Of a stretch of 64,000 nucleotides of DNA, positions 1 to 64,000 are shown one piece after another (position 1 is the stretch's first letter; each line of letters begins with the position of its first letter). The stretch is from Micromonospora sp. NBC_01813 (GTDB lineage Bacteria; Actinomycetota; Actinomycetes; Mycobacteriales; Micromonosporaceae). Location of the stretch: assembly GCF_035917335.1 (NCBI RefSeq), contig NZ_CP109067.1:5951001-6015000 (forward strand). Direction: 5' to 3'. A program made the translations under genes and the position numbers. A model generated the notes under the pieces. That model had not been told where the DNA came from and ran no database searches. It saw only the letters and a list, made by a program, of their open reading frames with translations.

Positions 1-509
1 TCACCGACTGGCTGGGCAGCACCCCGCCGGACTGGGGGCTGGCCGACGAGGCCAACGCCGACGGGCCGATTCTCGGCGCCGCGCTGCCGATGGGTTTCAA
101 CCGGGTGCCGCACTACACCCGGGGGGTCATGCTGGTCGGCGACTCCGGCGGCATGGTCAACCCGTTCAACGGCGAAGGCATCGCGTACGCGATGGAGTCC
201 GGCGAGCTGGCCGCTGAGGTGGCGGTCCAGGCGTTGGCCCGACCCGCCGGTGCCGACCGGGAACGTGCGCTCGCGCAGTACCCGGCCGAGTTGAAGATCC
301 GCTTCGGCGGTTACTACCGGCTCGGCAACATCTTCGTGAAGATGATCGGCAACCCCCAGATCATGCGAATCGCCACCAGACACGGCATGCCGCATCCGAC
401 ACTGATGCGGTTCGTCCTGAAACTGCTGGCGAACCTGACCGATCCGCGCGACGGGGACGCGATGGACCGGATGATCAACGCGATGACCAAGGCGGCTCCC
501 GCCGTGTGA
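1..509 (+). CDS. Geranylgeranyl reductase family flavoprotein (3' part)
   Basis: The frame is open from base 3 to a stop at 507-509, so the 5' end lies outside the window. The visible 168 residues contain a late FAD-binding segment (MLVGDSGGMVNPFNGEGIAY), where the GD-x-GG-x-NPF-x-GEGI pattern is typical of geranylgeranyl/digeranylgeranyl reductases in the p-hydroxybenzoate-hydroxylase fold. In actinobacteria this gene commonly precedes nuoA, and relatives (MenJ) saturate an isoprene unit of menaquinone. A role in tuning the complex I quinone is therefore inferred from context. The gap to nuoA (510-646) has no gene; a short GC hairpin around 532-543 is too weak to call. Confidence 0.82.
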   Translation, partial: TDWLGSTPPDWGLADEANADGPILGAALPMGFNRVPHYTRGVMLVGDSGGMVNPFNGEGIAYAMESGELAAEVAVQALARPAGADRERALAQYPAELKIRFGGYYRLGNIFVKMIGNPQIMRIATRHGMPHPTLMRFVLKLLANLTDPRDGDAMDRMINAMTKAAPAV

Positions 510-646
510 CCCCACCACCAGTACCACCCCGGGCCGGCAAGCCCGCTGCAGCAGTCACCGGGACGGGCAACGACGCCTGATCCAGGCAGTCAACATCAGA
601 TCGCTGAAAACTGACCGCGGGCAGGGAAGGACGAGCAGGAGAAGCC

Positions 647-1012
647 ATGTCGCTCTCGCCTTACATACCCATCGTCGGGGTGTTCGCCCTCGCGTCGGCC
701 TTTGCGCTGTTCTCGGTGGCCGCCGCCCGACTGACCGGACCGCTGCGCTACAACCGGGCCAAGCTCGAGGCGTACGAGTGTGGGATCGAGCCGAGCCCGG
801 AGCCGGTCGGTGGCGGTCGAATCCCGATCAAGTTCTACCTGACCGCGATGATGTTCATCATCTTCGACATCGAGATCATCTTCCTGATCCCGTGGGCGGT
901 CTCGCTGGATCCGCTCGGTGCGTTCGGGTACGTCGCGGTCTCGCTGTTCATCGTCGCTGTCTCGGTCGCCTACGTGTACGAGTGGCGCCGCGGCGGGCTC
1001 GACTGGGACTGA
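647..1012 (+). CDS. nuoA: NADH-quinone oxidoreductase subunit A
   Basis: This 121-residue membrane subunit of proton-pumping complex I has three hydrophobic segments. It carries the family signature around YECGIEP (residues about 43-49) and [20 protein letters not shown] (about 64-83), where the acidic residues in the second helix are conserved. An AGGAG ribosome site lies six bases before the ATG. It is the first gene of an uninterrupted nuoA-N operon and is followed after 10 bases by nuoB. The operon promoter should lie in 510-646, but I could not pick a convincing -10/-35 pair there. Confidence 0.96.
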
Positions 1013-1022
1013 GGGAGGAACC

Positions 1023-1700
1023 ATGGGAATCGAGGAGAAACTCCCCGCCGGCGTACTGCTCACCTCGGTGGAGAAGCTGGTCAACTGGTCGCGACGGACC
1101 TCGGTCTGGGGTGCGACCTTCGGGCTGGCCTGCTGCGCGATCGAGATGATGGCCGCCGGGGCCCCGCACTACGACATGGGTCGTTGGGGCATGGAGGTGT
1201 TCCGCGCCTCACCGCGTCAGGCCGACCTGATGATCGTCGCCGGCCGGGTCAGCCAGAAGATGGCCCCGGTGCTGCGGCAGATCTACGACCAGATGGCCGA
1301 GCCCCGCTGGGTGCTGTCGATGGGTGTCTGCGCCTCCAGCGGAGGCATGTTCAACAACTACGCGATCGTCCAGGGCGTGGACCACGTGGTGCCGGTCGAC
1401 ATGTACCTGCCGGGCTGCCCGCCCCGCCCGGAGATGCTCATCGACGCGGTGCTCAAGCTGCGCGAGAAGATCGGCCACGAGCCGCTCGGCCCGAACGGCC
1501 GCAAGATGCTCGAAGCCCGCCGGGCGCGCGGTGACGTTCCGGTGGTCGCCCCCGGCGCGATGCCGTCGTCGTACCGCTCCGACAAGGCCCGTCGGGCCGA
1601 GTGGGAGCAGGCGGTCCGGGACGGCCGCGAGGAGCAGTTGCGGATCGAGAACTGGATGAAGGCACAGAACCACCTGCGCCCGAAAGAGGGCATCAAGTGA
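1023..1700 (+). CDS. nuoB: NADH-quinone oxidoreductase subunit B
   Basis: This 225-residue peripheral-arm subunit holds cluster N2, the last iron-sulfur centre before quinone. The tandem cysteines are visible in [11 protein letters not shown] (Cys37-Cys38), with further ligands in GVCASSGG (about 102) and PGCPPRPE (about 132). The start is the ATG preceded by GAGGGAGGAACC; an open frame runs further upstream through nuoA but only as an overlapping shadow. The C-terminal tail after residue about 165 is charged and longer than in E. coli, as is usual in actinobacteria. Its stop overlaps the nuoC GTG start by four bases. Confidence 0.96.
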
Positions 1701-2479
1701 GCACCGCGGGCACGAGCGGAAAGGACGGTCCAGTGACCGGGCCGACGAACGCGCCGAGCGAGCAGCCCGGTGGCGGCGTACCCGTCGCCGCGCCGCCGGT
1801 CGGGGCGACCAGCGGCGCACCGGCCGAGTTCCCGCCGGCCAGCGGGGCCGGTCGCGGCATGTTCGGCATCCAGGGCTCCGGCGACACGTCCGGCTTCGGC
1901 GGCCTGGTCCGCCGCCGGGCGAGTGTGGCGGGCAGCGAACGGCCGTACGGCGGCTACTTCGACGAGGTCTACGACGCGCTCGAAGAGGCCTACCCCGCCT
2001 TCGCCGACGCGATCGAGAAGGTCGTCGTCGACCGGGGCGAGCTGACCCTGCACATCAAGCCGGAGCGGATCGCCGAGGTCTGCCGGGTGATGCGCGACGA
2101 CGAGTCGCTGCGCTTCGAACTCTGCTCGTCGGTCTCCGGGGTGGACTACCTCGGTGCCGACGAGCGCCGGCTGCACGTCGTCTACCAACTGACCTCGATG
2201 ACGTACCGCCGTCGGGTCCGGTTGGAGGCGGCGGTCACCGCCGAGGACCCCCACCTGCCGAGCGTCACCGCCGTCTACCCGACCGCCGACTGGCAGGAGC
2301 GGGAGGCGTACGACATGTTCGGTGTCGTCTTCGACGGCCACCCGACGCTGACCCGGATCCTGATGCCGGACGACTGGGAGGGCCACCCGCAGCGCAAGGA
2401 CTACCCGCTGGGTGGCGTCCCGGTGGAGTACAAGGGCGCCGAGATCCCACCGCCGGACAAGCGGAGGAGCTACCAATGA
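1697..2479 (+). CDS. nuoC: NADH-quinone oxidoreductase subunit C
   Basis: This 30-kDa-type subunit has about 260 residues. The conserved core begins near [18 protein letters not shown] and ends with the family motif [31 protein letters not shown]. The first about 75 residues are Pro/Ala/Gly-rich and probably disordered. GTG at 1697 gives the usual GTGA overlap with nuoB. GTG at 1733, which has a better ribosome site (GGAAAGGA, 7 bases away), is an equally possible start and would shorten the protein by 12 residues. The stop overlaps the nuoD ATG. Confidence 0.94.
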
Positions 2480-3798
2480 CCGCCGGATACGCAACCGAAC
2501 GCGAGACCGACGAGGGCAAGGTCTTCACCGTCACCGGTGGTGACTGGGACACCGTGGTCGGCGGCACCGACCCGCTCACCGACGAGCGGATCATCGTCAA
2601 CATGGGTCCGCAGCACCCGTCCACCCACGGGGTGCTGCGGCTGGTCCTGGAGTTGGAGGGCGAGACGGTCCGGGAAGCCCGGACGGTCGTCGGCTACCTG
2701 CACACCGGGATCGAGAAGAACCTCGAGTACCGCAACTGGGTGCAGGGCACCACCTTCGTCACCCGGATGGACTACCTCGCGCCGATCTTCAACGAGACGG
2801 CGTACAGCCTGGCGGTGGAGAAGCTCCTCGGGATCACCGACGACATCACCGATCGGGCGAACACCATCCGGGTGCTGATGATGGAGCTCAACCGGATCTC
2901 CTCGCACCTGATCTGGCTGGGCACCACCGGCCTGGAGCTCGGCGCGATCTCGATCATGCTGTACTGCTTCCGGGAGCGCGAGTACATCCTGGAGATCTTC
3001 GAGATGATCACCGGGCTGCGGATGAACATGGCGTACGTGCGCCCCGGCGGCGTCGCCCAGGACGTGCCGGACGAGGCGATCGTCAAGATCCGCGAGTTCC
3101 TCAAGATGATGCCCAAGCGCCTCAAGGAGTACGAGGACCTGCTCTCCGGCCAGCCGATCTGGCTGGAGCGGACGCAGAACGTCGCGGTCCTCGACGTCAC
3201 CGGCTGCCTCGCGCTGGGCATCACCGGTCCGGTGCTGCGCTCCGCCGGACTCGCCTGGGACATGCGCAAGACCATGCCCTACTGCGGCTACGAGAACTAC
3301 GAGTTCGACGTGCCGACCACGCCGAGCGCCGACGTCTGGGGCCGCTACCTGGTCCGGATGGCCGAGATGCGCGAGTCGCTCAAGCTCGTCGAGCAGGCGC
3401 TGGACCGGCTCCAGCCCGGGCCGATCATGGTGGCCGACAAGAAGATCGCCTGGCCGGCGCAGCTGGCCATCGGGGTCGACGGCATGGGTAACTCGCTGGA
3501 GCACGTCGCCAAGATCATGGGTCAGTCGATGGAGTCGCTGATCCACCACTTCAAACTGGTGACCGAGGGCTTCCGGGTGCCACCGGGCCAGGTCTACATC
3601 GGTATCGAGAGCCCCCGGGGCGAGTTGGGTGTGCACGCCGTCTCCGACGGCGGCACCCGGCCCTACCGGGTGCACTACCGCGAACCGAGCTTCATCAACC
3701 TCCAGGCGATCCCGGCGATGGCCGAAGGCGGCCTGCTCGCCGACGTGATCGCCGGAGGCGCCTCGTTGGACCCGGTGATGGGTGGGTGTGACCGCTGA
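2476..3798 (+). CDS. nuoD: NADH-quinone oxidoreductase subunit D
   Basis: This 440-residue 49-kDa subunit forms the quinone pocket with NuoB. The diagnostic [20 protein letters not shown] is present near residue 42, followed by [10 protein letters not shown] and later the C-terminal [16 protein letters not shown] and RVHYREPSF motifs. It lacks the nickel-binding cysteines of related hydrogenases, as expected for complex I. The start ATG overlaps the nuoC stop (ATGA), and the nuoE ATG overlaps its own stop, so translation is probably coupled throughout this part of the operon. Confidence 0.97.
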
Positions 3799-4789
3799 TG
3801 GGATTCAGTCAGGAAACGCACGACCGGGCGCGGGAGATCATCGCCCGCTACCCGGCGGACCGGGCCCGCTCGGCGCTGCTGCCGCTTCTGCACCTGGTGC
3901 AGTCCGAGGACGGCTACGTCTCGCCGGCCGGGGTCGAGTTCTGCGCCGAACAGCTGGGCATCAACAAGGCCCAGGTCAGCGCGGTCGCCACCTTCTACAC
4001 CATGTACAAGCGCCGGCCCAGCGGTGACTGGCTGGTCAGCGTCTGCACCAACACCATGTGCGACGTGCTCGGCGGGCAGCGGGTCTACGACGCGCTGAGC
4101 GAACACCTCGGCGTCGGCCACGAGGAGACCACCGCCGACGGCACGATCACCCTGGAACACGCCGAGTGCCTGGCCGCCTGCGACTACGGCCCGGTGATGA
4201 CGGTCAACTACGACTTCTTCGACAAGGTCGACCCGGACATCGCGCTCGGCGTCGTCGCCGAGTTGCGGGCCGGCGGCCGGCCGGCACCCACCCGGGGTGC
4301 CCGGCTGTGCACCTTGAAGGAGATGTCGCTGCAGCTGGCCGGCTTCTCCGACACCCGCGAGGGCGCGGTCGGCGACGGACCGGCCGGCGACGCTACCCTG
4401 CGCGGGCTGCGGCTCGCCCAGCAGCACGGCGTCTCGGTCGCCGGATTCGACCCGAACACCCCGATCACCGGCGACGCGCCGGCACCCGCGTCCAGCCGCC
4501 CGGCCCCGGCCGCGACCGGCAGCACCGCCCCGGACGTCAAGGCACCGCAGGCCAAGTCGCCCGAGATCCGGGCGGCGGAAACCCGCGCGCCGGACGCGAA
4601 GACCCCGGCCCCCGACGCGCCCGGCACCACGGTGCCGACCGACCGGGCCGAGCCGGACAGCGACGCCGAAGCCGCCGAATCGGCCGGTGCCGCCGCCAAC
4701 CCGCCAGCCAGCGACGCCAAGCCGGCCGGCGACAGCCCGCAGCCACAGCGTGAGGCGCTGCGGGACGCGCGCAGCGAGGAGGGCACGCA

Positions 4790-4793
<4 letters not shown>
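3798..4793 (+). CDS. nuoE: NADH-quinone oxidoreductase subunit E with long disordered tail
   Basis: The first about 200 residues are a normal 24-kDa [2Fe-2S] thioredoxin-like subunit. Cluster N1a ligands sit in VCTNTMCDVLGG (cysteines about 83 and 88) and AECLAACDYGP (about 124 and 128). Beyond about residue 205 the protein continues for about 125 residues of Ala/Pro/Asp/Lys-rich, low-complexity sequence that is absent from the 166-residue E. coli NuoE. The frame is uninterrupted and ends in an ATGA overlap with nuoF, so the tail is part of the gene rather than a frameshift. Its role is unknown; extended tails occur in some actinobacterial NuoE proteins. Confidence 0.95.
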
Positions 4794-6143
<1,350 letters not shown>

Positions 6144-6145
<2 letters not shown>

Positions 6146-6194
6146 TGAGCGCGAGGAGTGAACGAGCGCAGCGAGTGAGCCCCGCAGTCGCGAA
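6144..6194 (+). repeat. Dispersed AGCGAG-rich intergenic repeat in nuoF-nuoG gap
   Basis: The only non-overlapping gap in the first half of the operon is filled by internally repetitive sequence in which GAGCGCGAGGAGTG, AACGAGCGCAGCGAGTGAGC and CCCCGCAGTCGCGAA follow each other. It starts at the nuoF stop and ends 15 bases before the nuoG GTG. Sequences of this type recur between genes in Micromonospora and Salinispora genomes as I recall them, so this is probably one copy of a dispersed element. Only this copy is clear in the window. Confidence 0.5.
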
Positions 6195-6209
6195 TGAAAG
6201 GCGGCACCC

Positions 6210-8729
6210 GTGGCAGAGGTAGCCAAGACCACCGAGACGGTGACGCTGACCATCGACGGTGTCGAGGTCACCGCGCCGAAGGGGTCGCTGCTGATCCGGG
6301 TCGCCGAGAAGCTGGGCGTCGAGATCCCCCGGTTCTGCGACCACCCGCTGCTCGCCCCGGCCGGTGCCTGCCGGCAGTGCCTGGTCGACGTGGAGGGCCA
6401 GCGCAAGCCGGTCGCCTCCTGCACCCAGACCGTCGCCGAAGGCATGGTGGTCCGCACCCAGCTCACCTCCGAGGTGGCCAAGAAGGCCCAGCAGGGGATC
6501 ATGGAGCTGCTGCTGGTCAACCACCCCCTCGACTGCCCGATGTGCGACAAGGGCGGCGAGTGCCCACTGCAGAACCAGGCGATGTCCACCGGCCGGCCGG
6601 AGTCGCGCTTCCACGAACACAAGCGGGAATACCCCAAACCGGTCGAGATCTCCAGCCAGGTGCTGCTGGACCGGGAACGCTGCGTGCTCTGCCAGCGCTG
6701 CACCCGATTCTCCGAGGAGATCGCCGGGGACACCTTCATCGACCTGATGGACCGCTCCTCCGGCGAGCAGATCAACGTCTACCGGGACGAGGCGTTCGGC
6801 GCCGACCCGGCACCCGACGGCGAATCCGGGGCCGGCGACGAGCCGTTCAACTCCTACTTCTCCGGCAACACCGTGCAGATCTGCCCGGTGGGCGCGCTCA
6901 CCGGCGCCCAGTACCGGTTCCGGGCCCGCCCGTTCGACCTGGTCTCCTCACCGAGCGTCTGCGAGCACTGCTCGGCCGGCTGCGCCCAGCGCACCGACCA
7001 CCGGCGCGGCAAGGTGATGCGCCGGCTGGCCGGCGACGACCCAGCGGTCAACGAGGAATGGAACTGCGACAAGGGCCGGTGGGGTTTCCGCTACGCCACC
7101 GCCACCGACCGGCTCACCACCCCGCTGGTACGCGACGCCGACACCGGTGAACTGCGCGAAGCCTCCTGGAGCGAGGCCTTCGCGGTCGCCGCCGAAGGGC
7201 TGCGCAACGCCCGCGACGGCGCGTACGGGGTCGGGGTGCTGGCTGGCGGCCGGCTCACCGTCGAGGACGCCTACGCGTACGCGAAGTTCGCCCGGGTCGC
7301 GCTGCGGACCAACGACATCGACTTCCGGTCCCGGCCGATCGCCGCGACGGCCGGCTCCACCGAGGAGGCCGACTTCCTGGCCGCCCGGGTGGCCGGCAGC
7401 AACGACGTGACGTACGCCGACGTCGAGCGGGCACCGGTCGTGGTGATCGCCGGGCTGGAACCGGAGGAGGAGTGCCCGATCCTCTTCCTGCGGTTGCGCA
7501 AGGCGTACACCAAGAAGGGGCTACGGGTGGTCGCCCTGGCCCCGTACCTGAGCCCGGGGCTGGAGAAGCTCGGCGCGACCCTGGTGACGGCGGTTCCGGG
7601 TGACGAGGCCCGGCTGCTCACCGAGGACGCGACGGTCACCGAGGCACTCGCCCGCTCCGGCGCGATCCTGATCGTCGGCGAGCGGCTGGCCACCGTACCC
7701 GGTGGGTTGTCGGCCGCCGGCGCGGTCGCCGAGCGGGCCGGCGCGAAGCTGGCCTGGGTGCCCCGCCGGGCCGGGGACCGCGGCGCGGTCGACGCCGGCT
7801 GCCTGCCGAACCTGCTGCCCGGTGGTCGTCCGGTCGCCGACGCGGCGGCCCGGGCGGAGCTGACCGGGGCCTGGGACATCGGCGCCGGGATCATCCCGTC
7901 CGAGCCGGGCCGCGACGTCGACGCGATCATCGCGGCGACCGCGGCCGGCAAGATCGGTGCTCTGGTCGTCGCCGGGGTCGACCCGGCGGACCTGGCCGAT
8001 CCGCGACTGGCCGAGGATGCGCTCGACGCGGTGCCGTTCCTGGTCAGCCTGGAGATCCGGGGCAGCGCGGTGACCCGCCGCGCGGACGTGGTGTTCCCGG
8101 TCGCGCCCGTGGTGGAGAAATCCGGCAGCTTCGTCGACTGGGAGGGCCGGCTGCGGACCTTCGAGGCGGTGCTGGACACGACCGCGATGGCCGACTCCCG
8201 GGTGCTCGACGCGCTCGCCGCCCAGTTGGGCGTCGCTCTCGGCACCGGCGAGGTCAACCTGATCCGCCGGGAGCTGGGTGCGCTGCCGGCGACCAAGGCG
8301 CAACGCCCCGGCCTGCCGCTGGTCGACCCGGTGGCCCCGGCCAGCCCGGCGGCCGGCGAAGCGGTCCTGGCCACCTGGCATCACCTGATCGACCTGGGCG
8401 CGTTGACCGACGGGGACACCCACCTGGGCGGCACCGCCCGGCTACCGGTGGTCCGGCTGGCGAAGTCGCTGGCCGGCGCGCTCGGCGTCGCCGACGGAGA
8501 CCCGGTCACCGTCGGCACCGAACGGGGCGCGATCACCCTGCCGGCGGCGGTGACCGACCTGCTGCCCGACGGCGTGGTGTGGCTGCCGACCAACTCGCCC
8601 GGCTCGACGGTGCGCCGTAGCCTCGGCGTGGTCTCCGGCGCGGTGGTCAAGGTCAGTGCGGCCGCCAGTCCCAACGGCACCGCCAGCCGCGACGGTGTGA
8701 CGAGCCCGAACGTAGGGGGTCTGCGGTGA
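6210..8729 (+). CDS. nuoG: NADH-quinone oxidoreductase subunit G
   Basis: This 839-residue subunit carries several iron-sulfur clusters. In order it has a [2Fe-2S] ferredoxin domain ([19 protein letters not shown], about 34-53), the His/Cys N5 motif ([16 protein letters not shown], about 106-121), a [4Fe-4S] N4 motif (CVLCQRC, later CPVGAL), and the extra N7-type set CEHCSAGC plus a cysteine in [12 protein letters not shown] molybdopterin-oxidoreductase-like domain fills the rest, with a short C-terminal MopB-binding-like domain. GTG is the start. The stop overlaps the nuoH GTG. Confidence 0.96.
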
Positions 8730-10075
8730 ACCCAGTGGCACAGGATCCGAACCTGTCCGACTTCGGGCTGGATCCGTGGTGGCTGATCCTGATCAAGGTC
8801 GTCTTCGCCTTCGCCTTCGGCCTGGTCGGCACCCTGCTCGGCGTCTGGTTCGAGCGCCGGGTCGTCGGCCGGATGCAGGTGCGGCCCGGCCCGAACCAGG
8901 CCGGTCCGTTCGGTCTGCTGCAGACTCTGGCCGACGGCCTGAAGATGGCCTTCAAGGAGGACATCCTGCCGAAGGCCGCCGACAAGGTGGTCTACTTCTT
9001 CGCCCCGACGATCTCGGTGATCTGCGCGGTGACCGCCCTGTCGGTGATCCCGTTCGGGCCGATGGTGAGCATCTTCGGCACCCAGACCCCGCTGCAGGTC
9101 ACCGACGTGCCGGTGGCGGTGCTGGTGCTGCTGGCCTGCTCGTCGATGGGCGTGTACGGCCTGGTGCTGGGCGGCTGGGCGTCCGGGTCGACGTACCCGC
9201 TGCTCGGTGGGCTGCGGTCGACGGCGCAGGTGATCTCGTACGAGATCGCGTTGGGGCTGTCGGTGGTCGGCGTCTTCATGACCGCCGGCACCATGTCCAC
9301 CAGCGAGATCGTCACCGCGCAGGCCGGTGGAGACCGGTTCTACTCGATCGGCGGGTTCGACCTCTACGCCCCGGGCTGGTACGCGATCCTGCTGCTGCCC
9401 AGCTTCATCATCTTCTTCATCGCCGCCGTGGCGGAGACCAACCGGGCACCGTTCGACCTGCCAGAGGCCGAGTCCGAACTGGTCGCCGGCTACATGACCG
9501 AGTACAGCTCGCTGAAGTTCGCGCTGTTCATGCTCTCCGAGTACGTCGCCATGGTGACCATGTCGGCGGTGACGGTGACGCTGTTCCTCGGCGGCTGGCG
9601 GGCACCGTTCCCGATCAGCATCTGGGACGGGGCGAACTCCGGCTGGTGGCCGATGCTCTGGTTCATGGGCAAGGTGATCCTGCTCGTCTTCGTCTTCGTC
9701 TGGCTGCGCGGCACCCTGCCCCGGCTGCGCTACGACCAGTTCATGCGGTTCGGCTGGAAGGTGCTGCTGCCGATCAACCTGGTCTGGATCCTGGCGCTCG
9801 GCGGCATCCGGGTGACCAGCGACTGGGAGCGCAACGACCGGCTGATCGCGATCGGCATCCCGGTCGCCATCCTGCTGGCGGTGGTGATCTTCTGGCCGAC
9901 CCGCCGGGAGCGCCCGACGCAGACCCTGCAGGAGCAGGTCGACGCACGACCGACGGGCAGCTTCCCGTTGCCACCGATGGACCTGCAGGTCCCGCCGAGC
10001 CCACGGGCCAAGCGGGCGGTAGCCGAACGGGAGCCGGCCCAGGTCGGTCCCGCCACCGACGACAAGGAGGTGTGA
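8726..10075 (+). CDS. nuoH: NADH-quinone oxidoreductase subunit H
   Basis: This 449-residue membrane subunit links the peripheral and membrane arms and lines the quinone channel. The conserved [30 protein letters not shown] run starts near residue 43, and [27 protein letters not shown] is near 236. About eight or nine transmembrane segments are visible. The last about 60 residues are a hydrophilic Pro-rich cytoplasmic tail typical of actinobacterial NuoH. It starts at a GTG overlapping the nuoG stop. Confidence 0.97.
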
Positions 10076-10076
10076 C

Positions 10077-10670
10077 GTGGGCGCGATCACGGGAACGTTC
10101 AAGGGGTTCGGAGTCACCTTCTCGCACATGTTCAAGAAGGTGGTCACCACCGACTACCCGTTCAAGCCGCCGGTGTCCGCGCCGCGCTACCACGGCCGGC
10201 ACATCCTCAACCGGCACCCGGACGGGCTGGAGAAGTGCATCGGCTGCGAGCTGTGCGCCTGGGCCTGCCCGGCGGACGCGATCTACGTCGAGGGCGGCGA
10301 CAACACCGAGGAGCAGCGCTTCTCCCCGGGTGAGCGGTACGCCAGCACCTACCAGATCAACTACGCCCGCTGCATCTTCTGCGGGCTCTGCATCGAGGCC
10401 TGCCCGACCCGCTCGCTGACCATGAGCAACGAGTACGAGCTGGCCCGCGACTCACGGCAGGACCTGATCTTCACCAAGGAGCAGCTGCTGGCGCCGCTGC
10501 TGCCCGGGATGGAGCAGCCGCCGCACCCGATGCGACTGGGCGACACCGAGAAGGACTACTACGTCGGGGCGCTGACCAACCCGGGCACCTCGGCCGGTGC
10601 CGAACGGGCGCCCTGGTCGGAGCAGGGCACCGAGGACGGCTCGGGTACGACGGGAAAGGTTGAGCCATGA
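10077..10670 (+). CDS. nuoI: NADH-quinone oxidoreductase subunit I
   Basis: This 197-residue subunit carries two [4Fe-4S] clusters (N6a and N6b) shown by [12 protein letters not shown] (from about residue 54) and [12 protein letters not shown] (from about 99). The GTG start lies one base after the nuoH stop, with AAGGAGG placed before it inside nuoH. The C-terminal about 45 residues are hydrophilic and low in complexity. Its stop overlaps the nuoJ ATG. Confidence 0.97.
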
Positions 10671-11422
10671 CCGAGCTCGCGGCGGAGATCTCCACCGGTG
10701 AGGCGGTGATCTTCTGGATCCTGGCGCCGATCGCGCTGCTCGGCGCGATCGGCACGGTGTGGGCCCGCAACGCGGTGCACTCCGCGCTCTGGCTGGTGCT
10801 GACCATGCTCTGCCTCGGCGTGTTCTACGTCGTGCAGGGCGGTCCGTTCATCGGCCTGGTGCAGATCATCGTCTACACCGGCGCGATCATGATGCTGTTC
10901 CTGTTCGTGCTGATGCTGGTCGGCCGGGACACCACCGACTCGCTGATCGAGACGTTGCACGGGCAGCGGATCGCCTCCATCGCGCTCGGCGTCGGCTTCG
11001 CCACCCTGGTCGGCACCGGGCTGTACCGGGGGCTCGGCGGGGTGCAGGCGGTCGGGCTGGAACAGGCCAACGCGGACGGCAACGTGCAGGGCATCGCCGC
11101 GCTGCTGTTCACCCGCTACCTGATCGCCTTCGAGGTGACCGCCGCGTTGCTGACCACCGCCGCGATCGGCGCGCTGATCCTGGCGCACATCGAGAAGCGC
11201 AAGGGTGAGAAGCGCGGGCAGCCGGAGATGATGAAAGCGCGGTTCGCACCGGGCAACTACCCCGGTCCGAAGCCGGGTCCGGGTGTCTACGCCACCTCCA
11301 CCTCGGTGGCCACGCCGGGCCGGTTGCCGGACGGCACGCTCACCGAGTTGAGCATCCCGGCGATCCTGCCGACTCGGGAACTCTCGCCGAGTGAGGCCGC
11401 CCCGAAAGGCACTGAAAAATGA
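10667..11422 (+). CDS. nuoJ: NADH-quinone oxidoreductase subunit J
   Basis: This 251-residue membrane subunit has five hydrophobic helices in the first about 175 residues. The family motif [20 protein letters not shown] (about residues 65-84) contains the pi-bulge helix region. After the last helix a basic and Pro-rich tail of about 70 residues follows, longer than in E. coli NuoJ (184 residues). Both ends overlap neighbours (nuoI stop and nuoK ATG). Confidence 0.96.
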
Positions 11423-11718
11423 CTCCGGATTACTACCTGATCCTGTCGGCGGTGCTGTTCACCATCGGCGCGGTCGGCGTGCTGGTTCGCCGCAACGCGA
11501 TCGTGCTGTTCATGTGCATCGAGTTGATGCTCAACTCCGCGAACCTGGCCCTGGTCACCTTCAGCCGGATCAACGGTGACCTCAACGGTCAGATCATCGC
11601 CTTCTTCGTGATGGTCGTGGCGGCAGCCGAGGTGGTCGTGGGGCTCGCCATCATCATGACCATCTTCCGTACTCGACGCTCGGCAAGCGTCGACGACGCC
11701 AACCTGCTGAAGTACTAA
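11419..11718 (+). CDS. nuoK: NADH-quinone oxidoreductase subunit K
   Basis: This 99-residue, three-helix antiporter-like subunit carries the conserved [14 protein letters not shown] segment, whose glutamate is one of the proton-pumping residues, and a second membrane acidic residue in [11 protein letters not shown]. The length is standard for the family. It starts with an ATG overlapping the nuoJ stop and is followed after 12 bases by the nuoL GTG. Confidence 0.97.
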
Positions 11719-11730
11719 AGGGGCCCACAC

Positions 11731-13650
11731 GTGGAATCGACTGTGGAGTACGCCCAGGCCACGGGGCTGCTGAGTAGCGTGTGGCTGCTGGTGGCCATCC
11801 CGCTGGCCAGCGCGGCGATCCTGCTGCTGCTCGGCCGCCGGGCAGACAAGTGGGGACACTGGCTCGGGGTGGCGAGCGTCGGGGCGATCTTCGTTCTCGG
11901 CCTGACCTACTTCTTCCAGCTACGCGGCCTGGAAAACCGGGCGGTCGAGCTGAGCCTGTGGCAGTTCATCGAGGTCGGTGGCCTGTCGGTGGACTTCGGG
12001 CTGCTGTACGACCCGCTGTCGGCGGTCTTCGTGCTGCTGATCACCGGTGTGGGTTTCCTGATCCACATCTACGCGGTCGAGTACATGTCGCACGACCCGG
12101 GTCGGCGGCGCTTCTTCGCGTACTTCAACCTGTTCGTCGCCGCGATGTTGATGCTGGTGCTCGGCAACAACTACGTGATGCTCTTCCTCGGCTGGGAGGG
12201 CGTCGGCCTGGCGTCGTACCTGTTGATCTCCTTCTGGTACAACCTGCCGGCTGCGGCGACCGCCGGTAAGAAGGCGTTCCTGATGAACCGGGTCGGCGAC
12301 GCCGGCCTGGTGCTGGCGATCTTCCTGATGTTCGCCACCCTGGGCACCACCCAGTTCGACGCGGTCTTCACCGGCGCCGGCGCGCTGGCCTCCGGCACCA
12401 TCCTGGCGATGGGCCTGCTGCTGTTGCTCGGCGCCACCGGCAAGTCCGGCCAGTTCCCCCTGCAGGCCTGGTTGCCCGACGCGATGGAAGGCCCGACCCC
12501 GGTCTCGGCGCTGATCCACGCCGCGACGATGGTCACCGCCGGCGTCTACCTGATCGCCCGGTCCAACCCGATCTTCTCGGCGAACCCGACGCTGCAGACC
12601 GTAGTGGTCAGCATCGGCGCTTTCACCCTGCTGCTCGGCGCGGTCATCGGCTGCGCCAAGGACGACATCAAGCGGGTGCTGGCCTGGTCGACGGTCTCCC
12701 AGATCGGCTACATGTTCCTCGGCGTCGGGCTCGGCGGCGGCGCCTACGCGCTGGCCATCGTGCACCTGCTGGCGCACGGCTTCTTCAAGGCCGGGCTGTT
12801 CCTCGGCGCCGGTTCGGTGATGCACGGCATGAACAACCAGGTCGACATCCGGCGCTTCGGCGGCCTGTGGCGCTACATGAAGATCACCTGGGCGACCTTC
12901 GGGCTGGCCTGGCTGGCGATCATCGGCATCCCGCCGTTGTCCGGCTACTTCTCCAAGGAGCCGATCATCGCGGCGGCCTTCGAGCGCGAGGACTGGACCG
13001 CCTGGCTGTTCGGCGGTGCCGCCCTGCTCGGCACCGGGATCACCGCCTTCTACATGACCCGGCTGTTCGTCCTGACCTTCCACGGCCCGAAGCGGTGGAC
13101 GGAAGACATCGACCACCCGCACGAGTCGCCGGCGTTGATGACCGTGCCGCTGATCCTGCTGTCGGTCGGCTCGGTCGCCGCCGGCGCCCTGATGGCCACG
13201 TCGGTGCCCGAGTGGCTGACCCCGGTCTTCGACGCCGACGAGAGCGGCCACGAGGCGGTGCTGTCGCACCTGACGGTCACCATCCTGGCGTTGGTGGTCA
13301 CCGTGCTCGGCGCGGTCGGCGGCTGGCTGCTGTTCCGTAACGGCACCGCCGAGCAGGAGCAGCCGGCCGGGGTGCTGGTCACCGCGGCCCGACACAACCT
13401 CTACACCGACGCGTTCAACCGGGCGGTGTTCGAACGGCCGGGCATCTTCCTCACCCGGGCGCTGGTCTTCCTCGACAACCGGGGAGTCGACGGGCTGGTC
13501 AACGGCCTGGCCGCCGCGATCGGCGGCAGCTCCGGGCGACTGCGGCGGCTGCAGACCGGCTTCGTGCGCTCGTACGCGATGTCCGTGCTCGCCGGCGCCC
13601 TCGTGGTGGTCGCGGCGTTCCTCGCCCTGCAGATGGGATGGCTGGCGTGA
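11731..13650 (+). CDS. nuoL: NADH-quinone oxidoreductase subunit L
   Basis: This 639-residue antiporter-like proton channel is the most distal subunit of the membrane arm. The Mrp/NuoL signature is clear: NNYVMLFLGWEGVGLASYLLISFW near residue 150, FPLQAWLPDAMEGPTPVSALIHAATMVTAGVYLIAR near 245, and KDDIKRVLAWSTVSQIGYMFLG near 310. The C terminus contains the region that forms the long lateral helix. The start is GTG. The stop overlaps the preferred nuoM start. Confidence 0.97.
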   Translation: MESTVEYAQATGLLSSVWLLVAIPLASAAILLLLGRRADKWGHWLGVASVGAIFVLGLTYFFQLRGLENRAVELSLWQFIEVGGLSVDFGLLYDPLSAVFVLLITGVGFLIHIYAVEYMSHDPGRRRFFAYFNLFVAAMLMLVLGNNYVMLFLGWEGVGLASYLLISFWYNLPAAATAGKKAFLMNRVGDAGLVLAIFLMFATLGTTQFDAVFTGAGALASGTILAMGLLLLLGATGKSGQFPLQAWLPDAMEGPTPVSALIHAATMVTAGVYLIARSNPIFSANPTLQTVVVSIGAFTLLLGAVIGCAKDDIKRVLAWSTVSQIGYMFLGVGLGGGAYALAIVHLLAHGFFKAGLFLGAGSVMHGMNNQVDIRRFGGLWRYMKITWATFGLAWLAIIGIPPLSGYFSKEPIIAAAFEREDWTAWLFGGAALLGTGITAFYMTRLFVLTFHGPKRWTEDIDHPHESPALMTVPLILLSVGSVAAGALMATSVPEWLTPVFDADESGHEAVLSHLTVTILALVVTVLGAVGGWLLFRNGTAEQEQPAGVLVTAARHNLYTDAFNRAVFERPGIFLTRALVFLDNRGVDGLVNGLAAAIGGSSGRLRRLQTGFVRSYAMSVLAGALVVVAAFLALQMGWLA

Positions 13651-15182
13651 ACGACTTTCCGTTCCTCTCGGTGCTGACCGTGGCGCCGCTGGTCGGTGCG
13701 CTCGTGGTGGCGCTCGTCCCGCGCCGCCAGGGGGAGTTCGCCAAGTGGCTGGCGCTCGGCTGGTCGGTCGCGGTGCTGGTGCTGTCGCTGGTGATGTGGT
13801 TCGCCTTCCAAGCCGGCGGTGACCGCTTCCAGTTCCACGAGTCGTACCCGTGGATCCCCAACTGGGGGGTGCGGTTCACCTTCGCCGCCGACGGCATCGC
13901 GCTGGTCATGCTGATGCTGATCGCCGTACTGGTGCCGTTGGTGATCCTCGCCTCCTGGCACGACGCGGAGGCGTCGAAGCGGTCGGTGCCGGTCTACTTC
14001 GGTCTGCTGCTGATGCTCCAGGGCACGATGATCGGTGTCTTCGCCGCCGCCGACATCTTCCTGTTCTACGTGTTCTTCGAAGTCATGCTGGTGCCGATGT
14101 ACTTCCTGATCGGCAGCTACGGCGGTCATCAGCGCCAGTACGCGGCGGTGAAGTTCTTCCTCTACTCGCTGGTCGGCGGCCTGTTCATGCTGGCCGCGGT
14201 GATCGGCCTGTGGGTGGTCGGCGGACAGACCTTCGACTGGCAGGCGCTGAGCCAGATCGACATGTCCACCGGGGTGGAGCGCTGGCTGTTCCTCGGCTTC
14301 TTCGTGGCGTTCGCGATCAAGGCGCCGTTCTTCCCGTTCCACACCTGGCTGCCGGATGCCGGTGGCGCGGCGCCGGCCGGCTCGGCCGCGCTGCTGGTCG
14401 GCGTGATGGACAAGGTCGGCACGTTCGGCATCCTGCGCTACTGCCTGGGGCTGTTCCCCGAGGCGTCCCAGTGGTTCGCGCCCTGGGCGCTGACGCTGGC
14501 GGTGATCGGCATCATCTACGCCGCGCTGCTGGCGGTCGGCCAGAACGACCTCAAGCGGCTGGTGTCGTACACGTCGATCTCGCACTTCGGCTTCATCGGG
14601 GTCGGCATCTTCGCGTTCACCACCCAGGCCGGCACCGGCGCGGTGCTCTACATGGTCAACCACGGGCTCGCCACCGGCCTGCTGTTCCTGGTCGTCGGCA
14701 TGTTCGTGGCGCGGCGCGGCTCGGCGCTGATCAGCGACTTCGGCGGGGCCGGGAAGATGGTGCCGGTGCTGGCCGGGGTCTTCTTCTTCGCCGGTCTGGC
14801 GTCGCTGGCGCTGCCCGGCACCGCCCCGTTCGTCTCCGAGTTCCTGGTGCTGATCGGCACCTTCTCGGTGAACAAGCCGGTCGCGGTGATCGCCACGCTC
14901 GGCATCATCCTGGCCGCCGCGTACGTGTTGTGGATGGTGCAGCGCACCACCCAGGGCCCGCTGAACCCGGCGCTGGCCACCATGGACGGCATGAAACGGG
15001 ACATCACGCTACGGGAGAAGGTCGTGGTGGCCCCGCTGATCGCGCTGCTCCTGCTGTTCGGGTTCTACCCCAAGCCGTTGACCGACGTGATCAACCCGGC
15101 GATCCAGGCGACGTTGTCCGATGACGTCGGCACGTCCGACCCCGCCCCGACCGTGGGCGTTATCCAGGAGGCGGCCCGGTGA
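13647..15182 (+). CDS. nuoM: NADH-quinone oxidoreductase subunit M
   Basis: This 511-residue antiporter-like membrane subunit is recognised from FYVFFEVMLVPMYFLIGSYGG near residue 140, AIKAPFFPFHTWLPDAGGAAPAG near 225 and NDLKRLVSYTSISHFGF near 300. GTG at 13647 gives the usual GTGA overlap with nuoL. An ATG nine bases earlier is in frame but would lengthen the overlap and has no better ribosome site. It is immediately coupled to nuoN by another GTGA. Confidence 0.96.
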   Translation: MNDFPFLSVLTVAPLVGALVVALVPRRQGEFAKWLALGWSVAVLVLSLVMWFAFQAGGDRFQFHESYPWIPNWGVRFTFAADGIALVMLMLIAVLVPLVILASWHDAEASKRSVPVYFGLLLMLQGTMIGVFAAADIFLFYVFFEVMLVPMYFLIGSYGGHQRQYAAVKFFLYSLVGGLFMLAAVIGLWVVGGQTFDWQALSQIDMSTGVERWLFLGFFVAFAIKAPFFPFHTWLPDAGGAAPAGSAALLVGVMDKVGTFGILRYCLGLFPEASQWFAPWALTLAVIGIIYAALLAVGQNDLKRLVSYTSISHFGFIGVGIFAFTTQAGTGAVLYMVNHGLATGLLFLVVGMFVARRGSALISDFGGAGKMVPVLAGVFFFAGLASLALPGTAPFVSEFLVLIGTFSVNKPVAVIATLGIILAAAYVLWMVQRTTQGPLNPALATMDGMKRDITLREKVVVAPLIALLLLFGFYPKPLTDVINPAIQATLSDDVGTSDPAPTVGVIQEAAR

Positions 15183-16735
15183 GCGACATCTCGTTCCCCG
15201 AGATCAACTACGCGGCGATCGCACCGCTGCTGATCCTGTTCGGCGCGGCGATGATCGGCGTACTCGTCGAGGCGTTCGTGCCCCGTTCGGTGCGCAACCC
15301 GGTGCAGTTGGTACTCGCCCTGGGCAGCATGGTGGCCGCCCTGATCGCGGTCGTGGCGCAGGGCAGCACCCGGACGGTGACCGCCGGTGAGGCGATCGCG
15401 GTCGACGGGCCGACGCTGTTCCTGCAGGGCGCCATCCTGGTGCTCGCCATCATGGCGATGCTGCTGATCGGCGAGCGGACCCTGGAGACCGGCGGGGCGT
15501 TCGTCGCGCAGGCGGCGATCGTGGTCAACTCCCCGGAGGACCGCAAGCAGGCGGAGGGCCGCTCCGGCGCCACCGAGGTCTACCCGCTGGCGCTGTTCGC
15601 GATCGCCGGCATGCTGCTGTTCGTCGCGGCCAACGACCTGCTGACGATGTTCATCGCACTGGAGGCGTTCTCGCTGCCGCTGTACCTGCTCTGCGCGTTG
15701 GCCCGGCGCCGGCGACTGCTCAGCCAGGAAGCGGCGCTGAAGTACTTCCTGCTGGGCGCCTACTCGTCGGCGTTCTTCCTGTTCGGGCTGGCCCTGACCT
15801 ACGGCTTCACCGCCGGTGTGGACAGCCCGACCGGGCCGGGCGTCGACTTCGCGACGATCCGGCTCGCGGTGGAGACCTCCACCGCCAGCCCGGTGCTGTT
15901 GTTCGCCGGCATCGCGTTGATCTCGGTCGGTCTGCTGTTCAAGGCGACCGCGGTGCCGTTCCACGTCTGGGCCCCGGACGTCTACCAGGGTGCGCCGACG
16001 CCGATCACCGGTTTCATGGCGGCCTGCACCAAGGTCGCCGCGTTCGGTGCGCTGCTGCGGGTGCTGCACGTCGCGTTCTACGGCGCGGCCTGGGACTTCA
16101 CCCCGGTGCTCGGCACCATCGCCGTGTTGACCATGCTGGTCGGCGCGATCATGGCGGTCACCCAGACCGACATCAAGCGGCTGCTGGCGTACTCGTCGGT
16201 GGCCAACGCCGGCTACCTGCTGGTCGGGGTGCTGTCGTTGTCCGCCGCCGGGCTGGCCAGCACGATGTTCTACCTGGTGGCGTACGGCTTCATCGTGCTC
16301 GCCGCGTTCGCCGTGGTGACCCTGGTGCGTGACGCCGACGGCGAGGCCACCCACCTGTCCCGGTGGGCCGGACTCGGCCGGCGTTCGCCGCTGTTCGCCG
16401 GAGTCTTCACCTTCATCCTGCTGGCCTTCGCCGGTATCCCGTTGACCAGCGGCTTCACCAGCAAGTTCGCGGTGTTCGGCGCGGCAATCGGGGACGGCCA
16501 GGTCTGGCTGGTGATCGCCGGGGTGGTGACCAGCATGATCCTCGCCTTCCCGTACCTGCGGGTGGTGGTGATGATGTGGCTGAGCGAGCCGAGCGACGCC
16601 ACCCCGACGGTGGTGATCCCCGGCGCGCTGACCTCGGCGGCGCTGATGATCGGCGTACTGGCCACCCTGCTGCTCGGCGTCGCCCCGGGCGCGCTGCTCG
16701 ATCTCACCAGCAACGCCGCCGAGTTTGTCCGATGA
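15179..16735 (+). CDS. nuoN: NADH-quinone oxidoreductase subunit N
   Basis: This 518-residue antiporter-like subunit, the last of the operon, shows FIALEAFSLPLYLLCALARR near residue 157, FKATAVPFHVWAPDVYQGAPTPITGFMA near 254 and TDIKRLLAYSSVANAGYLLVG near 330. A hydrophilic insertion near residues 112-135 (NSPEDRKQAEGRSGATEV) is common in actinobacterial NuoN. The start GTG overlaps nuoM. The downstream polyprenyl synthase begins 45 bases later and may be cotranscribed. Confidence 0.97.
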   Translation: MSDISFPEINYAAIAPLLILFGAAMIGVLVEAFVPRSVRNPVQLVLALGSMVAALIAVVAQGSTRTVTAGEAIAVDGPTLFLQGAILVLAIMAMLLIGERTLETGGAFVAQAAIVVNSPEDRKQAEGRSGATEVYPLALFAIAGMLLFVAANDLLTMFIALEAFSLPLYLLCALARRRRLLSQEAALKYFLLGAYSSAFFLFGLALTYGFTAGVDSPTGPGVDFATIRLAVETSTASPVLLFAGIALISVGLLFKATAVPFHVWAPDVYQGAPTPITGFMAACTKVAAFGALLRVLHVAFYGAAWDFTPVLGTIAVLTMLVGAIMAVTQTDIKRLLAYSSVANAGYLLVGVLSLSAAGLASTMFYLVAYGFIVLAAFAVVTLVRDADGEATHLSRWAGLGRRSPLFAGVFTFILLAFAGIPLTSGFTSKFAVFGAAIGDGQVWLVIAGVVTSMILAFPYLRVVVMMWLSEPSDATPTVVIPGALTSAALMIGVLATLLLGVAPGALLDLTSNAAEFVR

Positions 16736-16780
16736 GTCGCCCCACCCGCCCCCAACCTGGGCCGCGCCGACCGCTGTGGC

Positions 16781-17839
16781 ATGGTTGGGGGTGTGGTGAG
16801 GACGGATGACGGCGGCTCCATCGCCTCCAGCGCGAGGGCGGTGACCTCGATCGGGATCGACATCGTCGACCCGCGGCTACAGGCGTCCGTCGAGCGGGTC
16901 ATGGCGATGGTCGAGTCCGAACTGCGCGACTGCGTGTTCAGCGCCGACCCGTTCGTGACCGAAGCGGCCCGGCATCTGGTCGAGGCCGGCGGGAAACGGT
17001 TCCGGCCGCTGTTGGTGGCCCTCGGGGCACATTTCGGTGACCCGCAGTCGCCGTTGGTGGTGCCGGCTGCGGTGGTGATGGAGCTCACCCACCTGGCGAC
17101 GCTCTACCACGACGACGTGATGGACGAGGCGCTGGTGCGTCGGGGCGCCCCGAGCGCCAATTCGCGGTGGACCAACTCGGTGGCCATCCTGGTCGGCGAC
17201 TACCTGTTCGCCCGGGCCGCCGACCTCGCCGCCGACCTGGGTATCGAGGCCGTCCGGCTGCAGGCCCGGACCTTCGCCCGGCTGGTGCACGGCCAGATCG
17301 CCGAAACCGTCGGCCCGCGTGCCGGCGAGCCGTCGGTCGACCACTACCTGCAGGTGATCGGGGACAAGACCGGATCGCTGATCGCGACGTCCGCCCGGTT
17401 CGGCGGGATGTTCGGCGGTGCGGCGCCCGAGCACGTCGAGGCCCTCGCCGGGTACGGCGAGATCATCGGTGTGGCGTTCCAACTCTCCGACGACCTGCTC
17501 GACATCGCCTCCGAGTCGGCCCAGTCCGGCAAGACACCCGGCACCGACCTGCGGGAGGGCGTGCCCACGCTGCCGGTGCTCTACGCACTCGGCGACGATG
17601 ACGGCGACGCGGCGGCGCGGCGGCTCCGGGAAATCCTGGCGGCGGGTCCGGTGACCGACGACGACCTGCACGCCGAGGCGCTCGGGCTGCTGCGTGAGTC
17701 GCCGGCTCTCAAACGCGCCCGGGAGACCGTCCGCAGCTACGCGGAGGACGCTCGGGCCCGGCTGGCCCCGTTGCCGTCGGGCGGCCCCCGCCAGGCGATG
17801 GAATCACTCTGTGACTTCATCGCCGACCGGACGAACTAG
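16781..17839 (+). CDS. Long-chain trans-polyprenyl diphosphate synthase
   Basis: This soluble prenyltransferase has about 352 residues and adds isopentenyl diphosphate to allylic substrates. Both aspartate motifs are present: the first as YHDDVMDEA (about residues 109-117) and the second as FQLSDDLLDIA (about 234-244). GGKRFRP near residue 69 binds diphosphate. Directly behind nuoN, and near a geranylgeranyl reductase upstream of nuoA, it most likely makes the menaquinone side chain (hepta- to nonaprenyl); chain length cannot be read from sequence. Start choice is uncertain between ATG 16781 and the two adjacent GTGs at 16793 and 16796. Confidence 0.9.
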   Translation: MVGGVVRTDDGGSIASSARAVTSIGIDIVDPRLQASVERVMAMVESELRDCVFSADPFVTEAARHLVEAGGKRFRPLLVALGAHFGDPQSPLVVPAAVVMELTHLATLYHDDVMDEALVRRGAPSANSRWTNSVAILVGDYLFARAADLAADLGIEAVRLQARTFARLVHGQIAETVGPRAGEPSVDHYLQVIGDKTGSLIATSARFGGMFGGAAPEHVEALAGYGEIIGVAFQLSDDLLDIASESAQSGKTPGTDLREGVPTLPVLYALGDDDGDAAARRLREILAAGPVTDDDLHAEALGLLRESPALKRARETVRSYAEDARARLAPLPSGGPRQAMESLCDFIADRTN

Positions 17840-17877
17840 CAGCCGGGTCGACGCCGCTGGCACCCCACCGTCCTGGC

Positions 17878-17895
17878 TGCGGCGCCGGTGCCGCA
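17878..17895 (+). terminator. Possible hairpin terminator after the nuo/prenyl synthase block
   Basis: TGCGGC pairs with GCCGCA across a six-base loop about 40 bases after the synthase stop. There is no T run, and the 272-base gap also holds a weak candidate promoter for the next gene (TTGCGA at 17964, TAATAG at 17985, spacing 15). Both are modest calls. Confidence 0.3.
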
Positions 17896-18111
17896 CCGCG
17901 TCGGGTCGACGGTGGATTTGCGCAGTCCAGGGTGGCTGCGGGGGCAGCGGCCGAGGGTGCCATTTGCGATGACCTTACGCCAGCTAATAGCATGAACCGA
18001 ACGTGTCGGGCGCCACACCGATAGTCGCCACCTGGTGCCCCTGATTCGAAAGGGCATTCCACAGGCGGCTGTCTTTTCATATGGTGTAAGTCCCCGGCGG
18101 CGGAGGTGGTT

Positions 18112-18906
18112 GTGCGCGACCCCTTGGCGGAACCTTCGGACCTGATCCGGAGCGTTTCACGGGCACTTCGTGTGCTCGAAGCGGTAGGTCGTGCTCCGCG
18201 CGGGCTGACGGTCAAACAGATCGCCCGACGGTGCGAGTTGACCGTGGCCACCACGTACCACCTGGTGCGCACCCTGGCGTACGAGGGCTACGTGATTCGC
18301 CGCGAGGACGGCACCTACATCGTCGGGCTCGAGATCGCCGACCGGTACCGCGAACTGGTCACCGCGTTTCGCGGCCCGCCGGCCGTCGGCGAGGCGCTGC
18401 GCCGGGCCGCCGTCGAGTCCGGGTACAGCCACTACCTCGGCCGGTTCGTCGGCACCCAGGTGGCGGTGACGGCGTCGGCCGACGGACTCCGCTCGCCGTA
18501 CCTGGAGGACATGGTCCCCGGATTCGACGAAGGCGCGCACGCCACCGCCCTCGGCAAGGCGCTGCTCGCCACGCTCACCCCCGATCAGCGGTTCCGGTAT
18601 CTCAAAGAGTTCGGGATGCGGCCGTTCACCTCGGCGACGATCACCACGATCGAAGGCTTCGAAGCCGACCTCGCGGTGGGCGACCGGCGCGGCATGCACC
18701 TGGAGATCGGTCAGTACCGCCAGGGCATCGCCTGCGCCGCGGTGATGGTCAACGCGGACAAGGACCTCGAACGGCGGGTGGCGATCGCCTGCGCGTTGCC
18801 GGCCGCCGAGATGATGACGTCGGCCCGGGTGGTCCGCGCCAAGCTGCTGACGGCTGCTCGGGCGGTGGCCGAGGCGATGACCGCCCCGGAGCATCCGGCA
18901 AGCTGA
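18112..18906 (+). CDS. IclR-family transcriptional regulator
   Basis: The protein has about 264 residues, with an N-terminal winged helix-turn-helix (ALRVLEAVGRAPRGLTVKQIARRCELTVATTYHLVRTLAYEG, about 15-55) and a C-terminal IclR effector domain. That domain carries the family pattern AHATALGKALLATL near residue 145 and an end motif similar to GIACAAVMV. The start is taken as GTG 18112 because GGAGG lies five bases upstream; GTG 18106 is in frame. It stands alone: the next gene is a sigma factor with its own promoter. Its ligand and targets cannot be inferred. The upstream gap contains CATATGGTGT, a possible -10 region. Confidence 0.9.
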   Translation: MRDPLAEPSDLIRSVSRALRVLEAVGRAPRGLTVKQIARRCELTVATTYHLVRTLAYEGYVIRREDGTYIVGLEIADRYRELVTAFRGPPAVGEALRRAAVESGYSHYLGRFVGTQVAVTASADGLRSPYLEDMVPGFDEGAHATALGKALLATLTPDQRFRYLKEFGMRPFTSATITTIEGFEADLAVGDRRGMHLEIGQYRQGIACAAVMVNADKDLERRVAIACALPAAEMMTSARVVRAKLLTAARAVAEAMTAPEHPAS

Positions 18907-18968
18907 GCGCCGGGGCGCGGCGGGCCGACCCTGCGGCGCCCGGCCGGCTGAGCAGTTTTCCCAGGACT

Positions 18969-18996
18969 TGAACCGTCCGGCTGGTGGCTACGTGTC
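18969..18996 (+). promoter_or_regulatory. SigL-type ECF promoter for the sigma/anti-sigma pair
   Basis: TGAACC at 18969-18974 is followed after exactly 16 bases by CGTGTC at 18991-18996. This is the form reported for Mycobacterium SigL-controlled promoters, which include the sigL gene itself. It sits immediately before an ECF sigma gene, so autoregulation is likely. It also argues for the downstream TTG (19022), since the GTG at 18992 would lie inside the -10 element. Confidence 0.6.
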
Positions 18997-19021
18997 AACA
19001 GTCGGAAGGGAAGGGCGGCTC

Positions 19022-19537
19022 TTGACCGACCAGGATTCACAACTGATGCGCGCGTTGCACGAAGAGCACGGCGACGCGCTGTTCGCCCATGCCCTTCGGC
19101 TGGCTGGCGGTGACCGCCAACGAGCCGAAGACTTGGTTCAAGAGACGCTGCTGCGGGCCTGGCGACACCCCGAGTCGCTGGATCCGGAGCGAGGTTCTGT
19201 ACGAGCCTGGCTGTTCACCACAGCCCGGAATCTCGCGATCGACGCCTGGCGTCGACGCAGTGTCCGGGTCGGCGAGGTCGTCACCGACGAGCTGCCGGAG
19301 CCACCGCCCGCGGTGGACGAGGCGGACCGGGCGGTGGAGGCGTGGACGGTCGCCGAGGCACTCGGGCGGCTGTCGCCGCCACACCGTGAGGTGTTGATCG
19401 AGTGTTTCTACCGGGGCCGGTCGGTCTCCGAGGCGGCGGCCCGGCTCGGGGTGCCACCCGGCACCGTGAAGTCACGGACACATTACGCACTGCGCGCCTT
19501 GCGCCTGGTGCTGGAGGAGATGGGGGTGACCCAGTGA
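19022..19537 (+). CDS. ECF-subfamily RNA polymerase sigma factor (SigL-like)
   Basis: This 171-residue sigma-70 protein has regions 2 and 4 only. Region 2 runs over HALRLAGGDRQRAEDLVQETLLRAWRHP and GSVRAWLFTTARNLAIDAWRRR; region 4 over ALGRLSPPHREVLIECFYRGRSVSEAAARLGVPPGTVKSRTHYALRALR. The TTG start is preceded by GGAAGGGAAGGG and lies about 25 bases after the promoter; GTG 18992 and TTG 18968 are longer in-frame options with no ribosome site. Its stop overlaps the anti-sigma GTG, the usual arrangement for cotranscribed regulator pairs. Length is close to mycobacterial SigL. Confidence 0.9.
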   Translation: MTDQDSQLMRALHEEHGDALFAHALRLAGGDRQRAEDLVQETLLRAWRHPESLDPERGSVRAWLFTTARNLAIDAWRRRSVRVGEVVTDELPEPPPAVDEADRAVEAWTVAEALGRLSPPHREVLIECFYRGRSVSEAAARLGVPPGTVKSRTHYALRALRLVLEEMGVTQ

Positions 19538-20226
19538 GGTGTGACTACGCGCACGACGATGGAGCTTACGTCCTGGGTGCCCTGTCGCCCTCCGAGCGCG
19601 CGGCGTACGAGCACCACCTCAGCGGCTGCGCCGGCTGCCGGCAGGCGGTGGCGGAGATCGCCGTACTGCCCGGGCTGCTCGGCCGGCTCGATCCCGCCGG
19701 CTTCGAACAGATCAGCGACCCACCGTTGGCCGGGCCTCGACTGTCGACCCTGGTCGGCGCGGCCGACCGGGCGCGTCGGCGCGGGCGACGGATGCGACGT
19801 TGGCAGACGGCGGGCGCGGCGCTCGCCGCCGCCGGCCTGGCGATCGTCGTCGGCTTCGGTGTCGGCTGGGTCGGTGCCGGCGGTACGCCGGAGACCACCC
19901 CTGGTTCGCAGCTCACCGCGATGCAGCCGGTGGCAACCGAGATCCCGATCCACGCCGAGGTCGGCCTGCGGTCGGTGGCGAGCACCGGGACCGAGGTGAC
20001 CATGCGGTGCTGGTGGGAGCCGACCAACCCGGACGGCAACCCGATGAACTTCGAGCTGGTCGCGTACGACCGGGACGGTGCGAAGCAGCAGGTCGGCTCG
20101 TGGGCGGTCAGCCCCGGGGCGGAGATCGTGTTCACCGGTGCCACCCGGTTCGAGCAGGACCAGCTGGAACGCCTCGAGCTGGTGCGCGCCGACGGCGCGG
20201 CGATCCTGACGTACCAGGTCAGCTGA
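19534..20226 (+). CDS. Membrane anti-sigma factor with zinc-finger (ZAS) domain
   Basis: The N-terminal cytoplasmic domain contains HHLSGCAGC, the H-x3-C-x2-C zinc-associated anti-sigma motif (about residues 23-31). A single transmembrane segment follows near residues 90-110 (AALAAAGLAIVVGFGVGWVG), then an extracytoplasmic domain of about 120 residues resembling the C-terminal domain of RslA/RskA-type proteins. It should hold the adjacent sigma factor inactive and release it on an envelope or redox signal; this is inference from family and coupling. The last eight bases overlap the end of the convergent acetyltransferase gene. Confidence 0.88.
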   Translation: MRCDYAHDDGAYVLGALSPSERAAYEHHLSGCAGCRQAVAEIAVLPGLLGRLDPAGFEQISDPPLAGPRLSTLVGAADRARRRGRRMRRWQTAGAALAAAGLAIVVGFGVGWVGAGGTPETTPGSQLTAMQPVATEIPIHAEVGLRSVASTGTEVTMRCWWEPTNPDGNPMNFELVAYDRDGAKQQVGSWAVSPGAEIVFTGATRFEQDQLERLELVRADGAAILTYQVS

Positions 20227-20692
20227 GCCGATCCGGCGCGGCTGGTGACCCCAGGTCGCCGGCCTCGGTCAGCTCCATCCAACGGTCCGGGCGGGCCAGC
20301 GGCGCGAAGCCCAACGGTGCGTAGACGCCGTGCGCGTCCAGGGTGCCCAGCACCAGCCGCCGGACGCCGCGCCGACGCAGCTCGTCGCGGACCGTGCCGA
20401 CCAGCCAACGACCGAGGCCACGGCCGCGATGCGACCGGTCGATGTAGACGTCGCAGAGCCAACCGAAGGTCGCCAGGTCGGTGACGACCCGGGCGAAGCC
20501 GACCTGCTGGTCGTTTGCGTCCTGGTAGATCCCGAACACCACCGAGTTGGCGATGGCGGTGGCGACCACCTCCCGCGACCGGCCCAGCGCCCAGTAGGCG
20601 TCGGTGCAGAGCCAGGTGTGCACCCGATCCAGGTCGATGCGGTCCGGATCGTCGCAGATCTGATAGCCGCCCGCACGTTCGATCGTCAGCAC
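20219..20692 (-). CDS. GNAT-family N-acetyltransferase
   Basis: This 157-residue single-domain protein has the acetyl-CoA loop as SHRGRGLGRWLVGTVRDEL (R-G-x-G-x-G/A motif, near residue 93) and the downstream GVYAPLGF strand-helix pair. The N-terminal ICDDPDRIDLDRVHTWL segment resembles the subgroup annotated as GNAT proteins of the YitI/YpeA type. The substrate is unknown. It is convergent with the anti-sigma gene, with an eight-base overlap of coding ends. Confidence 0.88.
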   Translation of the reverse strand: MLTIERAGGYQICDDPDRIDLDRVHTWLCTDAYWALGRSREVVATAIANSVVFGIYQDANDQQVGFARVVTDLATFGWLCDVYIDRSHRGRGLGRWLVGTVRDELRRRGVRRLVLGTLDAHGVYAPLGFAPLARPDRWMELTEAGDLGSPAAPDRLS

Positions 20693-20736
20693 GCTCCGAC
20701 CTTATGCCGAGCATCCGGCGGTCCGCCGCCGAATTC

Positions 20737-20788
20737 CTGGCCGGGTCAGTCCCGGTCGAGGACTGGCCGGGTCAGTCCCGGTCGAGGA
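20737..20788 (-). repeat. Perfect 26-bp tandem duplication across a gene's stop codon
   Basis: The 26-base unit CTGGCCGGGTCAGTCCCGGT plus CGAGGA occurs at 20737-20762 and again at 20763-20788 with no mismatch. The right copy includes the last codons (LDRD) and stop of the small membrane protein; the left copy lies just beyond the stop. It looks like a recent slippage duplication. Confidence 0.9.
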
Positions 20789-21158
20789 TCAGCCCCAGCA
20801 CCCAGGTGACCACGCTGACGAAGAGCGCCCCGAGTACGGCGGCCGGCCAGAAGCTGTCGACGTGGAACGGCAGTTCGAGCTGTTCGGCGATGAACCCGGT
20901 CAGCAGGAACAGCAGTCCGTTCACCACCACCGCGATGAGGCCGAGAGTGAGCAGGTAGAAACCACACCCGACGGTCTTGATGATCGGCTGCAGGACCGCG
21001 TTGACCACACCGAAGATGGCCGAGACGAGCAGCAGGGTGCTGACGGACTCGCCCAGGGAGCCGCTTTCCAGCCGGATGCCGGGAACGACGAAGGTGGCAA
21101 GCCAGAACGCCAGTGCGGTGCTGCCCAACCGAATGAGCAGGCTCGTGACGAAACTCAT
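20772..21158 (-). CDS. Phage-holin-4/YvlD-like small membrane protein
   Basis: This protein of about 128 residues has four hydrophobic segments, starting MSFVTSLLIRLGSTALAFW, with the family-type stretch IFGVVNAVLQPIIKTVGCGF and a final helix ending GLILDRD. It belongs to the mycobacterial-type four-helix holin-like family (PF04020) by pattern; despite the name, most members are chromosomal genes of unknown function. ATG 21158 is chosen because the hydrophobic domain begins there, although no clear ribosome site precedes it. It is transcribed away from eccB, and the 124-base divergent gap carries both promoters. Confidence 0.8.
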   Translation of the reverse strand: MSFVTSLLIRLGSTALAFWLATFVVPGIRLESGSLGESVSTLLLVSAIFGVVNAVLQPIIKTVGCGFYLLTLGLIAVVVNGLLFLLTGFIAEQLELPFHVDSFWPAAVLGALFVSVVTWVLGLILDRD

Positions 21159-21282
21159 CCCGGGATCTTGCCATGGACGATGGCCGTACCGACCACGGAC
21201 GTTGCCGGTCGTCGATACCATCGCCGAGCGTCGAGCACGTTGTCACCAAGGGTTGGCGCCGATCGGCGCCGGAGGTGGTCGG

Positions 21283-22674
21283 ATGGTGTCCGGACCGGAC
21301 CAGCTGCAGTCACACCGGTACACCGCGCAGCGGGTGGTCCGGGCCCTCGTCCGTGGCGACGCCGATCCGACCCGACCCCCGCCGGGGGACCGCAGTGTCA
21401 GCGCGACGCTGGCCGGCCTGCTGATCGCGGTCATCCTGCTCGGGGCCGCCGCCGGCTACGGGGCGGTGACGGGTACGGCGCGTATCGACTGGCGGGACAG
21501 CGCGGTGGTGATCGTCGAGCGGGAGTCCGGTGCCCGCTACGTCTACCGCGACGACATGCTGCGTCCGGTGCACAACTACAGTTCGGCGCTGCTGATCGCG
21601 GCTGCGGCACCGCCGCGCACCGTGTTGGTGAGCCAGGCGGCGCTGCGCGGGGTACGGCGCGGCGCACCGCTCGGCATCCCGGGCGCTCCCGACTCGCTGC
21701 CGCCGGCCGAGGACCTCGTTGATGCGCAGTGGACGGTGTGTTCCGGTGGGCAGGGCCCGGAGCCACCCACCGCGACGGCTCAGCCCGACGCGATGGTGCT
21801 GGTCGGCGGGACCGTCGCGGCCGGCCGTGAACTCGGTCGGGACGCGCTGCTCGTCCGGTCGACCGACGGCGGCCTGCACCTGCTCTGGCAAGGCCACCGG
21901 CACCTGATCGAGGAGCCCGAGCTGGTGCTCAGCGCCCTCGGTTGGAGCCACCACCGGCCGGTCCCGGTGCCGGCGGCGGTGGTGCGGGCGGTGCCGGCCG
22001 GTGCCGGCCTGGTCCGTCCGACACTCTCCCTGGCCGGCGCGCGGTCCGTCGCGATCCCGCAGGCGGTGATCGGTGAGGTGTTCGTGGTGGTCACCCAGAG
22101 CGGATCCCGGCAGTACGCGGTGGCGGACCGGACCGGGCTGGCGGCGATCACCCAGGTGCAGGCGGACCTGCTGCTGACCGCGTACGACCAGGCGGAGCCG
22201 ACGGTGTTGACGCAGGGCCGGTTCCGGGAGCTTCCCCGGGCGGCCGGCCTGATTCCGGATGGGCTGCTGCCCCCGCCGGCCACCACGCCCGAAGTGCGGC
22301 CGGCGGCGACCGGCGTGGTCTGCGTACGGGTCGCCCAGCTGGCTGACGCCGGGCCAGCGGCGGTCGCGGTGCGGGTCGACGTGGACCCGGCCGTTGTCGC
22401 GCCGGGAGTGCGGTTGCCGCCCGGCCGGGGGGCGCTCGTCCAGGCGGTGCCGCCCGGGGGAGCCGCCAGGTCGGCCGGGAGTTCTTCCGGACGGCCGGAG
22501 GACGACGGTCCGGTGAGTCTGATCACCGACGCCGGACTGCGCTACCAGGTGAGCGATCCGACGGTGCTCGCCACCCTGGGCTATCCGGACGCCGTGCCGG
22601 TGCGGCTGCCCGCCGAGGTCGTCGAGTTGGTTCCGGCGGGTCCGGATCTCGATCCACGGCTGGCGCTCGGGTGA
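21283..22674 (+). CDS. eccB: Type VII secretion core protein EccB
   Basis: This 463-residue protein starts MVSGPDQLQSHRYTAQRVVRALV, the typical EccB opening (Q-x2-S-x-Q/R-F/Y-x3-R), followed by one transmembrane helix near residues 46-66. The large periplasmic domain contains paired cysteines (WTVCSGG and GVVCVRVA). EccB anchors the ESX/T7SS membrane complex through its periplasmic repeats. ATG 21283 is preceded by GGAGGT six bases away. No eccC, eccD, eccE or mycosin gene is present nearby, so the rest of the machine must be encoded elsewhere. Two WXG100 genes follow. Confidence 0.9.
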   Translation: MVSGPDQLQSHRYTAQRVVRALVRGDADPTRPPPGDRSVSATLAGLLIAVILLGAAAGYGAVTGTARIDWRDSAVVIVERESGARYVYRDDMLRPVHNYSSALLIAAAAPPRTVLVSQAALRGVRRGAPLGIPGAPDSLPPAEDLVDAQWTVCSGGQGPEPPTATAQPDAMVLVGGTVAAGRELGRDALLVRSTDGGLHLLWQGHRHLIEEPELVLSALGWSHHRPVPVPAAVVRAVPAGAGLVRPTLSLAGARSVAIPQAVIGEVFVVVTQSGSRQYAVADRTGLAAITQVQADLLLTAYDQAEPTVLTQGRFRELPRAAGLIPDGLLPPPATTPEVRPAATGVVCVRVAQLADAGPAAVAVRVDVDPAVVAPGVRLPPGRGALVQAVPPGGAARSAGSSSGRPEDDGPVSLITDAGLRYQVSDPTVLATLGYPDAVPVRLPAEVVELVPAGPDLDPRLALG

Positions 22675-22874
22675 CGGCCGGCTCGGTGCGCGAGCGACCA
22701 TCGAGACGAAGCTGTTATCCACAGCGGACGGATTCGGGAACGCGGCCGTCGGCCCGGCGGACTACGTTCTGCGATAGGGCGGCGACTGCCGACTGTCGAT
22801 GTGTGGGGTGCGGGTGGGCGCCGGCATGGTCACGGCACCGGTGCGTCGCCGGTGTGTCGGAAGGAGGATGGCGG
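22675..22874 (+). other. eccB-WXG100 spacer with one consensus DnaA box
   Basis: This 200-base gap has no convincing gene. It contains a single perfect TTATCCACA at 22715-22723 and a possible -10 (GATAGGG at about 22775) that could serve the WXG100 genes. AAGGAGG at 22861-22867 is the ribosome site for the following gene. Confidence 0.4.
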
Positions 22875-23192
22875 ATGTCCCAGACCCAGGCGGAGGCCGC
22901 GGTGATGCGGCAGACGGCGGGCCGGTTCGAGCAGGTCGACGCGGAGCTGGACACCATGCTGCGGGGCCTGCTGCACCGGCTCGAGGCGGTGCAGGGCGCC
23001 TGGCGGGGCGCGGGTGGTCGATCGTTCGAGCAGGTGAAGACGGCATGGGCGCAGGATCAGGCGGCGTTGCAGGCGGCGCTGCGCGAGACGGCCGCCGCGG
23101 TGCGGTCCGCTGGTGTCCACTATCAGTCCGCCGACCTCGCGGCGGCGGACCGGGTGACCGGGGCCGGTCGCCGGATCGAGTTGCCGCTGTGA
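22875..23192 (+). CDS. WXG100-family T7SS substrate
   Basis: This protein of about 105 residues forms a helical hairpin around WRGAGGRSFEQV (a W-x-G-like turn near residue 43), with long heptad-like helices on both sides. It starts at ATG 22875 with AAGGAGG seven bases upstream; an in-frame upstream extension has non-coding character. Together with the next gene it forms the paired arrangement of ESAT-6/CFP-10-type heterodimers. No classical Y-x3-D/E export tail is obvious at this C terminus; the partner carries one. Confidence 0.85.
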   Translation: MSQTQAEAAVMRQTAGRFEQVDAELDTMLRGLLHRLEAVQGAWRGAGGRSFEQVKTAWAQDQAALQAALRETAAAVRSAGVHYQSADLAAADRVTGAGRRIELPL

Positions 23193-23238
23193 GCCCTGGC
23201 CACCGCAAGCCGGAGCCGTCGACGATGGAGGTGTGCTG

Positions 23239-23532
23239 ATGACCGAGGGTGTTCTGGTCGTCGATTTCTCGGTGCTGCGCCAGGCGAGCGCGGACATCGC
23301 GCAGGCGCTGCGTACGCTCGAATCACAGTTGGAGCAGTTGGAGCGCGATGCTGCTCCGTTGATCGCGACCTGGGACGGCGCGGCCCGGCAGGCGTACGAG
23401 CAGCGGCAGGGTCGGTGGCGGGCCGCCGCCCGGAATCTGCAAACGATGCTGCGCGACATCAAGTTGGCGGTGGACGACTCGGCGGCGGACTATCTGAGCG
23501 CGGAGCGCCGCAACGCCAGCCTGTTCCAGTGA
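23239..23532 (+). CDS. WXG100-family T7SS substrate, partner with export-type tail
   Basis: This 97-residue helical hairpin protein has the turn WDGAARQAYEQRQ near residue 48 and a C-terminal ADYLSAERRN, which fits the Y-x3-D/E type VII export signal. Length and layout match the WXG100 family. ATG 23239 has GGAGG about seven bases upstream. It lies 46 bases after its presumed dimer partner and 48-bp-scale spacing suggests one transcript. Confidence 0.86.
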   Translation: MTEGVLVVDFSVLRQASADIAQALRTLESQLEQLERDAAPLIATWDGAARQAYEQRQGRWRAAARNLQTMLRDIKLAVDDSAADYLSAERRNASLFQ

Positions 23533-23610
23533 CTGCCGGGCGGTGCCGGGGTGGCGTTCGTTTCGCCCGGAGCGGTCCGGGTAATCCGGTTCGGCGATGG
23601 ACATCCGTCA

Positions 23611-23643
23611 ACGTTCAATCGTGTCCATCTGGACACGTAACGT
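23611..23643 (+). promoter_or_regulatory. Near-perfect palindrome upstream of the SseB-domain gene
   Basis: CGTGTCCA (23620-23627) and TGGACACG (23630-23637) form a perfect 8-bp inverted repeat around TC. An outer ACGTT (23611-23615) and AACGT (23639-23643) extend the dyad. It lies 110 bases before the next start in an A/T-richer stretch (TTTTGAGTTTAGTGATC) that is unusual for this region, so an operator is more likely than a terminator, although a hairpin terminator for the WXG100 transcript is possible. Confidence 0.5.
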
Positions 23644-23752
23644 CATTTTGAGTTTAGTGATCGAGAACGCCTCCCCGCCGGCCGTCGTGATCATGGAACT
23701 ACCTTGTAGGTTGTACCCGACGCGTGGGCCTGTCCGGTGAAAGGGGGCGGCC

Positions 23753-25684
23753 GTGACTGATTGGCAGCCGGCCACCGAGGTCGAGGCCGCGATGCGTGAC
23801 GCCCTGCTCCGGCAGGATCAGGAGCGGTACTTCCAGCTCCTCGCCGGGACCGAGCTGCTGCTACCGGTCTCCGCGGAGGCGCTCGCCGGCCAGGTCCCGA
23901 TGGGCTGGGGCACCTGGACCACCAACGGACGCACCCACGTCCTCGCTTTCACCTCCCCGGTGACGCTGCACGCCTGCCTCGGAAACAACGGCAGTTCGGC
24001 CCGTCGGGTGACCTTCGCCGAGTTGGCCAACACCTGGCCGAATCTCGAGTGGTGGTTGGCCGTGAACCCCGGCCTGCCGATCGAGGGGTGGCTTCCCGCC
24101 TGGTTCGTCGCTCAGCTCGCCCGTGGCGACGCGCGGCTACCCACCCGTGGCAGCCAGGCCCGGGCCCGGGCCACGGCGACCGTTCCGACCGGCCACGGCG
24201 GCGGCCCGCAGTCGGCGGCCGGTCGTCCCGGTGCGCCTACCGAAGGCTACGGCGGCGACCCGTACGGCACCGGCCGACCCGATTTCGACCAGCCGGAGCC
24301 CGAATACCCCGCGCCGGCCCCGCCGCTTGCGGCACCGACGGTGCCGGCTCCGCAGGGCCAGTGGCCCCACCCGGACCGGGCCGACGCCGACGCCGCCGTT
24401 ACGCATGCCGCCACCCCCGCACCACGTGGCGCTCCGCCGTACGGGTCGACGCAGTCGCAGACGAGCACCGTCGGTGGGCTGGCGCCGAGCGGGCTGCCGC
24501 GCCGGGTTCCCACGCCCGCACCTGGGACCGCTGCCGACGCGGCCCCGGCCGGCGCACCCGACGTGGCACCCGCACCGAGCATGCCGGCGGCACCCTCGTC
24601 GCCGGCCCCGCCGGCTGCTCCGGTCGCCGCCGCGGATCAGGCGGCACAGGGTCAGGCGGCACCGGGTCAGGCCACACCGCCCGAGCCGGCCGAGGCCGAA
24701 GTGGTCGCCGAAGTGACCTTCGAGCCGGCCAACGACGTCGAACATGATCTGGTGACCGCCGCCGGCGGCGGCGGCAGCAACTCGTTCCTTTCGACGCTGC
24801 TGCTCGCCCGGGTGCTCCTACCGGTGGCCGCGTCGTCCAGCGATGGAGCCAGACCGGGCGACGACGGGTTCGTCTGGCGCACCGAGACGGTGGACGACGA
24901 CACCTTCGTGCTGGTGTTCACCTCACCGGAGCGCATCGCGGACCACTTCGACGCCCCGGTCGAGACGGTCGAGGTGAAGTTCGTCCAGCTGATCCGTCGC
25001 TGGCCCGACCCGCAGTGGTCGTTCGTCATCAACCCGGGCACGCCGGTCGGCGCGAAACTGCCCGGCACCGAGATCGTCGGCCTGGCGAGTTGGGCCGCCG
25101 AGGTCGGTCTCGGCGCGGAGCCCGACGTCGAGCCGGCCGAGCCGAAGCCGAGCGTGACGGCGACACCGACACCGAAGACGGCGGCGCAACGTCCGGACCC
25201 GGACCAGCCGACGATGATGCAGAAGGCCATCGCACCCAGCCAGCTCGACTACTACCTGGAGCGCGGCTACGACCGGGTGTCCGGCTTCGTGCACCGCGCC
25301 GGCGAGGTCGCGCACCTGGGCACCGCCAGCAAGCTGCACACGGCACTCGGGCTGGGCTACGCCGGCTCCCCGTTCGACCCAACCGCCGCCGAGGTCTTCG
25401 TCCTCCGCTGGCGGGCCTACCGGCCGCATCTCTACCGCATCCCCTACGGCGGGCAGAACGAGGCCGCGATGCGCGCCATGGAAGGCTGGGTCATCGAGCG
25501 TACGCCGTTCCGCGGCAACGGATTCGCCCCGGGTGAGAGCAGCGACGTGGTGGCCGAGTTCAAGGTCGACAGCATCCGGTTGCCGCACGGATCGCAGCTG
25601 TGGCGGATCACCGACGGCAGTGAGACCCTCGTCGCCCAGCTGGACGCCGACGAGTCGGCCTGGCACCGGGTCAAGGAGGACTGA
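23753..25684 (+). CDS. SseB-domain protein with Pro-rich linker and uncharacterised C-terminal domain
   Basis: This 643-residue protein has four parts. Residues about 5-125 and 315-450 are two SseB N-terminal-type domains (AMRDALLRQDQERYFQLLAGTELLLPV; then NSFLSTLLLARVLLPV and DTFVLVFTSPERIADHF). Residues about 130-310 are Pro/Ala-rich and probably disordered. The last about 160 residues (from MMQKAIAPSQLDYYLERGYDRVSGFV to QLWRI) form a compact domain with conserved-looking LYRIPYGG and FRGNGFAPGESSDVVAEF that I cannot assign. It follows two WXG100 genes, and a 120-residue partner starts at its stop codon. A T7SS-associated effector or structural protein is possible. The start is GTG. Confidence 0.75.
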   Translation: MTDWQPATEVEAAMRDALLRQDQERYFQLLAGTELLLPVSAEALAGQVPMGWGTWTTNGRTHVLAFTSPVTLHACLGNNGSSARRVTFAELANTWPNLEWWLAVNPGLPIEGWLPAWFVAQLARGDARLPTRGSQARARATATVPTGHGGGPQSAAGRPGAPTEGYGGDPYGTGRPDFDQPEPEYPAPAPPLAAPTVPAPQGQWPHPDRADADAAVTHAATPAPRGAPPYGSTQSQTSTVGGLAPSGLPRRVPTPAPGTAADAAPAGAPDVAPAPSMPAAPSSPAPPAAPVAAADQAAQGQAAPGQATPPEPAEAEVVAEVTFEPANDVEHDLVTAAGGGGSNSFLSTLLLARVLLPVAASSSDGARPGDDGFVWRTETVDDDTFVLVFTSPERIADHFDAPVETVEVKFVQLIRRWPDPQWSFVINPGTPVGAKLPGTEIVGLASWAAEVGLGAEPDVEPAEPKPSVTATPTPKTAAQRPDPDQPTMMQKAIAPSQLDYYLERGYDRVSGFVHRAGEVAHLGTASKLHTALGLGYAGSPFDPTAAEVFVLRWRAYRPHLYRIPYGGQNEAAMRAMEGWVIERTPFRGNGFAPGESSDVVAEFKVDSIRLPHGSQLWRITDGSETLVAQLDADESAWHRVKED

Positions 25685-26046
25685 TGCGCGACGGCTACGT
25701 CGCCCGCTGGCGTGGGCAGGAGTACGACGCCAGTCCGGACGGTGACCAGGTCCGGATCTACCAGCCGACCGAGGGCGAGGGATTCACCGCGATCCGGCCG
25801 GGTCGAGCCGTCCGGGTGGTCCCGATGGCGGAGATCGACGACCTGGCGTACGTGCGCACCACCTGCACCTGGCACGGTCAGCCGTTCGTGGTGCTCGCCA
25901 GGCACGACAGCTGGCTGCGGGTCGAGTACACCGGCGGTCGGGCCCCGGTGGCCCAGTCCCTCGGGCTGGATGAGTTCGACTTCGGCGTCTACCAGGGGTG
26001 GGCCCCGGCCAATGAAGTCACCGAGCTGCGTGAGCAGCGGGTCTGA
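25684..26046 (+). CDS. Small conserved protein coupled to the SseB-domain gene
   Basis: I do not recognise this 120-residue soluble, acidic protein. It has a beta-rich pattern (YVARWRGQEYDASPDGDQVRIYQP, then FVVLARHDSWLRVEYTGGR) and no signal peptide or membrane segment. Its ATG overlaps the preceding stop (TGATG), so both proteins are almost certainly made together. A small partner translated directly behind a multidomain protein at a T7SS locus fits an immunity protein or chaperone, but this is only context. Confidence 0.75.
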   Translation: MRDGYVARWRGQEYDASPDGDQVRIYQPTEGEGFTAIRPGRAVRVVPMAEIDDLAYVRTTCTWHGQPFVVLARHDSWLRVEYTGGRAPVAQSLGLDEFDFGVYQGWAPANEVTELREQRV

Positions 26047-26068
26047 GTCGATCCGGCCGCAGCAGAGC

Positions 26069-27007
26069 TCAGCTCTTCGCCCAGCGCAGCACCTCGCCGA
26101 GGACCAACTCGGGCGACTCGACGTGCGGAAAATGCCCGACCGCGTCCAGTAGCCGCCACTCGTACGGAGCGATGACGTACCGCCCCGAACCTTGGGCGGT
26201 CCGCGGCAGCACCGCCGGGTCGAGCGCGCCGTGCAGCTGCAGTGTCGGCGTCACGAGCGGCTCCTGCAGCAGCTTGACGAAGCGGTAGCCGTGTAGCCGC
26301 AACAGCGAGCGGAACGCCCAGCGGTGTGCTTCCAACGCGCAGAACGATGCCTGCGGGATCTGCATCGCCGTCCGGCACCGCTGTTCGTACTCGGCGAACC
26401 GGGAGCCGGTCGTCCAGGCCGGTCCACCCCACTGTCGCAGGAAGCCACCGACCATCGCCGCGTCGTCGCGGGTCAGCAGGTGTTCGTAGCGGGGCAGCTG
26501 AAAACGCAGCGACGGGGTGGAAGCGACGAACTGCCCCCGGGGATCGGCGAAGATCGCCGATCGCAGGCGCAGCGGATGCGCGGCGCCGATGACCACCAAC
26601 CGGCGCACCATCCGGGGATGGAACGCGGCGGTGGTCCAGCCGACCATCCCGCCGAATCCGGCGCCGACGATCGTGGCCGAGCGCTCGCCGAGTGCTCGGA
26701 TCATGCCGGTGACATCGGCCGCCAAGGTGTAACCGTCGTAGCCGCGAGGCGGCTTGTCGCTGGCCCCGAAACCACGCATGTCCACCGCCACGGCCCGGTA
26801 GCCGGCGTCGGCGACCGCCGGGAGCATCTCGTGCCACGCCCACCAGAACTCCGGGAACCCGTGCAGGAACAGAACCAGCGGGCCGGCGCCCGCCTCGACG
26901 ACGTGGAACCGGCTGCCGTTGGCGCCGACGTACCGATGCTCCCAGGGGCCCTTGTCGAGTACGCAGGACTCGTCCACCCGACCAGCTGCCCCGCCGCGTT
27001 GCGCCAT
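26069..27007 (-). CDS. Alpha/beta-fold hydrolase (epoxide hydrolase-like)
   Basis: This 312-residue protein has the core fold marked by FLHGFPEFWWAWHEMLPAVADAGYRAVAVDMRGFGASDKPPRGYDGY. The HGFPE oxyanion motif and GxSDKP are typical of epoxide hydrolase/haloalkane dehalogenase relatives. The nucleophile elbow appears as GAGFGGMVGW, where the expected Asp or Ser is replaced by Phe or shifted, so catalytic competence is uncertain. A late His occurs in AVGHFPHVESPE. ATG 27007 is used; divergent from the C45 gene by 81 bases, which must hold both promoters. Confidence 0.85.
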   Translation of the reverse strand: MAQRGGAAGRVDESCVLDKGPWEHRYVGANGSRFHVVEAGAGPLVLFLHGFPEFWWAWHEMLPAVADAGYRAVAVDMRGFGASDKPPRGYDGYTLAADVTGMIRALGERSATIVGAGFGGMVGWTTAAFHPRMVRRLVVIGAAHPLRLRSAIFADPRGQFVASTPSLRFQLPRYEHLLTRDDAAMVGGFLRQWGGPAWTTGSRFAEYEQRCRTAMQIPQASFCALEAHRWAFRSLLRLHGYRFVKLLQEPLVTPTLQLHGALDPAVLPRTAQGSGRYVIAPYEWRLLDAVGHFPHVESPELVLGEVLRWAKS

Positions 27008-27088
27008 GGCCACAGCGTAGGCCGCAGCCGCACCCGCCTGGGGCCAGGACGGAATCGGTACCCGTCCGCGCGGCGATACGGTTGCCGG

Positions 27089-28246
27089 ATGGTTGACGAC
27101 GACGCTGCCCGGGACCGACCGGAGACCACCGATACCCCCGCACCCGTGATCAGTGTGTCCGGGACACCGGCCGAGTGCGGTGCCGGATACGGCGTGGCAG
27201 CAGCCGGGCTGGTCGCCGACAACCTCGAGCGGTACCTGCGGAGGTTCCGCGACGAGGCGGGGCTGAGCCGGGCGGCGGTGCGGATCGCCGGCAGTACGTT
27301 CCGCAGCGCCAGCCACGCGGCGCACCCCAGGGTGGCCGAGATGCTGGACGGCCTGGCCGAGGGCGCCGGGGTCGCCGTCGACGAGATCTACGCGCTGAAC
27401 GCCCGTACCGAACTGTTGTACGGAGCGCGGCCGGACGGCGCCGACGGCGGCTGTACGGCCGCTGGCGTGCTCGGCACCCGTACCCGCGACGGGCATCTGC
27501 TGCTCGGCCAGAACTGGGACTGGCACCCCGACCAGCGGGACACCATGGTGTTGCTGCGGACGGTGGACGAGCACGGTGCCGTGGTGCTCACCCTCGCCGA
27601 GGCCGGCATGCTGGCCAAGACCGGCCTGAACTCGGCCGGGCTGGGTGTCTGCGTCAACATGCTCGGCAGCGACCGGGACGGGCTGGCCGCCGGCCGGGCA
27701 CCAGGAGTGCCGTACCACGTGTTGCTGCGCGCGGTGCTCGAAGCCGGCAGCCTCGGCCAGGCGTCCCGGGTGGCGTGCCGCACCACCCGCAACGCGTCGA
27801 TCAACCTGCTGCTCGGTCAGGCCGGCCCGTACGGTGGCGAGCTGCTCGACCTGGAGGTGGTGCCCGGCGACGTCGGCTGGCTGCACCCGACCGACGGCAT
27901 CCTCACCCACGCCAATCACCTGGAGTCGGCGCTGTCGGTGCGGGACACGATGAAGAATTTCGGCGGGTCGTCGCTGTTCCGGGCGGCGCGGGCCCGCCGG
28001 CTGCTCGTCGACCGGGCCGACCGCGCGCCGGTGGACCTCGCCGACCTGGCCGACGTCTTCCACGACCATCTGGGTCTGCCGCTGGCGATCTGTCGACACC
28101 TCGACGAGCGGGACGCCCCGGTCGATCAGGGGGAAACGGTTTTCTCGGTCCTGCTCGACCTCGACAGCCGTCGGCTGGGGCTGGCCGCCGGGCCGCCCTG
28201 CCGGCACGAGTACCAGTGGTTCGAGCTGACCGACGTCACCGGATGA
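27089..28246 (+). CDS. C45-family peptidase / acyl-CoA:6-APA acyltransferase-like
   Basis: This 385-residue protein of the Ntn-hydrolase type is related to isopenicillin N acyltransferase. The likely nucleophile is the cysteine in GGCTAAGVLG (about residue 122), after which family members self-cleave. GQNWDWHPDQ, a family hallmark, follows near 141, and GLNSAGLGVCVNML near 177. The natural substrate in non-penicillin producers is unknown. No signal peptide is visible. Its 3' end overlaps the convergent lipoprotein gene by 11 bases. Confidence 0.86.
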   Translation: MVDDDAARDRPETTDTPAPVISVSGTPAECGAGYGVAAAGLVADNLERYLRRFRDEAGLSRAAVRIAGSTFRSASHAAHPRVAEMLDGLAEGAGVAVDEIYALNARTELLYGARPDGADGGCTAAGVLGTRTRDGHLLLGQNWDWHPDQRDTMVLLRTVDEHGAVVLTLAEAGMLAKTGLNSAGLGVCVNMLGSDRDGLAAGRAPGVPYHVLLRAVLEAGSLGQASRVACRTTRNASINLLLGQAGPYGGELLDLEVVPGDVGWLHPTDGILTHANHLESALSVRDTMKNFGGSSLFRAARARRLLVDRADRAPVDLADLADVFHDHLGLPLAICRHLDERDAPVDQGETVFSVLLDLDSRRLGLAAGPPCRHEYQWFELTDVTG

Positions 28247-28652
28247 GTTCGGCCCGGACCAGCCGCCACGGTTGCCCCGGGCCGCAGTGGATGCGTACGT
28301 CGAGCGGCGCGACCCGGACCCGGATCCGTGAGTGCCGGGTCAGTTCGACCGGCTCGTCGCTGTACAGCGAGTGCTCCACGCCGTCGTCGGTGATCAGGCC
28401 GTAGCACGGGCCGGTGCCGCCCCGGGTCACCGTGCCCACCAGCCAGTCGCCGGTGATGAGGTCCGAGGGCGTCTTCGGTGGGGTGCCGGGACGAGGTGGG
28501 GTCGGCGGTACGGTCTGCGACGGCCCGCCGGTCTGCGACGGCCCGCCGGTCTGCGACGGCCCGCCGGTCTTCGGCGGGCCGCAGCCACCGGCGGTAGCGG
28601 CGAGCACCACTGCCGCCGCCAGCACCGCAAGAGTCGATCTGGCTGATGCCAT
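28236..28652 (-). CDS. Small secreted lipoprotein with GGPSQT repeats
   Basis: The protein has about 138 residues. The N terminus MASARSTLAVLAAAVVLAATAGGC is a lipoprotein signal with the lipidated cysteine near residue 24. It is followed by three GGPSQT repeats and a Pro-rich spacer, then a domain of about 75 residues (LITGDWLVGTVTRGGTGPCYGLITDDGVEHSLYSDEP) that looks like a small beta barrel of unknown role. The ATG at 28652 is chosen because the signal peptide starts there. The gene is convergent and overlapping with the C45 gene and is followed upstream by the M6 protease on the same strand. Confidence 0.78.
   Translation of the reverse strand: MASARSTLAVLAAAVVLAATAGGCGPPKTGGPSQTGGPSQTGGPSQTVPPTPPRPGTPPKTPSDLITGDWLVGTVTRGGTGPCYGLITDDGVEHSLYSDEPVELTRHSRIRVRVAPLDVRIHCGPGQPWRLVRAELIR
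28512..28565 (-). repeat. Three 18-bp tandem repeats in the lipoprotein gene
   Basis: The unit GGTCTGCGACGGCCCGCC (plus strand) is present three times without change at 28512, 28530 and 28548, encoding the GGPSQT repeats. A fourth, diverged unit follows. Copy number probably varies between strains. Confidence 0.9.
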
Positions 28653-28715
28653 GGGGATGTGACGCCGCCCGGCCGGGCGCAGTTCCCTGCTACCCGGCCG
28701 GACGGATCGCACTGG

Positions 28716-31103
28716 TCAGGAAATCCGGATCTTCATGGTGGTGCCGTCCACCTCGACCACCCGGATCTTGACGCCGATCGCGGGCAGCTTCACCCCGTGG
28801 TTCGGCAACTCCTCGAAGTAGTACTTCTTGGTGTCGTCGAACAGCGGCTGCGCGTCCTGGCCCCGGATGTACTGGGGCTGGCTGTTGACGTGCAGCGTGA
28901 ACGAGTCGGCCTTGGTCAGACTGAACGGCGCGTCGTACACCTGGACCCGGGCCCGCCACGGCGCGCCGGTCAGGTTGTACATCGGCCGTGGCCGCGAGTC
29001 GATGTAGAGGTTGCGACCCTCACCCGGATGCACGTTGGTGTTGTTGTCCGCCTGGGAGGTGTCCCAGTACGAGATCAGCAGACCCTCCTGGTACGCGTAG
29101 TGGTCCACCAAGTCCGGCTTGGTGGTGCCGTACCCGAAGAAGTACGGGCCGGTCTTGAGGTAACGGTCGTAGGAGACGTACGAGCGGTGACCGGCGATGT
29201 AGTAGTTGTCGAACTCACCGGTGGCGCTCGCACCCACCGCCGACCAGCCGCTGAGGGTCCAGTCGCCGTCGCCTTCGGCACCGTCGGTGAAGATGGGCGA
29301 CCCGTCGGCGGTCACGACGATCTCGTCGCCGAAGAAGCCGCCGTACGCCACCGCGCCGTCGGTGCGGTAGAGCAGCCGGACCAGTACGGCGTCGCCGGCG
29401 TAGGCGTCCAGCGGGACGGCGATGTCCACCCACTGGCCACCGGTGGAGCTGTCGATCGCCGGGGTGCCGCTGCCGTCGGTGCCGAACGGGTTGCCGTTGA
29501 TCGTGCCGTCCAACGAGGTCCAGCTGGTCCCGCCGTCGGTCGACGCCTGGAAGTACAGGTAGTCGTAGTCGTCCTCGATGTCGTACCGCGCCTTCATGGC
29601 CAGCGCGGCGGTCGAGGCGCCGGTCAGGTCGAACTCCCTGGTCATCGTGCTGTTCAGGTCGTCGGAGTTGCCGGAGAAGTACTGCAGGTCACCCGCGTAC
29701 GGCTCGCCGAGCTCGGTGGTGACCTCCTTCTTCGGCAGCACCACCACGACCGCCTGGGCCCGCTTGGTGTTGTACTCCTGCGGTCCGAGGTGCAGGGTGC
29801 GTTTCTGGCCGGCCACCACGACCTCGTAGTCCAGCCAGCCGAGCTGGAGTTTGTTCCAGGCACCGAGGTCGCCGGGGCGTTCGCCGATGCCCTGGTCGGT
29901 GGCGGCGCCCAGCCGGCTCTGCGCCATCAACGTCCAGTGTTCGTTGTTGTTGTCGCCGCCGCCAGAGGTGTCGTAGTCGTCCGGCAGGCCCAGGTCGTGG
30001 GCGTATTCGTGGACGAAGACGCTCAGGCCGCCGTTCTCCGGCTGAATCGTGTAGTCACCGATCCACAGTCCGGTGTCGGCGATCTGGGTGCCGCCGAGCG
30101 GGTTGTCGGCCGGGCCGGTCAGCCCAGCGTCGGTGCCGAAGGCGTACCAGCGGTGGCTCCAGATGGCGTCCTCGCCCTGCCACGGGTCGCCGTCCTCCTG
30201 GCCGTGGCCGGCGTGCACGATCTGGAAGTGGTCGAGGTAGCCGTCGGGCTCGTTGAAGTCGCCGTCACCGTCGTAGTCGTACCGGTCCCACTTGTCGAAC
30301 TCGCGCAGCTCGGTGGTGATCTCCTCGTCGGTGCGTCCGAGTGCCCGCTGGTCGACGACCCACTGGTTGGCGGCGTCGCGGACCAGCTGCCAGACGTTGC
30401 TGCAGACGTTGCCGCCGCACAGGTCGCGGCCGTAGCGGGCACCGTTGTAGCGGACCTTCACCCAGTCGGTGACGGTGCCGTCCACGCTGTACCGGCCGGA
30501 GGACTGGGTCTCGAAGTAGGTCTTGACCGACTCGACACCCTCGCCGGCTCCGAAGTAGAGCTGCCGGTAGTGCTCGGCGGAGTAGTCGGCCTGCCAGACG
30601 GTGCTGTTGTTGACCGAGCGGTCCGGCTCGGGGATCTGGTTGTGCAGCGGTCCGTCGAAGGTTTCCGGCCCGGGCCAGCCGGGGTTGCTGTCCACGTCCG
30701 GGTAGCTGGGGTGCCGTTCGTCGCCGTACTCGGCCAGGATCACGAAGATCCGGTCGGTGGTCTCGCGCTCCAGCTCGACGTACTGGTCCTTGGCGGCTTT
30801 GGTGGTGCCGGCGGCCCGTCCGGCGTCGCTGGTGTCGGGTGTCTGGCCGACCTTGGCGACGGTGCTCACGCCGCGTCGTTCCGGCGTGATCCGCCCGCTG
30901 ACCACTTCGCTGACCGCACGTTCGCGCAGCTGGCGACGCTTCTCGCCGAGCGGGTTCGGTAGGTCGTCGGTGCTCGGGGCTACGGCTTCGGCAGGAGCAG
31001 CCGGTGTGTCCACCGGCGGTGCCGCCATCGCCGTCGCGGGTAGAGCAAAGCTCAGTCCCGAGGCGAGCGACACGGTGAGCATCCCCACCATGACTTTGCG
31101 CAC
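28716..31103 (-). CDS. Secreted M6-family metalloprotease (immune inhibitor A-like)
   Basis: This 795-residue secreted protease has a signal peptide (MRKVMVGMLTVSLASGLSFALPATAMA, about 1-27) and a propeptide. The catalytic domain carries the zinc motif HEYAHDLGLPDD (first His at about residue 364), and C-terminal domains include MAM/VEG-like segments such as SDGAVAYGGFFGDEIVV. Acidic DYDGDGDFNEPDG near residue 275 looks like a calcium-binding loop. Such enzymes degrade extracellular proteins; in Bacillus they are virulence factors, here probably nutritional. The gene is monocistronic, with a gap of about 290 bases upstream that contains the acs terminator. Confidence 0.92.
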   Translation of the reverse strand: MRKVMVGMLTVSLASGLSFALPATAMAAPPVDTPAAPAEAVAPSTDDLPNPLGEKRRQLRERAVSEVVSGRITPERRGVSTVAKVGQTPDTSDAGRAAGTTKAAKDQYVELERETTDRIFVILAEYGDERHPSYPDVDSNPGWPGPETFDGPLHNQIPEPDRSVNNSTVWQADYSAEHYRQLYFGAGEGVESVKTYFETQSSGRYSVDGTVTDWVKVRYNGARYGRDLCGGNVCSNVWQLVRDAANQWVVDQRALGRTDEEITTELREFDKWDRYDYDGDGDFNEPDGYLDHFQIVHAGHGQEDGDPWQGEDAIWSHRWYAFGTDAGLTGPADNPLGGTQIADTGLWIGDYTIQPENGGLSVFVHEYAHDLGLPDDYDTSGGGDNNNEHWTLMAQSRLGAATDQGIGERPGDLGAWNKLQLGWLDYEVVVAGQKRTLHLGPQEYNTKRAQAVVVVLPKKEVTTELGEPYAGDLQYFSGNSDDLNSTMTREFDLTGASTAALAMKARYDIEDDYDYLYFQASTDGGTSWTSLDGTINGNPFGTDGSGTPAIDSSTGGQWVDIAVPLDAYAGDAVLVRLLYRTDGAVAYGGFFGDEIVVTADGSPIFTDGAEGDGDWTLSGWSAVGASATGEFDNYYIAGHRSYVSYDRYLKTGPYFFGYGTTKPDLVDHYAYQEGLLISYWDTSQADNNTNVHPGEGRNLYIDSRPRPMYNLTGAPWRARVQVYDAPFSLTKADSFTLHVNSQPQYIRGQDAQPLFDDTKKYYFEELPNHGVKLPAIGVKIRVVEVDGTTMKIRIS

Positions 31104-31304
31104 CTGGTTACCTCCGGTTCGGGGGATTCCGAGCCGCCACTTGGATGAGTGGGGGCAGGGAGCTCCGGATGATGTGGCCTCGTTTTGTCGGGGCCAACGT
31201 GAACCTAGTCACCCGAGGGAACCTCTGTGAAGGTCAATGCGTCGATTTGTTTCACTGACCTGGCTGGATCGCCCTGATATGCAACAAGCGTCGGGCAGCA
31301 AGAA

Positions 31305-31342
31305 CGGGCCGGTCCGGTCGCCGTGGCGACCGGACCGGCCCG
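31305..31342 (-). terminator. Strong hairpin terminator downstream of acs
   Basis: A perfect 18-bp inverted repeat (31305-31322 with 31325-31342) separated by two bases lies 55 bases after the acs stop in the direction of acs transcription. The arms read CGGGCCGGTCCGGTCGCC and its complement. There is no T run, as is common in high-GC actinobacteria. The remaining 31104-31300 should hold the M6 protease promoter; no clear element was recognised. Confidence 0.75.
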
Positions 31343-31396
31343 AAAGATCGACAACCGGCGGTACGGCGGGAGCCGCAACCGCCGGACGCGCGGTGT

Positions 31397-33361
31397 TCAG
31401 TCCTCGTCGGACTTGGTGCCCTGCATCCCGGACGAGATCAGGTCCATCACCGTGGAGTCCTGCAGGGTGGTCACGTCACCGAGGGAACGGTTCTCGGCGA
31501 CGTCGCGCAGCAGCCGGCGCATGATCTTGCCGGAGCGGGTCTTCGGTAGCTCCGCGACCAGCATGATCTGCCGTGGCTTGGCGATCGGCCCGAGGGTACG
31601 GGCGACGTGGTTGCGCAGCTCCTGGATCAACGCCTCGCCGGCCGCGCCGGCGATGTCGGCGCTGCCGCGCGGGATGGCGAACGCGACGATCGCCTGACCG
31701 GTGGTCGGGTCCGTCGCGCCGACCACCGCCGCCTCCGCCACCGAAGGATGCGACACCAGGGCCGACTCGACCTCGGTGGTGGAGATGTTGTGGCCGGACA
31801 CCAGCATCACGTCGTCGACCCGACCGAGCAGCCAGACGTGGCCGTCGGCGTCCTTCTTCGCCCCGTCACCGGCGAAGTACATCTTGTCGAAGCGGGACCA
31901 GTAGGTGTCGATGAACCGGTCGTCGTCGCCCCAGATGGTGCGCAGCATCGACGGCCACGGCTCGCGCAGCACCAGGTAGCCGCCGCCACCGTCGGGCACC
32001 GAGGCGCCCTGGTCGTCGACCACGTCGGCGCTGACGCCCGGCAACGCCGTCATGGCGCTACCCGGCTTGGTGGCGGTCACCCCGGGCAGCGGCGAGATCA
32101 TGATCGCCCCGGTCTCGGTCTGCCACCAGGTGTCCACGATCGGGCACCGGTCACCACCGATGTGCTCCCGGTACCACATCCAGGCCTCCGGGTTGATCGG
32201 CTCGCCGACGCTGCCGAGCAGCCGCAGCGAACCCAGGTCGTACCCGGCCGGGATGTCCTCGCCCCACTTCATCATGGTGCGGATCAGCGTCGGCGCGGTG
32301 TACAGGATGCTGACCTTGTACTTCTGCACCAATTCCCAGAACCGGCCCTTGTGCGGGGTGTCCGGGGTGCCCTCGTACATCAGCTGGGTGGCGCCGTTGG
32401 ACAGCGGCCCGTACACGATGTACGAGTGCCCGGTGACCCAGCCGATGTCGGCGGTGCACCAGTAGACGTCGGTCTCCGGCTTGAGGTCGAAGACCGCGTG
32501 GTGGGTGAACGACGCCTGGGTGAGGTAGCCGCCGGTGGTGTGCAGGATGCCCTTCGGCTTGGCCGTCGTGCCGCTGGTGTAGAGGATGAACAGCGGCTGC
32601 TCGGCGTCGAACGGCTGTGCCTCGTGCGCGGTGTCGGCCTTCTCCACCGTCTCGTGCCACCAGTGGTCCTTGTCCGTCCAGGCGACCTCCTCGCCGGTAC
32701 GGCGGACCACCAGCACGTGCTCGACGGTCGGGCACTTGGCGACCGCCTCGTCGACGGTCGGCTTCAGCGCAGACGGCTTGCCCCGCCGGTAGCCACCATC
32801 CGCCGTGATGATCACCTTGGCGCTGGCGTCCTGTACCCGGCTGGAGAGCGCGTCGACGGAGAAACCGCCGAACACCACGTTGTGGGTGGCACCGATCCGG
32901 GCGCAGGCCAGCATCGCGACCGCCGCCTCCGGGATCATCGGCAGGTAGATCGCCACCCGGTCGCCGGCGGTCACCCCGAGCTCGGTCAGCGTGTTCGCCG
33001 CCTGGCAGGTCATCTGGTGCAACTCGGCGTAGGTGATGGCGCGGGTGTCGCCCGGCTCGCCCTCCCAGCGGATGGCGACCCGGTCGCCGATGCCGGCCGC
33101 GACGTGCCGGTCCAGACAGTTGTACGCGACGTTGAGCTGCCCGCCGACGAACCACTTCGCGAACGGCGGATTGGACCAGTCCAGCACCTGGTCCCACTCC
33201 TTGGCCCAGTGCAGCCGGCGAGCCTGGGTCGCCCAGAAGGCCAGCCGGTCGCCGGCTGCCTCGTCGTAGGCGGCCGCGGTGACGTTGGCCGCCCCGGCCA
33301 GCTCGGCCGGCGGCTCGAACCGGCGATTCTCCTGAAGTAGGTTCTCCAGCGCTTCGCTCAT
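31397..33361 (-). CDS. acs: Acetyl-CoA synthetase
   Basis: This 654-residue AMP-forming enzyme activates acetate to acetyl-CoA. The AMP-binding motif LYTSGTTAKPKGILHTTGGY is near residue 265, DTWWQTETG near 415, and the C-terminal RSGKIMRRLLRD carries the acetylatable catalytic lysine (about 611). Length fits the family (about 650). GAGGAG lies eight bases before the ATG. The neighbourhood acs, Fic-like, HAD, ssd matches the Mycobacterium and Streptomyces order, which confirms the assignment. The C-terminal lysine suggests control by reversible acetylation, as known for the family. Confidence 0.97.
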   Translation of the reverse strand: MSEALENLLQENRRFEPPAELAGAANVTAAAYDEAAGDRLAFWATQARRLHWAKEWDQVLDWSNPPFAKWFVGGQLNVAYNCLDRHVAAGIGDRVAIRWEGEPGDTRAITYAELHQMTCQAANTLTELGVTAGDRVAIYLPMIPEAAVAMLACARIGATHNVVFGGFSVDALSSRVQDASAKVIITADGGYRRGKPSALKPTVDEAVAKCPTVEHVLVVRRTGEEVAWTDKDHWWHETVEKADTAHEAQPFDAEQPLFILYTSGTTAKPKGILHTTGGYLTQASFTHHAVFDLKPETDVYWCTADIGWVTGHSYIVYGPLSNGATQLMYEGTPDTPHKGRFWELVQKYKVSILYTAPTLIRTMMKWGEDIPAGYDLGSLRLLGSVGEPINPEAWMWYREHIGGDRCPIVDTWWQTETGAIMISPLPGVTATKPGSAMTALPGVSADVVDDQGASVPDGGGGYLVLREPWPSMLRTIWGDDDRFIDTYWSRFDKMYFAGDGAKKDADGHVWLLGRVDDVMLVSGHNISTTEVESALVSHPSVAEAAVVGATDPTTGQAIVAFAIPRGSADIAGAAGEALIQELRNHVARTLGPIAKPRQIMLVAELPKTRSGKIMRRLLRDVAENRSLGDVTTLQDSTVMDLISSGMQGTKSDED

Positions 33362-33533
33362 TCGTGGGGCTCCTCACACGTCGCTTGACTTGCTCCGAGG
33401 TTAATGTCGTCATCTCCTTGGCACGAGACTTGTCACACACCTGGGTACCCATCTCGCGCCGAGTGGCCACGCCAGCGCGGCGGGCGGTCCGGTCCGTGCT
33501 CGTCCGCCGCAGCCGGGCACGTAGCGTAGCGGG

Positions 33534-34283
33534 GTGACCGACGCCGATCCGCTTGCGCCGCTGCTCGACCTCGCCGACGTGGCACCGGCCCTGCGCCGTG
33601 CCCGGGACCAGGTCGACGCGGCGCTGCGGCACCGGGCGTTGCGTCGACACGGCGGGCAGGTCGCCGCGGAGATCAGCCTGCGGTCGGCGGTGGCCAGCGC
33701 GGCGCTGGACGGCCACCCCTACCCGCTGGCGGACGTACGGGCCGGCACGGTGACCGACCCCGCCGTACAGGGGGCGCTGCGGGTGGCCGAGGCGGTGCCG
33801 GCGTTGGCCGACCGCTGGCCGCTCGCGCCGCGCCAGATCCTCGCCCGGCTGCACGTACTCGCCGCCCGCGACATGGTCGGTGCGGACAGCCTCGGGCGAC
33901 CCGGCGGGGTGCCGGGCGTCGCGAACCGGATCGACGCCCTGTCGGCGTTGGTCGCCGGCGGCACCTCGGTGCCGGCGCTGGTGGTCGCGGCGGTGGTGCA
34001 CGCCGAGCTGGTGACGCTGCGGCCGTTCGCCGGGCCGAACGGGGTGGTGGCCCGCGCCGCCGGGCGGCTCACCCTGGTCGCGGCCGGGGTCGACCCCCGT
34101 GGGTTGCTCGCCGTCGAGGTCGGCCACCGCGAGCGGGAGCCGGAGTACGTCGGCTCGGCGGGCGCGTTCGCGACCGGTACGCCGGACGGCATCCGGTCCT
34201 GGCTGCGGCACTACCTGACGGCGGTGGAGCTGGGGGCGCAGCAGTTGACCGGGGTCGCCGACGAGGTGCTCGCCGCCGCCTGA
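33534..34283 (+). CDS. Degenerate Fic-fold protein (Rv3662c-like)
   Basis: This 249-residue all-helical protein is sometimes annotated as an oxidoreductase in databases. The region HAELVTLRPFAGPNGVVARAAGRLTL (about 156-182) matches the Fic motif HPFxxGNGRxxR, but the catalytic His is Arg and the GNGR core reads PNGV, so AMP transfer is unlikely. An upstream SLRSAVASAALDGHPYPLADV resembles the N-terminal Fic region. The position between acs and the HAD phosphatase matches mycobacterial Rv3662c. The start GTG lies close to a TAGCGTAGC stretch that could be a -10, so the mRNA may be leaderless. Confidence 0.75.
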   Translation: MTDADPLAPLLDLADVAPALRRARDQVDAALRHRALRRHGGQVAAEISLRSAVASAALDGHPYPLADVRAGTVTDPAVQGALRVAEAVPALADRWPLAPRQILARLHVLAARDMVGADSLGRPGGVPGVANRIDALSALVAGGTSVPALVVAAVVHAELVTLRPFAGPNGVVARAAGRLTLVAAGVDPRGLLAVEVGHREREPEYVGSAGAFATGTPDGIRSWLRHYLTAVELGAQQLTGVADEVLAAA

Positions 34284-34313
34284 GCGCTGCCCCCGTTCGG
34301 TTGGTGACGTTCG

Positions 34314-35114
34314 TCAGCTCGAGCTGGCTCTGGCCCGCCGGTGGCGTCCGTACCAGGCGATCCCGATGGCCACCCCGACACCGACGCTCAGCGCGGCGGC
34401 CGCGACCGGCACGGCCGGCCGGTCACGCAGCCGCCGACCGAGCGGCACCGGGTGGCGGAACGCCAGGACCGGCCAACCCTGCTCGGTGGCGAGCTTGCGC
34501 AACTGCCGGTCCGGGTTGACCGCGGTGGGGTGGCCGACGCATTCGAGCATCGGTACGTCGGTGTAGGAATCGGAATAGGCGTAGCACTCGGCCAGGTCGT
34601 ATCCGCGCAGCTCAGCCAGCTCGGTGATGCCGGTGGCCTTGGCCGGGCCGGCGGCATAGAATTCGATTTCTCCGCTGTATCGACCGTTCTCCACCGCCAT
34701 CCGGGTGGCGATCACGTCGGTGACTCCGAGCAGCTCGCCGATCGGGCGCACCATCTCCTCGCCGGAGGCCGACACCAGCACGATGTCGCGCCCCGCGCCC
34801 TGGTGTTCCTCGATCAGCGCCGCCGCCTCCGCGTAGACGTACGGGTTGATCAGCTCGTGCAGGGTCTCGGCCACGATCTGGCTGACCTGATCCACCTGCC
34901 AGCCCTTGCAGAGCGTGGCGAGGTAGTCCCGGGTCCGGGCCATCGTCTGCTCGTCGGTGCCGCCGAGCCGGAACATCAGCTGCGCGTACGCCGATTTGAC
35001 GACGTCCCGCCTGGTGATCAGCCCATCGCGGTAGAACGGCCGGCCGAACGCCAAGGCGCTGGACTTGGCGATGACGGTCTTGTCGAGATCGAAAAAAGCG
35101 GCGCTGCGGCCCAC
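34314..35114 (-). CDS. HAD-IB family phosphatase with C-terminal membrane anchor
   Basis: The protein has about 266 residues, with the HAD motif FFDLDKTVIAKSSAL at the N terminus, motif II in VLVSASGEE and motif III in AYSDSYTDVPMLECVG. It therefore resembles SerB-type phosphoserine phosphatases (Rv3661 family). The last about 35 residues form a hydrophobic helix followed by RHRRARASSS, a probable tail anchor. GTG 35114 is chosen; TTG 35123 is in frame and three codons longer. In Streptomyces the homologue is described as morphological-differentiation associated. It is divergent from ssd across 557 bases. Confidence 0.87.
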   Translation of the reverse strand: MGRSAAFFDLDKTVIAKSSALAFGRPFYRDGLITRRDVVKSAYAQLMFRLGGTDEQTMARTRDYLATLCKGWQVDQVSQIVAETLHELINPYVYAEAAALIEEHQGAGRDIVLVSASGEEMVRPIGELLGVTDVIATRMAVENGRYSGEIEFYAAGPAKATGITELAELRGYDLAECYAYSDSYTDVPMLECVGHPTAVNPDRQLRKLATEQGWPVLAFRHPVPLGRRLRDRPAVPVAAAALSVGVGVAIGIAWYGRHRRARASSS

Positions 35115-35159
35115 GACGCGCAAGTCTAGCCGGCCGGCGCGCCGCGCGGTGGTACGCGG

Positions 35160-35451
35160 GTAGCCTACGACGCCGTAGCTGAGGTAAGCCCGTTCCTGAC
35201 TCGGAGATCAGTTGCCTGGGTACGCTGACCACTGGTCTGCTCCGTGCCGCCACACGACTCGCGGTAAACACCCCTCGACGCGTGGCGGTCCGCTCAGGCA
35301 TGCTTGTTTTGTGACACAGTTTCATTTCTAGGCCTGCTCCATCCGGCAGACACTCGGCGGTTGCACCCCCCGTGACCGCTGAGCGAGTTCGGCTCGACCC
35401 CCCCGGAGCCGAACTCCAGACGGCCCCCGCCTCCCCCCGGCGGGGGCCGTC
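35160..35451 (+). ncRNA. Candidate non-coding RNA in the HAD-ssd divergent gap
   Basis: No protein is convincing in this gap, yet it ends in a terminator-grade hairpin although the flanking genes point away from each other. Pairings seen: TGCCTGGG (35213-35220) with CTCAGGCA (35293-35300), enclosing CCGCCACACG (35247) with CGCGTGGCGG (35279); GAGTTCGGCTC (35385-35395) with GAGCCGAACTC (35406-35416); then the terminator. A TAGCCT at 35161 could be a -10, or the RNA could start near 35335 behind TTGTTT-N16-TTCTAG. In M. tuberculosis the Ms1-type RNA MTS2823, and in S. coelicolor the 6S-like scr3559, lie beside homologues of these genes as I recall. Exact ends are guesses. Confidence 0.4.
35419..35451 (+). 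terminator. Strong hairpin between divergent genes
   Basis: GACGGCCCCCGCC (35419-35431) and GGCGGGGGCCGTC (35439-35451) form a perfect 13-bp stem with the loop TCCCCCC. It follows directly on an 11-bp perfect hairpin at 35385-35416. It can only serve a transcript that starts within the gap, or act as an attenuator in a long ssd leader. Confidence 0.7.
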
Positions 35452-35536
35452 GCTTGTCCAGCGACGGGCCCGGCCTGTCCGGCGCGACCCCGCTCGCCCG
35501 GCGACCCTGCGCCTGCCTGGCGGTGGCGGTCCGCCG

Positions 35537-35680
35537 CGTAGCAGATCAGCACTGCCGCCCCGGAGTTATCCACAGGCGCTCCGGTTGTCCACAGCCTTCG
35601 TGATCACCCGGGCGTGACCCGCCCGCCGGCCCCACAGTTGCGGCATCGCTCCCCGATCCGCATCCGCAGGAGGCCCTCCG
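35537..35680 (+). repeat. ssd upstream region with two DnaA-box-like 9-mers (left copy of duplication)
   Basis: TTATCCACA (35566-35574) and TTGTCCACA (35585-35593) lie 19 bases apart in the same orientation. They are followed by GTGATCACCCGGGCGTGA and by the stretch GTTGCGGCATCGCTCCCCGA leading into the ssd ribosome site. The whole region recurs, diverged, at 40917-41053 in front of tadA. The 9-mers match actinobacterial DnaA boxes. Confidence 0.7.
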
Positions 35681-36772
35681 ATGCCGCCGCCCCGCACCGA
35701 CACGCCCCAATCCCGACGCCTGCCGCTGGTCGTCACCGCCGACGAAGGTCTCCTCGACGACCTGCTGCGGCTGGCCGCGCTCGGCGGCACCGATGTCGAC
35801 CTGGCCGCCGACCCGGTCGCCGCCCGGTCCCGACACAGCGGTGCACCGTTGGTCCTGGTCGGCGTCGACCAGGCCGCCGCCTACCTGCGGGCCCGGCTGC
35901 CCCGCCGGCCCCGGCTGGTCCTGGTCGGCCGGGCCGACCAGGACCAGCCCTGGCAGGTCGCGGAGCTGCTCGGCGCGGAGCACGTCGCGATCCTGCCGGC
36001 GGCCGAGCCGTGGCTGGTCGACCGGTTCACCGACCTGCACGCCGGCGATCGGGTGCCAGCCGTGGCCATCGGCGTGGTGGGCGGCCGGGGCGGTGCCGGG
36101 GCCAGCGTGCTGGCCGGCGGGCTCGCCGTCACCGCCGCCCGTCGCGGGCTGCGTAGCCTGCTGATCGACGCCGACCCGCTCGGCGGCGGGCTTGACCTGG
36201 TGCTCGGCTGGGAGCAGCTCGACGGGCTGCGCTGGCCGGCGTTGGCCGACAGCGACGGGCGGCTCGACCCGGCCGCCCTGGCCGGGGCGCTGCCCTCCCG
36301 AGGCGACCTGGGCCTGCTCAGCTGGGATCGCGGTGCGCCGCTGCCGCTGCCCGCCAGCACCATGACGGCCGCGATCGACGCCGCCCGCCGGGAGCGCGAC
36401 CTGATCGTGCTGGACCTGCCCCGGCGGGCGGACGACGCCGCCATCGCTGCCATGCACGCTGCCGATCAGATCTTCGTGCTGGTTCCGGCCGAGTTGCGGG
36501 CCACCGCTGCGGCGGCCCGGGTCGTCGCCGGCATCCAGGGGCACTGCCCGAACCTGTCGCTGGTCGTGCGCGGCCCAGCACCGGGGCGGCTCAGCGCCCG
36601 GGAGATCGCGCGGTCGCTCAGTCTGCCGTTGGCCGGGGCGCTGCAGTCCGAACCACGGATCAGCCGTGGGTTGGAGCGCGGCGACGCGCCCGGCTCTTCG
36701 GGCAGCGGGGCGCTCGCCGAACTGTGTCACCGGATCGTCGCCGGGCTGGCGGACCGGGCGGCGGCATCGTGA
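35681..36772 (+). CDS. ssd: Ssd/CpaE-like septum-site and pilus-localisation protein
   Basis: This 363-residue ParA/MinD-superfamily protein has a response-receiver-like N-terminal domain (residues 1-115) and an ATPase-like domain beginning AIGVVGGRGGAGASVLAGGLAV. There the deviant Walker A is degenerate: the usual lysines are replaced by Arg and Ala. LLIDADPLGGGLDLVLGWE follows and resembles MinD. The homologue Rv3660c (Ssd) affects septation, and such genes normally precede tadA directly. Here the ssd stop still overlaps a GTG (36769), but that frame is not tadA; tadA lies 4.4 kb further on. AGGAGG precedes the ATG. Confidence 0.88.
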   Translation: MPPPRTDTPQSRRLPLVVTADEGLLDDLLRLAALGGTDVDLAADPVAARSRHSGAPLVLVGVDQAAAYLRARLPRRPRLVLVGRADQDQPWQVAELLGAEHVAILPAAEPWLVDRFTDLHAGDRVPAVAIGVVGGRGGAGASVLAGGLAVTAARRGLRSLLIDADPLGGGLDLVLGWEQLDGLRWPALADSDGRLDPAALAGALPSRGDLGLLSWDRGAPLPLPASTMTAAIDAARRERDLIVLDLPRRADDAAIAAMHAADQIFVLVPAELRATAAAARVVAGIQGHCPNLSLVVRGPAPGRLSAREIARSLSLPLAGALQSEPRISRGLERGDAPGSSGSGALAELCHRIVAGLADRAAAS

Positions 36773-36987
36773 CGGCCACAGCGGCTGTACATCAGTTGTA
36801 CAGGGATTGTACGGGCCCCGCCGTATCGTTTCGCCGTCCACACTCCAAGAAGGTGACCACCCGCTACGGCTACTGGCGCGGCGTGGGCAGCATCGCGTCC
36901 AACGCCTCGTGCGGGAAGTCGGAAACCATCGTGAGTTCGAGCAAGGACGCCGGTATCACGAGAACCGACTACCTTCCGCCGTACTGA
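36769..36987 (+). pseudogene. Short open frame continuing from a displaced tadA start
   Basis: GTGACGGCCACAGCGGCTG at the ssd stop closely resembles the true tadA start GTGACGGCGGCAGCGGCTG at 41185. After six codons the frame diverges completely and runs to a stop at 36985-36987, giving 72 codons with no recognisable domain (second half from VTTRYGYWRGVGSIASN). I read this as the stranded first codons of tadA joined to inserted DNA. An internal GTG at 36853 could start a 44-residue peptide, but the ribosome site is poor. Confidence 0.45.
36786..36813 (+). promoter_or_regulatory. Three TGTAC boxes at 11-bp spacing
   Basis: TGTACA (36786), TGTACA (36797) and TGTACG (36808) are spaced exactly 11 bases, one helical turn. 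They begin six codons inside the displaced tadA start, at the left edge of the inserted DNA. Such phased arrays are typical of operator or iteron sites for a DNA-binding protein of a mobile module. Confidence 0.45.
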
Positions 36988-37014
36988 CAGAGCTGCTGGC
37001 CGCCGGATCGGCGG

Positions 37015-37048
37015 ACTGCCCTCGGTCCCGCTGGGGATCGAGGGCAGT
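37015..37048 (-). terminator. Hairpin terminator after the TetR gene
   Basis: ACTGCCCTCGGTCCC (37015-37029) pairs with GGGATCGAGGGCAGT (37034-37048) over a 15-bp stem with one G-U pair and a four-base loop. It lies 45 bases beyond the TetR stop in the transcription direction of that gene. A near copy occurs after the GntR gene at 39637. Confidence 0.7.
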
Positions 37049-37092
37049 TTCGTACGCTCCTCGGGGTCGGGCAGCTGGTCCTCGCCGTAGCG

Positions 37093-37710
37093 TCACGATC
37101 CTGCCTCGTCTCGCTCCGTCCCTTGGGTGGGCGGGGCGAGCCCGTCGATGAACAGGGCGATCAGGCGATGTACCCGGGGACCAGAGTCATCGGTCGATGC
37201 GGTGGTGAGCAGCGCCAGCACAGCCAGGGACACATCGAACGCGTCGAGGCCGGGCCGAAGACTTCGATCGACGTCGGCTCTTCGCAGGAATCCGGCGACG
37301 ATGTCGGCGATCCGCTGCGCGATCGGCGACGCGGTGATGTCCTCAGACATCCAACTGGACCGCAGCGTGTCCATCATCCCGCGTTTCGCGAGCATGAACG
37401 AGGCGAAGTCCTCGCTCCACGCGGCAAGCGCGGTGCGTGCGTCACCGTGTCGGGTGCGCTGGGCGGCACGCTCAGTGACTTCCTCGACCTTGCTGAGGTA
37501 GACGGCCTCGGCCAGCTCTTCCCTGGTGCCGAAGTGGCGGTACAGCGTGGCGACGCCCACGCCCGCCCGGCGCGCCACCTCGTTCATCGAGATAGGTGTG
37601 TTCGCGTCGTCCGCAGCGGCGAACAGTTCCCGTGCCACGCCGACGATCAGTGTGCGGTTGCGCTCGCGGTCGGCGCGAGCGCGGCGGGGTGACGAGGCTG
37701 GGGTAGACAA
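37093..37710 (-). CDS. TetR-family transcriptional regulator (island)
   Basis: The protein has 205 residues with an N-terminal helix-turn-helix ISMNEVARRAGVGVATLYRHFGTREELAEAVY (about 40-71) preceded by a basic arm (RRARADRERNRT). The C-terminal domain resembles the SbtR/TetR_C subgroup with DITASPIAQRIADIVAGFLRRADVDRSLRPGLDAFDV. It is divergent from a flavoprotein gene across an 80-base region containing an inverted repeat, so it most likely represses that gene and itself. It is part of the ssd-tadA island. Confidence 0.9.
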   Translation of the reverse strand: MSTPASSPRRARADRERNRTLIVGVARELFAAADDANTPISMNEVARRAGVGVATLYRHFGTREELAEAVYLSKVEEVTERAAQRTRHGDARTALAAWSEDFASFMLAKRGMMDTLRSSWMSEDITASPIAQRIADIVAGFLRRADVDRSLRPGLDAFDVSLAVLALLTTASTDDSGPRVHRLIALFIDGLAPPTQGTERDEAGS

Positions 37711-37741
37711 GCGGAGTGCACTCCTCTTATGCTCGAGCTCT

Positions 37742-37764
37742 GAAACGGAACGCCCTTCGTTTCG
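37742..37764 (+). promoter_or_regulatory. Likely TetR operator in the divergent promoter
   Basis: GAAACGGAACG and CTTCGTTTC form an imperfect inverted repeat centred near 37753, of the GGAACG-N5-CGTTTC type common for TetR proteins. It lies between the TetR gene and the flavoprotein gene and upstream of a possible -10 (GAGTATCC at 37764). Confidence 0.5.
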
Positions 37765-37790
37765 AGTATCCCAGATGGGGGCGAAAGCAG

Positions 37791-38501
37791 TTGACCACGC
37801 TCACCGACCGGCTGGCTGATCTTGCCAGCGGTGTACTGCTGGACGCCGCCCAGATCGTCGGCGTCAGTCACCTGCCGGCCGGATTCGTGCGGGTGAAACT
37901 CGCCGCCGAGGCGTTCCGGAAGGCGGCCTGGGCACCAGGCACCAAGCTCCAGATTCGTGCGCAGCGGGGCAGGATGGCGTTGCGCACCTATACGCCCGTC
38001 GACTGGGACCCGGCCCGTGGCGAGGTGGACCTGATCGGGTTCACCCATGCAGGTGGCCCGGGAGCGGAGTGGTTCCGACGGGTGGCGGTCGGCGACACCT
38101 GTCAGGTCCTCGGACCACGCCGCTCGATCGGCCTGCGCGACCTCGCGGGCGCCGTGGTCTTCGTCGGTGACGAGTCCAGCGTGGCGCTCGCCCGCGCGTT
38201 GCACAGCGTGACGAGCAACGCGTCGTACGTCTTCGAGGCGGGCGATCCGGCCGGACTGGTTCAGCTCCTGGCCGGCCTGGGAATCGCCGAGAGGGCAGTG
38301 GTCGTCACCAAGGCTGCGGACCGCACCGAACTGCTCCGGCAGGCGCGAGAGGTCGCCGTCGTGGGACCACGCGTCCTTGTCGTGACCGGCGACGCGGCGA
38401 CAGTTCATGCCGTACGACGCGACAGCCGGAAATGGGCTCACGCTCCCGTGCAGGTAAAAGGCAAGGCTTACTGGGCCGAGGGTCGCACCGGGCTCGACTG
38501 A
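37791..38501 (+). CDS. Siderophore-interacting-type FAD-binding reductase
   Basis: The protein has about 236 residues. The FAD-binding motif RTYTPVDWD near residue 65 and GFTHAGGPGAEWFRRVAVGDTCQVLGPRRS are characteristic of SIP/ViuB-type ferric-siderophore reductases in the ferredoxin-reductase fold. The C-terminal part (VVFVGDESSVALARALHSV and RKWAHAPVQVKGKAYWAEGR) fits the NAD-binding half. TTG 37791 is the preferred start because the frame upstream, back to GTG 37716, crosses the probable TetR operator. It is adjacent to an SDR gene 43 bases downstream, and the pair may form a small redox operon under TetR control. Confidence 0.82.
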   Translation: MTTLTDRLADLASGVLLDAAQIVGVSHLPAGFVRVKLAAEAFRKAAWAPGTKLQIRAQRGRMALRTYTPVDWDPARGEVDLIGFTHAGGPGAEWFRRVAVGDTCQVLGPRRSIGLRDLAGAVVFVGDESSVALARALHSVTSNASYVFEAGDPAGLVQLLAGLGIAERAVVVTKAADRTELLRQAREVAVVGPRVLVVTGDAATVHAVRRDSRKWAHAPVQVKGKAYWAEGRTGLD

Positions 38502-38544
38502 GCGTTGATGGCCGTACCCAAGGCGGAAACTGTGGGAGGTCGAC

Positions 38545-39525
38545 ATGGAGAAAAAGACGGTAATTGTCACGGGTGGCAATGCTGGACTGGGGTACCAATG
38601 CGCCAAGAGCATCGCCGAACGTGACCGCAATTACCATGTCGTGCTGGCCTGCCGTAGCCTGTCGAAAGGCGAAGTCGCCGCTGCGGTACTCACCGAGGAG
38701 ACCAAGAATCCAAACATTTCGACCTTGAGATTGGACCTCGCTTCCCTCTCCTCGGTTCGTGACTTCTGCGCAGAATTCTCCCGGGCGGAAATGCCGCTGC
38801 TCCATTCCGTAGTCTGTAATGCCGGCATCAGTGCTGGTGGTGTGCCCGGCCAGCCTCGCACGACGGACGGCGTCGAGACGATATTCGGCGTGAACCATCT
38901 GGGGCACTTCCTGCTCACCAACCTGCTGCTGAAACACATGAAGCCCGGTGGTCGTGTCGTCTTCGTAGCCAGCGACCTGCACAACCCGCCCCGCTTCTTT
39001 CCGGTCAAGGTAAACTACGGCACCGCAAGGTCGATCGCGGCCCGGAGTGGCCCTGGCATGCAGCAGTACTGCTTGTCGAAGTTGTGCAACATCTACTGCT
39101 GCTACGAGATGTCTCGACTCCTTTCGGAGCAACCCGATCGCCAGATCACGGTGAATGCATTCAACCCTGGTGCAATGGCGGACACTGGGTTTATTAAGCC
39201 GGCGGAGAACGTCATTGTCCGATTCGCAGTGCAGGCGGTTGGTGGCCTCATGGGTGCCCTTATCGGGAAGCAGAGCAACTCGATCGAGTCGGGTTCGGCG
39301 CTCGCCGCACTGGTCACGGAAGCGTCTTACGGTGCAACCACCGGCAGATACTTCGATCGAGGGGTGGAAGTGGCATCATCTGCCCTCTCCTACGATCTGG
39401 GAAACGCCAGAGATCTCTGGGAGACCAGCATGGAGCTATCCGGCTTGAAACAGGAAGAGACCATTTTCGCCTCACCGGGCACTCAGAGCGGGCACAGGCG
39501 GTCGGGTTGTCCACAGGCTGGGTGA
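38545..39525 (+). CDS. Short-chain dehydrogenase (protochlorophyllide reductase-like), tail from repeat
   Basis: This 326-residue SDR has the cofactor motif TGGNAGLGYQCAKS at the N terminus, NAGIS near residue 92 and the catalytic YCLSK near 174. The overall pattern is closest to light-independent relatives of protochlorophyllide oxidoreductase/retinol dehydrogenase; the substrate is unknown. Codon use is visibly less GC-rich than in neighbours. The last codons (GHRRSGCPQAG and stop) are encoded inside a 46-bp DnaA-box repeat, so the natural C terminus seems to have been replaced by insertion. ATG is preceded by GGGAGGT. Confidence 0.83.
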   Translation: MEKKTVIVTGGNAGLGYQCAKSIAERDRNYHVVLACRSLSKGEVAAAVLTEETKNPNISTLRLDLASLSSVRDFCAEFSRAEMPLLHSVVCNAGISAGGVPGQPRTTDGVETIFGVNHLGHFLLTNLLLKHMKPGGRVVFVASDLHNPPRFFPVKVNYGTARSIAARSGPGMQQYCLSKLCNIYCCYEMSRLLSEQPDRQITVNAFNPGAMADTGFIKPAENVIVRFAVQAVGGLMGALIGKQSNSIESGSALAALVTEASYGATTGRYFDRGVEVASSALSYDLGNARDLWETSMELSGLKQEETIFASPGTQSGHRRSGCPQAG

Positions 39526-39538
39526 TCGTTCGGGCGAC
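39493..39538 (+). repeat. Middle copy of DnaA-box repeat (46 bp)
   Basis: CACAGGCGGTCGGGTTGTCC and the following ACAGGCTGGGTGATCGT(T/C)CGGGCG match 40951-40996 with a single mismatch. One complete TTGTCCACA (39507-39515) is present; the first box is cut at its 5' end. The repeat pair bounds the GntR module (39539-40950) like direct repeats around an inserted segment. Confidence 0.8.
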
Positions 39539-39636
39539 AGGTAGCGCCCGTCGCACTCCTTGAGGTGATGCTTCCATCGACTGATCTTGCCGGCGTCTCC
39601 GTCGTCATACGGCCGGTGGTTTCCTGACGCCCCGAG

Positions 39637-39669
39637 CTGCCCTCGGTCCCGTCTGTGGGATCGGGGCAG
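39637..39669 (-). terminator. Hairpin terminator after the GntR gene
   Basis: CTGCCCTCGGTCCC pairs with GGGATCGGGGCAG around a six-base loop with one bulge. The sequence and the following TTCGTA are close to the hairpin behind the island TetR gene, suggesting a shared origin of the two modules. Confidence 0.6.
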
Positions 39670-39676
39670 GTTCGTA

Positions 39677-40090
39677 TTACCTGCCTTCGATCGTGATCCG
39701 GTGTGCGCCGTAGCCCTCGAAGCTGCCGTCAGCGCGGGTCACCAGCACGACCGGTTCGCCTTCGTGAAGCCCATACTTCCGGCGTTCCTCCGGATCGGGC
39801 ATCCTGGACTGCGCCCGGTCGCCGCCACTCAGGGTGACGATGGTCCGTTCCTGCTCGCCCATGACGAACGTCCCGCGACTCTGCACGACCACGATCAAGC
39901 CCTCGCTCCGTAGTTGCTGTAGCGCGCGCCGGACCGTGAGGCGACTCAGCTCGTACTCCTGCACCAGGTGCAGCTCCGAAGGAACTCGCTGACCAGCGGC
40001 AAGCTCGCCCGTACGGATCGCTTGGCGCAGCCGGTCTGCGAGCTGCTTCCACGTAGCGACGTCGGGATCGAAATCGCGTTCTTTGGTCAC
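39677..40090 (-). CDS. GntR-family transcriptional regulator (island)
   Basis: The protein has 137 residues. The winged helix covers ATWKQLADRLRQAIRTGELAAGQRVPSELHLVQEYELSRLTVRRALQQLRSEGLIVVVQSRGTFV (about 12-77), typical for GntR/HutC. Only a stub of about 60 residues follows instead of a full UTRA effector domain, which is the size seen in regulators of actinomycete integrative elements. It is divergent from a three-gene mini-operon, and a strong palindrome lies between them. Confidence 0.87.
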   Translation of the reverse strand: MTKERDFDPDVATWKQLADRLRQAIRTGELAAGQRVPSELHLVQEYELSRLTVRRALQQLRSEGLIVVVQSRGTFVMGEQERTIVTLSGGDRAQSRMPDPEERRKYGLHEGEPVVLVTRADGSFEGYGAHRITIEGR

Positions 40091-40126
40091 AGCGGCAAGT
40101 TAGGTCACTACATGCTGCCGTAGTGT

Positions 40127-40144
40127 TGTGTTGACGTCAATACA
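40127..40144 (+). promoter_or_regulatory. Palindromic GntR operator candidate
   Basis: TGTGTTGACGTCAATACA is an 18-bp palindrome with one mismatched pair and a perfect 10-bp core TTGACGTCAA. It lies 37 bases upstream of the GntR start and just before a possible -10 (TAGAGT, 40150-40155) for the mini-operon. A second dyad, CACTAC-N8-GTAGTG, lies at 40106-40125. Confidence 0.6.
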
Positions 40145-40192
40145 GCACCTAGAGTGACTGTGCCCGTGATGAATCCCTCTCGGAAGGGCTGG

Positions 40193-40381
40193 ATGATGCC
40201 GAGGCACGTTACCTACGAGGCGTACGTGGTCGCGGTGGCCAGGACCTTGGCCAGGCGACATCGGCCGGTGTGGTCCTGGCGCGAGTGGCGGCAGGTTTGC
40301 CGGTGCGGGTCGGCGCTGCCGTGCCGGGCTCGGCATCGGATCCCGATCAACCGGGGGCACTGGCCGGAGGATGGCCGGTGA
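40193..40381 (+). CDS. Small hypothetical protein 1 of GntR module
   Basis: About 62 residues starting MMPRHVTYEAYVVAVARTLARRHRPVWSWREWRQVCRCG; basic, with three cysteines (CRCGSALPC) that could bind a metal. ATG 40193 has GGAAGGG at suitable distance; GTG 40154 is a longer in-frame option. The next ORF starts inside its stop codon (GTGA). No function is recognised; tiny genes of this kind accompany GntR regulators in actinomycete mobile regions. Confidence 0.6.
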   Translation: MMPRHVTYEAYVVAVARTLARRHRPVWSWREWRQVCRCGSALPCRARHRIPINRGHWPEDGR

Positions 40382-40596
40382 GCGTCCACGTTCCTGTCCA
40401 GCCGGCGTGGACCTGTGCGGGGTGCGCGGCCCTGTGGCCGTGTGACACCCGCCGTCAGGAACTGCTCGCCGAGTACGCCGGGGCGAGGGTGTCGCTGTCG
40501 GTGTACATGGCGACGTGCCTGCTCGACGCGATGATCGACTTGGCGGACGACCGGTCTGGCTACCTGTACTGGCGGTTCATGGGTTGGTGGCGCTGA
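40378..40596 (+). CDS. Small Cys-containing hypothetical protein 2 of GntR module
   Basis: The protein has 72 residues with the pattern W-x-C-x2-C-x4-WPC (WTCAGCAALWPC near residue 11) followed by a helical segment (RRQELLAEYAGARVSLSVYMATCLLDAMIDLADD). Similar short proteins are sometimes listed as flavin reductases by annotation transfer, but nothing here supports that. It is translationally coupled on both sides. The cysteines suggest a small zinc-binding protein. Confidence 0.6.
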   Translation: MSVHVPVQPAWTCAGCAALWPCDTRRQELLAEYAGARVSLSVYMATCLLDAMIDLADDRSGYLYWRFMGWWR

Positions 40597-40784
40597 TGTC
40601 GGTGATCCTTCCCGGTGATGAGCACATGCACTTCGAGGATGGCTCGCATCGTTGGTATCCGCCCGACCCGGACGACACCGATCAGAAGGCGTGGGAGGTC
40701 CGCGTACGCGTGCACCAGGACCAGCACCGCGAGGAGAAGGACCCGCCACCGCCCCGTAAGCGCTGGCCCCGACGGTCGATCTAG
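40596..40784 (+). CDS. Small hypothetical protein 3 of GntR module
   Basis: About 62 residues (MSVILPGDEHMHFEDGSHRWYPPDPDDTDQKAWEVRVRV), very polar, acidic in the middle and basic at the end (PPPPRKRWPRRSI). ATG overlaps the previous stop (TGATG). No domain is recognised. A hairpin about 80 bases downstream may end the transcript. Confidence 0.55.
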   Translation: MSVILPGDEHMHFEDGSHRWYPPDPDDTDQKAWEVRVRVHQDQHREEKDPPPPRKRWPRRSI

Positions 40785-40863
40785 GGCGGGGTTGGCGCCG
40801 TCCGCGCGAATGTGACCGCAGGGGTGGGATACCTCTTCGAGCCTGATCCCCTAGGAGGATTTT

Positions 40864-40880
40864 GATCCCCCAAGGGGATC
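40864..40880 (+). terminator. Hairpin after the GntR-module mini-operon
   Basis: GATCCCC (40864-40870) and GGGGATC (40874-40880) form a perfect 7-bp stem with loop CAA, preceded by ATTTT. A related GATCCCC occurs at 40844. It lies between the mini-operon and the tadA-side repeat. Confidence 0.5.
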
Positions 40881-40916
40881 ACGCTGGAACAGAGTTCGGC
40901 TTCTGGCCGGCTGCTG

Positions 40917-41053
40917 CATAGCAGATCGGGTGTGCACGTCGGGGGTTGTCCACAGGCGGTCGGGTTGTCCACAGGCTGGGTGATCGTCCGGGCGTGAGCT
41001 GCCCACCGGCGTCCAGAGTTGCGGCATCGCTCCCCGATCCGCAGGAGGCCCGG
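40917..41053 (+). repeat. Right copy of the ssd upstream region with two DnaA boxes
   Basis: Two TTGTCCACA boxes at 40946-40954 and 40965-40973 are again 19 bases apart. The downstream GTTGCGGCATCGCTCCCCGA and GCAGGAGGCC are shared with the left copy at 35537-35680, which carries an extra TCCGCA. The segment 40951-40996 is also nearly identical to 39493-39538. It ends at the start of the truncated second ssd. Confidence 0.75.
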
Positions 41054-41188
41054 ATGCCGCCGCTCCGCACCAGCACAGTTCAGTCCCGAGGTCTGCCGCC
41101 GGTAGTGACTGTCGACGAAGGTGTCCTCGACGACCTGCGGCGGCGGCTGACTGTGTTCGGGGGCGCGGCTCGGGTGGTGGGGTCGTGA
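41054..41188 (+). pseudogene. Internally deleted second copy of ssd
   Basis: A 44-codon frame reads MPPLRTSTVQSRGLPPVV then TVDEGVLDDLRRRL. This aligns with the intact ssd N terminus MPPPRTDTPQSRRLPLVV then TADEGLLDDLLRLA. The frame then jumps to FGGAARVVGS and stops in a GTGA overlap with tadA, exactly where a full-length ssd should end. Ribosome site AGGAGG is kept. The roughly 320 central codons are missing, so this is a remnant that may still drive coupled translation of tadA. Confidence 0.75.
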
Positions 41189-42414
41189 CGGCGGCAGCGG
41201 CTGGCTCCGGCAGTTCGTCGGGCGGTGGTTCGGCGGGTGCCGGGTCGGTGGCGGCTCGGGTGCGGGAGCGGTTCATCGCCGATGGGGCGGTGGTGACGCC
41301 GGCGTCGGTGGTCAGTGCGGTGCGGGCGGAGCCGGGTGCGGCGTTGTTGGGTGATGCCCGGTTGTTGCGGATCGCCGGTGAGGTGCACGGGGAGTTGGCC
41401 GGTGCCGGGCCGTTGGCTCCGTTGTTGGCCGATGCGCGGGTGACGGATGTGCTGGTGAACGGCACGTCGGTGTGGGTGGATCGCGGCGCTGGTCTGGAGC
41501 GTGCGTCGGTGGTGTTCCGGTCGGTCGACGAGGTGCGCCGGTTGGCGCAGCGGTTGGCGGCTGCGGCGGGGCGTCGGCTCGACGACGGTTGTCCGTACGC
41601 GGATGCTCGGTTGCCGGACGGGACCCGGTTGCATGCGGTGTTGCCGCCGATCGCGGCGACGGGTCCGTATCTGTCGTTGCGGACGTTCCGGCAGCGTCCG
41701 TTCCAGTTGCCGGAGCTGGTCGAGCGGGGCATGGTGCCGGGTCCGTTGGCGGAGTTGCTGCGGGCGGTGGTGGCCGCCCGGTTGGCGTACCTGGTCACCG
41801 GCGGGACGGGGTCGGGCAAGACGACATTGTTGAACACGATGCTCGGGTTGGTGCCGGCTGATGAGCGAATCGTGTTGGTGGAGGATGCCGCCGAGTTGCG
41901 GCCGGAGCATCCGCATGTGATCGGTCTGCAGGCGCGCACGGCGAATGTCGAGGGTGCCGGGACCGTGGGCTTGGGGGAGTTGGTCCGTCAGGCGTTGCGG
42001 ATGCGTCCGGACCGGCTGGTCGTCGGCGAGTGCCGAGGCGCCGAGGTGGTCGACCTGCTGGCAGCGCTCAACACCGGCCACGAGGGTGGCGCCGGCACGC
42101 TGCACGCCAACGCGGCCGGCGACGTGCCGGCCCGGTTGGAGGCGTTGGGGCTGCTCGGCGGGCTGCCCCGGCCCGCGCTGCACGCCCAGATGGCCGCCGC
42201 GATCCAGGTCGTCGTCCACCTTCGTCGGGTGGCCAACCGCCGCATGGTGGACGCGGTGTGCCTGCTGACGCCGGAAGGTCCGCAGCATCTGGTGACCGTC
42301 GCGCCAGCCTGGCGGTACGGGCACGGCCGGCAGCCCGCTGGCGACACCCTCGCCCGCCTGTTCGTCGAGCGTGGGGTGGCGGTCCCGGCGCTGCTTCGGG
42401 ACGGATCCCGATGA
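41185..42414 (+). CDS. tadA: TadA-type pilus-assembly ATPase (CpaF)
   Basis: This 409-residue secretion ATPase powers assembly of Flp/Tad pili. It shows Walker A GGTGSGKTTLLN (about residue 206), the VLVEDAAELRPEHPHVIGLQAR segment, Walker B RLVVGECRG (about 276), and ALNTGHEGGAGTLHANAAGDVPARLE near 293. GTG overlaps the stop of the ssd remnant. The 5' two thirds (to about 42000) use many G/T-ending codons, while the 3' part is C-ending like its neighbours, suggesting recombination within the gene. It is followed by tadB through ATGA. Confidence 0.93.
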   Translation: MTAAAAGSGSSSGGGSAGAGSVAARVRERFIADGAVVTPASVVSAVRAEPGAALLGDARLLRIAGEVHGELAGAGPLAPLLADARVTDVLVNGTSVWVDRGAGLERASVVFRSVDEVRRLAQRLAAAAGRRLDDGCPYADARLPDGTRLHAVLPPIAATGPYLSLRTFRQRPFQLPELVERGMVPGPLAELLRAVVAARLAYLVTGGTGSGKTTLLNTMLGLVPADERIVLVEDAAELRPEHPHVIGLQARTANVEGAGTVGLGELVRQALRMRPDRLVVGECRGAEVVDLLAALNTGHEGGAGTLHANAAGDVPARLEALGLLGGLPRPALHAQMAAAIQVVVHLRRVANRRMVDAVCLLTPEGPQHLVTVAPAWRYGHGRQPAGDTLARLFVERGVAVPALLRDGSR

Positions 42415-43274
42415 GCTGGGTGAGCAGGCCGGCCCAGTCGTGGATGCGCCGCCGCCGGGTGCTGGCCGCCGCCGCTGGGCCAATGGGCCGCGTCGTTACC
42501 GCTGGGCCAATGGGCCGCGCCGTCGTTGCCACCCAGGCATCGGGCCACTCCTCGGGCCGCACGGCCCCCGCACCAGCGGCGTCGCGGTCGCACGCGTTGG
42601 CAGCCCGGCTCCAGACGCTGACGGCCCGGCTGGCGGCAGGGCCGGCCCGGCTCTGGCACGACGCACAGCGCAGTCCTGGTCGGACCGTTGTCGCTGCCGT
42701 CGTCAGTGGCGGCCTGCTCGCCGGGTGGTTCGGCGGGGTGGTGGCGGGCCTCGTGATCGCCGCGTACGTCTGGCTCGGTGTCCGGGCGCTGCTCGCCAGC
42801 CGGGGCGCACACCGGCGGCAGGCGCTGCGCGTCCGGCAGCTCGACGCACTGGCGGCACTCGCCGCCGACCTGCGCGCAGGGCTGCCGACCGGGCAGCCGG
42901 CGTTGCCCGGCTCGGCGGGGGAATCCGCTGACGGCCGGCTCGACCGGTTGGCAACGGCGGCGGTCCGGTTGGCGGAGCGGACGGGAGCCCCACTGGCGGA
43001 GCTGATCGAGCGGATCGAGACCGACGCGCGGGCGCTGGACCGGGCGCGGGAGGCGGCCGCCGCCCAGGCAGCGGGCTCCCGGGTGACCGCCTGGCTGCTG
43101 GCTGGTCTGCCGGCCGGCGGGATCGCCCTCGGGTACGGCATCGGCGTGGACCCGCTGGCGGTGCTGCTCCGCACGCCGATCGGTGCGGCCTGTGCGTTGG
43201 GTGCCGTCGCCCTGCAGATCACCGGCCTGATCTGGACGGAACGGTTGAACAAGGCACCCGAGGGAGCCGGCTGA
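42411..43274 (+). CDS. tadB: TadB-like pilus-assembly membrane protein
   Basis: This protein of about 287 residues has a type II secretion F domain. An N-terminal region of about 75 low-complexity residues contains a duplicated AGPMGR motif, encoded by a 21-base sequence repeated at 42472 and 42499. Two helices follow (TVVAAVVSGGLLAGWFGGVVAGLVIAAYVWL), then the cytoplasmic helical domain (QLDALAALAADLRAGLPTGQPAL) and the C-terminal pair of helices. It partners TadC as the inner-membrane platform. Both ends overlap neighbours. Confidence 0.85.
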   Translation: MSWVSRPAQSWMRRRRVLAAAAGPMGRVVTAGPMGRAVVATQASGHSSGRTAPAPAASRSHALAARLQTLTARLAAGPARLWHDAQRSPGRTVVAAVVSGGLLAGWFGGVVAGLVIAAYVWLGVRALLASRGAHRRQALRVRQLDALAALAADLRAGLPTGQPALPGSAGESADGRLDRLATAAVRLAERTGAPLAELIERIETDARALDRAREAAAAQAAGSRVTAWLLAGLPAGGIALGYGIGVDPLAVLLRTPIGAACALGAVALQITGLIWTERLNKAPEGAG

Positions 43275-43978
43275 TGGCCGGCCGTCGGGCGGTCCCGGCG
43301 CAGCGGGGCGGCGGCCCGATCACAGCGATCGCCGCTCGTCGGCGGCTCAGGCGGTTGTTCGGGGTGCCCGACACGCCAGCTGGGACGCAACGCCTGGTCC
43401 GGCCGGTCGCGGTGCTCGCCGGGGTCGCGGTGCTGGTGCTCGGCGGCGGTTGGGTCTTCGTCCCGGTGGGCCTCGCGGTCGCCGTGGGCCTGGACCGGCT
43501 GTTGCGGCGGATCGAGCCGCCGGGGGCGCGTCGGCAGCGGCTGCGGGAAGCGGCCGACCTGCCGCTGGCCGCCGACCTGTTGGCGGCGGCACTGCGCGCC
43601 GGGGCTCCGGTGGACGGCGCTGGCGTCGCGGTCGCCGAGGCAGTGGCCGGGCCGCTCGGGGTCAGGCTGGGCCGGGTGGCCCGCGCGTTGCGGCTCGGAG
43701 CCGAGCCGGCGGACGCCTGGCAGCCGTTGGCCGAGGTGCCGGCCGGCGAGCGGATCGGCGCTGCCGCGATCCGCTCCGCCGCCAGCGGGGCAGCTCTCGC
43801 CGGCGCGTTGGCCCGGGTCGCCGACGACCTGCGGGCGGGCCGGTCGGCGGCCGCCGAGGCACAGGCACGCCGCGCCGGAGTGCTGATCGTGCTGCCACTC
43901 GGGCTGTGTTTCCTGCCCGCCTTCATTCTCGCCGGCCTGGTGCCGGTGATCGTCGCCGTCCTCGGCGACGTCCTCTGA
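43274..43978 (+). CDS. tadC: TadC-like pilus-assembly membrane protein
   Basis: This 234-residue F-domain protein has two N-terminal helices (residues about 43-72), a cytoplasmic helical core (ADLPLAADLLAAALRAGAPVDGAGVAVAEAV) and a C-terminal hydrophobic stretch (VLIVLPLGLCFLPAFILAGLVPVIVAVLG). Its ATG overlaps the tadB stop. It forms the platform with TadB. The next gene, a Flp-type pilin, starts 15 bases later behind GGAAAGGAG. Confidence 0.85.
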   Translation: MAGRRAVPAQRGGGPITAIAARRRLRRLFGVPDTPAGTQRLVRPVAVLAGVAVLVLGGGWVFVPVGLAVAVGLDRLLRRIEPPGARRQRLREAADLPLAADLLAAALRAGAPVDGAGVAVAEAVAGPLGVRLGRVARALRLGAEPADAWQPLAEVPAGERIGAAAIRSAASGAALAGALARVADDLRAGRSAAAEAQARRAGVLIVLPLGLCFLPAFILAGLVPVIVAVLGDVL

Positions 43979-43993
43979 GGAAAGGAGTCCATC

Positions 43994-44242
43994 ATGCGGT
44001 TGACGACCGTATCCACGCACGAGGCACCGGCCGGGGCGGTGCGAGCGCCGGGCCGGTCGGTGGTCGGCCGGGCCGTGGCGCGGCTGTCCCACCGGTTGCG
44101 CGACGACGCCGGCATGAACACCGCCGAGTACGCGGTCGGCACCCTCGCCGCTGTCGCCTTCGCCGGCATCCTGCTTAAGGTGCTGACCAGCGAAGGTGTG
44201 CAGGCCGCGCTGGCGTCGGTGATCGATCGGGCGCTCGGGTGA
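43994..44242 (+). CDS. Flp-type pilin (DUF4244-like)
   Basis: This 82-residue protein has a basic leader and the sequence DDAGMNTAEYAVGTLAAVAFAGILLKVL, where GMNTAEYAVGT corresponds to the prepilin cleavage and glutamate-tyrosine motif of Flp pilins. The length and position between tadC and tadE match Rv3656c. It is the probable major pilin. No prepilin peptidase gene is visible in the window. A good ribosome site (GGAAAGGAG) suggests high translation. Confidence 0.87.
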   Translation: MRLTTVSTHEAPAGAVRAPGRSVVGRAVARLSHRLRDDAGMNTAEYAVGTLAAVAFAGILLKVLTSEGVQAALASVIDRALG

Positions 44243-44694
44243 GTGGGCGCCGGCGGGCCGGCGGCGATCGCGGTTCGTTCACCGCCGAGTTGGCGGCCGG
44301 CCTGCCGGCGCTGGTCCTGCTGTTGGCGGTCGGGCTGTCTGCGGTCAGCGCGGTCGTTACCAAAGCCGAAAGTGTCGATCTGGCTCGGTCGGTCGCCCTG
44401 GCCACGGCCCGGGGCGATGCGGTCCCGCCACCGGGCGGGCCGGCGGGTGCCCAGGTCCAGGTGGCCTACGACGGCGATCTGGTCACGGTGACGGTGCGGG
44501 CGCCACTGCGGGCGTTGGGGGCCCGACTTGGGCAGAGTACGGTCACCGCGACCGCGACGGCCGCCGTCGAGCCCGGCGTGGTGATCGACCCAGGCGTGGT
44601 GATCGACCCAGGCGTGGTGATCGACCCAGGCGCGGTGATCGACCTTGGTGCGGTGGCGGTCCCCGCTACGCCGGATCCGGTCGGTCACCCGTGA
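44239..44694 (+). CDS. TadE-like pseudopilin with tandem repeats
   Basis: The protein has 151 residues with RGSFTAELAAGLPALVLLLAVGLSAVSAVV near the N terminus, the typical TadE membrane segment with its conserved Glu. The C-terminal third contains four near-identical hexapeptides (GVVIDP). These come from an 18-bp tandem repeat and are unlikely to be part of the conserved domain. GTG overlaps the flp stop, and the end overlaps the next GTG. Confidence 0.82.
   Translation: MSGRRRAGGDRGSFTAELAAGLPALVLLLAVGLSAVSAVVTKAESVDLARSVALATARGDAVPPPGGPAGAQVQVAYDGDLVTVTVRAPLRALGARLGQSTVTATATAAVEPGVVIDPGVVIDPGVVIDPGAVIDLGAVAVPATPDPVGHP
44575..44646 (+). repeat. Four 18-bp tandem repeats in the TadE gene
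   Basis: GGCGTGGTGATCGACCCA is present at 44575, 44593 and 44611, with a fourth copy at 44629 carrying three changes and a partial fifth. The 18-base period keeps the frame, so copy number can vary without breaking the protein. Confidence 0.92.
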
Positions 44695-45110
44695 TCGGTC
44701 ACCGTTGCCGGCACCGGGTCCTGGCGCGTACGGCTGGTTCGGGGCAACGGGGGAGCGCCAGTCTGTGGCTGTTGGCGGTCGGGTTGGTGCTGGTCGCCGC
44801 CGGTCTGGCCGGCGCGATGATCGGTGCGGCCCGGTTGGCCCGCCAGCAGGCCACGGTGGCGGCGGACCTGGCGGCGCTGGCCGGCGCCGCCCGGGCCCTC
44901 GACGGCTCGACCCTGATCTGCGAGCGGGCCGCCGAGTTGGCGGAGCGCAACGGCGGCCGGCTGGTTGGCTGTGTCGTCGAAGGGCTGGAGGTGCTGGTCG
45001 CCGTGGAGGTGCCGGTGCTGCCGTCGATCGGCGTCAACCGACCGGCGGTTGCCCAGGCCCGGGCCGGCCCGGTCCACGGCCCGCCGGCCGGAGCCGGCCA
45101 GCCCGATTGA
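44691..45110 (+). CDS. TadE/TadG-like protein (Rv3654c family)
   Basis: The protein has 139 residues with GSASLWLLAVGLVLVAAGLAGAMIGAARLARQQATVAADLAALAGAARA, the pilus-type membrane segment followed by the helix seen in TadG-like proteins. GTG overlaps the tadE stop. It is the last gene of the tad cluster and corresponds to Rv3654c, which lies beside a helicase gene as here. A hairpin terminator overlaps its stop codon. Confidence 0.82.
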   Translation: MIGHRCRHRVLARTAGSGQRGSASLWLLAVGLVLVAAGLAGAMIGAARLARQQATVAADLAALAGAARALDGSTLICERAAELAERNGGRLVGCVVEGLEVLVAVEVPVLPSIGVNRPAVAQARAGPVHGPPAGAGQPD

Positions 45111-45119
45111 GCTGGCCGG
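45094..45119. terminator. Hairpin at the end of the tad operon
   Basis: CCGGCCAG (45094-45101) pairs with CTGGCCGG (45112-45119) across ten bases that include the stop codon. It lies between convergent genes and could act in both directions. Confidence 0.5.
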
Positions 45120-45154
45120 GGCGGGCCAACCGAACTGATCCGGCCGAAGGTGCC

Positions 45155-45370
45155 TCAGCGGGCGGGACCGCCGTCGCCGGCGGCGGCGTGCATCGCCCAG
45201 CGGGAGATCACCTGCTGGATGCTGTAGAGCCGCTGCTGGATCAACTCGAGGCGCTCCGCCTGGGCCAGCGACGCGTACGCCTGGGCAAGGGCGATCTGCT
45301 GGTCGACGGTGAGGTTCTGCTGGTCGATCGAGTAGAGCATTTCGACGGTGTCGGTCACGGTGTCGGCCAC
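45155..45370 (-). CDS. Small helical hypothetical protein
   Basis: This 71-residue protein is predicted helical throughout (DTVEMLYSIDQQNLTVDQQIALAQAYASLAQAERLELIQQRLYSIQQVISRWAM), with hydrophobic residues at heptad-like positions, so a coiled-coil dimer is likely. The GTG start has a strong GGAGGAGAA ribosome site. I do not recognise a family. It is separated from the helicase by a short spacer and could share its transcript only if the helicase read through. Confidence 0.7.
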   Translation of the reverse strand: MADTVTDTVEMLYSIDQQNLTVDQQIALAQAYASLAQAERLELIQQRLYSIQQVISRWAMHAAAGDGGPAR

Positions 45371-45448
45371 GGTGTTCTCCTCCGGCGGCGTCGTGGAAGC
45401 GCTCCCATGTCTAATCTATCCAGATCAGCCGAGATCTATGCCAGTAAA

Positions 45449-47896
45449 TCAACCAGGGTTGGCTGCCGGATCGGCCAGCGTCTCCGCAGCGTCGATCGGC
45501 TCCGGCAGGTTGGTCAGCACCACGTCCAACACCCGGACCGCGTCCGCCTTGCCCAGCGGGTTGTTGCCGTTTCCGCACTTCGGCGACTGCACGCAGGAGG
45601 GGCAGCCGGTGTCGCAGCCGCAGGCGGCGATCAGGTCTCGGGTGGCGCCGAGCCAGGTGCGGGCCGCCTGGTACGCCCGTTCGGCGAAGCCGGCGCCGCC
45701 GGGATGCCCGTCGTAGACGAACACCGTCGGTGCCTCGGTGTCGGCGTGCGACGCCGTCGACAGTCCACCGATGTCCCACCGGTCGCAGGTGGCGACCAGC
45801 GGCAACAGGCCGATCGCCGCGTGTTGGGCGGCGTGCAGTGCGCCCGGGACCTCCGCCGGGTCGACTCCGGCGGCGGTGAGTGACGCCGGTGAGACGGTGA
45901 ACCAGACGGCCACGGTCCGCAGCTGCCGGGCCGGCAGGTCCAGCGGCCGGGTGTCCAGCACCTCGCCGGAGCCGATGCGTCGCCGCTGGTAGGAGACGAC
46001 CTGACTGGTGACGTCGACGTCGCCGACGAACAGCCCGACCGGCCCGGCGTCCTGGTACTCCCGGACCGAGACCACATCCAGCGAGGTGACCTCCCGGGCA
46101 TGGGTGGACCAGTCCGGTTCCTCGGCGTGCACCAGCGCGCAGGCGCCCTCCAGGTCGAGGTCGTCCACCACGTACGACACGCCCTGATGCAGGTAGACCG
46201 CCCCCGGGTGGACCAGGAAGTGCGACGAGCCGGGGTCGACGGTGCCGAGCAGCCGGCCGGTCGCCGCCTCGACCACGTTGATCGGCGCGCCGCCTTCGCC
46301 CCGCAGATCGACGTCGGGGCGGCCCGGCGCGGTCCAGTACCAGCCGGTGGGTCGGCGGCGCAGCAACCCGGCCGCGACCAGTTCGTCCAGCGTCTGCTTG
46401 ACCACCGCGCCGCCGAACAGTTCGACGTCCGCCGGGGTCAACGCTGCCTCGGCGGCCGCGCAGCACAACTGCGGCCCGAGGACGTACGGGTTGGTCGGGT
46501 CGAGCACGGTCGCCTCCACCGGCCGGCCGAAGACCGCCTCCGGGTGGTGCACCAGGTAGGTGTCGAGCGGGTCGTCGCGGGCGATCAGCACCGCGAGGGC
46601 CTCCCGCCCGGCCCGACCGGCCCGACCCGCCTGCTGCCACAGCGAGGCTCGGGTGCCGGGGTAGCCGCAGATCAGCACCGCGTCCAGGCCGACCAGGTCC
46701 ACGCCGAGTTCGAGTGCGTTCGTCGAGGCCAGCCCGAGCAGGTCGCCGTGGATGAGGGAGCGTTCCAGGGCCCGTCGCTCCTCGGCCAGGAACCCGGCCC
46801 GGTAGGCGGCGACCCGGGTGCCCAGGCCGGGCACGACTTCCTCCAGGGCCCGGCGGGCGGTGTTGGCGACCACCTCGGCGCCGCGCCGGGAGCGGACGAA
46901 CGCGAGGGTACGCACACCGGCGGCGACGGCGTCGGCGAGCAGATCGGCGCTTTCACGCAGCGCGGATCGGCGTACCGGGGTGAGGTCTTCGGTGTCGGCC
47001 CGGGCACCGGGCAGCAGCGGCGGCTCCCACAGTGCGAAGGTGACCGCGCCCCGGGGTGCGCTGTCCTCGGTGACCGGCTCGACCGGCAGGCCGGTCAACT
47101 GTCGTGCCGCCCGCGCCGGTTCGCCGGAGGTGGCCGAGGCGAGGATGAACACCGGTCCGGCCGGGCCGCCGGGTCGGGCGCGGTGGTACCGCTCGGTCTG
47201 CCGGCGCAGCCGGCGGAGCACGTGTGCCACGTGTGAGCCGAACACGCCGCGGTAGCTGTGGCACTCGTCGACGATCACGTACGTGAGCCGGCGGAGAAAA
47301 TGCGACCAGGCGTTGTGGCCGGGCAGGATGCCGCGATGCAGCATGTCGGGATTTGTCAGTACGAAGCGTGCGTGCTGCCGGATCCACGCCCGTTCGGCCT
47401 GCGGGGTGTCGCCGTCGTAACAGGCCGGCCGGACACCGTCCAGCCCGAGCCCGGTGACGGCGCGCAACTGGTCGGCGGCCAGTGCCTTGGTCGGTGCCAG
47501 ATACAGCACGGTGGCCCGTGGATCCGCCAGCAGTGTCGACAGCGCCGGCAGCAGGTACGCCAGGGACTTCCCGGAGCCGGTCCCGGTCGCGACGACGACG
47601 TGCCGGCCGCTGTGGGCAAGCTCGGCGGCGTACGCCTGATGTTGCCAGGGCTCCCGCACGCCGCGCCCGGCCAGCGCGTCCCGCAGTTGGTCCGGCACCC
47701 AGGCGGGCCACGGCGCGGTCGTCCCGGGGCGGGCCGGCAGCCGTTCGACATGGGTGACCGGGTCGGACCACCCACCGTCCGGCACCGATCGTGCCTCGCC
47801 CGCCTGGCGCGGCAGTTGCCCGGCGGACCGCCACCGGCGCAGCAACCCCGCCGGGTCCGGAACGGGCCCAGGCGTTACGGTGGCGGGTGAGGTCAC
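45449..47896 (-). CDS. DEAD/DEAH-box helicase with Cys cluster (MrfA/Rv3649-like)
   Basis: This superfamily 2 helicase has about 815 residues. Motif I is ATGTGSGKSLAYLLP, motif II VIVDECHSY, motif III LASATSG, and motif VI QQAGRAGRAGR. A C-terminal domain of the DUF1998 type carries the cysteine cluster CGCDTGCPSCVQSPKCGNGN, as in MrfA, a helicase of mitomycin-damage repair. Start is uncertain: GTG 47896 is conservative, and in-frame starts at 47932 and 47974 extend it into sequence without coding character. Position next to the tad genes equals that of Rv3649. Confidence 0.92.
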   Translation of the reverse strand: MTSPATVTPGPVPDPAGLLRRWRSAGQLPRQAGEARSVPDGGWSDPVTHVERLPARPGTTAPWPAWVPDQLRDALAGRGVREPWQHQAYAAELAHSGRHVVVATGTGSGKSLAYLLPALSTLLADPRATVLYLAPTKALAADQLRAVTGLGLDGVRPACYDGDTPQAERAWIRQHARFVLTNPDMLHRGILPGHNAWSHFLRRLTYVIVDECHSYRGVFGSHVAHVLRRLRRQTERYHRARPGGPAGPVFILASATSGEPARAARQLTGLPVEPVTEDSAPRGAVTFALWEPPLLPGARADTEDLTPVRRSALRESADLLADAVAAGVRTLAFVRSRRGAEVVANTARRALEEVVPGLGTRVAAYRAGFLAEERRALERSLIHGDLLGLASTNALELGVDLVGLDAVLICGYPGTRASLWQQAGRAGRAGREALAVLIARDDPLDTYLVHHPEAVFGRPVEATVLDPTNPYVLGPQLCCAAAEAALTPADVELFGGAVVKQTLDELVAAGLLRRRPTGWYWTAPGRPDVDLRGEGGAPINVVEAATGRLLGTVDPGSSHFLVHPGAVYLHQGVSYVVDDLDLEGACALVHAEEPDWSTHAREVTSLDVVSVREYQDAGPVGLFVGDVDVTSQVVSYQRRRIGSGEVLDTRPLDLPARQLRTVAVWFTVSPASLTAAGVDPAEVPGALHAAQHAAIGLLPLVATCDRWDIGGLSTASHADTEAPTVFVYDGHPGGAGFAERAYQAARTWLGATRDLIAACGCDTGCPSCVQSPKCGNGNNPLGKADAVRVLDVVLTNLPEPIDAAETLADPAANPG

Positions 47897-48089
47897 GTTT
47901 GCACTCTCGCACTGGTGTGCGGACGTCGGCATCCCGGGGTGTCGGTCGGCCGGGGTGACGGTCGGCCAGGTCACCGGTCATTCGGGTATCGATCGTGCGG
48001 AGCCGCCCAGCACGAATGTGCCGGGCGGTGGTTAGATGCCATCATCGCGCGTCACGGCCAGGCGCGCTTCACGGCCAAGGAGGAGACCG

Positions 48090-48461
48090 ATGGAGCTGTC
48101 GCTGTCGACTCGCACCGTGGGCGAGCACACGGTGCTGGAGGTCGGTGGCGAGGTGGACGTCTACACCGCGCCGCGCCTTCGGGAACGGTTGATCGAGCTC
48201 ATCGACGCTGGTGACCGTAAGATCGTCGTCGACCTGGGCCGGGTCGACTTCCTCGACTCCACCGGACTCGGCGTGCTGGTCGGGGCGCTGAAGCGGCTAC
48301 GCCCCGCCGGCGGCACCTTCGGACTGGTCTGCGACAAGGAGCCACTGCTGAAGATCTTCCGGATCACCGCCCTCGACCAGGTCTTCCCGATCTTCCCGAC
48401 GGTGGAAGCTGCCGCTGGCGAGACGCCGGACGGCCTGGCCGGCGTAGTTCCACCGGCGTGA
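48090..48461 (+). CDS. Anti-sigma factor antagonist (BldG-like STAS protein)
   Basis: The protein has 123 residues. The STAS domain covers [26 protein letters not shown] and [19 protein letters not shown], where the serine of DSTGLG is the phosphorylation site. AAGGAGGAGACCG precedes the ATG. Synteny with Streptomyces bldG (beside an anti-sigma gene, a helicase and the H+-PPase) supports orthology. The unphosphorylated form should bind and neutralise the adjacent kinase/anti-sigma factor. A divergent helicase lies about 190 bases upstream. Confidence 0.92.
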
Positions 48462-48895
48462 TGGCGACAGTCCGGCTCTCGTTCTCCCCGGCGCCAGTGC
48501 ACGTGCGCACCGCACGCCTGGTCGGAGTCGCGGTCGCCCGCCGCGCCGGGGTCGCCGAGGAACTCCTCGACGAGGTGCGGTTGGCGATCGGTGAGGCATG
48601 CACCCGGGCGGTCGCCCTGCATCGCCAGTACGGGCTGGTCGACCTGGTCCGGGTGGAAATGTCCGACGAGGAGACATACACCGTACGGGTGATCGACCGC
48701 GCGCCGATCGAGGCCGGGCTGGGCCTGAGCGCCCTGCCGCCGGACGAGTTGGCCGACGAGGCGCTGACCGACGAGGCGTTGACGGTCGGCGTCGGCTTCG
48801 CGCTGCTCGCCGGGTTCGTCGAGGACCTGCAGGTCCGGCCGGTCGACGAGGGCATCGGCACCGAGGTTCGGATGGTGTGGCCGGTCGGCCGCTGA
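48461..48895 (+). CDS. Anti-sigma factor, RsbW-type serine kinase
   Basis: This 144-residue HATPase_c protein has the N box ELLDEVRLAIGEACTRAVALH near residue 38, and the G1-like region is weak (VIDRAPIEAGLGLSALPPDEL). A late GVGFALLAGFVEDLQV matches the G2 region. ATG 48461 overlaps the stop of the antagonist gene (TGATG); GTG one codon earlier is equivalent. It probably phosphorylates the BldG-like protein and sequesters a sigma factor not encoded here. Confidence 0.88.
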   Translation: MATVRLSFSPAPVHVRTARLVGVAVARRAGVAEELLDEVRLAIGEACTRAVALHRQYGLVDLVRVEMSDEETYTVRVIDRAPIEAGLGLSALPPDELADEALTDEALTVGVGFALLAGFVEDLQVRPVDEGIGTEVRMVWPVGR

Positions 48896-48926
48896 GCCCG
48901 CCGCCGGTCGGCCGCTGAGCCCGCCG
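48881..48926 (+). repeat. Perfect 23-bp tandem duplication across a stop codon
   Basis: CCGGTCGGCCGCTGAGCCCG plus CCG occurs at 48881-48903 and 48904-48926 without mismatch. The first copy includes the last codons and stop of the anti-sigma gene. The arrangement mirrors the 26-bp duplication at 20737. Confidence 0.9.
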
Positions 48927-49042
48927 CTCGCCGCGCCGTTGGGCCCGCCCACGGATTTCAACCGACGGGCAGAGATCAACAGGAGTCGTCGCGTCTTCCG
49001 CTCTGCCTGCGGGAATGATCTGAAACTCGGTGGGTAGACGGT

Positions 49043-49072
49043 GTGACCTGCCTTACCCCGGGCCGCTAGAGT
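49043..49072 (+). promoter_or_regulatory. Candidate promoter for the H+-pyrophosphatase gene
   Basis: GTGACC (49043-49048), an 18-base spacer and TAGAGT (49067-49072) resemble a housekeeping promoter, giving a leader of about 120 bases. The rest of the 307-base gap (48896-49202) holds the tandem duplication and no gene. Confidence 0.45.
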
Positions 49073-49202
49073 ACGCGGGTTATCACCAACTGTCCTGGCC
49101 CCACAGCCTGTGGGCGCCAGCAGACTTCGTCGCTCCCCGCGTGGAGTCGCTCCGGCGGTTCGTCCACCGGCCGGGGCGAGCGTTCGGTACAGGAGGACAC
49201 TG

Positions 49203-51596
49203 ATGTCCGGGACCATCTTGGCCGCCGAAGGCGGCGGGTTGTCCCTTACCGGATCACACCTGACGTACGTCATCATCGCCGCGGTCATCGCGTTGGTGGC
49301 GTTGGGTTTCGCCGCCGCCCTGGTACGGGCGGTTCTGGCAACCGGTAAGGGCACCACGAACATGCAGGAGATCGCCGGCGCCGTGCAGGAAGGCGCGTCG
49401 GCGTACCTGTTCCGCCAGTTCAAAACCCTCGGCGTGTTCGTCGTACTCGCCGTCATACTTCTCTTCCTGCTGCCCGTCCACGAGACACAGGGCAGCGAGA
49501 CGACGGTGAAGGTCGGCCGGTCCGCCTTCTTCGTGGTCGGCGCGGTGTTCAGCGCGTTCATCGGTGGCGCGGGGATGGCCCTGGCGACCAGGGCCAACGT
49601 GCGGGTGGCCGCGGCCGCCGGTGCCGGCCCGGGCGGCCGGGAGAACGCGATGAAGATCGCCTTCCGGACCGGCGGGGTGGTCGGTTTCCTCACCGTTGGT
49701 CTCGGCCTGTTCGGCGTGGCCGTGGTGGTCCTGATGTACCGCGTCGACGCGCCGACCGTACTCGAAGGATTCGGCTTCGGCGCCGCGCTGCTGGCCATGT
49801 TCATGCGGGTCGGTGGCGGCATCTTCACCAAGGCCGCCGACGTCGGTGCCGACCTGGTCGGCAAGGTCGAGCAGGGCATCCCGGAAGACGACGCCCGTAA
49901 CCCGGCGACCATCGCCGACAACGTGGGCGACAACGTCGGCGACTGCGCCGGCATGGCCGCCGACCTGTTCGAGTCGTACGCGGTGACCCTGGTCGCCGCG
50001 CTGATCCTCGGCCGGGCCGCCTTCGGCGAGGAAGGTCTGATCTTCCCGCTGATCGTCTCCACCATCGGCGCGGTGATCGCCCTGGTCGGCGTACTCATCA
50101 CCCGGCTGCGCCCCTCGGACCGCACCGGCATGGTGGCCATCAACCGGGCCTTCTTCACCTCGGCGGTGCTCGCCGCCGTACTGGTCGCCATCGCCGCGTT
50201 CCTCTACCTGCCCGGTAGCTGGTCGGAACTGCTCGGCGACGACTGGCGTACGCAGCTCGACGTCGACGCCGGAGTGGACCTGCCGCTGTCCCCGGCCGGG
50301 CTGGCGATCGCCGCGGTCATCATCGGTATCGTGCTGGCCGCCGCGATCCAGCTGCTCACCGGCTACTTCACCGAGGTGCACCGCCGCCCGGTGCAGGACA
50401 TCGGCAAGAGCTCGCTGACCGGCGCGGCCACCGTCATCCTGGCCGGGATCAGCGTCGGCCTGGAGTCGGCGGTCTACTCCGCGCTGCTGGTCGGCGGTGC
50501 CGTCTTCGGGGCGTTCCTGCTCGGTGGCGGTTCGATCACCCTGTCGCTGTTCGCGGTGGCGCTGGCCGGTACCGGCCTGCTCACCACGGTCGGCGTGATC
50601 GTGGCGATGGACACCTTCGGCCCGATCTCCGACAACGCGCAGGGCATCGCCGAGATGTCCGGTGACATCGACGAGGCCGGCGCCCGGATCCTCACCGAGC
50701 TGGACGCGGTCGGCAACACCACCAAGGCGATCACCAAGGGCATCGCGATCGCCACCGCGGTGCTCGCGGCGACCGCGCTGTTCGGCTCCTACACCGACAC
50801 GGTCAGCATCGCGCTGAGCGACGCCGGTATCGACGACGTGCCGGGCTACCTGGCGGACTCGCTCAACGTGGCGAACCCGGGCAACCTGGTCGGTCTGATC
50901 ATCGGCGCGGCGGTGGTGTTCCTCTTCTCCGGGCTGGCCATCAACGCGGTGTCCCGCTCCGCCGGTGCCGTCGTGCTGGAGGTACGCCGCCAGTTCCGCG
51001 ACAACCCGGGCATCATGGCCGGAACCCAACGGCCGGAGTACGGCAAGGTCGTCGACATCTGCACCCGGGACGCCCAGCGGGAACTGCTCACCCCAGGGCT
51101 GCTGGCGGTGCTCGCGCCGATCGCGGTCGGCTTCGGCCTCGGTGCCGGTGCGCTCGCCGCGTACCTGGCCGGTGCGATCGCCACGGGTGTGCTGATGGCA
51201 GTCTTCCTGGCCAACTCCGGTGGTGCCTGGGACAACGCCAAGAAGCTGGTGGAGGACGGCGCGCACGGCGGCAAGGGCTCCGAGGCGCACGCCGCGACGG
51301 TCATCGGCGACACCGTCGGTGACCCGTTCAAGGACACCGCCGGGCCGGCGATCAACCCGCTGCTGAAGGTGATGAACCTGGTGGCGCTGCTGATCGCCCC
51401 CGCGGTGATCATGTGGGGTGTCGGCACCGACCAGAACAACCCGCTGCGGATCACCGTCGCGCTTGCCGCCACGGCGATCGTGGTCGCGGCCGTGGTCTTC
51501 ACCAAGCGTAAGTCGATGGCGATCGGTGACGACCTCGGTGATGGTCCGGCCGGCGGCGGTGCCGCCGGTTCGGAGCCGGAGCGGGTCGGCGTCTGA
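49203..51596 (+). CDS. hppA: K+-independent membrane H+-translocating pyrophosphatase
   Basis: This 797-residue protein has about 16 membrane helices. The pyrophosphate site DVGADLVGKVEQGIPEDDARNPATIADNVGDNVGDCAGM is near residue 215, and the second acidic motif VIGDTVGDPFKDTAGPAINPLLK near 700. The K+-specificity position is read from VGNTTKAITKG (about residue 503), where Lys instead of Ala marks the K+-independent class. It pumps protons at the cost of pyrophosphate. The ATG has AGGAGGACACTG before it. Position next to the BldG pair matches Streptomyces. Confidence 0.95.
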   Translation: MSGTILAAEGGGLSLTGSHLTYVIIAAVIALVALGFAAALVRAVLATGKGTTNMQEIAGAVQEGASAYLFRQFKTLGVFVVLAVILLFLLPVHETQGSETTVKVGRSAFFVVGAVFSAFIGGAGMALATRANVRVAAAAGAGPGGRENAMKIAFRTGGVVGFLTVGLGLFGVAVVVLMYRVDAPTVLEGFGFGAALLAMFMRVGGGIFTKAADVGADLVGKVEQGIPEDDARNPATIADNVGDNVGDCAGMAADLFESYAVTLVAALILGRAAFGEEGLIFPLIVSTIGAVIALVGVLITRLRPSDRTGMVAINRAFFTSAVLAAVLVAIAAFLYLPGSWSELLGDDWRTQLDVDAGVDLPLSPAGLAIAAVIIGIVLAAAIQLLTGYFTEVHRRPVQDIGKSSLTGAATVILAGISVGLESAVYSALLVGGAVFGAFLLGGGSITLSLFAVALAGTGLLTTVGVIVAMDTFGPISDNAQGIAEMSGDIDEAGARILTELDAVGNTTKAITKGIAIATAVLAATALFGSYTDTVSIALSDAGIDDVPGYLADSLNVANPGNLVGLIIGAAVVFLFSGLAINAVSRSAGAVVLEVRRQFRDNPGIMAGTQRPEYGKVVDICTRDAQRELLTPGLLAVLAPIAVGFGLGAGALAAYLAGAIATGVLMAVFLANSGGAWDNAKKLVEDGAHGGKGSEAHAATVIGDTVGDPFKDTAGPAINPLLKVMNLVALLIAPAVIMWGVGTDQNNPLRITVALAATAIVVAAVVFTKRKSMAIGDDLGDGPAGGGAAGSEPERVGV

Positions 51597-51722
51597 TCGA
51601 CCGGTGGCCCCGCCGGCCCGCCGTCCGACCGGATCGCGGGCCGTGCGGGGCCACCGTATCGACGTACCGCCGACCGGCGGCGGGCCGTACGGTTGCCGCC
51701 GCCGGTGCGTACGCTGCACAGC

Positions 51723-52268
51723 ATGGGAGCGCGCCACGTGGTATCCACTGCCCGGACCACTGTGGTGCTCATCGTCGTCCTGGCGACGTTGGCCGCCTGC
51801 GGCGGTGGGCCGAGCCCGGTCATGTGGGCGGCCGAGGTCTGCACCGCGCTGCGCCCGTGGCGGGCGGAGATCAGCAACCTGACCAGCAGCACCCAACAGC
51901 AGATGACCGCGCAGACCACCCCGGCGCAGGCCCAGGAGAATCTGGTGCGGCTGCTCGCCGGGGCGGAGTCCGCCACCGAGACCGCCCGGACCCGGGTGGT
52001 GGCGGCCGGCATCCCCGACACCGACCAGGGCGAGCTGGTCGCCGGCGGCTTCGTCGACTCCCTGGGCGCGGTGCGAGACGCGTACGGCCGGGCCGAGGAG
52101 GGCATCGCCGAGTTGGACGCCAGCGGCCCGGCGGACACCTTCTACGACGGTGTCGAGTCGGTGCTCGCGGTGCTCACCGACGAATATCAGAGCAGCGCGT
52201 TGGACACCACCTCGTTGGATTCCGCCGAGCTCGATCGGGCCTTCGACGAGGTCCCGGAGTGTCGCTGA
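51723..52268 (+). CDS. Secreted lipoprotein of unknown function
   Basis: The protein has 181 residues. The signal TVVLIVVLATLAAC ends in a lipobox cysteine near residue 23 (counting from ATG 51723). The mature part is helical and Ala/Thr-rich, with two cysteines (EVCTALRPW and PECR at the C terminus) that could form a disulfide. TACGCT 12 bases before the ATG could be a -10, which would make the mRNA almost leaderless. The next gene overlaps its end by 10 bases. Confidence 0.75.
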   Translation: MGARHVVSTARTTVVLIVVLATLAACGGGPSPVMWAAEVCTALRPWRAEISNLTSSTQQQMTAQTTPAQAQENLVRLLAGAESATETARTRVVAAGIPDTDQGELVAGGFVDSLGAVRDAYGRAEEGIAELDASGPADTFYDGVESVLAVLTDEYQSSALDTTSLDSAELDRAFDEVPECR

Positions 52269-52978
52269 CACCGCCAGCCGACTCACCGGCCGGGGCTGTG
52301 GTGGCCCGGCAGTTGTCGCTGTTCGGTGTCGCCGCCGTCGATCCGACGCCGGGTGATCTCGCGGGTCTGCTGGCCGGTCCGGGGCGGATCAGTCGGATGG
52401 GTGGCACGGTCCGGGTTTCGGTGGACGTCGACCACGCCTGGCGGGTGCACGTGCTGGTCGCCGAGTTGCGCCACCGGGGGCTGACCCCGAGTTGGCGGCA
52501 GACGCCCGAGGGCCGGCTCGTGGTGCGGACGGCGTACACGGCGGTGCTGAGCCGGTTGGGTGCGGCGTGGCTGCATCCCCGTCCCGGCTCCCCGCCCCCG
52601 GCGACCACCGACACCGACACCGACACCCAGCCTGACACCGACGCGCAGGCCGACACCGAGGTCCGGGACGACGCCGACGACCGACTGGTCAAGCGGCCGC
52701 CGATCGGGTTCCACCTGGCCGGCCAGCGGCTGCGGCTGTGGGCCGCCGCGGCCGGCGTCCGTGATCAGCTCGGCTTCCGGCTCGGGCTCGGCGAGCCGGA
52801 CGCGGACAACTGGTCACAGGTGGGTGCGGCGCTCGCGGCGATCGGGTTGCCGGCCGCGCTGTTGGACGCCCGGTCGGGTGGGCCGGCGTTCCGCGTCGTC
52901 GGCCGGCGCCGACTGACCAGGCTGGCCGAACTGCTCGGCGACCGGCCCTCGGCGGCGCCGCCGGACGGCTGGGTCTGA
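52259..52978 (+). CDS. Conserved hypothetical protein with Asp/Thr linker
   Basis: This 239-residue soluble protein has two similar halves joined by a TDTDTDTQPDTDAQADTE linker. The first half has VRVSVDVDHAWRVHVLVAELRHRGLTPSWRQTPEG and the second WAAAAGVRDQLGFRLGLGEPDADNWSQVGAALAAIGLPAALL. I do not recognise the fold. It starts at GTG 52259, inside the end of the lipoprotein gene, so the two are probably cotranscribed. Related genes lie before topA in other Micromonosporaceae as I recall. Confidence 0.72.
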   Translation: MSLTPPADSPAGAVVARQLSLFGVAAVDPTPGDLAGLLAGPGRISRMGGTVRVSVDVDHAWRVHVLVAELRHRGLTPSWRQTPEGRLVVRTAYTAVLSRLGAAWLHPRPGSPPPATTDTDTDTQPDTDAQADTEVRDDADDRLVKRPPIGFHLAGQRLRLWAAAAGVRDQLGFRLGLGEPDADNWSQVGAALAAIGLPAALLDARSGGPAFRVVGRRRLTRLAELLGDRPSAAPPDGWV

Positions 52979-53363
52979 CCCCGCACGGCTGCTGGCCGGC
53001 CGGGGCCGCGTCGGGCCGGCTGCTGTCCGATCGCCGACAGAGTCCGCCGGACATCGACCGCTGCCATCGGATCTTCCGGTGCGGTGTGCCACGTCACCTC
53101 AGTGGTTGGGTGTACCGTGTCGCCGTTGGTGCGGTGGGACGAGCAGGTTCGGCATCTGGTGGGCTGCCGATCGGCTGTGGTGGATCAACCGGGCGACCGA
53201 CGCGAATCGGGCAAGAGGCTTGCCCGCGTGTGCTCCACCGGACCCGGGTTCGCGTTACGTTGGACGTCGTGACTGTCGCCTGCCGCCTGCCGTGGCGGGC
53301 GCCGGTCGATCTGGGTCGCTGCCTTTGTGGCTGCGGCCTGAGTGGGTCGAGGTCAGGAGAGAA
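52979..53363 (+). other. topA upstream region with hairpin
   Basis: The 385-base gap has no convincing gene, although the topA frame stays open through it. CGGGCAAG (53208-53215) and CTTGCCCG (53219-53226) form a perfect 8-bp stem with a three-base loop, about 140 bases before topA; it may be a terminator or attenuator. TACGTT near 53256 could be a -10. CTGTC/GACAG at 53025-53040 is a weaker hairpin after the previous gene. Confidence 0.4.
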
Positions 53364-56351
53364 GTGCCGAGCAACACCTCAAGCAGCCGTCTGGTCATCG
53401 TCGAATCGCCGGCGAAGGCCAAGACGATCTCGGGCTACCTCGGCCCGGGTTACGTCGTGGAGGCGAGTCTCGGGCATGTCCGGGACCTGCCGCGCAACGC
53501 GGCCGACGTGCCCGCCCGGTACAAGAAAGAGCCGTGGGCCCGGCTCGGCGTCGACGTGGACAACGGATTCTCCGCCCTCTACGTCGTCTCACCCGACCGT
53601 AGGCAACAGATCGCCAAGCTGACCAAGCTGGCCAAGGAAGTGGACGAGGTCCTGCTCGCCACGGACGAGGACCGCGAGGGCGAGGCGATCGCCTGGCACC
53701 TGGTGGAGACGCTCAAGCCGAAGGTCCCGGTCCGTCGGATGGTCTTCCACGAGATCACCCGGGCCGCGATCCAGGCCGCGGTGGCGAGCCCACGGGAGAT
53801 CGACCGCGACTTGGTCGACGCCCAGGAGGCCCGGCGCATCCTGGACCGGCTGTACGGCTACGAGGTCTCGCCGGTGCTGTGGAAGAAGGTGATGCCCCGG
53901 CTCTCCGCCGGCCGCGTGCAGTCGGTGGCGACTCGGATCGTGGTGGAGCGGGAACGCCAGCGGATGGCTTTCCGTACCGCTGAGTATTGGGACATCCAGG
54001 CCACGCTGGCGCTGACCGGCCGGGCGGGCGCCGAGGCCGACGGACCACGGTCGTTCAACGCCACGTTGATCGCCCTCGGCGGCGACCGGATCGCCACCGG
54101 CAAGGACTTCGAGGCCACCACCGGTCGGGTCCGCCCGGAAGCCTCGGTGGTGCACCTGGACGGCGACGGTGCCCGGGGCCTGGCCGCCCGTCTCGACGGC
54201 CGGCCGTTCACCGTCACCCGGGTCGAGGAGAAGCCGTACCGCCGCCGGCCGTACGCCCCGTTCATCACCTCGACGCTGCAGCAGGAGGCGGCCCGCAAGA
54301 TGCGGTTCTCCTCGCAGCAGACGATGCGCACCGCGCAGCGGCTGTACGAGAACGGCTACATCACCTACATGCGGACCGACTCGGTCAACCTGTCGGAGAC
54401 GGCGATCACCGCCGCCCGCAGCCAGGTCGCCGAGCTGTACGGCGAGCGTTTCGTGCCGCCGGAGCCGCGCCGCTACACCGGCAAGGTCAAGAACGCCCAG
54501 GAGGCACACGAGGCGATCCGGCCGGCCGGTGACCACTTCCGGACCCCCGGTGAGCTGGCCAACGAGCTGTCCGGCGAGGAGTTCAAGCTCTACGAGCTGA
54601 TCTGGCGTCGGACCATCGCCTCGCAGATGACCGACGCGGTCGGCTCCAGCGTGTCGGTGCGCATCCGGGCGGTCTCGACCGCTGGCGAGGAGTGCGACTT
54701 CGGCGCCACCGGCAAGACGATCACCGATCCCGGCTTCCTGCGCGCGTACGTCGAGTCCTCCGACGACGAGTCCGCCGAGGCCGAGGACGCCGAGCGTCGG
54801 CTGCCGAACCTCACCAAGGACCAGCCGCTGTCCGCGCAGGAGCTGGCGGCGGTCGGTCACAGCACCCAGCCGCCGGCCCGCTACACCGAGGCCTCGCTGG
54901 TCAAGGCGCTCGAAGAGCTCGGCATTGGTCGGCCGTCGACCTACGCGTCGATCATGCAGACCATCCAGGAGCGGGGGTACGTCGCCAAGCGCGGTCAGGC
55001 GTTGATCCCGGCGTTCCTGGCGTTCGCGGTCATCGGCCTGTTGGAGAGCCACTACCCACGGTTGGTCGACTACAACTTCACGGCCAGCATGGAGAACGAG
55101 CTGGACGAGATCGCGTCCGGCGACCACCAGGCGGTCGACTTCCTCACCTCGTTCTACTTCGGCAGCGACGCGGCTGGCAGCGGCACCGCCGGCACCGATT
55201 CGGTCGCCCGCTCCGGTGGGCTCAAGCGGCTGGTGACCGAGAAGCTCGGCGAGATCGACGCCCGCAGCGTCAACTCGATCCCGCTGTTCGTCGACGACGA
55301 CGGCCGCCAGGTCGTCGTCCGGGTCGGCCGGTACGGCCCGTACCTGCAGCGTTTCCTGCCCGGCGCGGACGGCGCCGACTCCTCGTCGTCGGCGCACGAC
55401 AGCGCCGGCGATGCGCATGACAGCGCTGGCGATCCGCACGACAGCGCCGGCGATGCGGACGACGGCACCGGTGAGCGGCCCGACGGCGTTGGCGGTGCGC
55501 ACGACGACGGGGGCGAGCAGCACGGCGGCGGGTCTGATGGCGGCACCTCCGCCGCCGACCGGGTCTCACTGCCCGAGGGGATCGCACCGGACGAGTTGAC
55601 CCCGGAGAAGGTCAACGAGCTGTTCCTCGGCGGCGGCGGTGAGCGCAAACTCGGCGAGCACCCGGAGACCGGCGAGCCGATCGTGCTCAAGTCCGGCCGC
55701 TTCGGCCCGTACGTCGAAGGCGGGGAGCGGCGCTCCTCGCTGCTGCGTTCGCATTCTCCGGAGACGCTGACCCTCACCGAGGCGCTGCGCCTGCTCACCC
55801 TGCCCCGGGTGGTCGGCACCGCCCCGGACGGCGCCGAGGTGGTGGCCGCCGCCGGCCGCTACGGGCCGTACGTGAAGAAGGGCGACGAGTTCCGCTCGTT
55901 GGATTCCGAGGACAAGCTCTTCACCGTCTCGCTCGACGAGGCATTGGCGCTGCTCGCCGCGCCGAAGGCGCGGCAGCGGCGGGCGGCCGCGCCACCGCTG
56001 CGGGAGATGGGTGTCGACCCGCTCACCGAGCTGCCGCTGGTGATCAAGGATGGCCGCTTCGGGCCGTACGTGACCGACGGTGAGAGCAACGCTTCGCTGC
56101 GTCGCGGCCAGACGCCGGAGTCGCTCACCATCGAGCAGGCCTCGGAGATGCTGGCCGAGAAGCGGGCCAAGGGTCCGGCGCCCCGCAAGAAGGCGGCCAA
56201 GAAGGCGGCACCCGCCAAGTCGACGGCAACGAAGACGACCGCGAAGAAAGCGACCGCAGCGAAGACGACCGCGAAGAAAGCGACAGCGAAGAAGGCCGCG
56301 CCGAGGAAGGCCGTCGCCCGCAAGGCGACCGACCAGTCCGACGCGTCCTGA
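53364..56351 (+). CDS. topA: DNA topoisomerase I
   Basis: This type IA topoisomerase has about 995 residues and relaxes negative supercoils. The Toprim domain opens with LVIVESPAKAKTISGYLG and has ATDEDREGEAIAWH; the catalytic tyrosine lies in YITYMRTDSVNLS (about residue 335). As in other actinobacteria it lacks zinc-finger cysteines and instead has repeated TopA C-terminal modules (GRFGPYVEGG, GRYGPYVKKG, GRFGPYVTDG) and a Lys/Ala-rich tail that aids processivity. An unusual acidic HDSAGDA repeat insertion lies near residues 675-725. GTG 53364 follows AGGAGAGAA. Confidence 0.96.
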   Translation: MPSNTSSSRLVIVESPAKAKTISGYLGPGYVVEASLGHVRDLPRNAADVPARYKKEPWARLGVDVDNGFSALYVVSPDRRQQIAKLTKLAKEVDEVLLATDEDREGEAIAWHLVETLKPKVPVRRMVFHEITRAAIQAAVASPREIDRDLVDAQEARRILDRLYGYEVSPVLWKKVMPRLSAGRVQSVATRIVVERERQRMAFRTAEYWDIQATLALTGRAGAEADGPRSFNATLIALGGDRIATGKDFEATTGRVRPEASVVHLDGDGARGLAARLDGRPFTVTRVEEKPYRRRPYAPFITSTLQQEAARKMRFSSQQTMRTAQRLYENGYITYMRTDSVNLSETAITAARSQVAELYGERFVPPEPRRYTGKVKNAQEAHEAIRPAGDHFRTPGELANELSGEEFKLYELIWRRTIASQMTDAVGSSVSVRIRAVSTAGEECDFGATGKTITDPGFLRAYVESSDDESAEAEDAERRLPNLTKDQPLSAQELAAVGHSTQPPARYTEASLVKALEELGIGRPSTYASIMQTIQERGYVAKRGQALIPAFLAFAVIGLLESHYPRLVDYNFTASMENELDEIASGDHQAVDFLTSFYFGSDAAGSGTAGTDSVARSGGLKRLVTEKLGEIDARSVNSIPLFVDDDGRQVVVRVGRYGPYLQRFLPGADGADSSSSAHDSAGDAHDSAGDPHDSAGDADDGTGERPDGVGGAHDDGGEQHGGGSDGGTSAADRVSLPEGIAPDELTPEKVNELFLGGGGERKLGEHPETGEPIVLKSGRFGPYVEGGERRSSLLRSHSPETLTLTEALRLLTLPRVVGTAPDGAEVVAAAGRYGPYVKKGDEFRSLDSEDKLFTVSLDEALALLAAPKARQRRAAAPPLREMGVDPLTELPLVIKDGRFGPYVTDGESNASLRRGQTPESLTIEQASEMLAEKRAKGPAPRKKAAKKAAPAKSTATKTTAKKATAAKTTAKKATAKKAAPRKAVARKATDQSDAS
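55395..55478 (+). repeat. Four 21-bp repeats encoding an acidic linker in topA
   Basis: Units at 55395, 55416, 55437 and 55458 encode HDSAGDA, HDSAGDP, HDSAGDA and DDGTGER. They lie between two C-terminal modules and add a flexible, strongly acidic linker to a protein that binds DNA. Confidence 0.85.
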
Positions 56352-56363
56352 CCCGTTGACCGC

Positions 56364-56382
56364 TCGGCCGCGGCGCGGCCGA
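56364..56382 (+). terminator. Hairpin terminator after topA
   Basis: TCGGCCGC (56364-56371) pairs with GCGGCCGA (56375-56382) around GGC, twelve bases after the topA stop and followed by CCGTCTT. Confidence 0.55.
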
Positions 56383-56472
56383 CCGTCTTGGAACCACCCT
56401 CCCGGATCAACAGTGAACGATCTTGGTGTTGGCCCCATCTGGGGGCAGATGAACACCGATATCCGTTTGGCT

Positions 56473-56489
56473 CGTTAATCCGAGTAACG
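56473..56489 (+). promoter_or_regulatory. Candidate operator upstream of the TetR gene
   Basis: CGTTA-N7-TAACG is a perfect short dyad in an A/T-richer stretch about 75 bases before the TetR start; its size (17 bp) is usual for autoregulatory TetR sites. Confidence 0.4.
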
Positions 56490-56561
56490 TTTTCGATCCC
56501 ACTGCCGCTGACGGATGTGTTCCGACGAGCGGGGGGATCATTCGCGGAGGGAGTGGGGCGA

Positions 56562-57212
56562 GTGTCGACACCGGCCGTCACCAGTGGCCCGCTGCGTCGG
56601 GTTCCGGTCCAGGGGCGCAGTCTCGCCCGGGTCCAGCGGATGCTCGACGCGTGCGCCGAGATCGTCGACGAGGTTGGCTACGAGGGTCTGACGACGACCC
56701 TGCTGGCCGAGCGGGCCGAAGTGGCCATCGGCTCGGTCTACCAGTTCTTCCCTGACAAACGGGCGATCGTGCAGGCGTTGACGATGCGCAACATCGAGGC
56801 GTACCTGCAGCGGCTCAACGAGCGCTTCACCGGCGGCGAGTTCGCCTACTGGTGGGACGGCTTCGACGCCGGAATCGACGAGTACATCTCCATGCACCGC
56901 ACGGTGCCGGGGTTCCGGACGCTGCATTTCGGCGACGTGGTCGACGTCCGGCTGCTCGACGAGAGCCGGGACAACAACGCGGTCATCGCCGGTGAGCTGA
57001 CCAAGGTGCTCGTGGAGCGTTTCGGTATCCCGGACGAGCCACGGCTGCGGTTCGCCCTGCAGATCGCGGTCGAGGCGGCGGACGCCCTGATCAAGCTGGC
57101 GTTCCGGCGCGACCTCGAGGGCGACGACAACGTGCTGCGCGAGGCGAAGGCGCTCATCCGCGAGTACCTGCACCGCCACGTCGACCCGGAAGACGCCAGA
57201 GCCCTGCCCTGA
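56562..57212 (+). CDS. TetR-family transcriptional regulator
   Basis: The protein has 216 residues with helix-turn-helix YEGLTTTLLAERAEVAIGSVYQFFPDKRAIVQALTMR (about 40-76). The C-terminal domain resembles the QsdR/TetR_C_17 type (EYISMHRTVPGFRTLHFGDVVDVRLLDESRDNN). GTG 56562 follows GGAGGGAG; GTG 56553 is also in frame. It lies between topA and the MFS-Tmk fusion and may regulate the latter, which starts about 170-280 bases downstream; that is inference from position. Confidence 0.88.
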   Translation: MSTPAVTSGPLRRVPVQGRSLARVQRMLDACAEIVDEVGYEGLTTTLLAERAEVAIGSVYQFFPDKRAIVQALTMRNIEAYLQRLNERFTGGEFAYWWDGFDAGIDEYISMHRTVPGFRTLHFGDVVDVRLLDESRDNNAVIAGELTKVLVERFGIPDEPRLRFALQIAVEAADALIKLAFRRDLEGDDNVLREAKALIREYLHRHVDPEDARALP

Positions 57213-57492
57213 TCGAACGGTGGCGGTCGGCGCTTCGGGCGGGCGCCGGCCGTACCACGGGCGGGCTACTCCCCGGTGCCGACGCCGGGCGTCGGGATCA
57301 GGGGAATCTCCGGGCTGGGCGTCGAACGACCCGGTTTAGAGTGTCACCCGGGGGCCCGACACGGGCCGACGGGGAGGAACGGTCATCGACGACAACGCCA
57401 GCGGTCCGCGACACGGTGCCGCGCCGGACCCGCCACCAGCAGACCAGGCCACTGCCCCGGTCGACCTGTCCGGCCTGCCGGCGCTTCGTTCG

Positions 57493-59547
57493 GTGCTGCG
57501 AATCCGCCCGTTCCGCCGGCTCTGGCTCGTGCTCGGTGTCGCCTCCTTCAGCGACTGGCTCGGCCTGCTCGCCACCTCGATCTTCGCCGCCGCGCAGGTC
57601 TCCGGCAGCGCGGCCCAGGGCGCGGCGTTCGGTGGTGTCATCGCCGTACGGCTGCTGCCCGCGTTGGTGCTCGGCCCGGTGGCCGGTGTTCTCGCCGACC
57701 GCTTCGACCGCCGCTACACCATGGTCATCTGCGACCTGCTCAGGTTCGTCCTGTTCGCCTCGATTCCGCTGCTGCCGATGTTCGGGGTCAGTGGCGCGCT
57801 GACCGTCGCCTGGGCGGCGATCGCCATCTTCCTGATCGAGACCATCACGCTCATCTGGATCCCGGCCAAGGAAGCCGCAGTCCCCAACCTGATCCCGAAG
57901 GCCCGCCTGGAGATCGCCAACCAGCTCACCCTGATCGCCACCTACGGCATCACCCCGGTGCTGGCGGCGATCAGCCTGGCTGTCCTCGACGGCGCGGTAC
58001 GGGCGGCGGCCGGCACCGAACCGCCGTCCTGGGCGGAGCCGGCGCAGATCGCCCTCTTCTTCAACGCCGCTTCCCGACTCGCCACCGCGATCGTGGTCTT
58101 CTACGGCATCAGGGAGATCAGTGGGCGTGCCGGGGCCGCGGCCGCCGCCGGGCAGAGCCTCACCCGGCAGTTCGTCGACGGCTGGAAGTTCATCGGCCAG
58201 ACCCCGCTGGTCCGTGGCCTGGTGCTGGGCATCTTCGGCGCCTTCGCCGGCGGCGGCATCGTCATCGGCACCGCCAAGTTCTTCACCGCGTCGCTCAGCG
58301 CCGGCGACGCCGCCTTCTACCTGCTGTTCGCCGCGCTCTTCGTCGGCCTGGGCACCGGCATCGGGCTCGGCCCGGCGGTGGTACGGGACCTGTCCCGGCG
58401 GCGCTGGTTCGGCCTGAGCATCATGCTGGCCAGCGGCTCCGTGTTGATCCTCGCCCTGTCCATCCACCTGTCGATGGCCATCCTCGGGGCGGTGCTGGTC
58501 GGCGCGGCGGCCGGGATGGCGTTCCTGGCCGGGATCACCCTGCTCGGCGGCGAGATCGCCGACGAGGTCCGGGGCCGGGTCTTCGCGGTCGTGCAGACCG
58601 GCACCCGCGTCGTGCTGATGCTGGCCATCTCGCTGAGCAGCGTGCTGGTCGGCGTCGGCGGATCCCGGCAGCTCCAGGTGGCGAACCTGGGCGTCTCGTT
58701 CTCCTCGACCCGACTGCTGCTGCTGCTCGCCGGGGCGTTCGGCATCTTCGCCGGGATCAGCGCGTTCCGCCAGATGGACGACAAGCCGGGCGTGCCGATC
58801 CTGGCCGACCTGTGGGGATCGATCCGGGGCCGGCCGCTGGCCGCCGCCGAGCCGTTCACCGCCAGTGGGGTCTTCGTCGTCTTCGAAGGCGGCGAAGGAG
58901 CCGGCAAGTCGACCCAGGTGAGCGCGTTGGCGCAGACGTTGCGCGGCCGTGGCCGGGAGGTGGTGGTCACCCGGGAGCCGGGGGCGACCGGCCTGGGCGA
59001 GAAGATCCGCCGGCTGGTGCTCGAAGGCGGCCCGGACGCACCGTCGCCCCGCGCCGAGGCGCTGTTGTACGCAGCCGACCGGGCGCACCACGTGACGACG
59101 GTGGTCCGACCGGCACTGGCCCGTGGTGCGGTGGTGATCAGCGACCGCTACGTCGACTCGTCCCTGGCGTACCAGGGGGCCGGGCGCACTCTCCCGGTCG
59201 ACGAGGTGTCCTGGCTCTCCTCGTGGGCGACCGGCGGGTTGAAGCCTGACCTGGTGGTGTTGCTCGACATCGAGCCGCAGGCCGGGCTGGGGCGGGCCGA
59301 GCGGCGGGGCGGCGGCACCGACCGGCTGGAGAGCGAGTCGCTGGCCTTCCACGAGCGGGTCCGGTACGCCTTCCTGGACCTGGCCGCCGCCGACCCGAAG
59401 CGCTACCTGGTGCTGGACGCGGGCCGGGCCGTCGAGGAACTCCAGACCGAGGTGTTCACCCGGGTGGAGGTGCTGACCGGCCGCGCCGCCCCGGTCGAGC
59501 CGGGTGCCGAGGCGCTCGCCGACGCCGAAGCGGGCCAGCGGACGTGA
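57493..59547 (+). CDS. tmk: MFS transporter-like / thymidylate kinase fusion
   Basis: Residues 1 to about 430 form a major-facilitator-like membrane domain (PFRRLWLVLGVASFSDWLGLL, GPVAGVLADRFDRRYTM, about 11-12 helices). From about residue 457 a complete dTMP kinase follows: P-loop FEGGEGAGKSTQ, TREPGATGLGEKIR, SDRYVDSSLAYQGAGR and the lid FHERVRYAFL. Such fusions are known in actinobacteria at this locus. GTG 57493 is the first canonical start, but coding character continues upstream to about 57382, where GGGGAGGAA precedes GTC-ATC; the true protein may begin there with about 36 more residues. holB overlaps its stop. Confidence 0.93.
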   Translation: MLRIRPFRRLWLVLGVASFSDWLGLLATSIFAAAQVSGSAAQGAAFGGVIAVRLLPALVLGPVAGVLADRFDRRYTMVICDLLRFVLFASIPLLPMFGVSGALTVAWAAIAIFLIETITLIWIPAKEAAVPNLIPKARLEIANQLTLIATYGITPVLAAISLAVLDGAVRAAAGTEPPSWAEPAQIALFFNAASRLATAIVVFYGIREISGRAGAAAAAGQSLTRQFVDGWKFIGQTPLVRGLVLGIFGAFAGGGIVIGTAKFFTASLSAGDAAFYLLFAALFVGLGTGIGLGPAVVRDLSRRRWFGLSIMLASGSVLILALSIHLSMAILGAVLVGAAAGMAFLAGITLLGGEIADEVRGRVFAVVQTGTRVVLMLAISLSSVLVGVGGSRQLQVANLGVSFSSTRLLLLLAGAFGIFAGISAFRQMDDKPGVPILADLWGSIRGRPLAAAEPFTASGVFVVFEGGEGAGKSTQVSALAQTLRGRGREVVVTREPGATGLGEKIRRLVLEGGPDAPSPRAEALLYAADRAHHVTTVVRPALARGAVVISDRYVDSSLAYQGAGRTLPVDEVSWLSSWATGGLKPDLVVLLDIEPQAGLGRAERRGGGTDRLESESLAFHERVRYAFLDLAAADPKRYLVLDAGRAVEELQTEVFTRVEVLTGRAAPVEPGAEALADAEAGQRT

Positions 59548-60830
59548 GTGCCACGATGCTGCACGCGGACGTCTTCACCGAACTGGTCGGCCAGGACGAG
59601 GCGGTGCAGACGCTGCGCCGGGCGGCAGCCGCAGCCGCCGCCCTACTCGCCGCCGACGCGGCAGCCCGGGACCCCCGGGTGACCGTTGCCGACCCGGACC
59701 TTGAGCTCGGCCTTGACCCCGACCCCGACGATCCGCCGCCGTCGGCCGCGGCGATGACCCACGCCTGGATCTTCACCGGACCGCCCGGATCCGGCCGGTC
59801 GGTCGCCGCCCGCGCCCTCGCCGCAGCGCTGCAGTGTGTCCACGGCCGCGGCTGCGGGCAGTGCGCCGGCTGCCACACCACCAGCGCCGGAACCAACGCC
59901 GACGTCCGGTTCGTCGTGCCGGACGGCCTCTCCATCGGGGTGGGGGAGATGCGCGCCCTGGTGCTGCGGGCGGCGAGCACCCCGTCGGGCGGCCGCTGGC
60001 AGGTGCTGGTCATCGAGGACGCCGACCGGCTCACCGAGGCGGCCGGCAACGCGCTGCTCAAGGCGATCGAGGAACCTCCACCGAGGACGGTCTTCCTGCT
60101 CTGCACCCCGTCCACCCACCCGGACGACATCTCGGTCACCATCCGCTCCCGGTGCCGGGTGGTGGCGCTGCGCCAGCCACCGGCCGAGGCGGTCGCCAGT
60201 GTGCTCAGCGGGCGCGACGGCGTACCGGCGGAGATGGCGGCCTGGGCGGCGGCGGCCGCGCAGGGCCACGTCGGCCGCGCCCGACGACTGGCCCGGGACC
60301 CACAGGCCCGCGAACGCCGCGACGCCGTCCTCGCCGTGCCGCGCAGGTTGACCGGCGTCGGCGCCTGCTTCGACGCCGCCTCCGCGCTGATCGAGGCAGC
60401 CGAGGCGGAGGCGGCGGCAGCGGTCGCGGATATCGACGCCACCGAGCGGGCCGCCCTGCAGACCGCGCTCGGTGCCGGCGGCACCGGCCGGGGCGCGGCC
60501 GGAGCGGCCCGGGGCTCGGCCGGCCAGCTCAAGGAGTTGGAACGCCGGCAGAAGTCGCGGGCCACCCGGGCCCAGCGCGACGCCCTGGACCGGGCCCTGG
60601 TCGACCTGGCCGGCTTCTACCGGGACGTGCTGGTGGTGACGCTGCGGGCACCGGTCGCCCCGGTGCACACCGACATCGCGCCGCTCGCCGAGGCTGCTGC
60701 CGGAAAGTGGACAGCCGAGGCGACCCTGCGCCGCCTCGAAGCGATCCTGACCTGCAGGGAAGCGATCGCCACCAACGTCAAGCCGAAGATCGCCGTCGAA
60801 GCGATGATGCTCAGCCTCTGGCGCGGCTAG
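59544..60830 (+). CDS. holB: DNA polymerase III subunit delta'
   Basis: This 428-residue clamp-loader AAA+ subunit shows the modified Walker A TGPPGSGRSVAARALAAAL (about residue 77, Lys replaced by Arg, as expected for non-ATPase delta'). The zinc-binding cysteines CVHGRGCGQCAGC are near residue 96, and the sensor/arginine region VIEDADRLTEAAGNALLKAIEEPP near 155. A hydrophilic insertion of about 25 residues (DPDLELGLDPDPDD) precedes the P-loop. GTG overlaps the tmk stop, and the tmk-holB pair is a common bacterial arrangement. Confidence 0.93.
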   Translation: MSATMLHADVFTELVGQDEAVQTLRRAAAAAAALLAADAAARDPRVTVADPDLELGLDPDPDDPPPSAAAMTHAWIFTGPPGSGRSVAARALAAALQCVHGRGCGQCAGCHTTSAGTNADVRFVVPDGLSIGVGEMRALVLRAASTPSGGRWQVLVIEDADRLTEAAGNALLKAIEEPPPRTVFLLCTPSTHPDDISVTIRSRCRVVALRQPPAEAVASVLSGRDGVPAEMAAWAAAAAQGHVGRARRLARDPQARERRDAVLAVPRRLTGVGACFDAASALIEAAEAEAAAAVADIDATERAALQTALGAGGTGRGAAGAARGSAGQLKELERRQKSRATRAQRDALDRALVDLAGFYRDVLVVTLRAPVAPVHTDIAPLAEAAAGKWTAEATLRRLEAILTCREAIATNVKPKIAVEAMMLSLWRG

Positions 60831-60931
60831 ACCTCCGCCCGGTACGGTTCGGTGCCGTAGCGCAGCCCCATCCGTACGTTGGGTGCAGACCGGAGTCTGC
60901 GGCCCACCTGCCGGCGATGGTGAGGAGCCCG

Positions 60932-61282
60932 GTGGCCCGTGAAATCGACGAGGCGTGGATCGAGGACGCGATCGAGCGGTACCGCCACATCGAGGCCCGG
61001 CAGGTCGAGTTCGACAAGGCGGTGCACACGGTCGAGGTGACGGTCCGCTCCCCGGACGGGACCGTCGAGATGGTGGTCGACGCCAGCGGCGCCGTCGTCG
61101 ACGTACGGATCCTCGGCCCGCTGCACGCGCGCAGCAATGCCGACCTCGCCGGCGCGGTGCGTTCCACGGTCGCCGCCGCCGCCGACGCGGCCCGCTGGGC
61201 CCGGGAGAAACTGTGGGCCGAGTCGTTCGGCGCCGACCCGGCATCGACCTTCGGCACCCATCCGACGTCCCGGAGGGCCTGA
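60932..61282 (+). CDS. YbaB/EbfC-like protein of T7SS-associated type
   Basis: The protein has about 116 residues. An N-terminal helix IDEAWIEDAIERYRHIEARQVEFDKAVHTVEVTVRSPDGTVEMVVDASGAVVDVRI matches the YbaB DNA-binding fold (helix, then three strands), and a second helix ends EKLWAESFG. Actinobacterial members often sit beside WXG/EspC genes, as here. GTG 60932 follows GAGGAG; ATG 60917 is in frame. A small hairpin, GCAGAC-CGGA-GTCTGC, lies at 60885-60900 just upstream. Confidence 0.8.
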   Translation: MAREIDEAWIEDAIERYRHIEARQVEFDKAVHTVEVTVRSPDGTVEMVVDASGAVVDVRILGPLHARSNADLAGAVRSTVAAAADAARWAREKLWAESFGADPASTFGTHPTSRRA

Positions 61283-61283
61283 G

Positions 61284-61589
61284 TTGGACGACACCGAGGC
61301 CTTGGCCGCCGAGTTGACCCGCTGCGCGGACCGGCTGACCGGCACCGCCCGCGATCTGGCCGGGTTCGCCGAAGCCGACCGGGCTCTCGGCGCAGACCAG
61401 CCCGGCCGGCTCGGCGCGCTGACCGGCGCGTTGGGCCAGCAGTGGCGGACCGCGCTGGCAGACCGGGCGGCCGAGGCAGCCGACGCCGGCCAGCGATTGT
61501 CCGACGCGGCGACCGGGCTGCGGTCGGCGGTCTCGGCGTACCGGGACAGCGACGCCGCCGCCCGGCGGCACCAGCCGGAGGGCCCCTGA
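61284..61589 (+). CDS. EspC-like type VII secretion substrate
   Basis: The protein has 101 residues, all helical: two amphipathic helices separated near residue 52 (GQQWRTALADRAAEAADAGQRLSDAATGLRSAVSAYRDSD). The ending YRDSD fits a Y-x3-D export motif. The TTG start lies one base after the previous stop, and the next ATG overlaps its own stop. The size and pattern match the ESX secretion-associated EspC/PF10824 group rather than classical WXG100. Confidence 0.72.
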   Translation: MDDTEALAAELTRCADRLTGTARDLAGFAEADRALGADQPGRLGALTGALGQQWRTALADRAAEAADAGQRLSDAATGLRSAVSAYRDSDAAARRHQPEGP

Positions 61590-62302
61590 TGGACGCCCTG
61601 GACCGGGTCGCCGGGCCGGCCCTGGACCTGCTGGCCCGGGTGGACGACCAACTCGCCCGGCACGGCGCCGCCGCCGAGGATCCGGTCTGGCCGCTGTTGC
61701 GGCAGGTCCGCGCGTTGCCGGGGGACGCGGTGGCCGCGTTCCGCGCGGTGCGTCCGGCGCCGTTGGCCGCCGCCGGCGCCGCGATCCGCCCGCACCTCGA
61801 CGGGTACGCCGAGGCAGCCGACGCGCTGGCCGGCCAGGTCGACTGGTCCGGGGCGGCGGCACAGGCGTACGACGCGGTCCGGGCCGCGCTGGCGACCAGG
61901 CTGACCGACAGCAGCGCCGGCCCGGTGAGCCCGGCGAGCCTGGCGGGCAACCTGGCGGCAACCGCCGGGTACGCCGAGGCACTCGCGGACTGGGTGTCGT
62001 CGAGCCGGTCGGCGTTGGCCGTGGTGCTGGCCGACGCACTGCGCTCGACCGAGGCGACAACCCTGGTCACCGCCGGAGTCCCTGGCGTCGCCTCCGGCCT
62101 GCCTGGCGTACGGGAGACGGCAGACGCCGCCGCCGCGCTCGCCGTACCGGTGCTCACGGTGTTGCTGGAGATCGCCGAGCAGGGCGAGGAGTTGCTGGCG
62201 CAGTGGCGTCCCCGGCTGGCCTTGGCGGGTGCGGCGGGTGTGGCCCCGGCACCGGGCGCAGTCGGGATGCGGCTCGACGGCGTGACCCGCCTGCGCTACT
62301 GA
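61589..62302 (+). CDS. WXG-motif helical protein, T7SS-associated
   Basis: This 237-residue Ala-rich helical protein contains a WXG100-like turn in GQVDWSGAAAQAYDAVRAALATRL (about 83-106), followed by another long helical region and a hydrophobic segment AAALAVPVLTVLLEIAEQG (about 190-208). It may be an LXG/PPE-like longer partner secreted with the preceding EspC-like protein. ATG overlaps the previous stop. It ends with a short loop and no obvious toxin domain. Confidence 0.68.
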   Translation: MDALDRVAGPALDLLARVDDQLARHGAAAEDPVWPLLRQVRALPGDAVAAFRAVRPAPLAAAGAAIRPHLDGYAEAADALAGQVDWSGAAAQAYDAVRAALATRLTDSSAGPVSPASLAGNLAATAGYAEALADWVSSSRSALAVVLADALRSTEATTLVTAGVPGVASGLPGVRETADAAAALAVPVLTVLLEIAEQGEELLAQWRPRLALAGAAGVAPAPGAVGMRLDGVTRLRY

Positions 62303-62573
62303 CGGCGGTGTACCGGTGCGTTGTAGACGCCGTACGGTGCAGATGCCAACGGCGCCGCGCTCGGGAGCCAGGCTTTGCGCCTATTGCTCCGGCTGCGACG
62401 CCGTGGCCTTTCCCTGCACCCCCCGCAGGCTCTTGATACCGGTCTGAACGTGGCCGGCCGGGCACAGGTAACGGGGCCGCCGCCGGTTTCGTCCCTTCGG
62501 CCGACCCCGGTCGGCGGATCGGCCAGCACCGCTCGCCTTCTCGACGGACGTACGCCGACGTAGGGTAGGGCCC
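62303..62573 (+). other. Spacer with terminator-like hairpin and leaderless promoter candidate
   Basis: This 271-base gap contains CCTGC-N7-GCAGG (62412-62428) followed by CTCTTGAT, a possible terminator for the T7SS-like trio. Immediately before the PSP1 gene, TAGGGT at 62562-62567 sits seven bases before the ATG, suggesting a leaderless mRNA. No gene was recognised. Confidence 0.4.
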
Positions 62574-63407
62574 ATGGGGATGCTCTGCGCGGTCAGTTTC
62601 AACCGGTACGGGCGTCTCTTCTACCTCGATCCGGGCGACCTGCGGCCGGCCGTCGGTGACAAGGTCCTGGTGCCCACCGAGGACGGCACCGAGGTCGCCG
62701 AGTGCGTATGGGCGCCGCAGTGGGTCGACGAGGAGACCGACGGGTTCCCCCGGGTCGCCGGGCTGGCCACCGACCAGGATCTGCACCGTGACGAGGTGCA
62801 GCGCAAGCGCAAGGCCGAGGCGAAGGTGGCGGCGAAGCGGCTGATCCGCGACCACGGGTTGCCGATGAAGGTGGTCGCCGTCGATCACGTGTTGGAGCCG
62901 GGCACGCTCAGCAGCGCCCGCGCCACCATCTACTTCACCGCCCCGCACCGGGTGGACTTCCGGTCGTTGGTGCGTGACCTCGGTGCCACCCTGCACTGCC
63001 GGGTGGAGCTGCGGCAGCTCTCCGCTCGGGATTCGGCCCGGGTGCAGGGCGGGATCGGCTCCTGCGGGCGCGATCTGTGCTGCGCCACCTTCCTCACCGA
63101 CTTCGAGCCGGTGACGATCCGGATGGCCAAAGACCAGGATCTGCCGCTGAACCCGCTGCGGATCTCCGGTGCCTGCGGGCGGCTGATGTGCTGCCTGAAA
63201 TACGAACATCCGCTGTACGCGGACAGCGCCAACTACCCCACGTCCGGTCAGCGGGTCGAGACCGACCAGGGGACGGCGAAGGTGGTGTCCCGGCATCCAC
63301 CGAGCGAGACGGTCACCGTACGGCAGATTTCCGACGGGTCGGTCAAACGGTGCGCCCTGTCCGAGGTCTGCGGCCCCCGCCAGGCGTACGAGAAGCGCGA
63401 AGCGTAG
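62574..63407 (+). CDS. PSP1 / RicT-family protein
   Basis: This 277-residue soluble protein has the family hallmarks: FNRYGRLFYLDPGDLRPAVGDKVLVPTEDGTEVAECVW at the N terminus, GTLSSARATIYFTAPHRVDFRSLVRDL in the middle, and cysteine motifs GSCGRDLCCATFL and ACGRLMCCLKYEHP. Bacillus RicT/YaaT, part of an iron-sulfur RNA-maturation complex with RicA and RicF, shares this domain next to holB and tmk. Here the gene is separated from holB by the T7SS-like trio. The four-cysteine set could bind a cluster. Confidence 0.9.
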   Translation: MGMLCAVSFNRYGRLFYLDPGDLRPAVGDKVLVPTEDGTEVAECVWAPQWVDEETDGFPRVAGLATDQDLHRDEVQRKRKAEAKVAAKRLIRDHGLPMKVVAVDHVLEPGTLSSARATIYFTAPHRVDFRSLVRDLGATLHCRVELRQLSARDSARVQGGIGSCGRDLCCATFLTDFEPVTIRMAKDQDLPLNPLRISGACGRLMCCLKYEHPLYADSANYPTSGQRVETDQGTAKVVSRHPPSETVTVRQISDGSVKRCALSEVCGPRQAYEKREA

Positions 63408-63429
63408 GCCCTGCATAGCCCTGGGTAGG

Positions 63430-63622
63430 CCTCGGGGTGAGCGTGACCGCCCGGATCTCCCATCCATCCCCCGGATGCGACGGGGGTGCGGTCTTGCTCT
63501 GACCGCGTACCTCGCTGTTCAGGTGTTTCCTCCCGGGGGGCAACGGGAAGGCCCGGAAGGTGCCGGCACCGTGAGCAGCGAGTGCGGGGAGCGGTGAGGC
63601 GTGACGCACGCTCACCCCGAGG
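63430..63622. other. Structured element bounded by a 16-bp perfect inverted repeat
   Basis: CCTCGGGGTGAGCGTG (63430-63445) is the exact complement of 63607-63622, enclosing 161 bases. Inside are ACCGC/GCGGT (63446, 63591), CCCCC/GGGGG (63468, 63482), GCGGTC/GACCGC (63488, 63501), CTCGCTG/CAGCGAG (63511, 63576), TCCCG/CGGGA (63531, 63544) and the self-complementary GGTGCCGGCACC. These nest without conflict into a multi-branched fold. It lies between convergent genes and could be a structured RNA, a MITE-like insertion or an elaborate terminator. Confidence 0.55.
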
Positions 63623-63624
63623 TG

Positions 63625-63933
63625 TTACTGCCCCGGAACGCGAGCCGAATCGGGTTCAGGCTCACGCCCCGGGGGCTCAATGGGTTTGGTGACTGCGCCG
63701 TTCCTGGCGAGCGCGTCCCGGTAGGCGCGGACGCTGACGATTGCGCCGTCGCGGTCAGGGTCCTCGCTGTTGATCTCCCGGCCGTAGAGCGTCACCCAGG
63801 ACCGCCAGTCCGGGGACGGCCAGACCTCCTCGACCCGCAGGCGGATCGGGCGTCGACCGTCCAGGTGGTCGCATTGGCGCAGCGCCACCAGATCTCCCGG
63901 GCAGACCACCACCGGGGGTGTGGGCTCAGGCAT
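63625..63933 (-). CDS. Small hypothetical protein
   Basis: This 102-residue protein begins MPEPTPPVVVCPGDLVALRQCDHLDGRRPIRLRVEEVWPSPDWRSWVTLYG. It looks like a small beta-barrel with two cysteines and ends in a disordered charged tail. The ATG overlaps the stop of an upstream partial gene, so it is the second gene of a short operon entering from the right edge. No family is recognised; similar short genes accompany GntR-type modules in actinomycetes. Confidence 0.65.
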   Translation of the reverse strand: MPEPTPPVVVCPGDLVALRQCDHLDGRRPIRLRVEEVWPSPDWRSWVTLYGREINSEDPDRDGAIVSVRAYRDALARNGAVTKPIEPPGREPEPDSARVPGQ

Positions 63934-64000
63934 CGTCGAGTGCTCCGTACGACTCGGCGGATTCGGTCGTGCGGTGCGGGAGGTGGGTCCGGGCCGTCGC
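63926..64000 (-). CDS. Partial hypothetical protein (3' end only)
   Basis: The minus-strand frame is open from the right edge to a stop at 63926-63928 and reads TARTHLPHRTTESAESYGALDDA at its C terminus. It overlaps the next start by eight bases, the coupling pattern typical of this genome. Too little is visible to assign a function. Confidence 0.4.
   Translation of the reverse strand, partial: ATARTHLPHRTTESAESYGALDDA

What the first reader, a model, noticed from the sequence alone, without database searches (positions are those of the whole stretch)
35537..41190. Island inserted between ssd and tadA, bounded by a duplicated ssd promoter and 5' end
The intact ssd (35681-36772) ends in GTGACGGCCACAGCGGCTG, almost identical to the tadA start at 41185, so ssd and tadA were once directly coupled. 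About 4.4 kb later, tadA is preceded by a second ssd copy reduced to its first about 30 codons plus its last few, together with the same upstream region and DnaA-type boxes. Between them lie TetR/flavoprotein/SDR and GntR modules. This implies duplication of the ssd region, capture of foreign DNA between the copies and deletion of most of the second copy, leaving a 44-codon leader in front of tadA. No integrase or transposase is visible, so the mechanism is open.
Basis: partly seen in the sequence, partly recalled or inferred. Interest (0 to 1): 0.75.

Follow-up and report, generated by a model that had tools for sequence, protein, structure and literature searches.

The report
Tad operon split, start region duplicated
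In one genus of actinobacteria an island of changing genes has split the Tad-pilus operon after its first gene, and a copy of that gene's control region and start, with two DnaA-type sites that are conserved in its relatives, stands in front of the second gene and probably drives the rest of the operon.

Summary
In detail: the ssd promoter and 5' end (35524-35771) recur before tadA (40904-41144) at 76-97% identity. The reading needs changing. The event is not this genome's own. Of 7 genomes of the genus, 6 have ssd and tadA 2.7-4.6 kb apart, each with a truncated ssd start before tadA but with different cargo; one (G004, grouped with island carriers) has none. In 78 of 78 assessable loci of other Micromonosporaceae (80 fetched) the genes are adjacent. 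The remnant looks useful: in 6 of 6 genomes it is an open frame behind an AGGAGG, overlapping the tadA start (3) or fused in frame to TadA (3). The duplicated promoter carries two DnaA-box-like words 19 bp apart. This pair, with up to 3 mismatches, stands before ssd in 76 of 80 relatives (control 1 of 4,870 windows); the window's genome has only two exact pairs, at ssd and tadA. Most likely an old duplication gave tadA its own ssd-type start region, cargo then turned over, and copies were homogenised or re-duplicated in some lineages. No integrase was seen. DnaA control is inferred, not shown; seven paper searches listed no report of it.

The parts
35524..35680 (+). ssd promoter region, left copy; TAGCAGATC at 35539-35547, DnaA-box-like TTATCCACA 35566-35574 and TTGTCCACA 35585-35593
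   Evidence: pair conserved (up to 3 mismatches) in 76 of 80 relatives
35681..36772 (+). ssd (TadZ/CpaE-like septum site-determining protein), intact
   Evidence: TIGR03815 372 bits
36769..36787 (+). stub of the tadA start left behind ssd (17 of 19 bases as at 41185)
   Evidence: similar stubs in congeners by eye
37016..37054 (.). terminator-like palindromic repeat, 90% identical to 39637-39676; the two flank the cassette
37093..37710 (-). TetR-family regulator (cassette specific to this genome)
   Evidence: PF00440; no cassette match at E 1e-20 in the 6 congeners
37716..38501 (+). siderophore-interacting-type FAD flavoprotein (cassette)
   Evidence: PF08021
38545..39525 (+). short-chain dehydrogenase, C-terminus running into the third promoter fragment (cassette)
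   Evidence: PF00106; overlap with 39493-39536
39493..39536 (+). third, partial copy of the promoter (one exact box at 39507), 98% identical to the tadA-side copy
39637..39676 (.). terminator-like repeat behind GntR, partner of 37016-37054
39677..40090 (-). GntR-family regulator, island backbone (DNA 90% in G002, 89% in G003)
   Evidence: PF00392
40154..40784 (+). three overlapping small genes (about 40154-40381, 40378-40596, 40596-40784), no Pfam match for the frames scanned, island backbone, 83-85% in G001, G002, G005, G006
   Evidence: starts inferred from overlaps
40828..40900 (.). palindromic repeat with about 18 further places in the genome, between the small genes and the promoter copy
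40904..41053 (+). ssd-type promoter, right copy, before tadA; TAGCAGATC 40919-40927, boxes 40946-40954 and 40965-40973, AGGAGG before the ATG
41054..41188 (+). ssd remnant, 44-codon leader whose TGA overlaps the tadA GTG
   Evidence: counterpart in 6 of 6 island genomes
41185..42414 (+). tadA (CpaF-like ATPase), first gene of the separated tad genes
   Evidence: TIGR03819 485 bits

Best explanation
This is a hot spot for gene turnover that has split the ssd-tad operon between its first two genes in one genus of Micromonosporaceae. The start region of ssd (promoter with a two-box DnaA-type site, ribosome-binding site, first codons) was duplicated, and the second copy was kept in front of tadA. 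Shown: duplicate, island, variable cargo, ancestral adjacency, open remnant frame in every island genome, conserved box pair. Inferred: the right copy is the working promoter and translation start of tadA and the genes behind it, and this need is why the remnant was kept while the rest of the second ssd was lost. Also inferred: the boxes bind DnaA and tie ssd and tad expression to replication. The likely history is an ancestral tandem duplication of promoter-ssd-tadA start, entry of regulator genes between the copies, repeated cargo exchange (here a TetR/flavoprotein/SDR cassette), gene conversion or renewed duplication in the G003 and perhaps the G000 lineage, and clean loss in G004.
For: Adjacent ssd-tadA in 78 of 78 assessable loci of other Micromonosporaceae, 80 fetched. 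ssd and tadA 2.7-4.6 kb apart in 6 of 7 genomes of the genus, with a right promoter copy in each. Cargo differs on the left (TetR/flavoprotein/SDR; HTH plus a frame that looks RelE-like; alpha/beta hydrolase) with a shared backbone of GntR, DUF397/XRE-DUF5753 and small genes, not all in every genome (Pfam on G001 and G003 proteins). Remnant frame open in 6 of 6: overlapping leader in G000, G001, G005, in-frame fusion to TadA in G002, G003, G006; AGGAGG before its ATG in 6 of 6. Box pair: exact in 38 of 80 and within 3 mismatches in 76 of 80 relatives, all 76 at 19 bp, against 1 of 4,870 control windows; exact in 12 of 13 copies in the genus, the 13th with 2 mismatches; only 2 exact pairs in the own genome, both here; 12 of 14 exact pairs in the 7 genomes lie here. 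In G001, G002, G005, G006 the boxes are better conserved between left and right copies than the rest (p 0.0003-0.0006, not independent). rpoB, ssd and tadA trees group G004 with island carriers G001 and G005 (rpoB 98.8-99.1% identity).
Against: No expression data; an open frame of about 40 codons in GC-rich DNA is not rare by chance and the six are related. Right copies do not form one clade (AU p 0.0003), so a single duplication without later conversion is rejected and independent duplications remain possible. Box conservation between copies is not significant in G003 (p 0.39) and weak in G000 (p 0.036). The 80 relatives are the best matches to ssd, so near relatives weigh heavily; in the wider family draw only 102 of 200 genomes hold any exact pair and some hold several elsewhere. 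Adjacency is not without exception in the wider draws: ssd is split by elements in G072 and G148, and gaps of a few hundred bp are seen in G034 and G230. G004 could have regained the joined state from outside. DnaA binding is untested, and the own genome holds 38 TTRTCCACAG words in all.
Confidence: 0.6

Rival explanations
1. Three separate insertions (G000 lineage, G003 lineage, G001/G002/G005/G006 lineage), each duplicating the host's own ssd start region, rather than one old event with later gene conversion.
For: In G003 left and right copies are 86% identical and form a clade (100/100), and in G000 they are 80% identical, while right copies of different lineages are 57-67% identical; left junctions and remnant break points differ between lineages.
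Against: The same small-gene module lies next upstream of the right copy in G000, G001, G002, G005, G006 at 83-85%, close to core divergence, and GntR, XRE and small-gene order is collinear where present. The G000 left-right pairing has weak support (30/24), and holding G000_R with the right copies of G001, G002, G005, G006 is not rejected (AU p 0.455).
Confidence: 0.35
2. One reading: a recent duplication and capture in this genome alone.
For: The TetR/flavoprotein/SDR cassette has no match at E 1e-20 in the 6 congeners (only patches under 90 bp at looser cut-off), and the third promoter fragment is 98% identical to the right copy, so recent rearrangement did occur here.
Against: 5 of 6 congeners have an island and a truncated ssd start at the same place.
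Confidence: 0.07
3. The island is a decayed site-specific mobile element that entered at ssd.
For: In two other genera a 12-13 kb element with a large serine recombinase sits in ssd at codon about 308-312, and the G072 element carries a gene that by eye resembles the island's second small gene.
Against: No recombinase among the nine window proteins scanned; break points here are at the ssd-tadA overlap and promoter, not at codon 310; the duplicated promoter is not explained; cargo has no phage match and only short plasmid matches, those listed all in the TetR region.
Confidence: 0.12
4. The remnant and promoter copy are mere debris with no role; tadA is expressed from elsewhere.
For: Nothing here measures expression; related genomes share ancestry, so open frames may be inherited.
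Against: Different deletions in different lineages all leave an open frame that meets or enters tadA, and the boxes and AGGAGG are kept.
Confidence: 0.15
5. The paired TTRTCCACA sites are bound by a dedicated regulator and not by DnaA.
For: The fixed 19-bp spacing, single orientation and similar distance from ssd look like a two-site regulator; binding was not tested.
Against: The 9-mer is the DnaA box TT(G/A)TCCACa reported for oriC of Actinoplanes, same family (passages of PMC3364876).
Confidence: 0.3

Closest known systems
Actinobacterial ssd/tadZ-tadA Tad (Flp) pilus operon
   Same: ssd and TadA pass the curated NCBIfam cut-offs; a T2SSF gene and a DUF4244 gene follow; in M. tuberculosis the ssd gene Rv3660c is called tadZ, in a seven-gene cluster (passages of PMC9531140)
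   Different: ssd and tadA are separated by an island and tadA has its own copy of the ssd start region
DnaA boxes of Micromonosporaceae oriC
   Same: same 9-mer consensus TT(G/A)TCCACa (passages of PMC3364876)
   Different: only two boxes, fixed 19-bp spacing, before ssd and tadA and not between dnaA and dnaN
XRE-DUF397 regulator loci of actinomycetes
   Same: the G001 island has an XRE-DUF5753 gene beside a DUF397 gene, with relatives in other congener islands; such pairs are described for Streptomyces (abstract start in the search listing, PMC10364602)
   Different: none was found in the window's island, which has GntR and small genes
Large-serine-recombinase elements
   Same: elements of this kind sit in ssd in two other genera
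   Different: no recombinase found in the window island, another break point, and a duplicated promoter

Membership tests
Tad pilus operon (ssd/tadZ, tadA) | ssd and tadA above curated family cut-offs | tested here: met
   TIGR03815 372 against 154 bits; TIGR03819 485 against 373 bits
Tad pilus operon (ssd/tadZ, tadA) | ssd directly upstream of tadA | tested here: not met
   about 4.4 kb between them here; met in 78 of 78 assessable loci of other genera
Integrative mobile element | integrase, recombinase or transposase in the island | tested here: not met
   none among the nine window proteins scanned
Integrative mobile element | empty site in close relatives | tested here: met
   G004 in the genus and 78 of 78 assessable other-genus loci
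DnaA-box site | sequence consensus TTRTCCACA, more frequent than chance | tested here: met
   pair in 76 of 80 (up to 3 mismatches) against 1 of 4,870 control windows
DnaA-box site | bound by DnaA | not testable with these tools
   no binding data
Translationally coupled leader | leader stop overlaps the start of the next gene | tested here: met
   G000, G001, G005; in G002, G003, G006 fused instead
Translationally coupled leader | translation of the downstream gene depends on the leader | not testable with these tools
   needs reporter fusions

The most novel reading that the evidence does not exclude
DnaA directly controls the ssd-tad operon in Micromonosporaceae through a conserved two-box site of fixed spacing, tying the septum protein and Tad pilus to replication; when an island split the operon, selection kept a second DnaA-controlled start region for tadA, a natural experiment showing that both halves need this control.
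Probability: 0.4. Interest if true: 0.75.

Novelty: new variant of a known kind. Interest (0 to 1): 0.5.

Why it matters
It shows how an operon can survive an insertion: the first gene's start region is copied and the copy is taken over by the second gene, as an overlapping leader in some species and as a fused N-terminus in others. It also points to a paired DnaA-type site before ssd, conserved in nearly all of 80 relatives and not reported in the papers my searches listed, which makes a link between replication and the Tad/septum genes directly testable in laboratory actinomycetes.

Tried and rejected
A recent event in this genome alone was rejected because 5 of 6 congeners share the arrangement. 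A phage or plasmid source for the cargo: no phage match; 13 plasmid records with a match, the 10 listed covering at most 9% of the query, all in the TetR region. A relative of the cassette was found at E 1e-20 in 10 of the 199 other family genomes, partial only, 70-75%; I did not examine those neighbourhoods. One clade of all right copies was rejected (AU p 0.0003); a clade of right copies without G003 was not (p 0.455); the place of G000_R is unresolved. A first rpoB tree was wrong because three loci lay on the other strand; it was redone. Relating the recombinase elements in G072 and G148 to this island failed on the break points; no exact repeat of 10 bp or more was found at their two ends. 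Papers: seven searches listed nothing on DnaA boxes at ssd/tad promoters; four of the lists were cut (15 of 17, 12 of 68, 12 of 51, 10 of 59 papers shown). I judged by titles and abstract starts, and saw passages of two papers.

Rows dropped: L162 and L167 from the gap count (no tadA match; the contig ends there). Gaps are extrapolated from tblastn ends. Distances in the 200-genome family survey were read from the listings, not counted by script, and the listings were cut; I used them only to pick outliers. The box count in other families of the order (30 loci: 1 of 4 in f13, 2 of 3 in f5, 3 of 10 in f10, 0 of 1 in f14, against 12 of 12 in the own family) allowed mismatches and spacings of 12-30, has no control and is only a hint.

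The name RelE-like for the frame in G001, G002, G005, G006 is recalled by eye; no family search was made with it.
Full report
What is there. ssd (35681-36772) and tadA (41185-42414) are real: they pass the curated models TIGR03815 (372 against 154 bits) and TIGR03819 (485 against 373 bits). The stretch before and into ssd recurs before tadA: 76% over 107 bp, 97% over 31 bp and 82% over 92 bp. The remnant frame 41054-41188 has 44 codons and its TGA overlaps the tadA GTG.

What lies between. Window cargo: TetR, siderophore-interacting FAD flavoprotein, SDR and GntR genes, and small frames without Pfam match; no recombinase among the nine window proteins scanned. The first three form a cassette. 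At E 1e-20 it has no match in the 6 congeners and only partial relatives in 10 of the 199 other family genomes searched; at a looser cut-off congeners show only patches under 90 bp. Two terminator-like repeats, 90% identical, lie at 37016-37054 and 39637-39676 on either side of it.

Relatives. Of 80 named Micromonosporaceae loci, the best matches to ssd, 78 could be assessed (two end at contig edges). In all 78 the extrapolated gap between ssd and tadA is at most 184 bp, and in 75 it is negative, that is, the genes overlap or nearly so. In the window's genus 7 genomes are held. G004 has ssd and tadA joined; in the other six they are 2.7-4.6 kb apart, each with a right copy of the ssd promoter before tadA. 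The left part of the cargo differs: an HTH protein with a frame that looks RelE-like in G001, G002, G005 and G006 (open over 109 codons in G006 from the point read; 61, 21 and 12 codons in G005, G001 and G002), an alpha/beta hydrolase in G003, the cassette here. DNA of the GntR gene (89-90% between G000, G002 and G003), DUF397/XRE-DUF5753 genes and the small genes (83-85% between G000 and G001, G002, G005, G006) form a collinear backbone of which each genome has a part. Another copy of the small genes, 94% identical, lies elsewhere in the own genome.

The remnant. In 6 of 6 island genomes the ssd-type ATG opens a frame that meets or enters tadA: overlapping leaders of 44, 38 and 38 codons in G000, G001 and G005, and in-frame fusions giving proteins of 424, 424 and 410 residues in G002, G006 and G003. 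An AGGAGG precedes the ATG in 6 of 6. I infer that the right copy supplies tadA with promoter and translation start; no expression was measured.

The boxes. The promoter holds two TTRTCCACA words 19 bp apart on the coding strand, typically about 90 and 110 bp before ssd. Exact words: at least one within 400 bp before ssd in 65 of 80 relatives and two in 38 of 80, against 6 in 1.45 Mb of the rest of these loci. As a pair, exact in 38 of 80 and with up to 3 mismatches in 76 of 80, all 76 at 19 bp; the same test on 4,870 control windows of the same loci, both strands, gave 1. The four without it (L149, L152, L156, L163) are Actinoplanes; by eye L149 has two such words 17 bp apart. In the genus 12 of 13 copies, left and right, have the exact pair; G003's left copy has 2 mismatches. 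The own genome holds 38 TTRTCCACAG words but only two exact pairs at this spacing, before ssd and before tadA; over the 7 genomes 12 of 14 exact pairs are here. Against a simple rule: in the family draw only 102 of 200 genomes hold any exact pair, and some hold several in other places. The word equals the DnaA box given for Actinoplanes oriC (passages of PMC3364876). Between left and right copies the boxes are better conserved than the rest in G001, G002, G005 and G006 (p 0.0003-0.0006, related genomes), weakly in G000 (0.036), not in G003 (0.39).

History. ssd and tadA trees and an unrooted rpoB tree group G004 with G001 and G005, so its empty site is most simply a loss, though regain from outside is possible. 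Left and right copies are 86% identical within G003 and 80% within G000, while right copies of different lineages are 57-67% identical. A single clade of all right copies is rejected (AU p 0.0003); without G003 it is not (p 0.455). The G003 left-right pair has full support (100/100), the G000 pair little (30/24). So there was either gene conversion after one old duplication, or more than one duplication. The shared backbone next to the right copy makes me prefer the first, at about two to one; this is judgement.

Literature. Seven searches of the held library listed nothing on DnaA boxes at ssd/tad promoters. Four of the lists were cut and the library lacks most subscription journals.

Verdict. 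A real and instructive case: an island hot spot inside an operon, with a start region copied and taken over by the downstream gene. The island type is ordinary; the conserved paired site and the two ways of re-using the remnant are the new parts.

Noticed in passing
L176 (G072) and L177 (G148): In two other genera ssd is split at codon about 308-312 by a 12-13 kb element with a large serine recombinase (Resolvase plus Recombinase domains) near its right end. No exact end repeat of 10 bp or more was found; by eye both may share a core of 2-3 bp.
   Followed up: partly
window 40828-40900: A palindromic repeat of about 70 bp with matches at about 18 other places in the own genome and a few in congeners.
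   Followed up: no
window 37016-37054 and 39637-39676: Terminator-like repeats, 90% identical, flank the TetR/flavoprotein/SDR cassette and may mark how it was taken in.
   Followed up: no
L178-L182 (G042, G037, G094, G179, G169): tadA next to ssd matches only in part or in several pieces, so frame breaks, decay or assembly errors are possible.
   Followed up: no
window 40204-40782 and G000:C1:6170495-6171067: The small-gene module has a second copy in the own genome, 94% identical, closer than the congeners' island copies.
   Followed up: no
80 relatives and the 13 copies in the genus, about 20 bp before the first box: A further block, TAGCAGATC, is conserved in most promoters of the family alignment; it is exact in 6 of 6 right and 4 of 7 left copies in the genus. 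Its role is unknown.
   Followed up: partly
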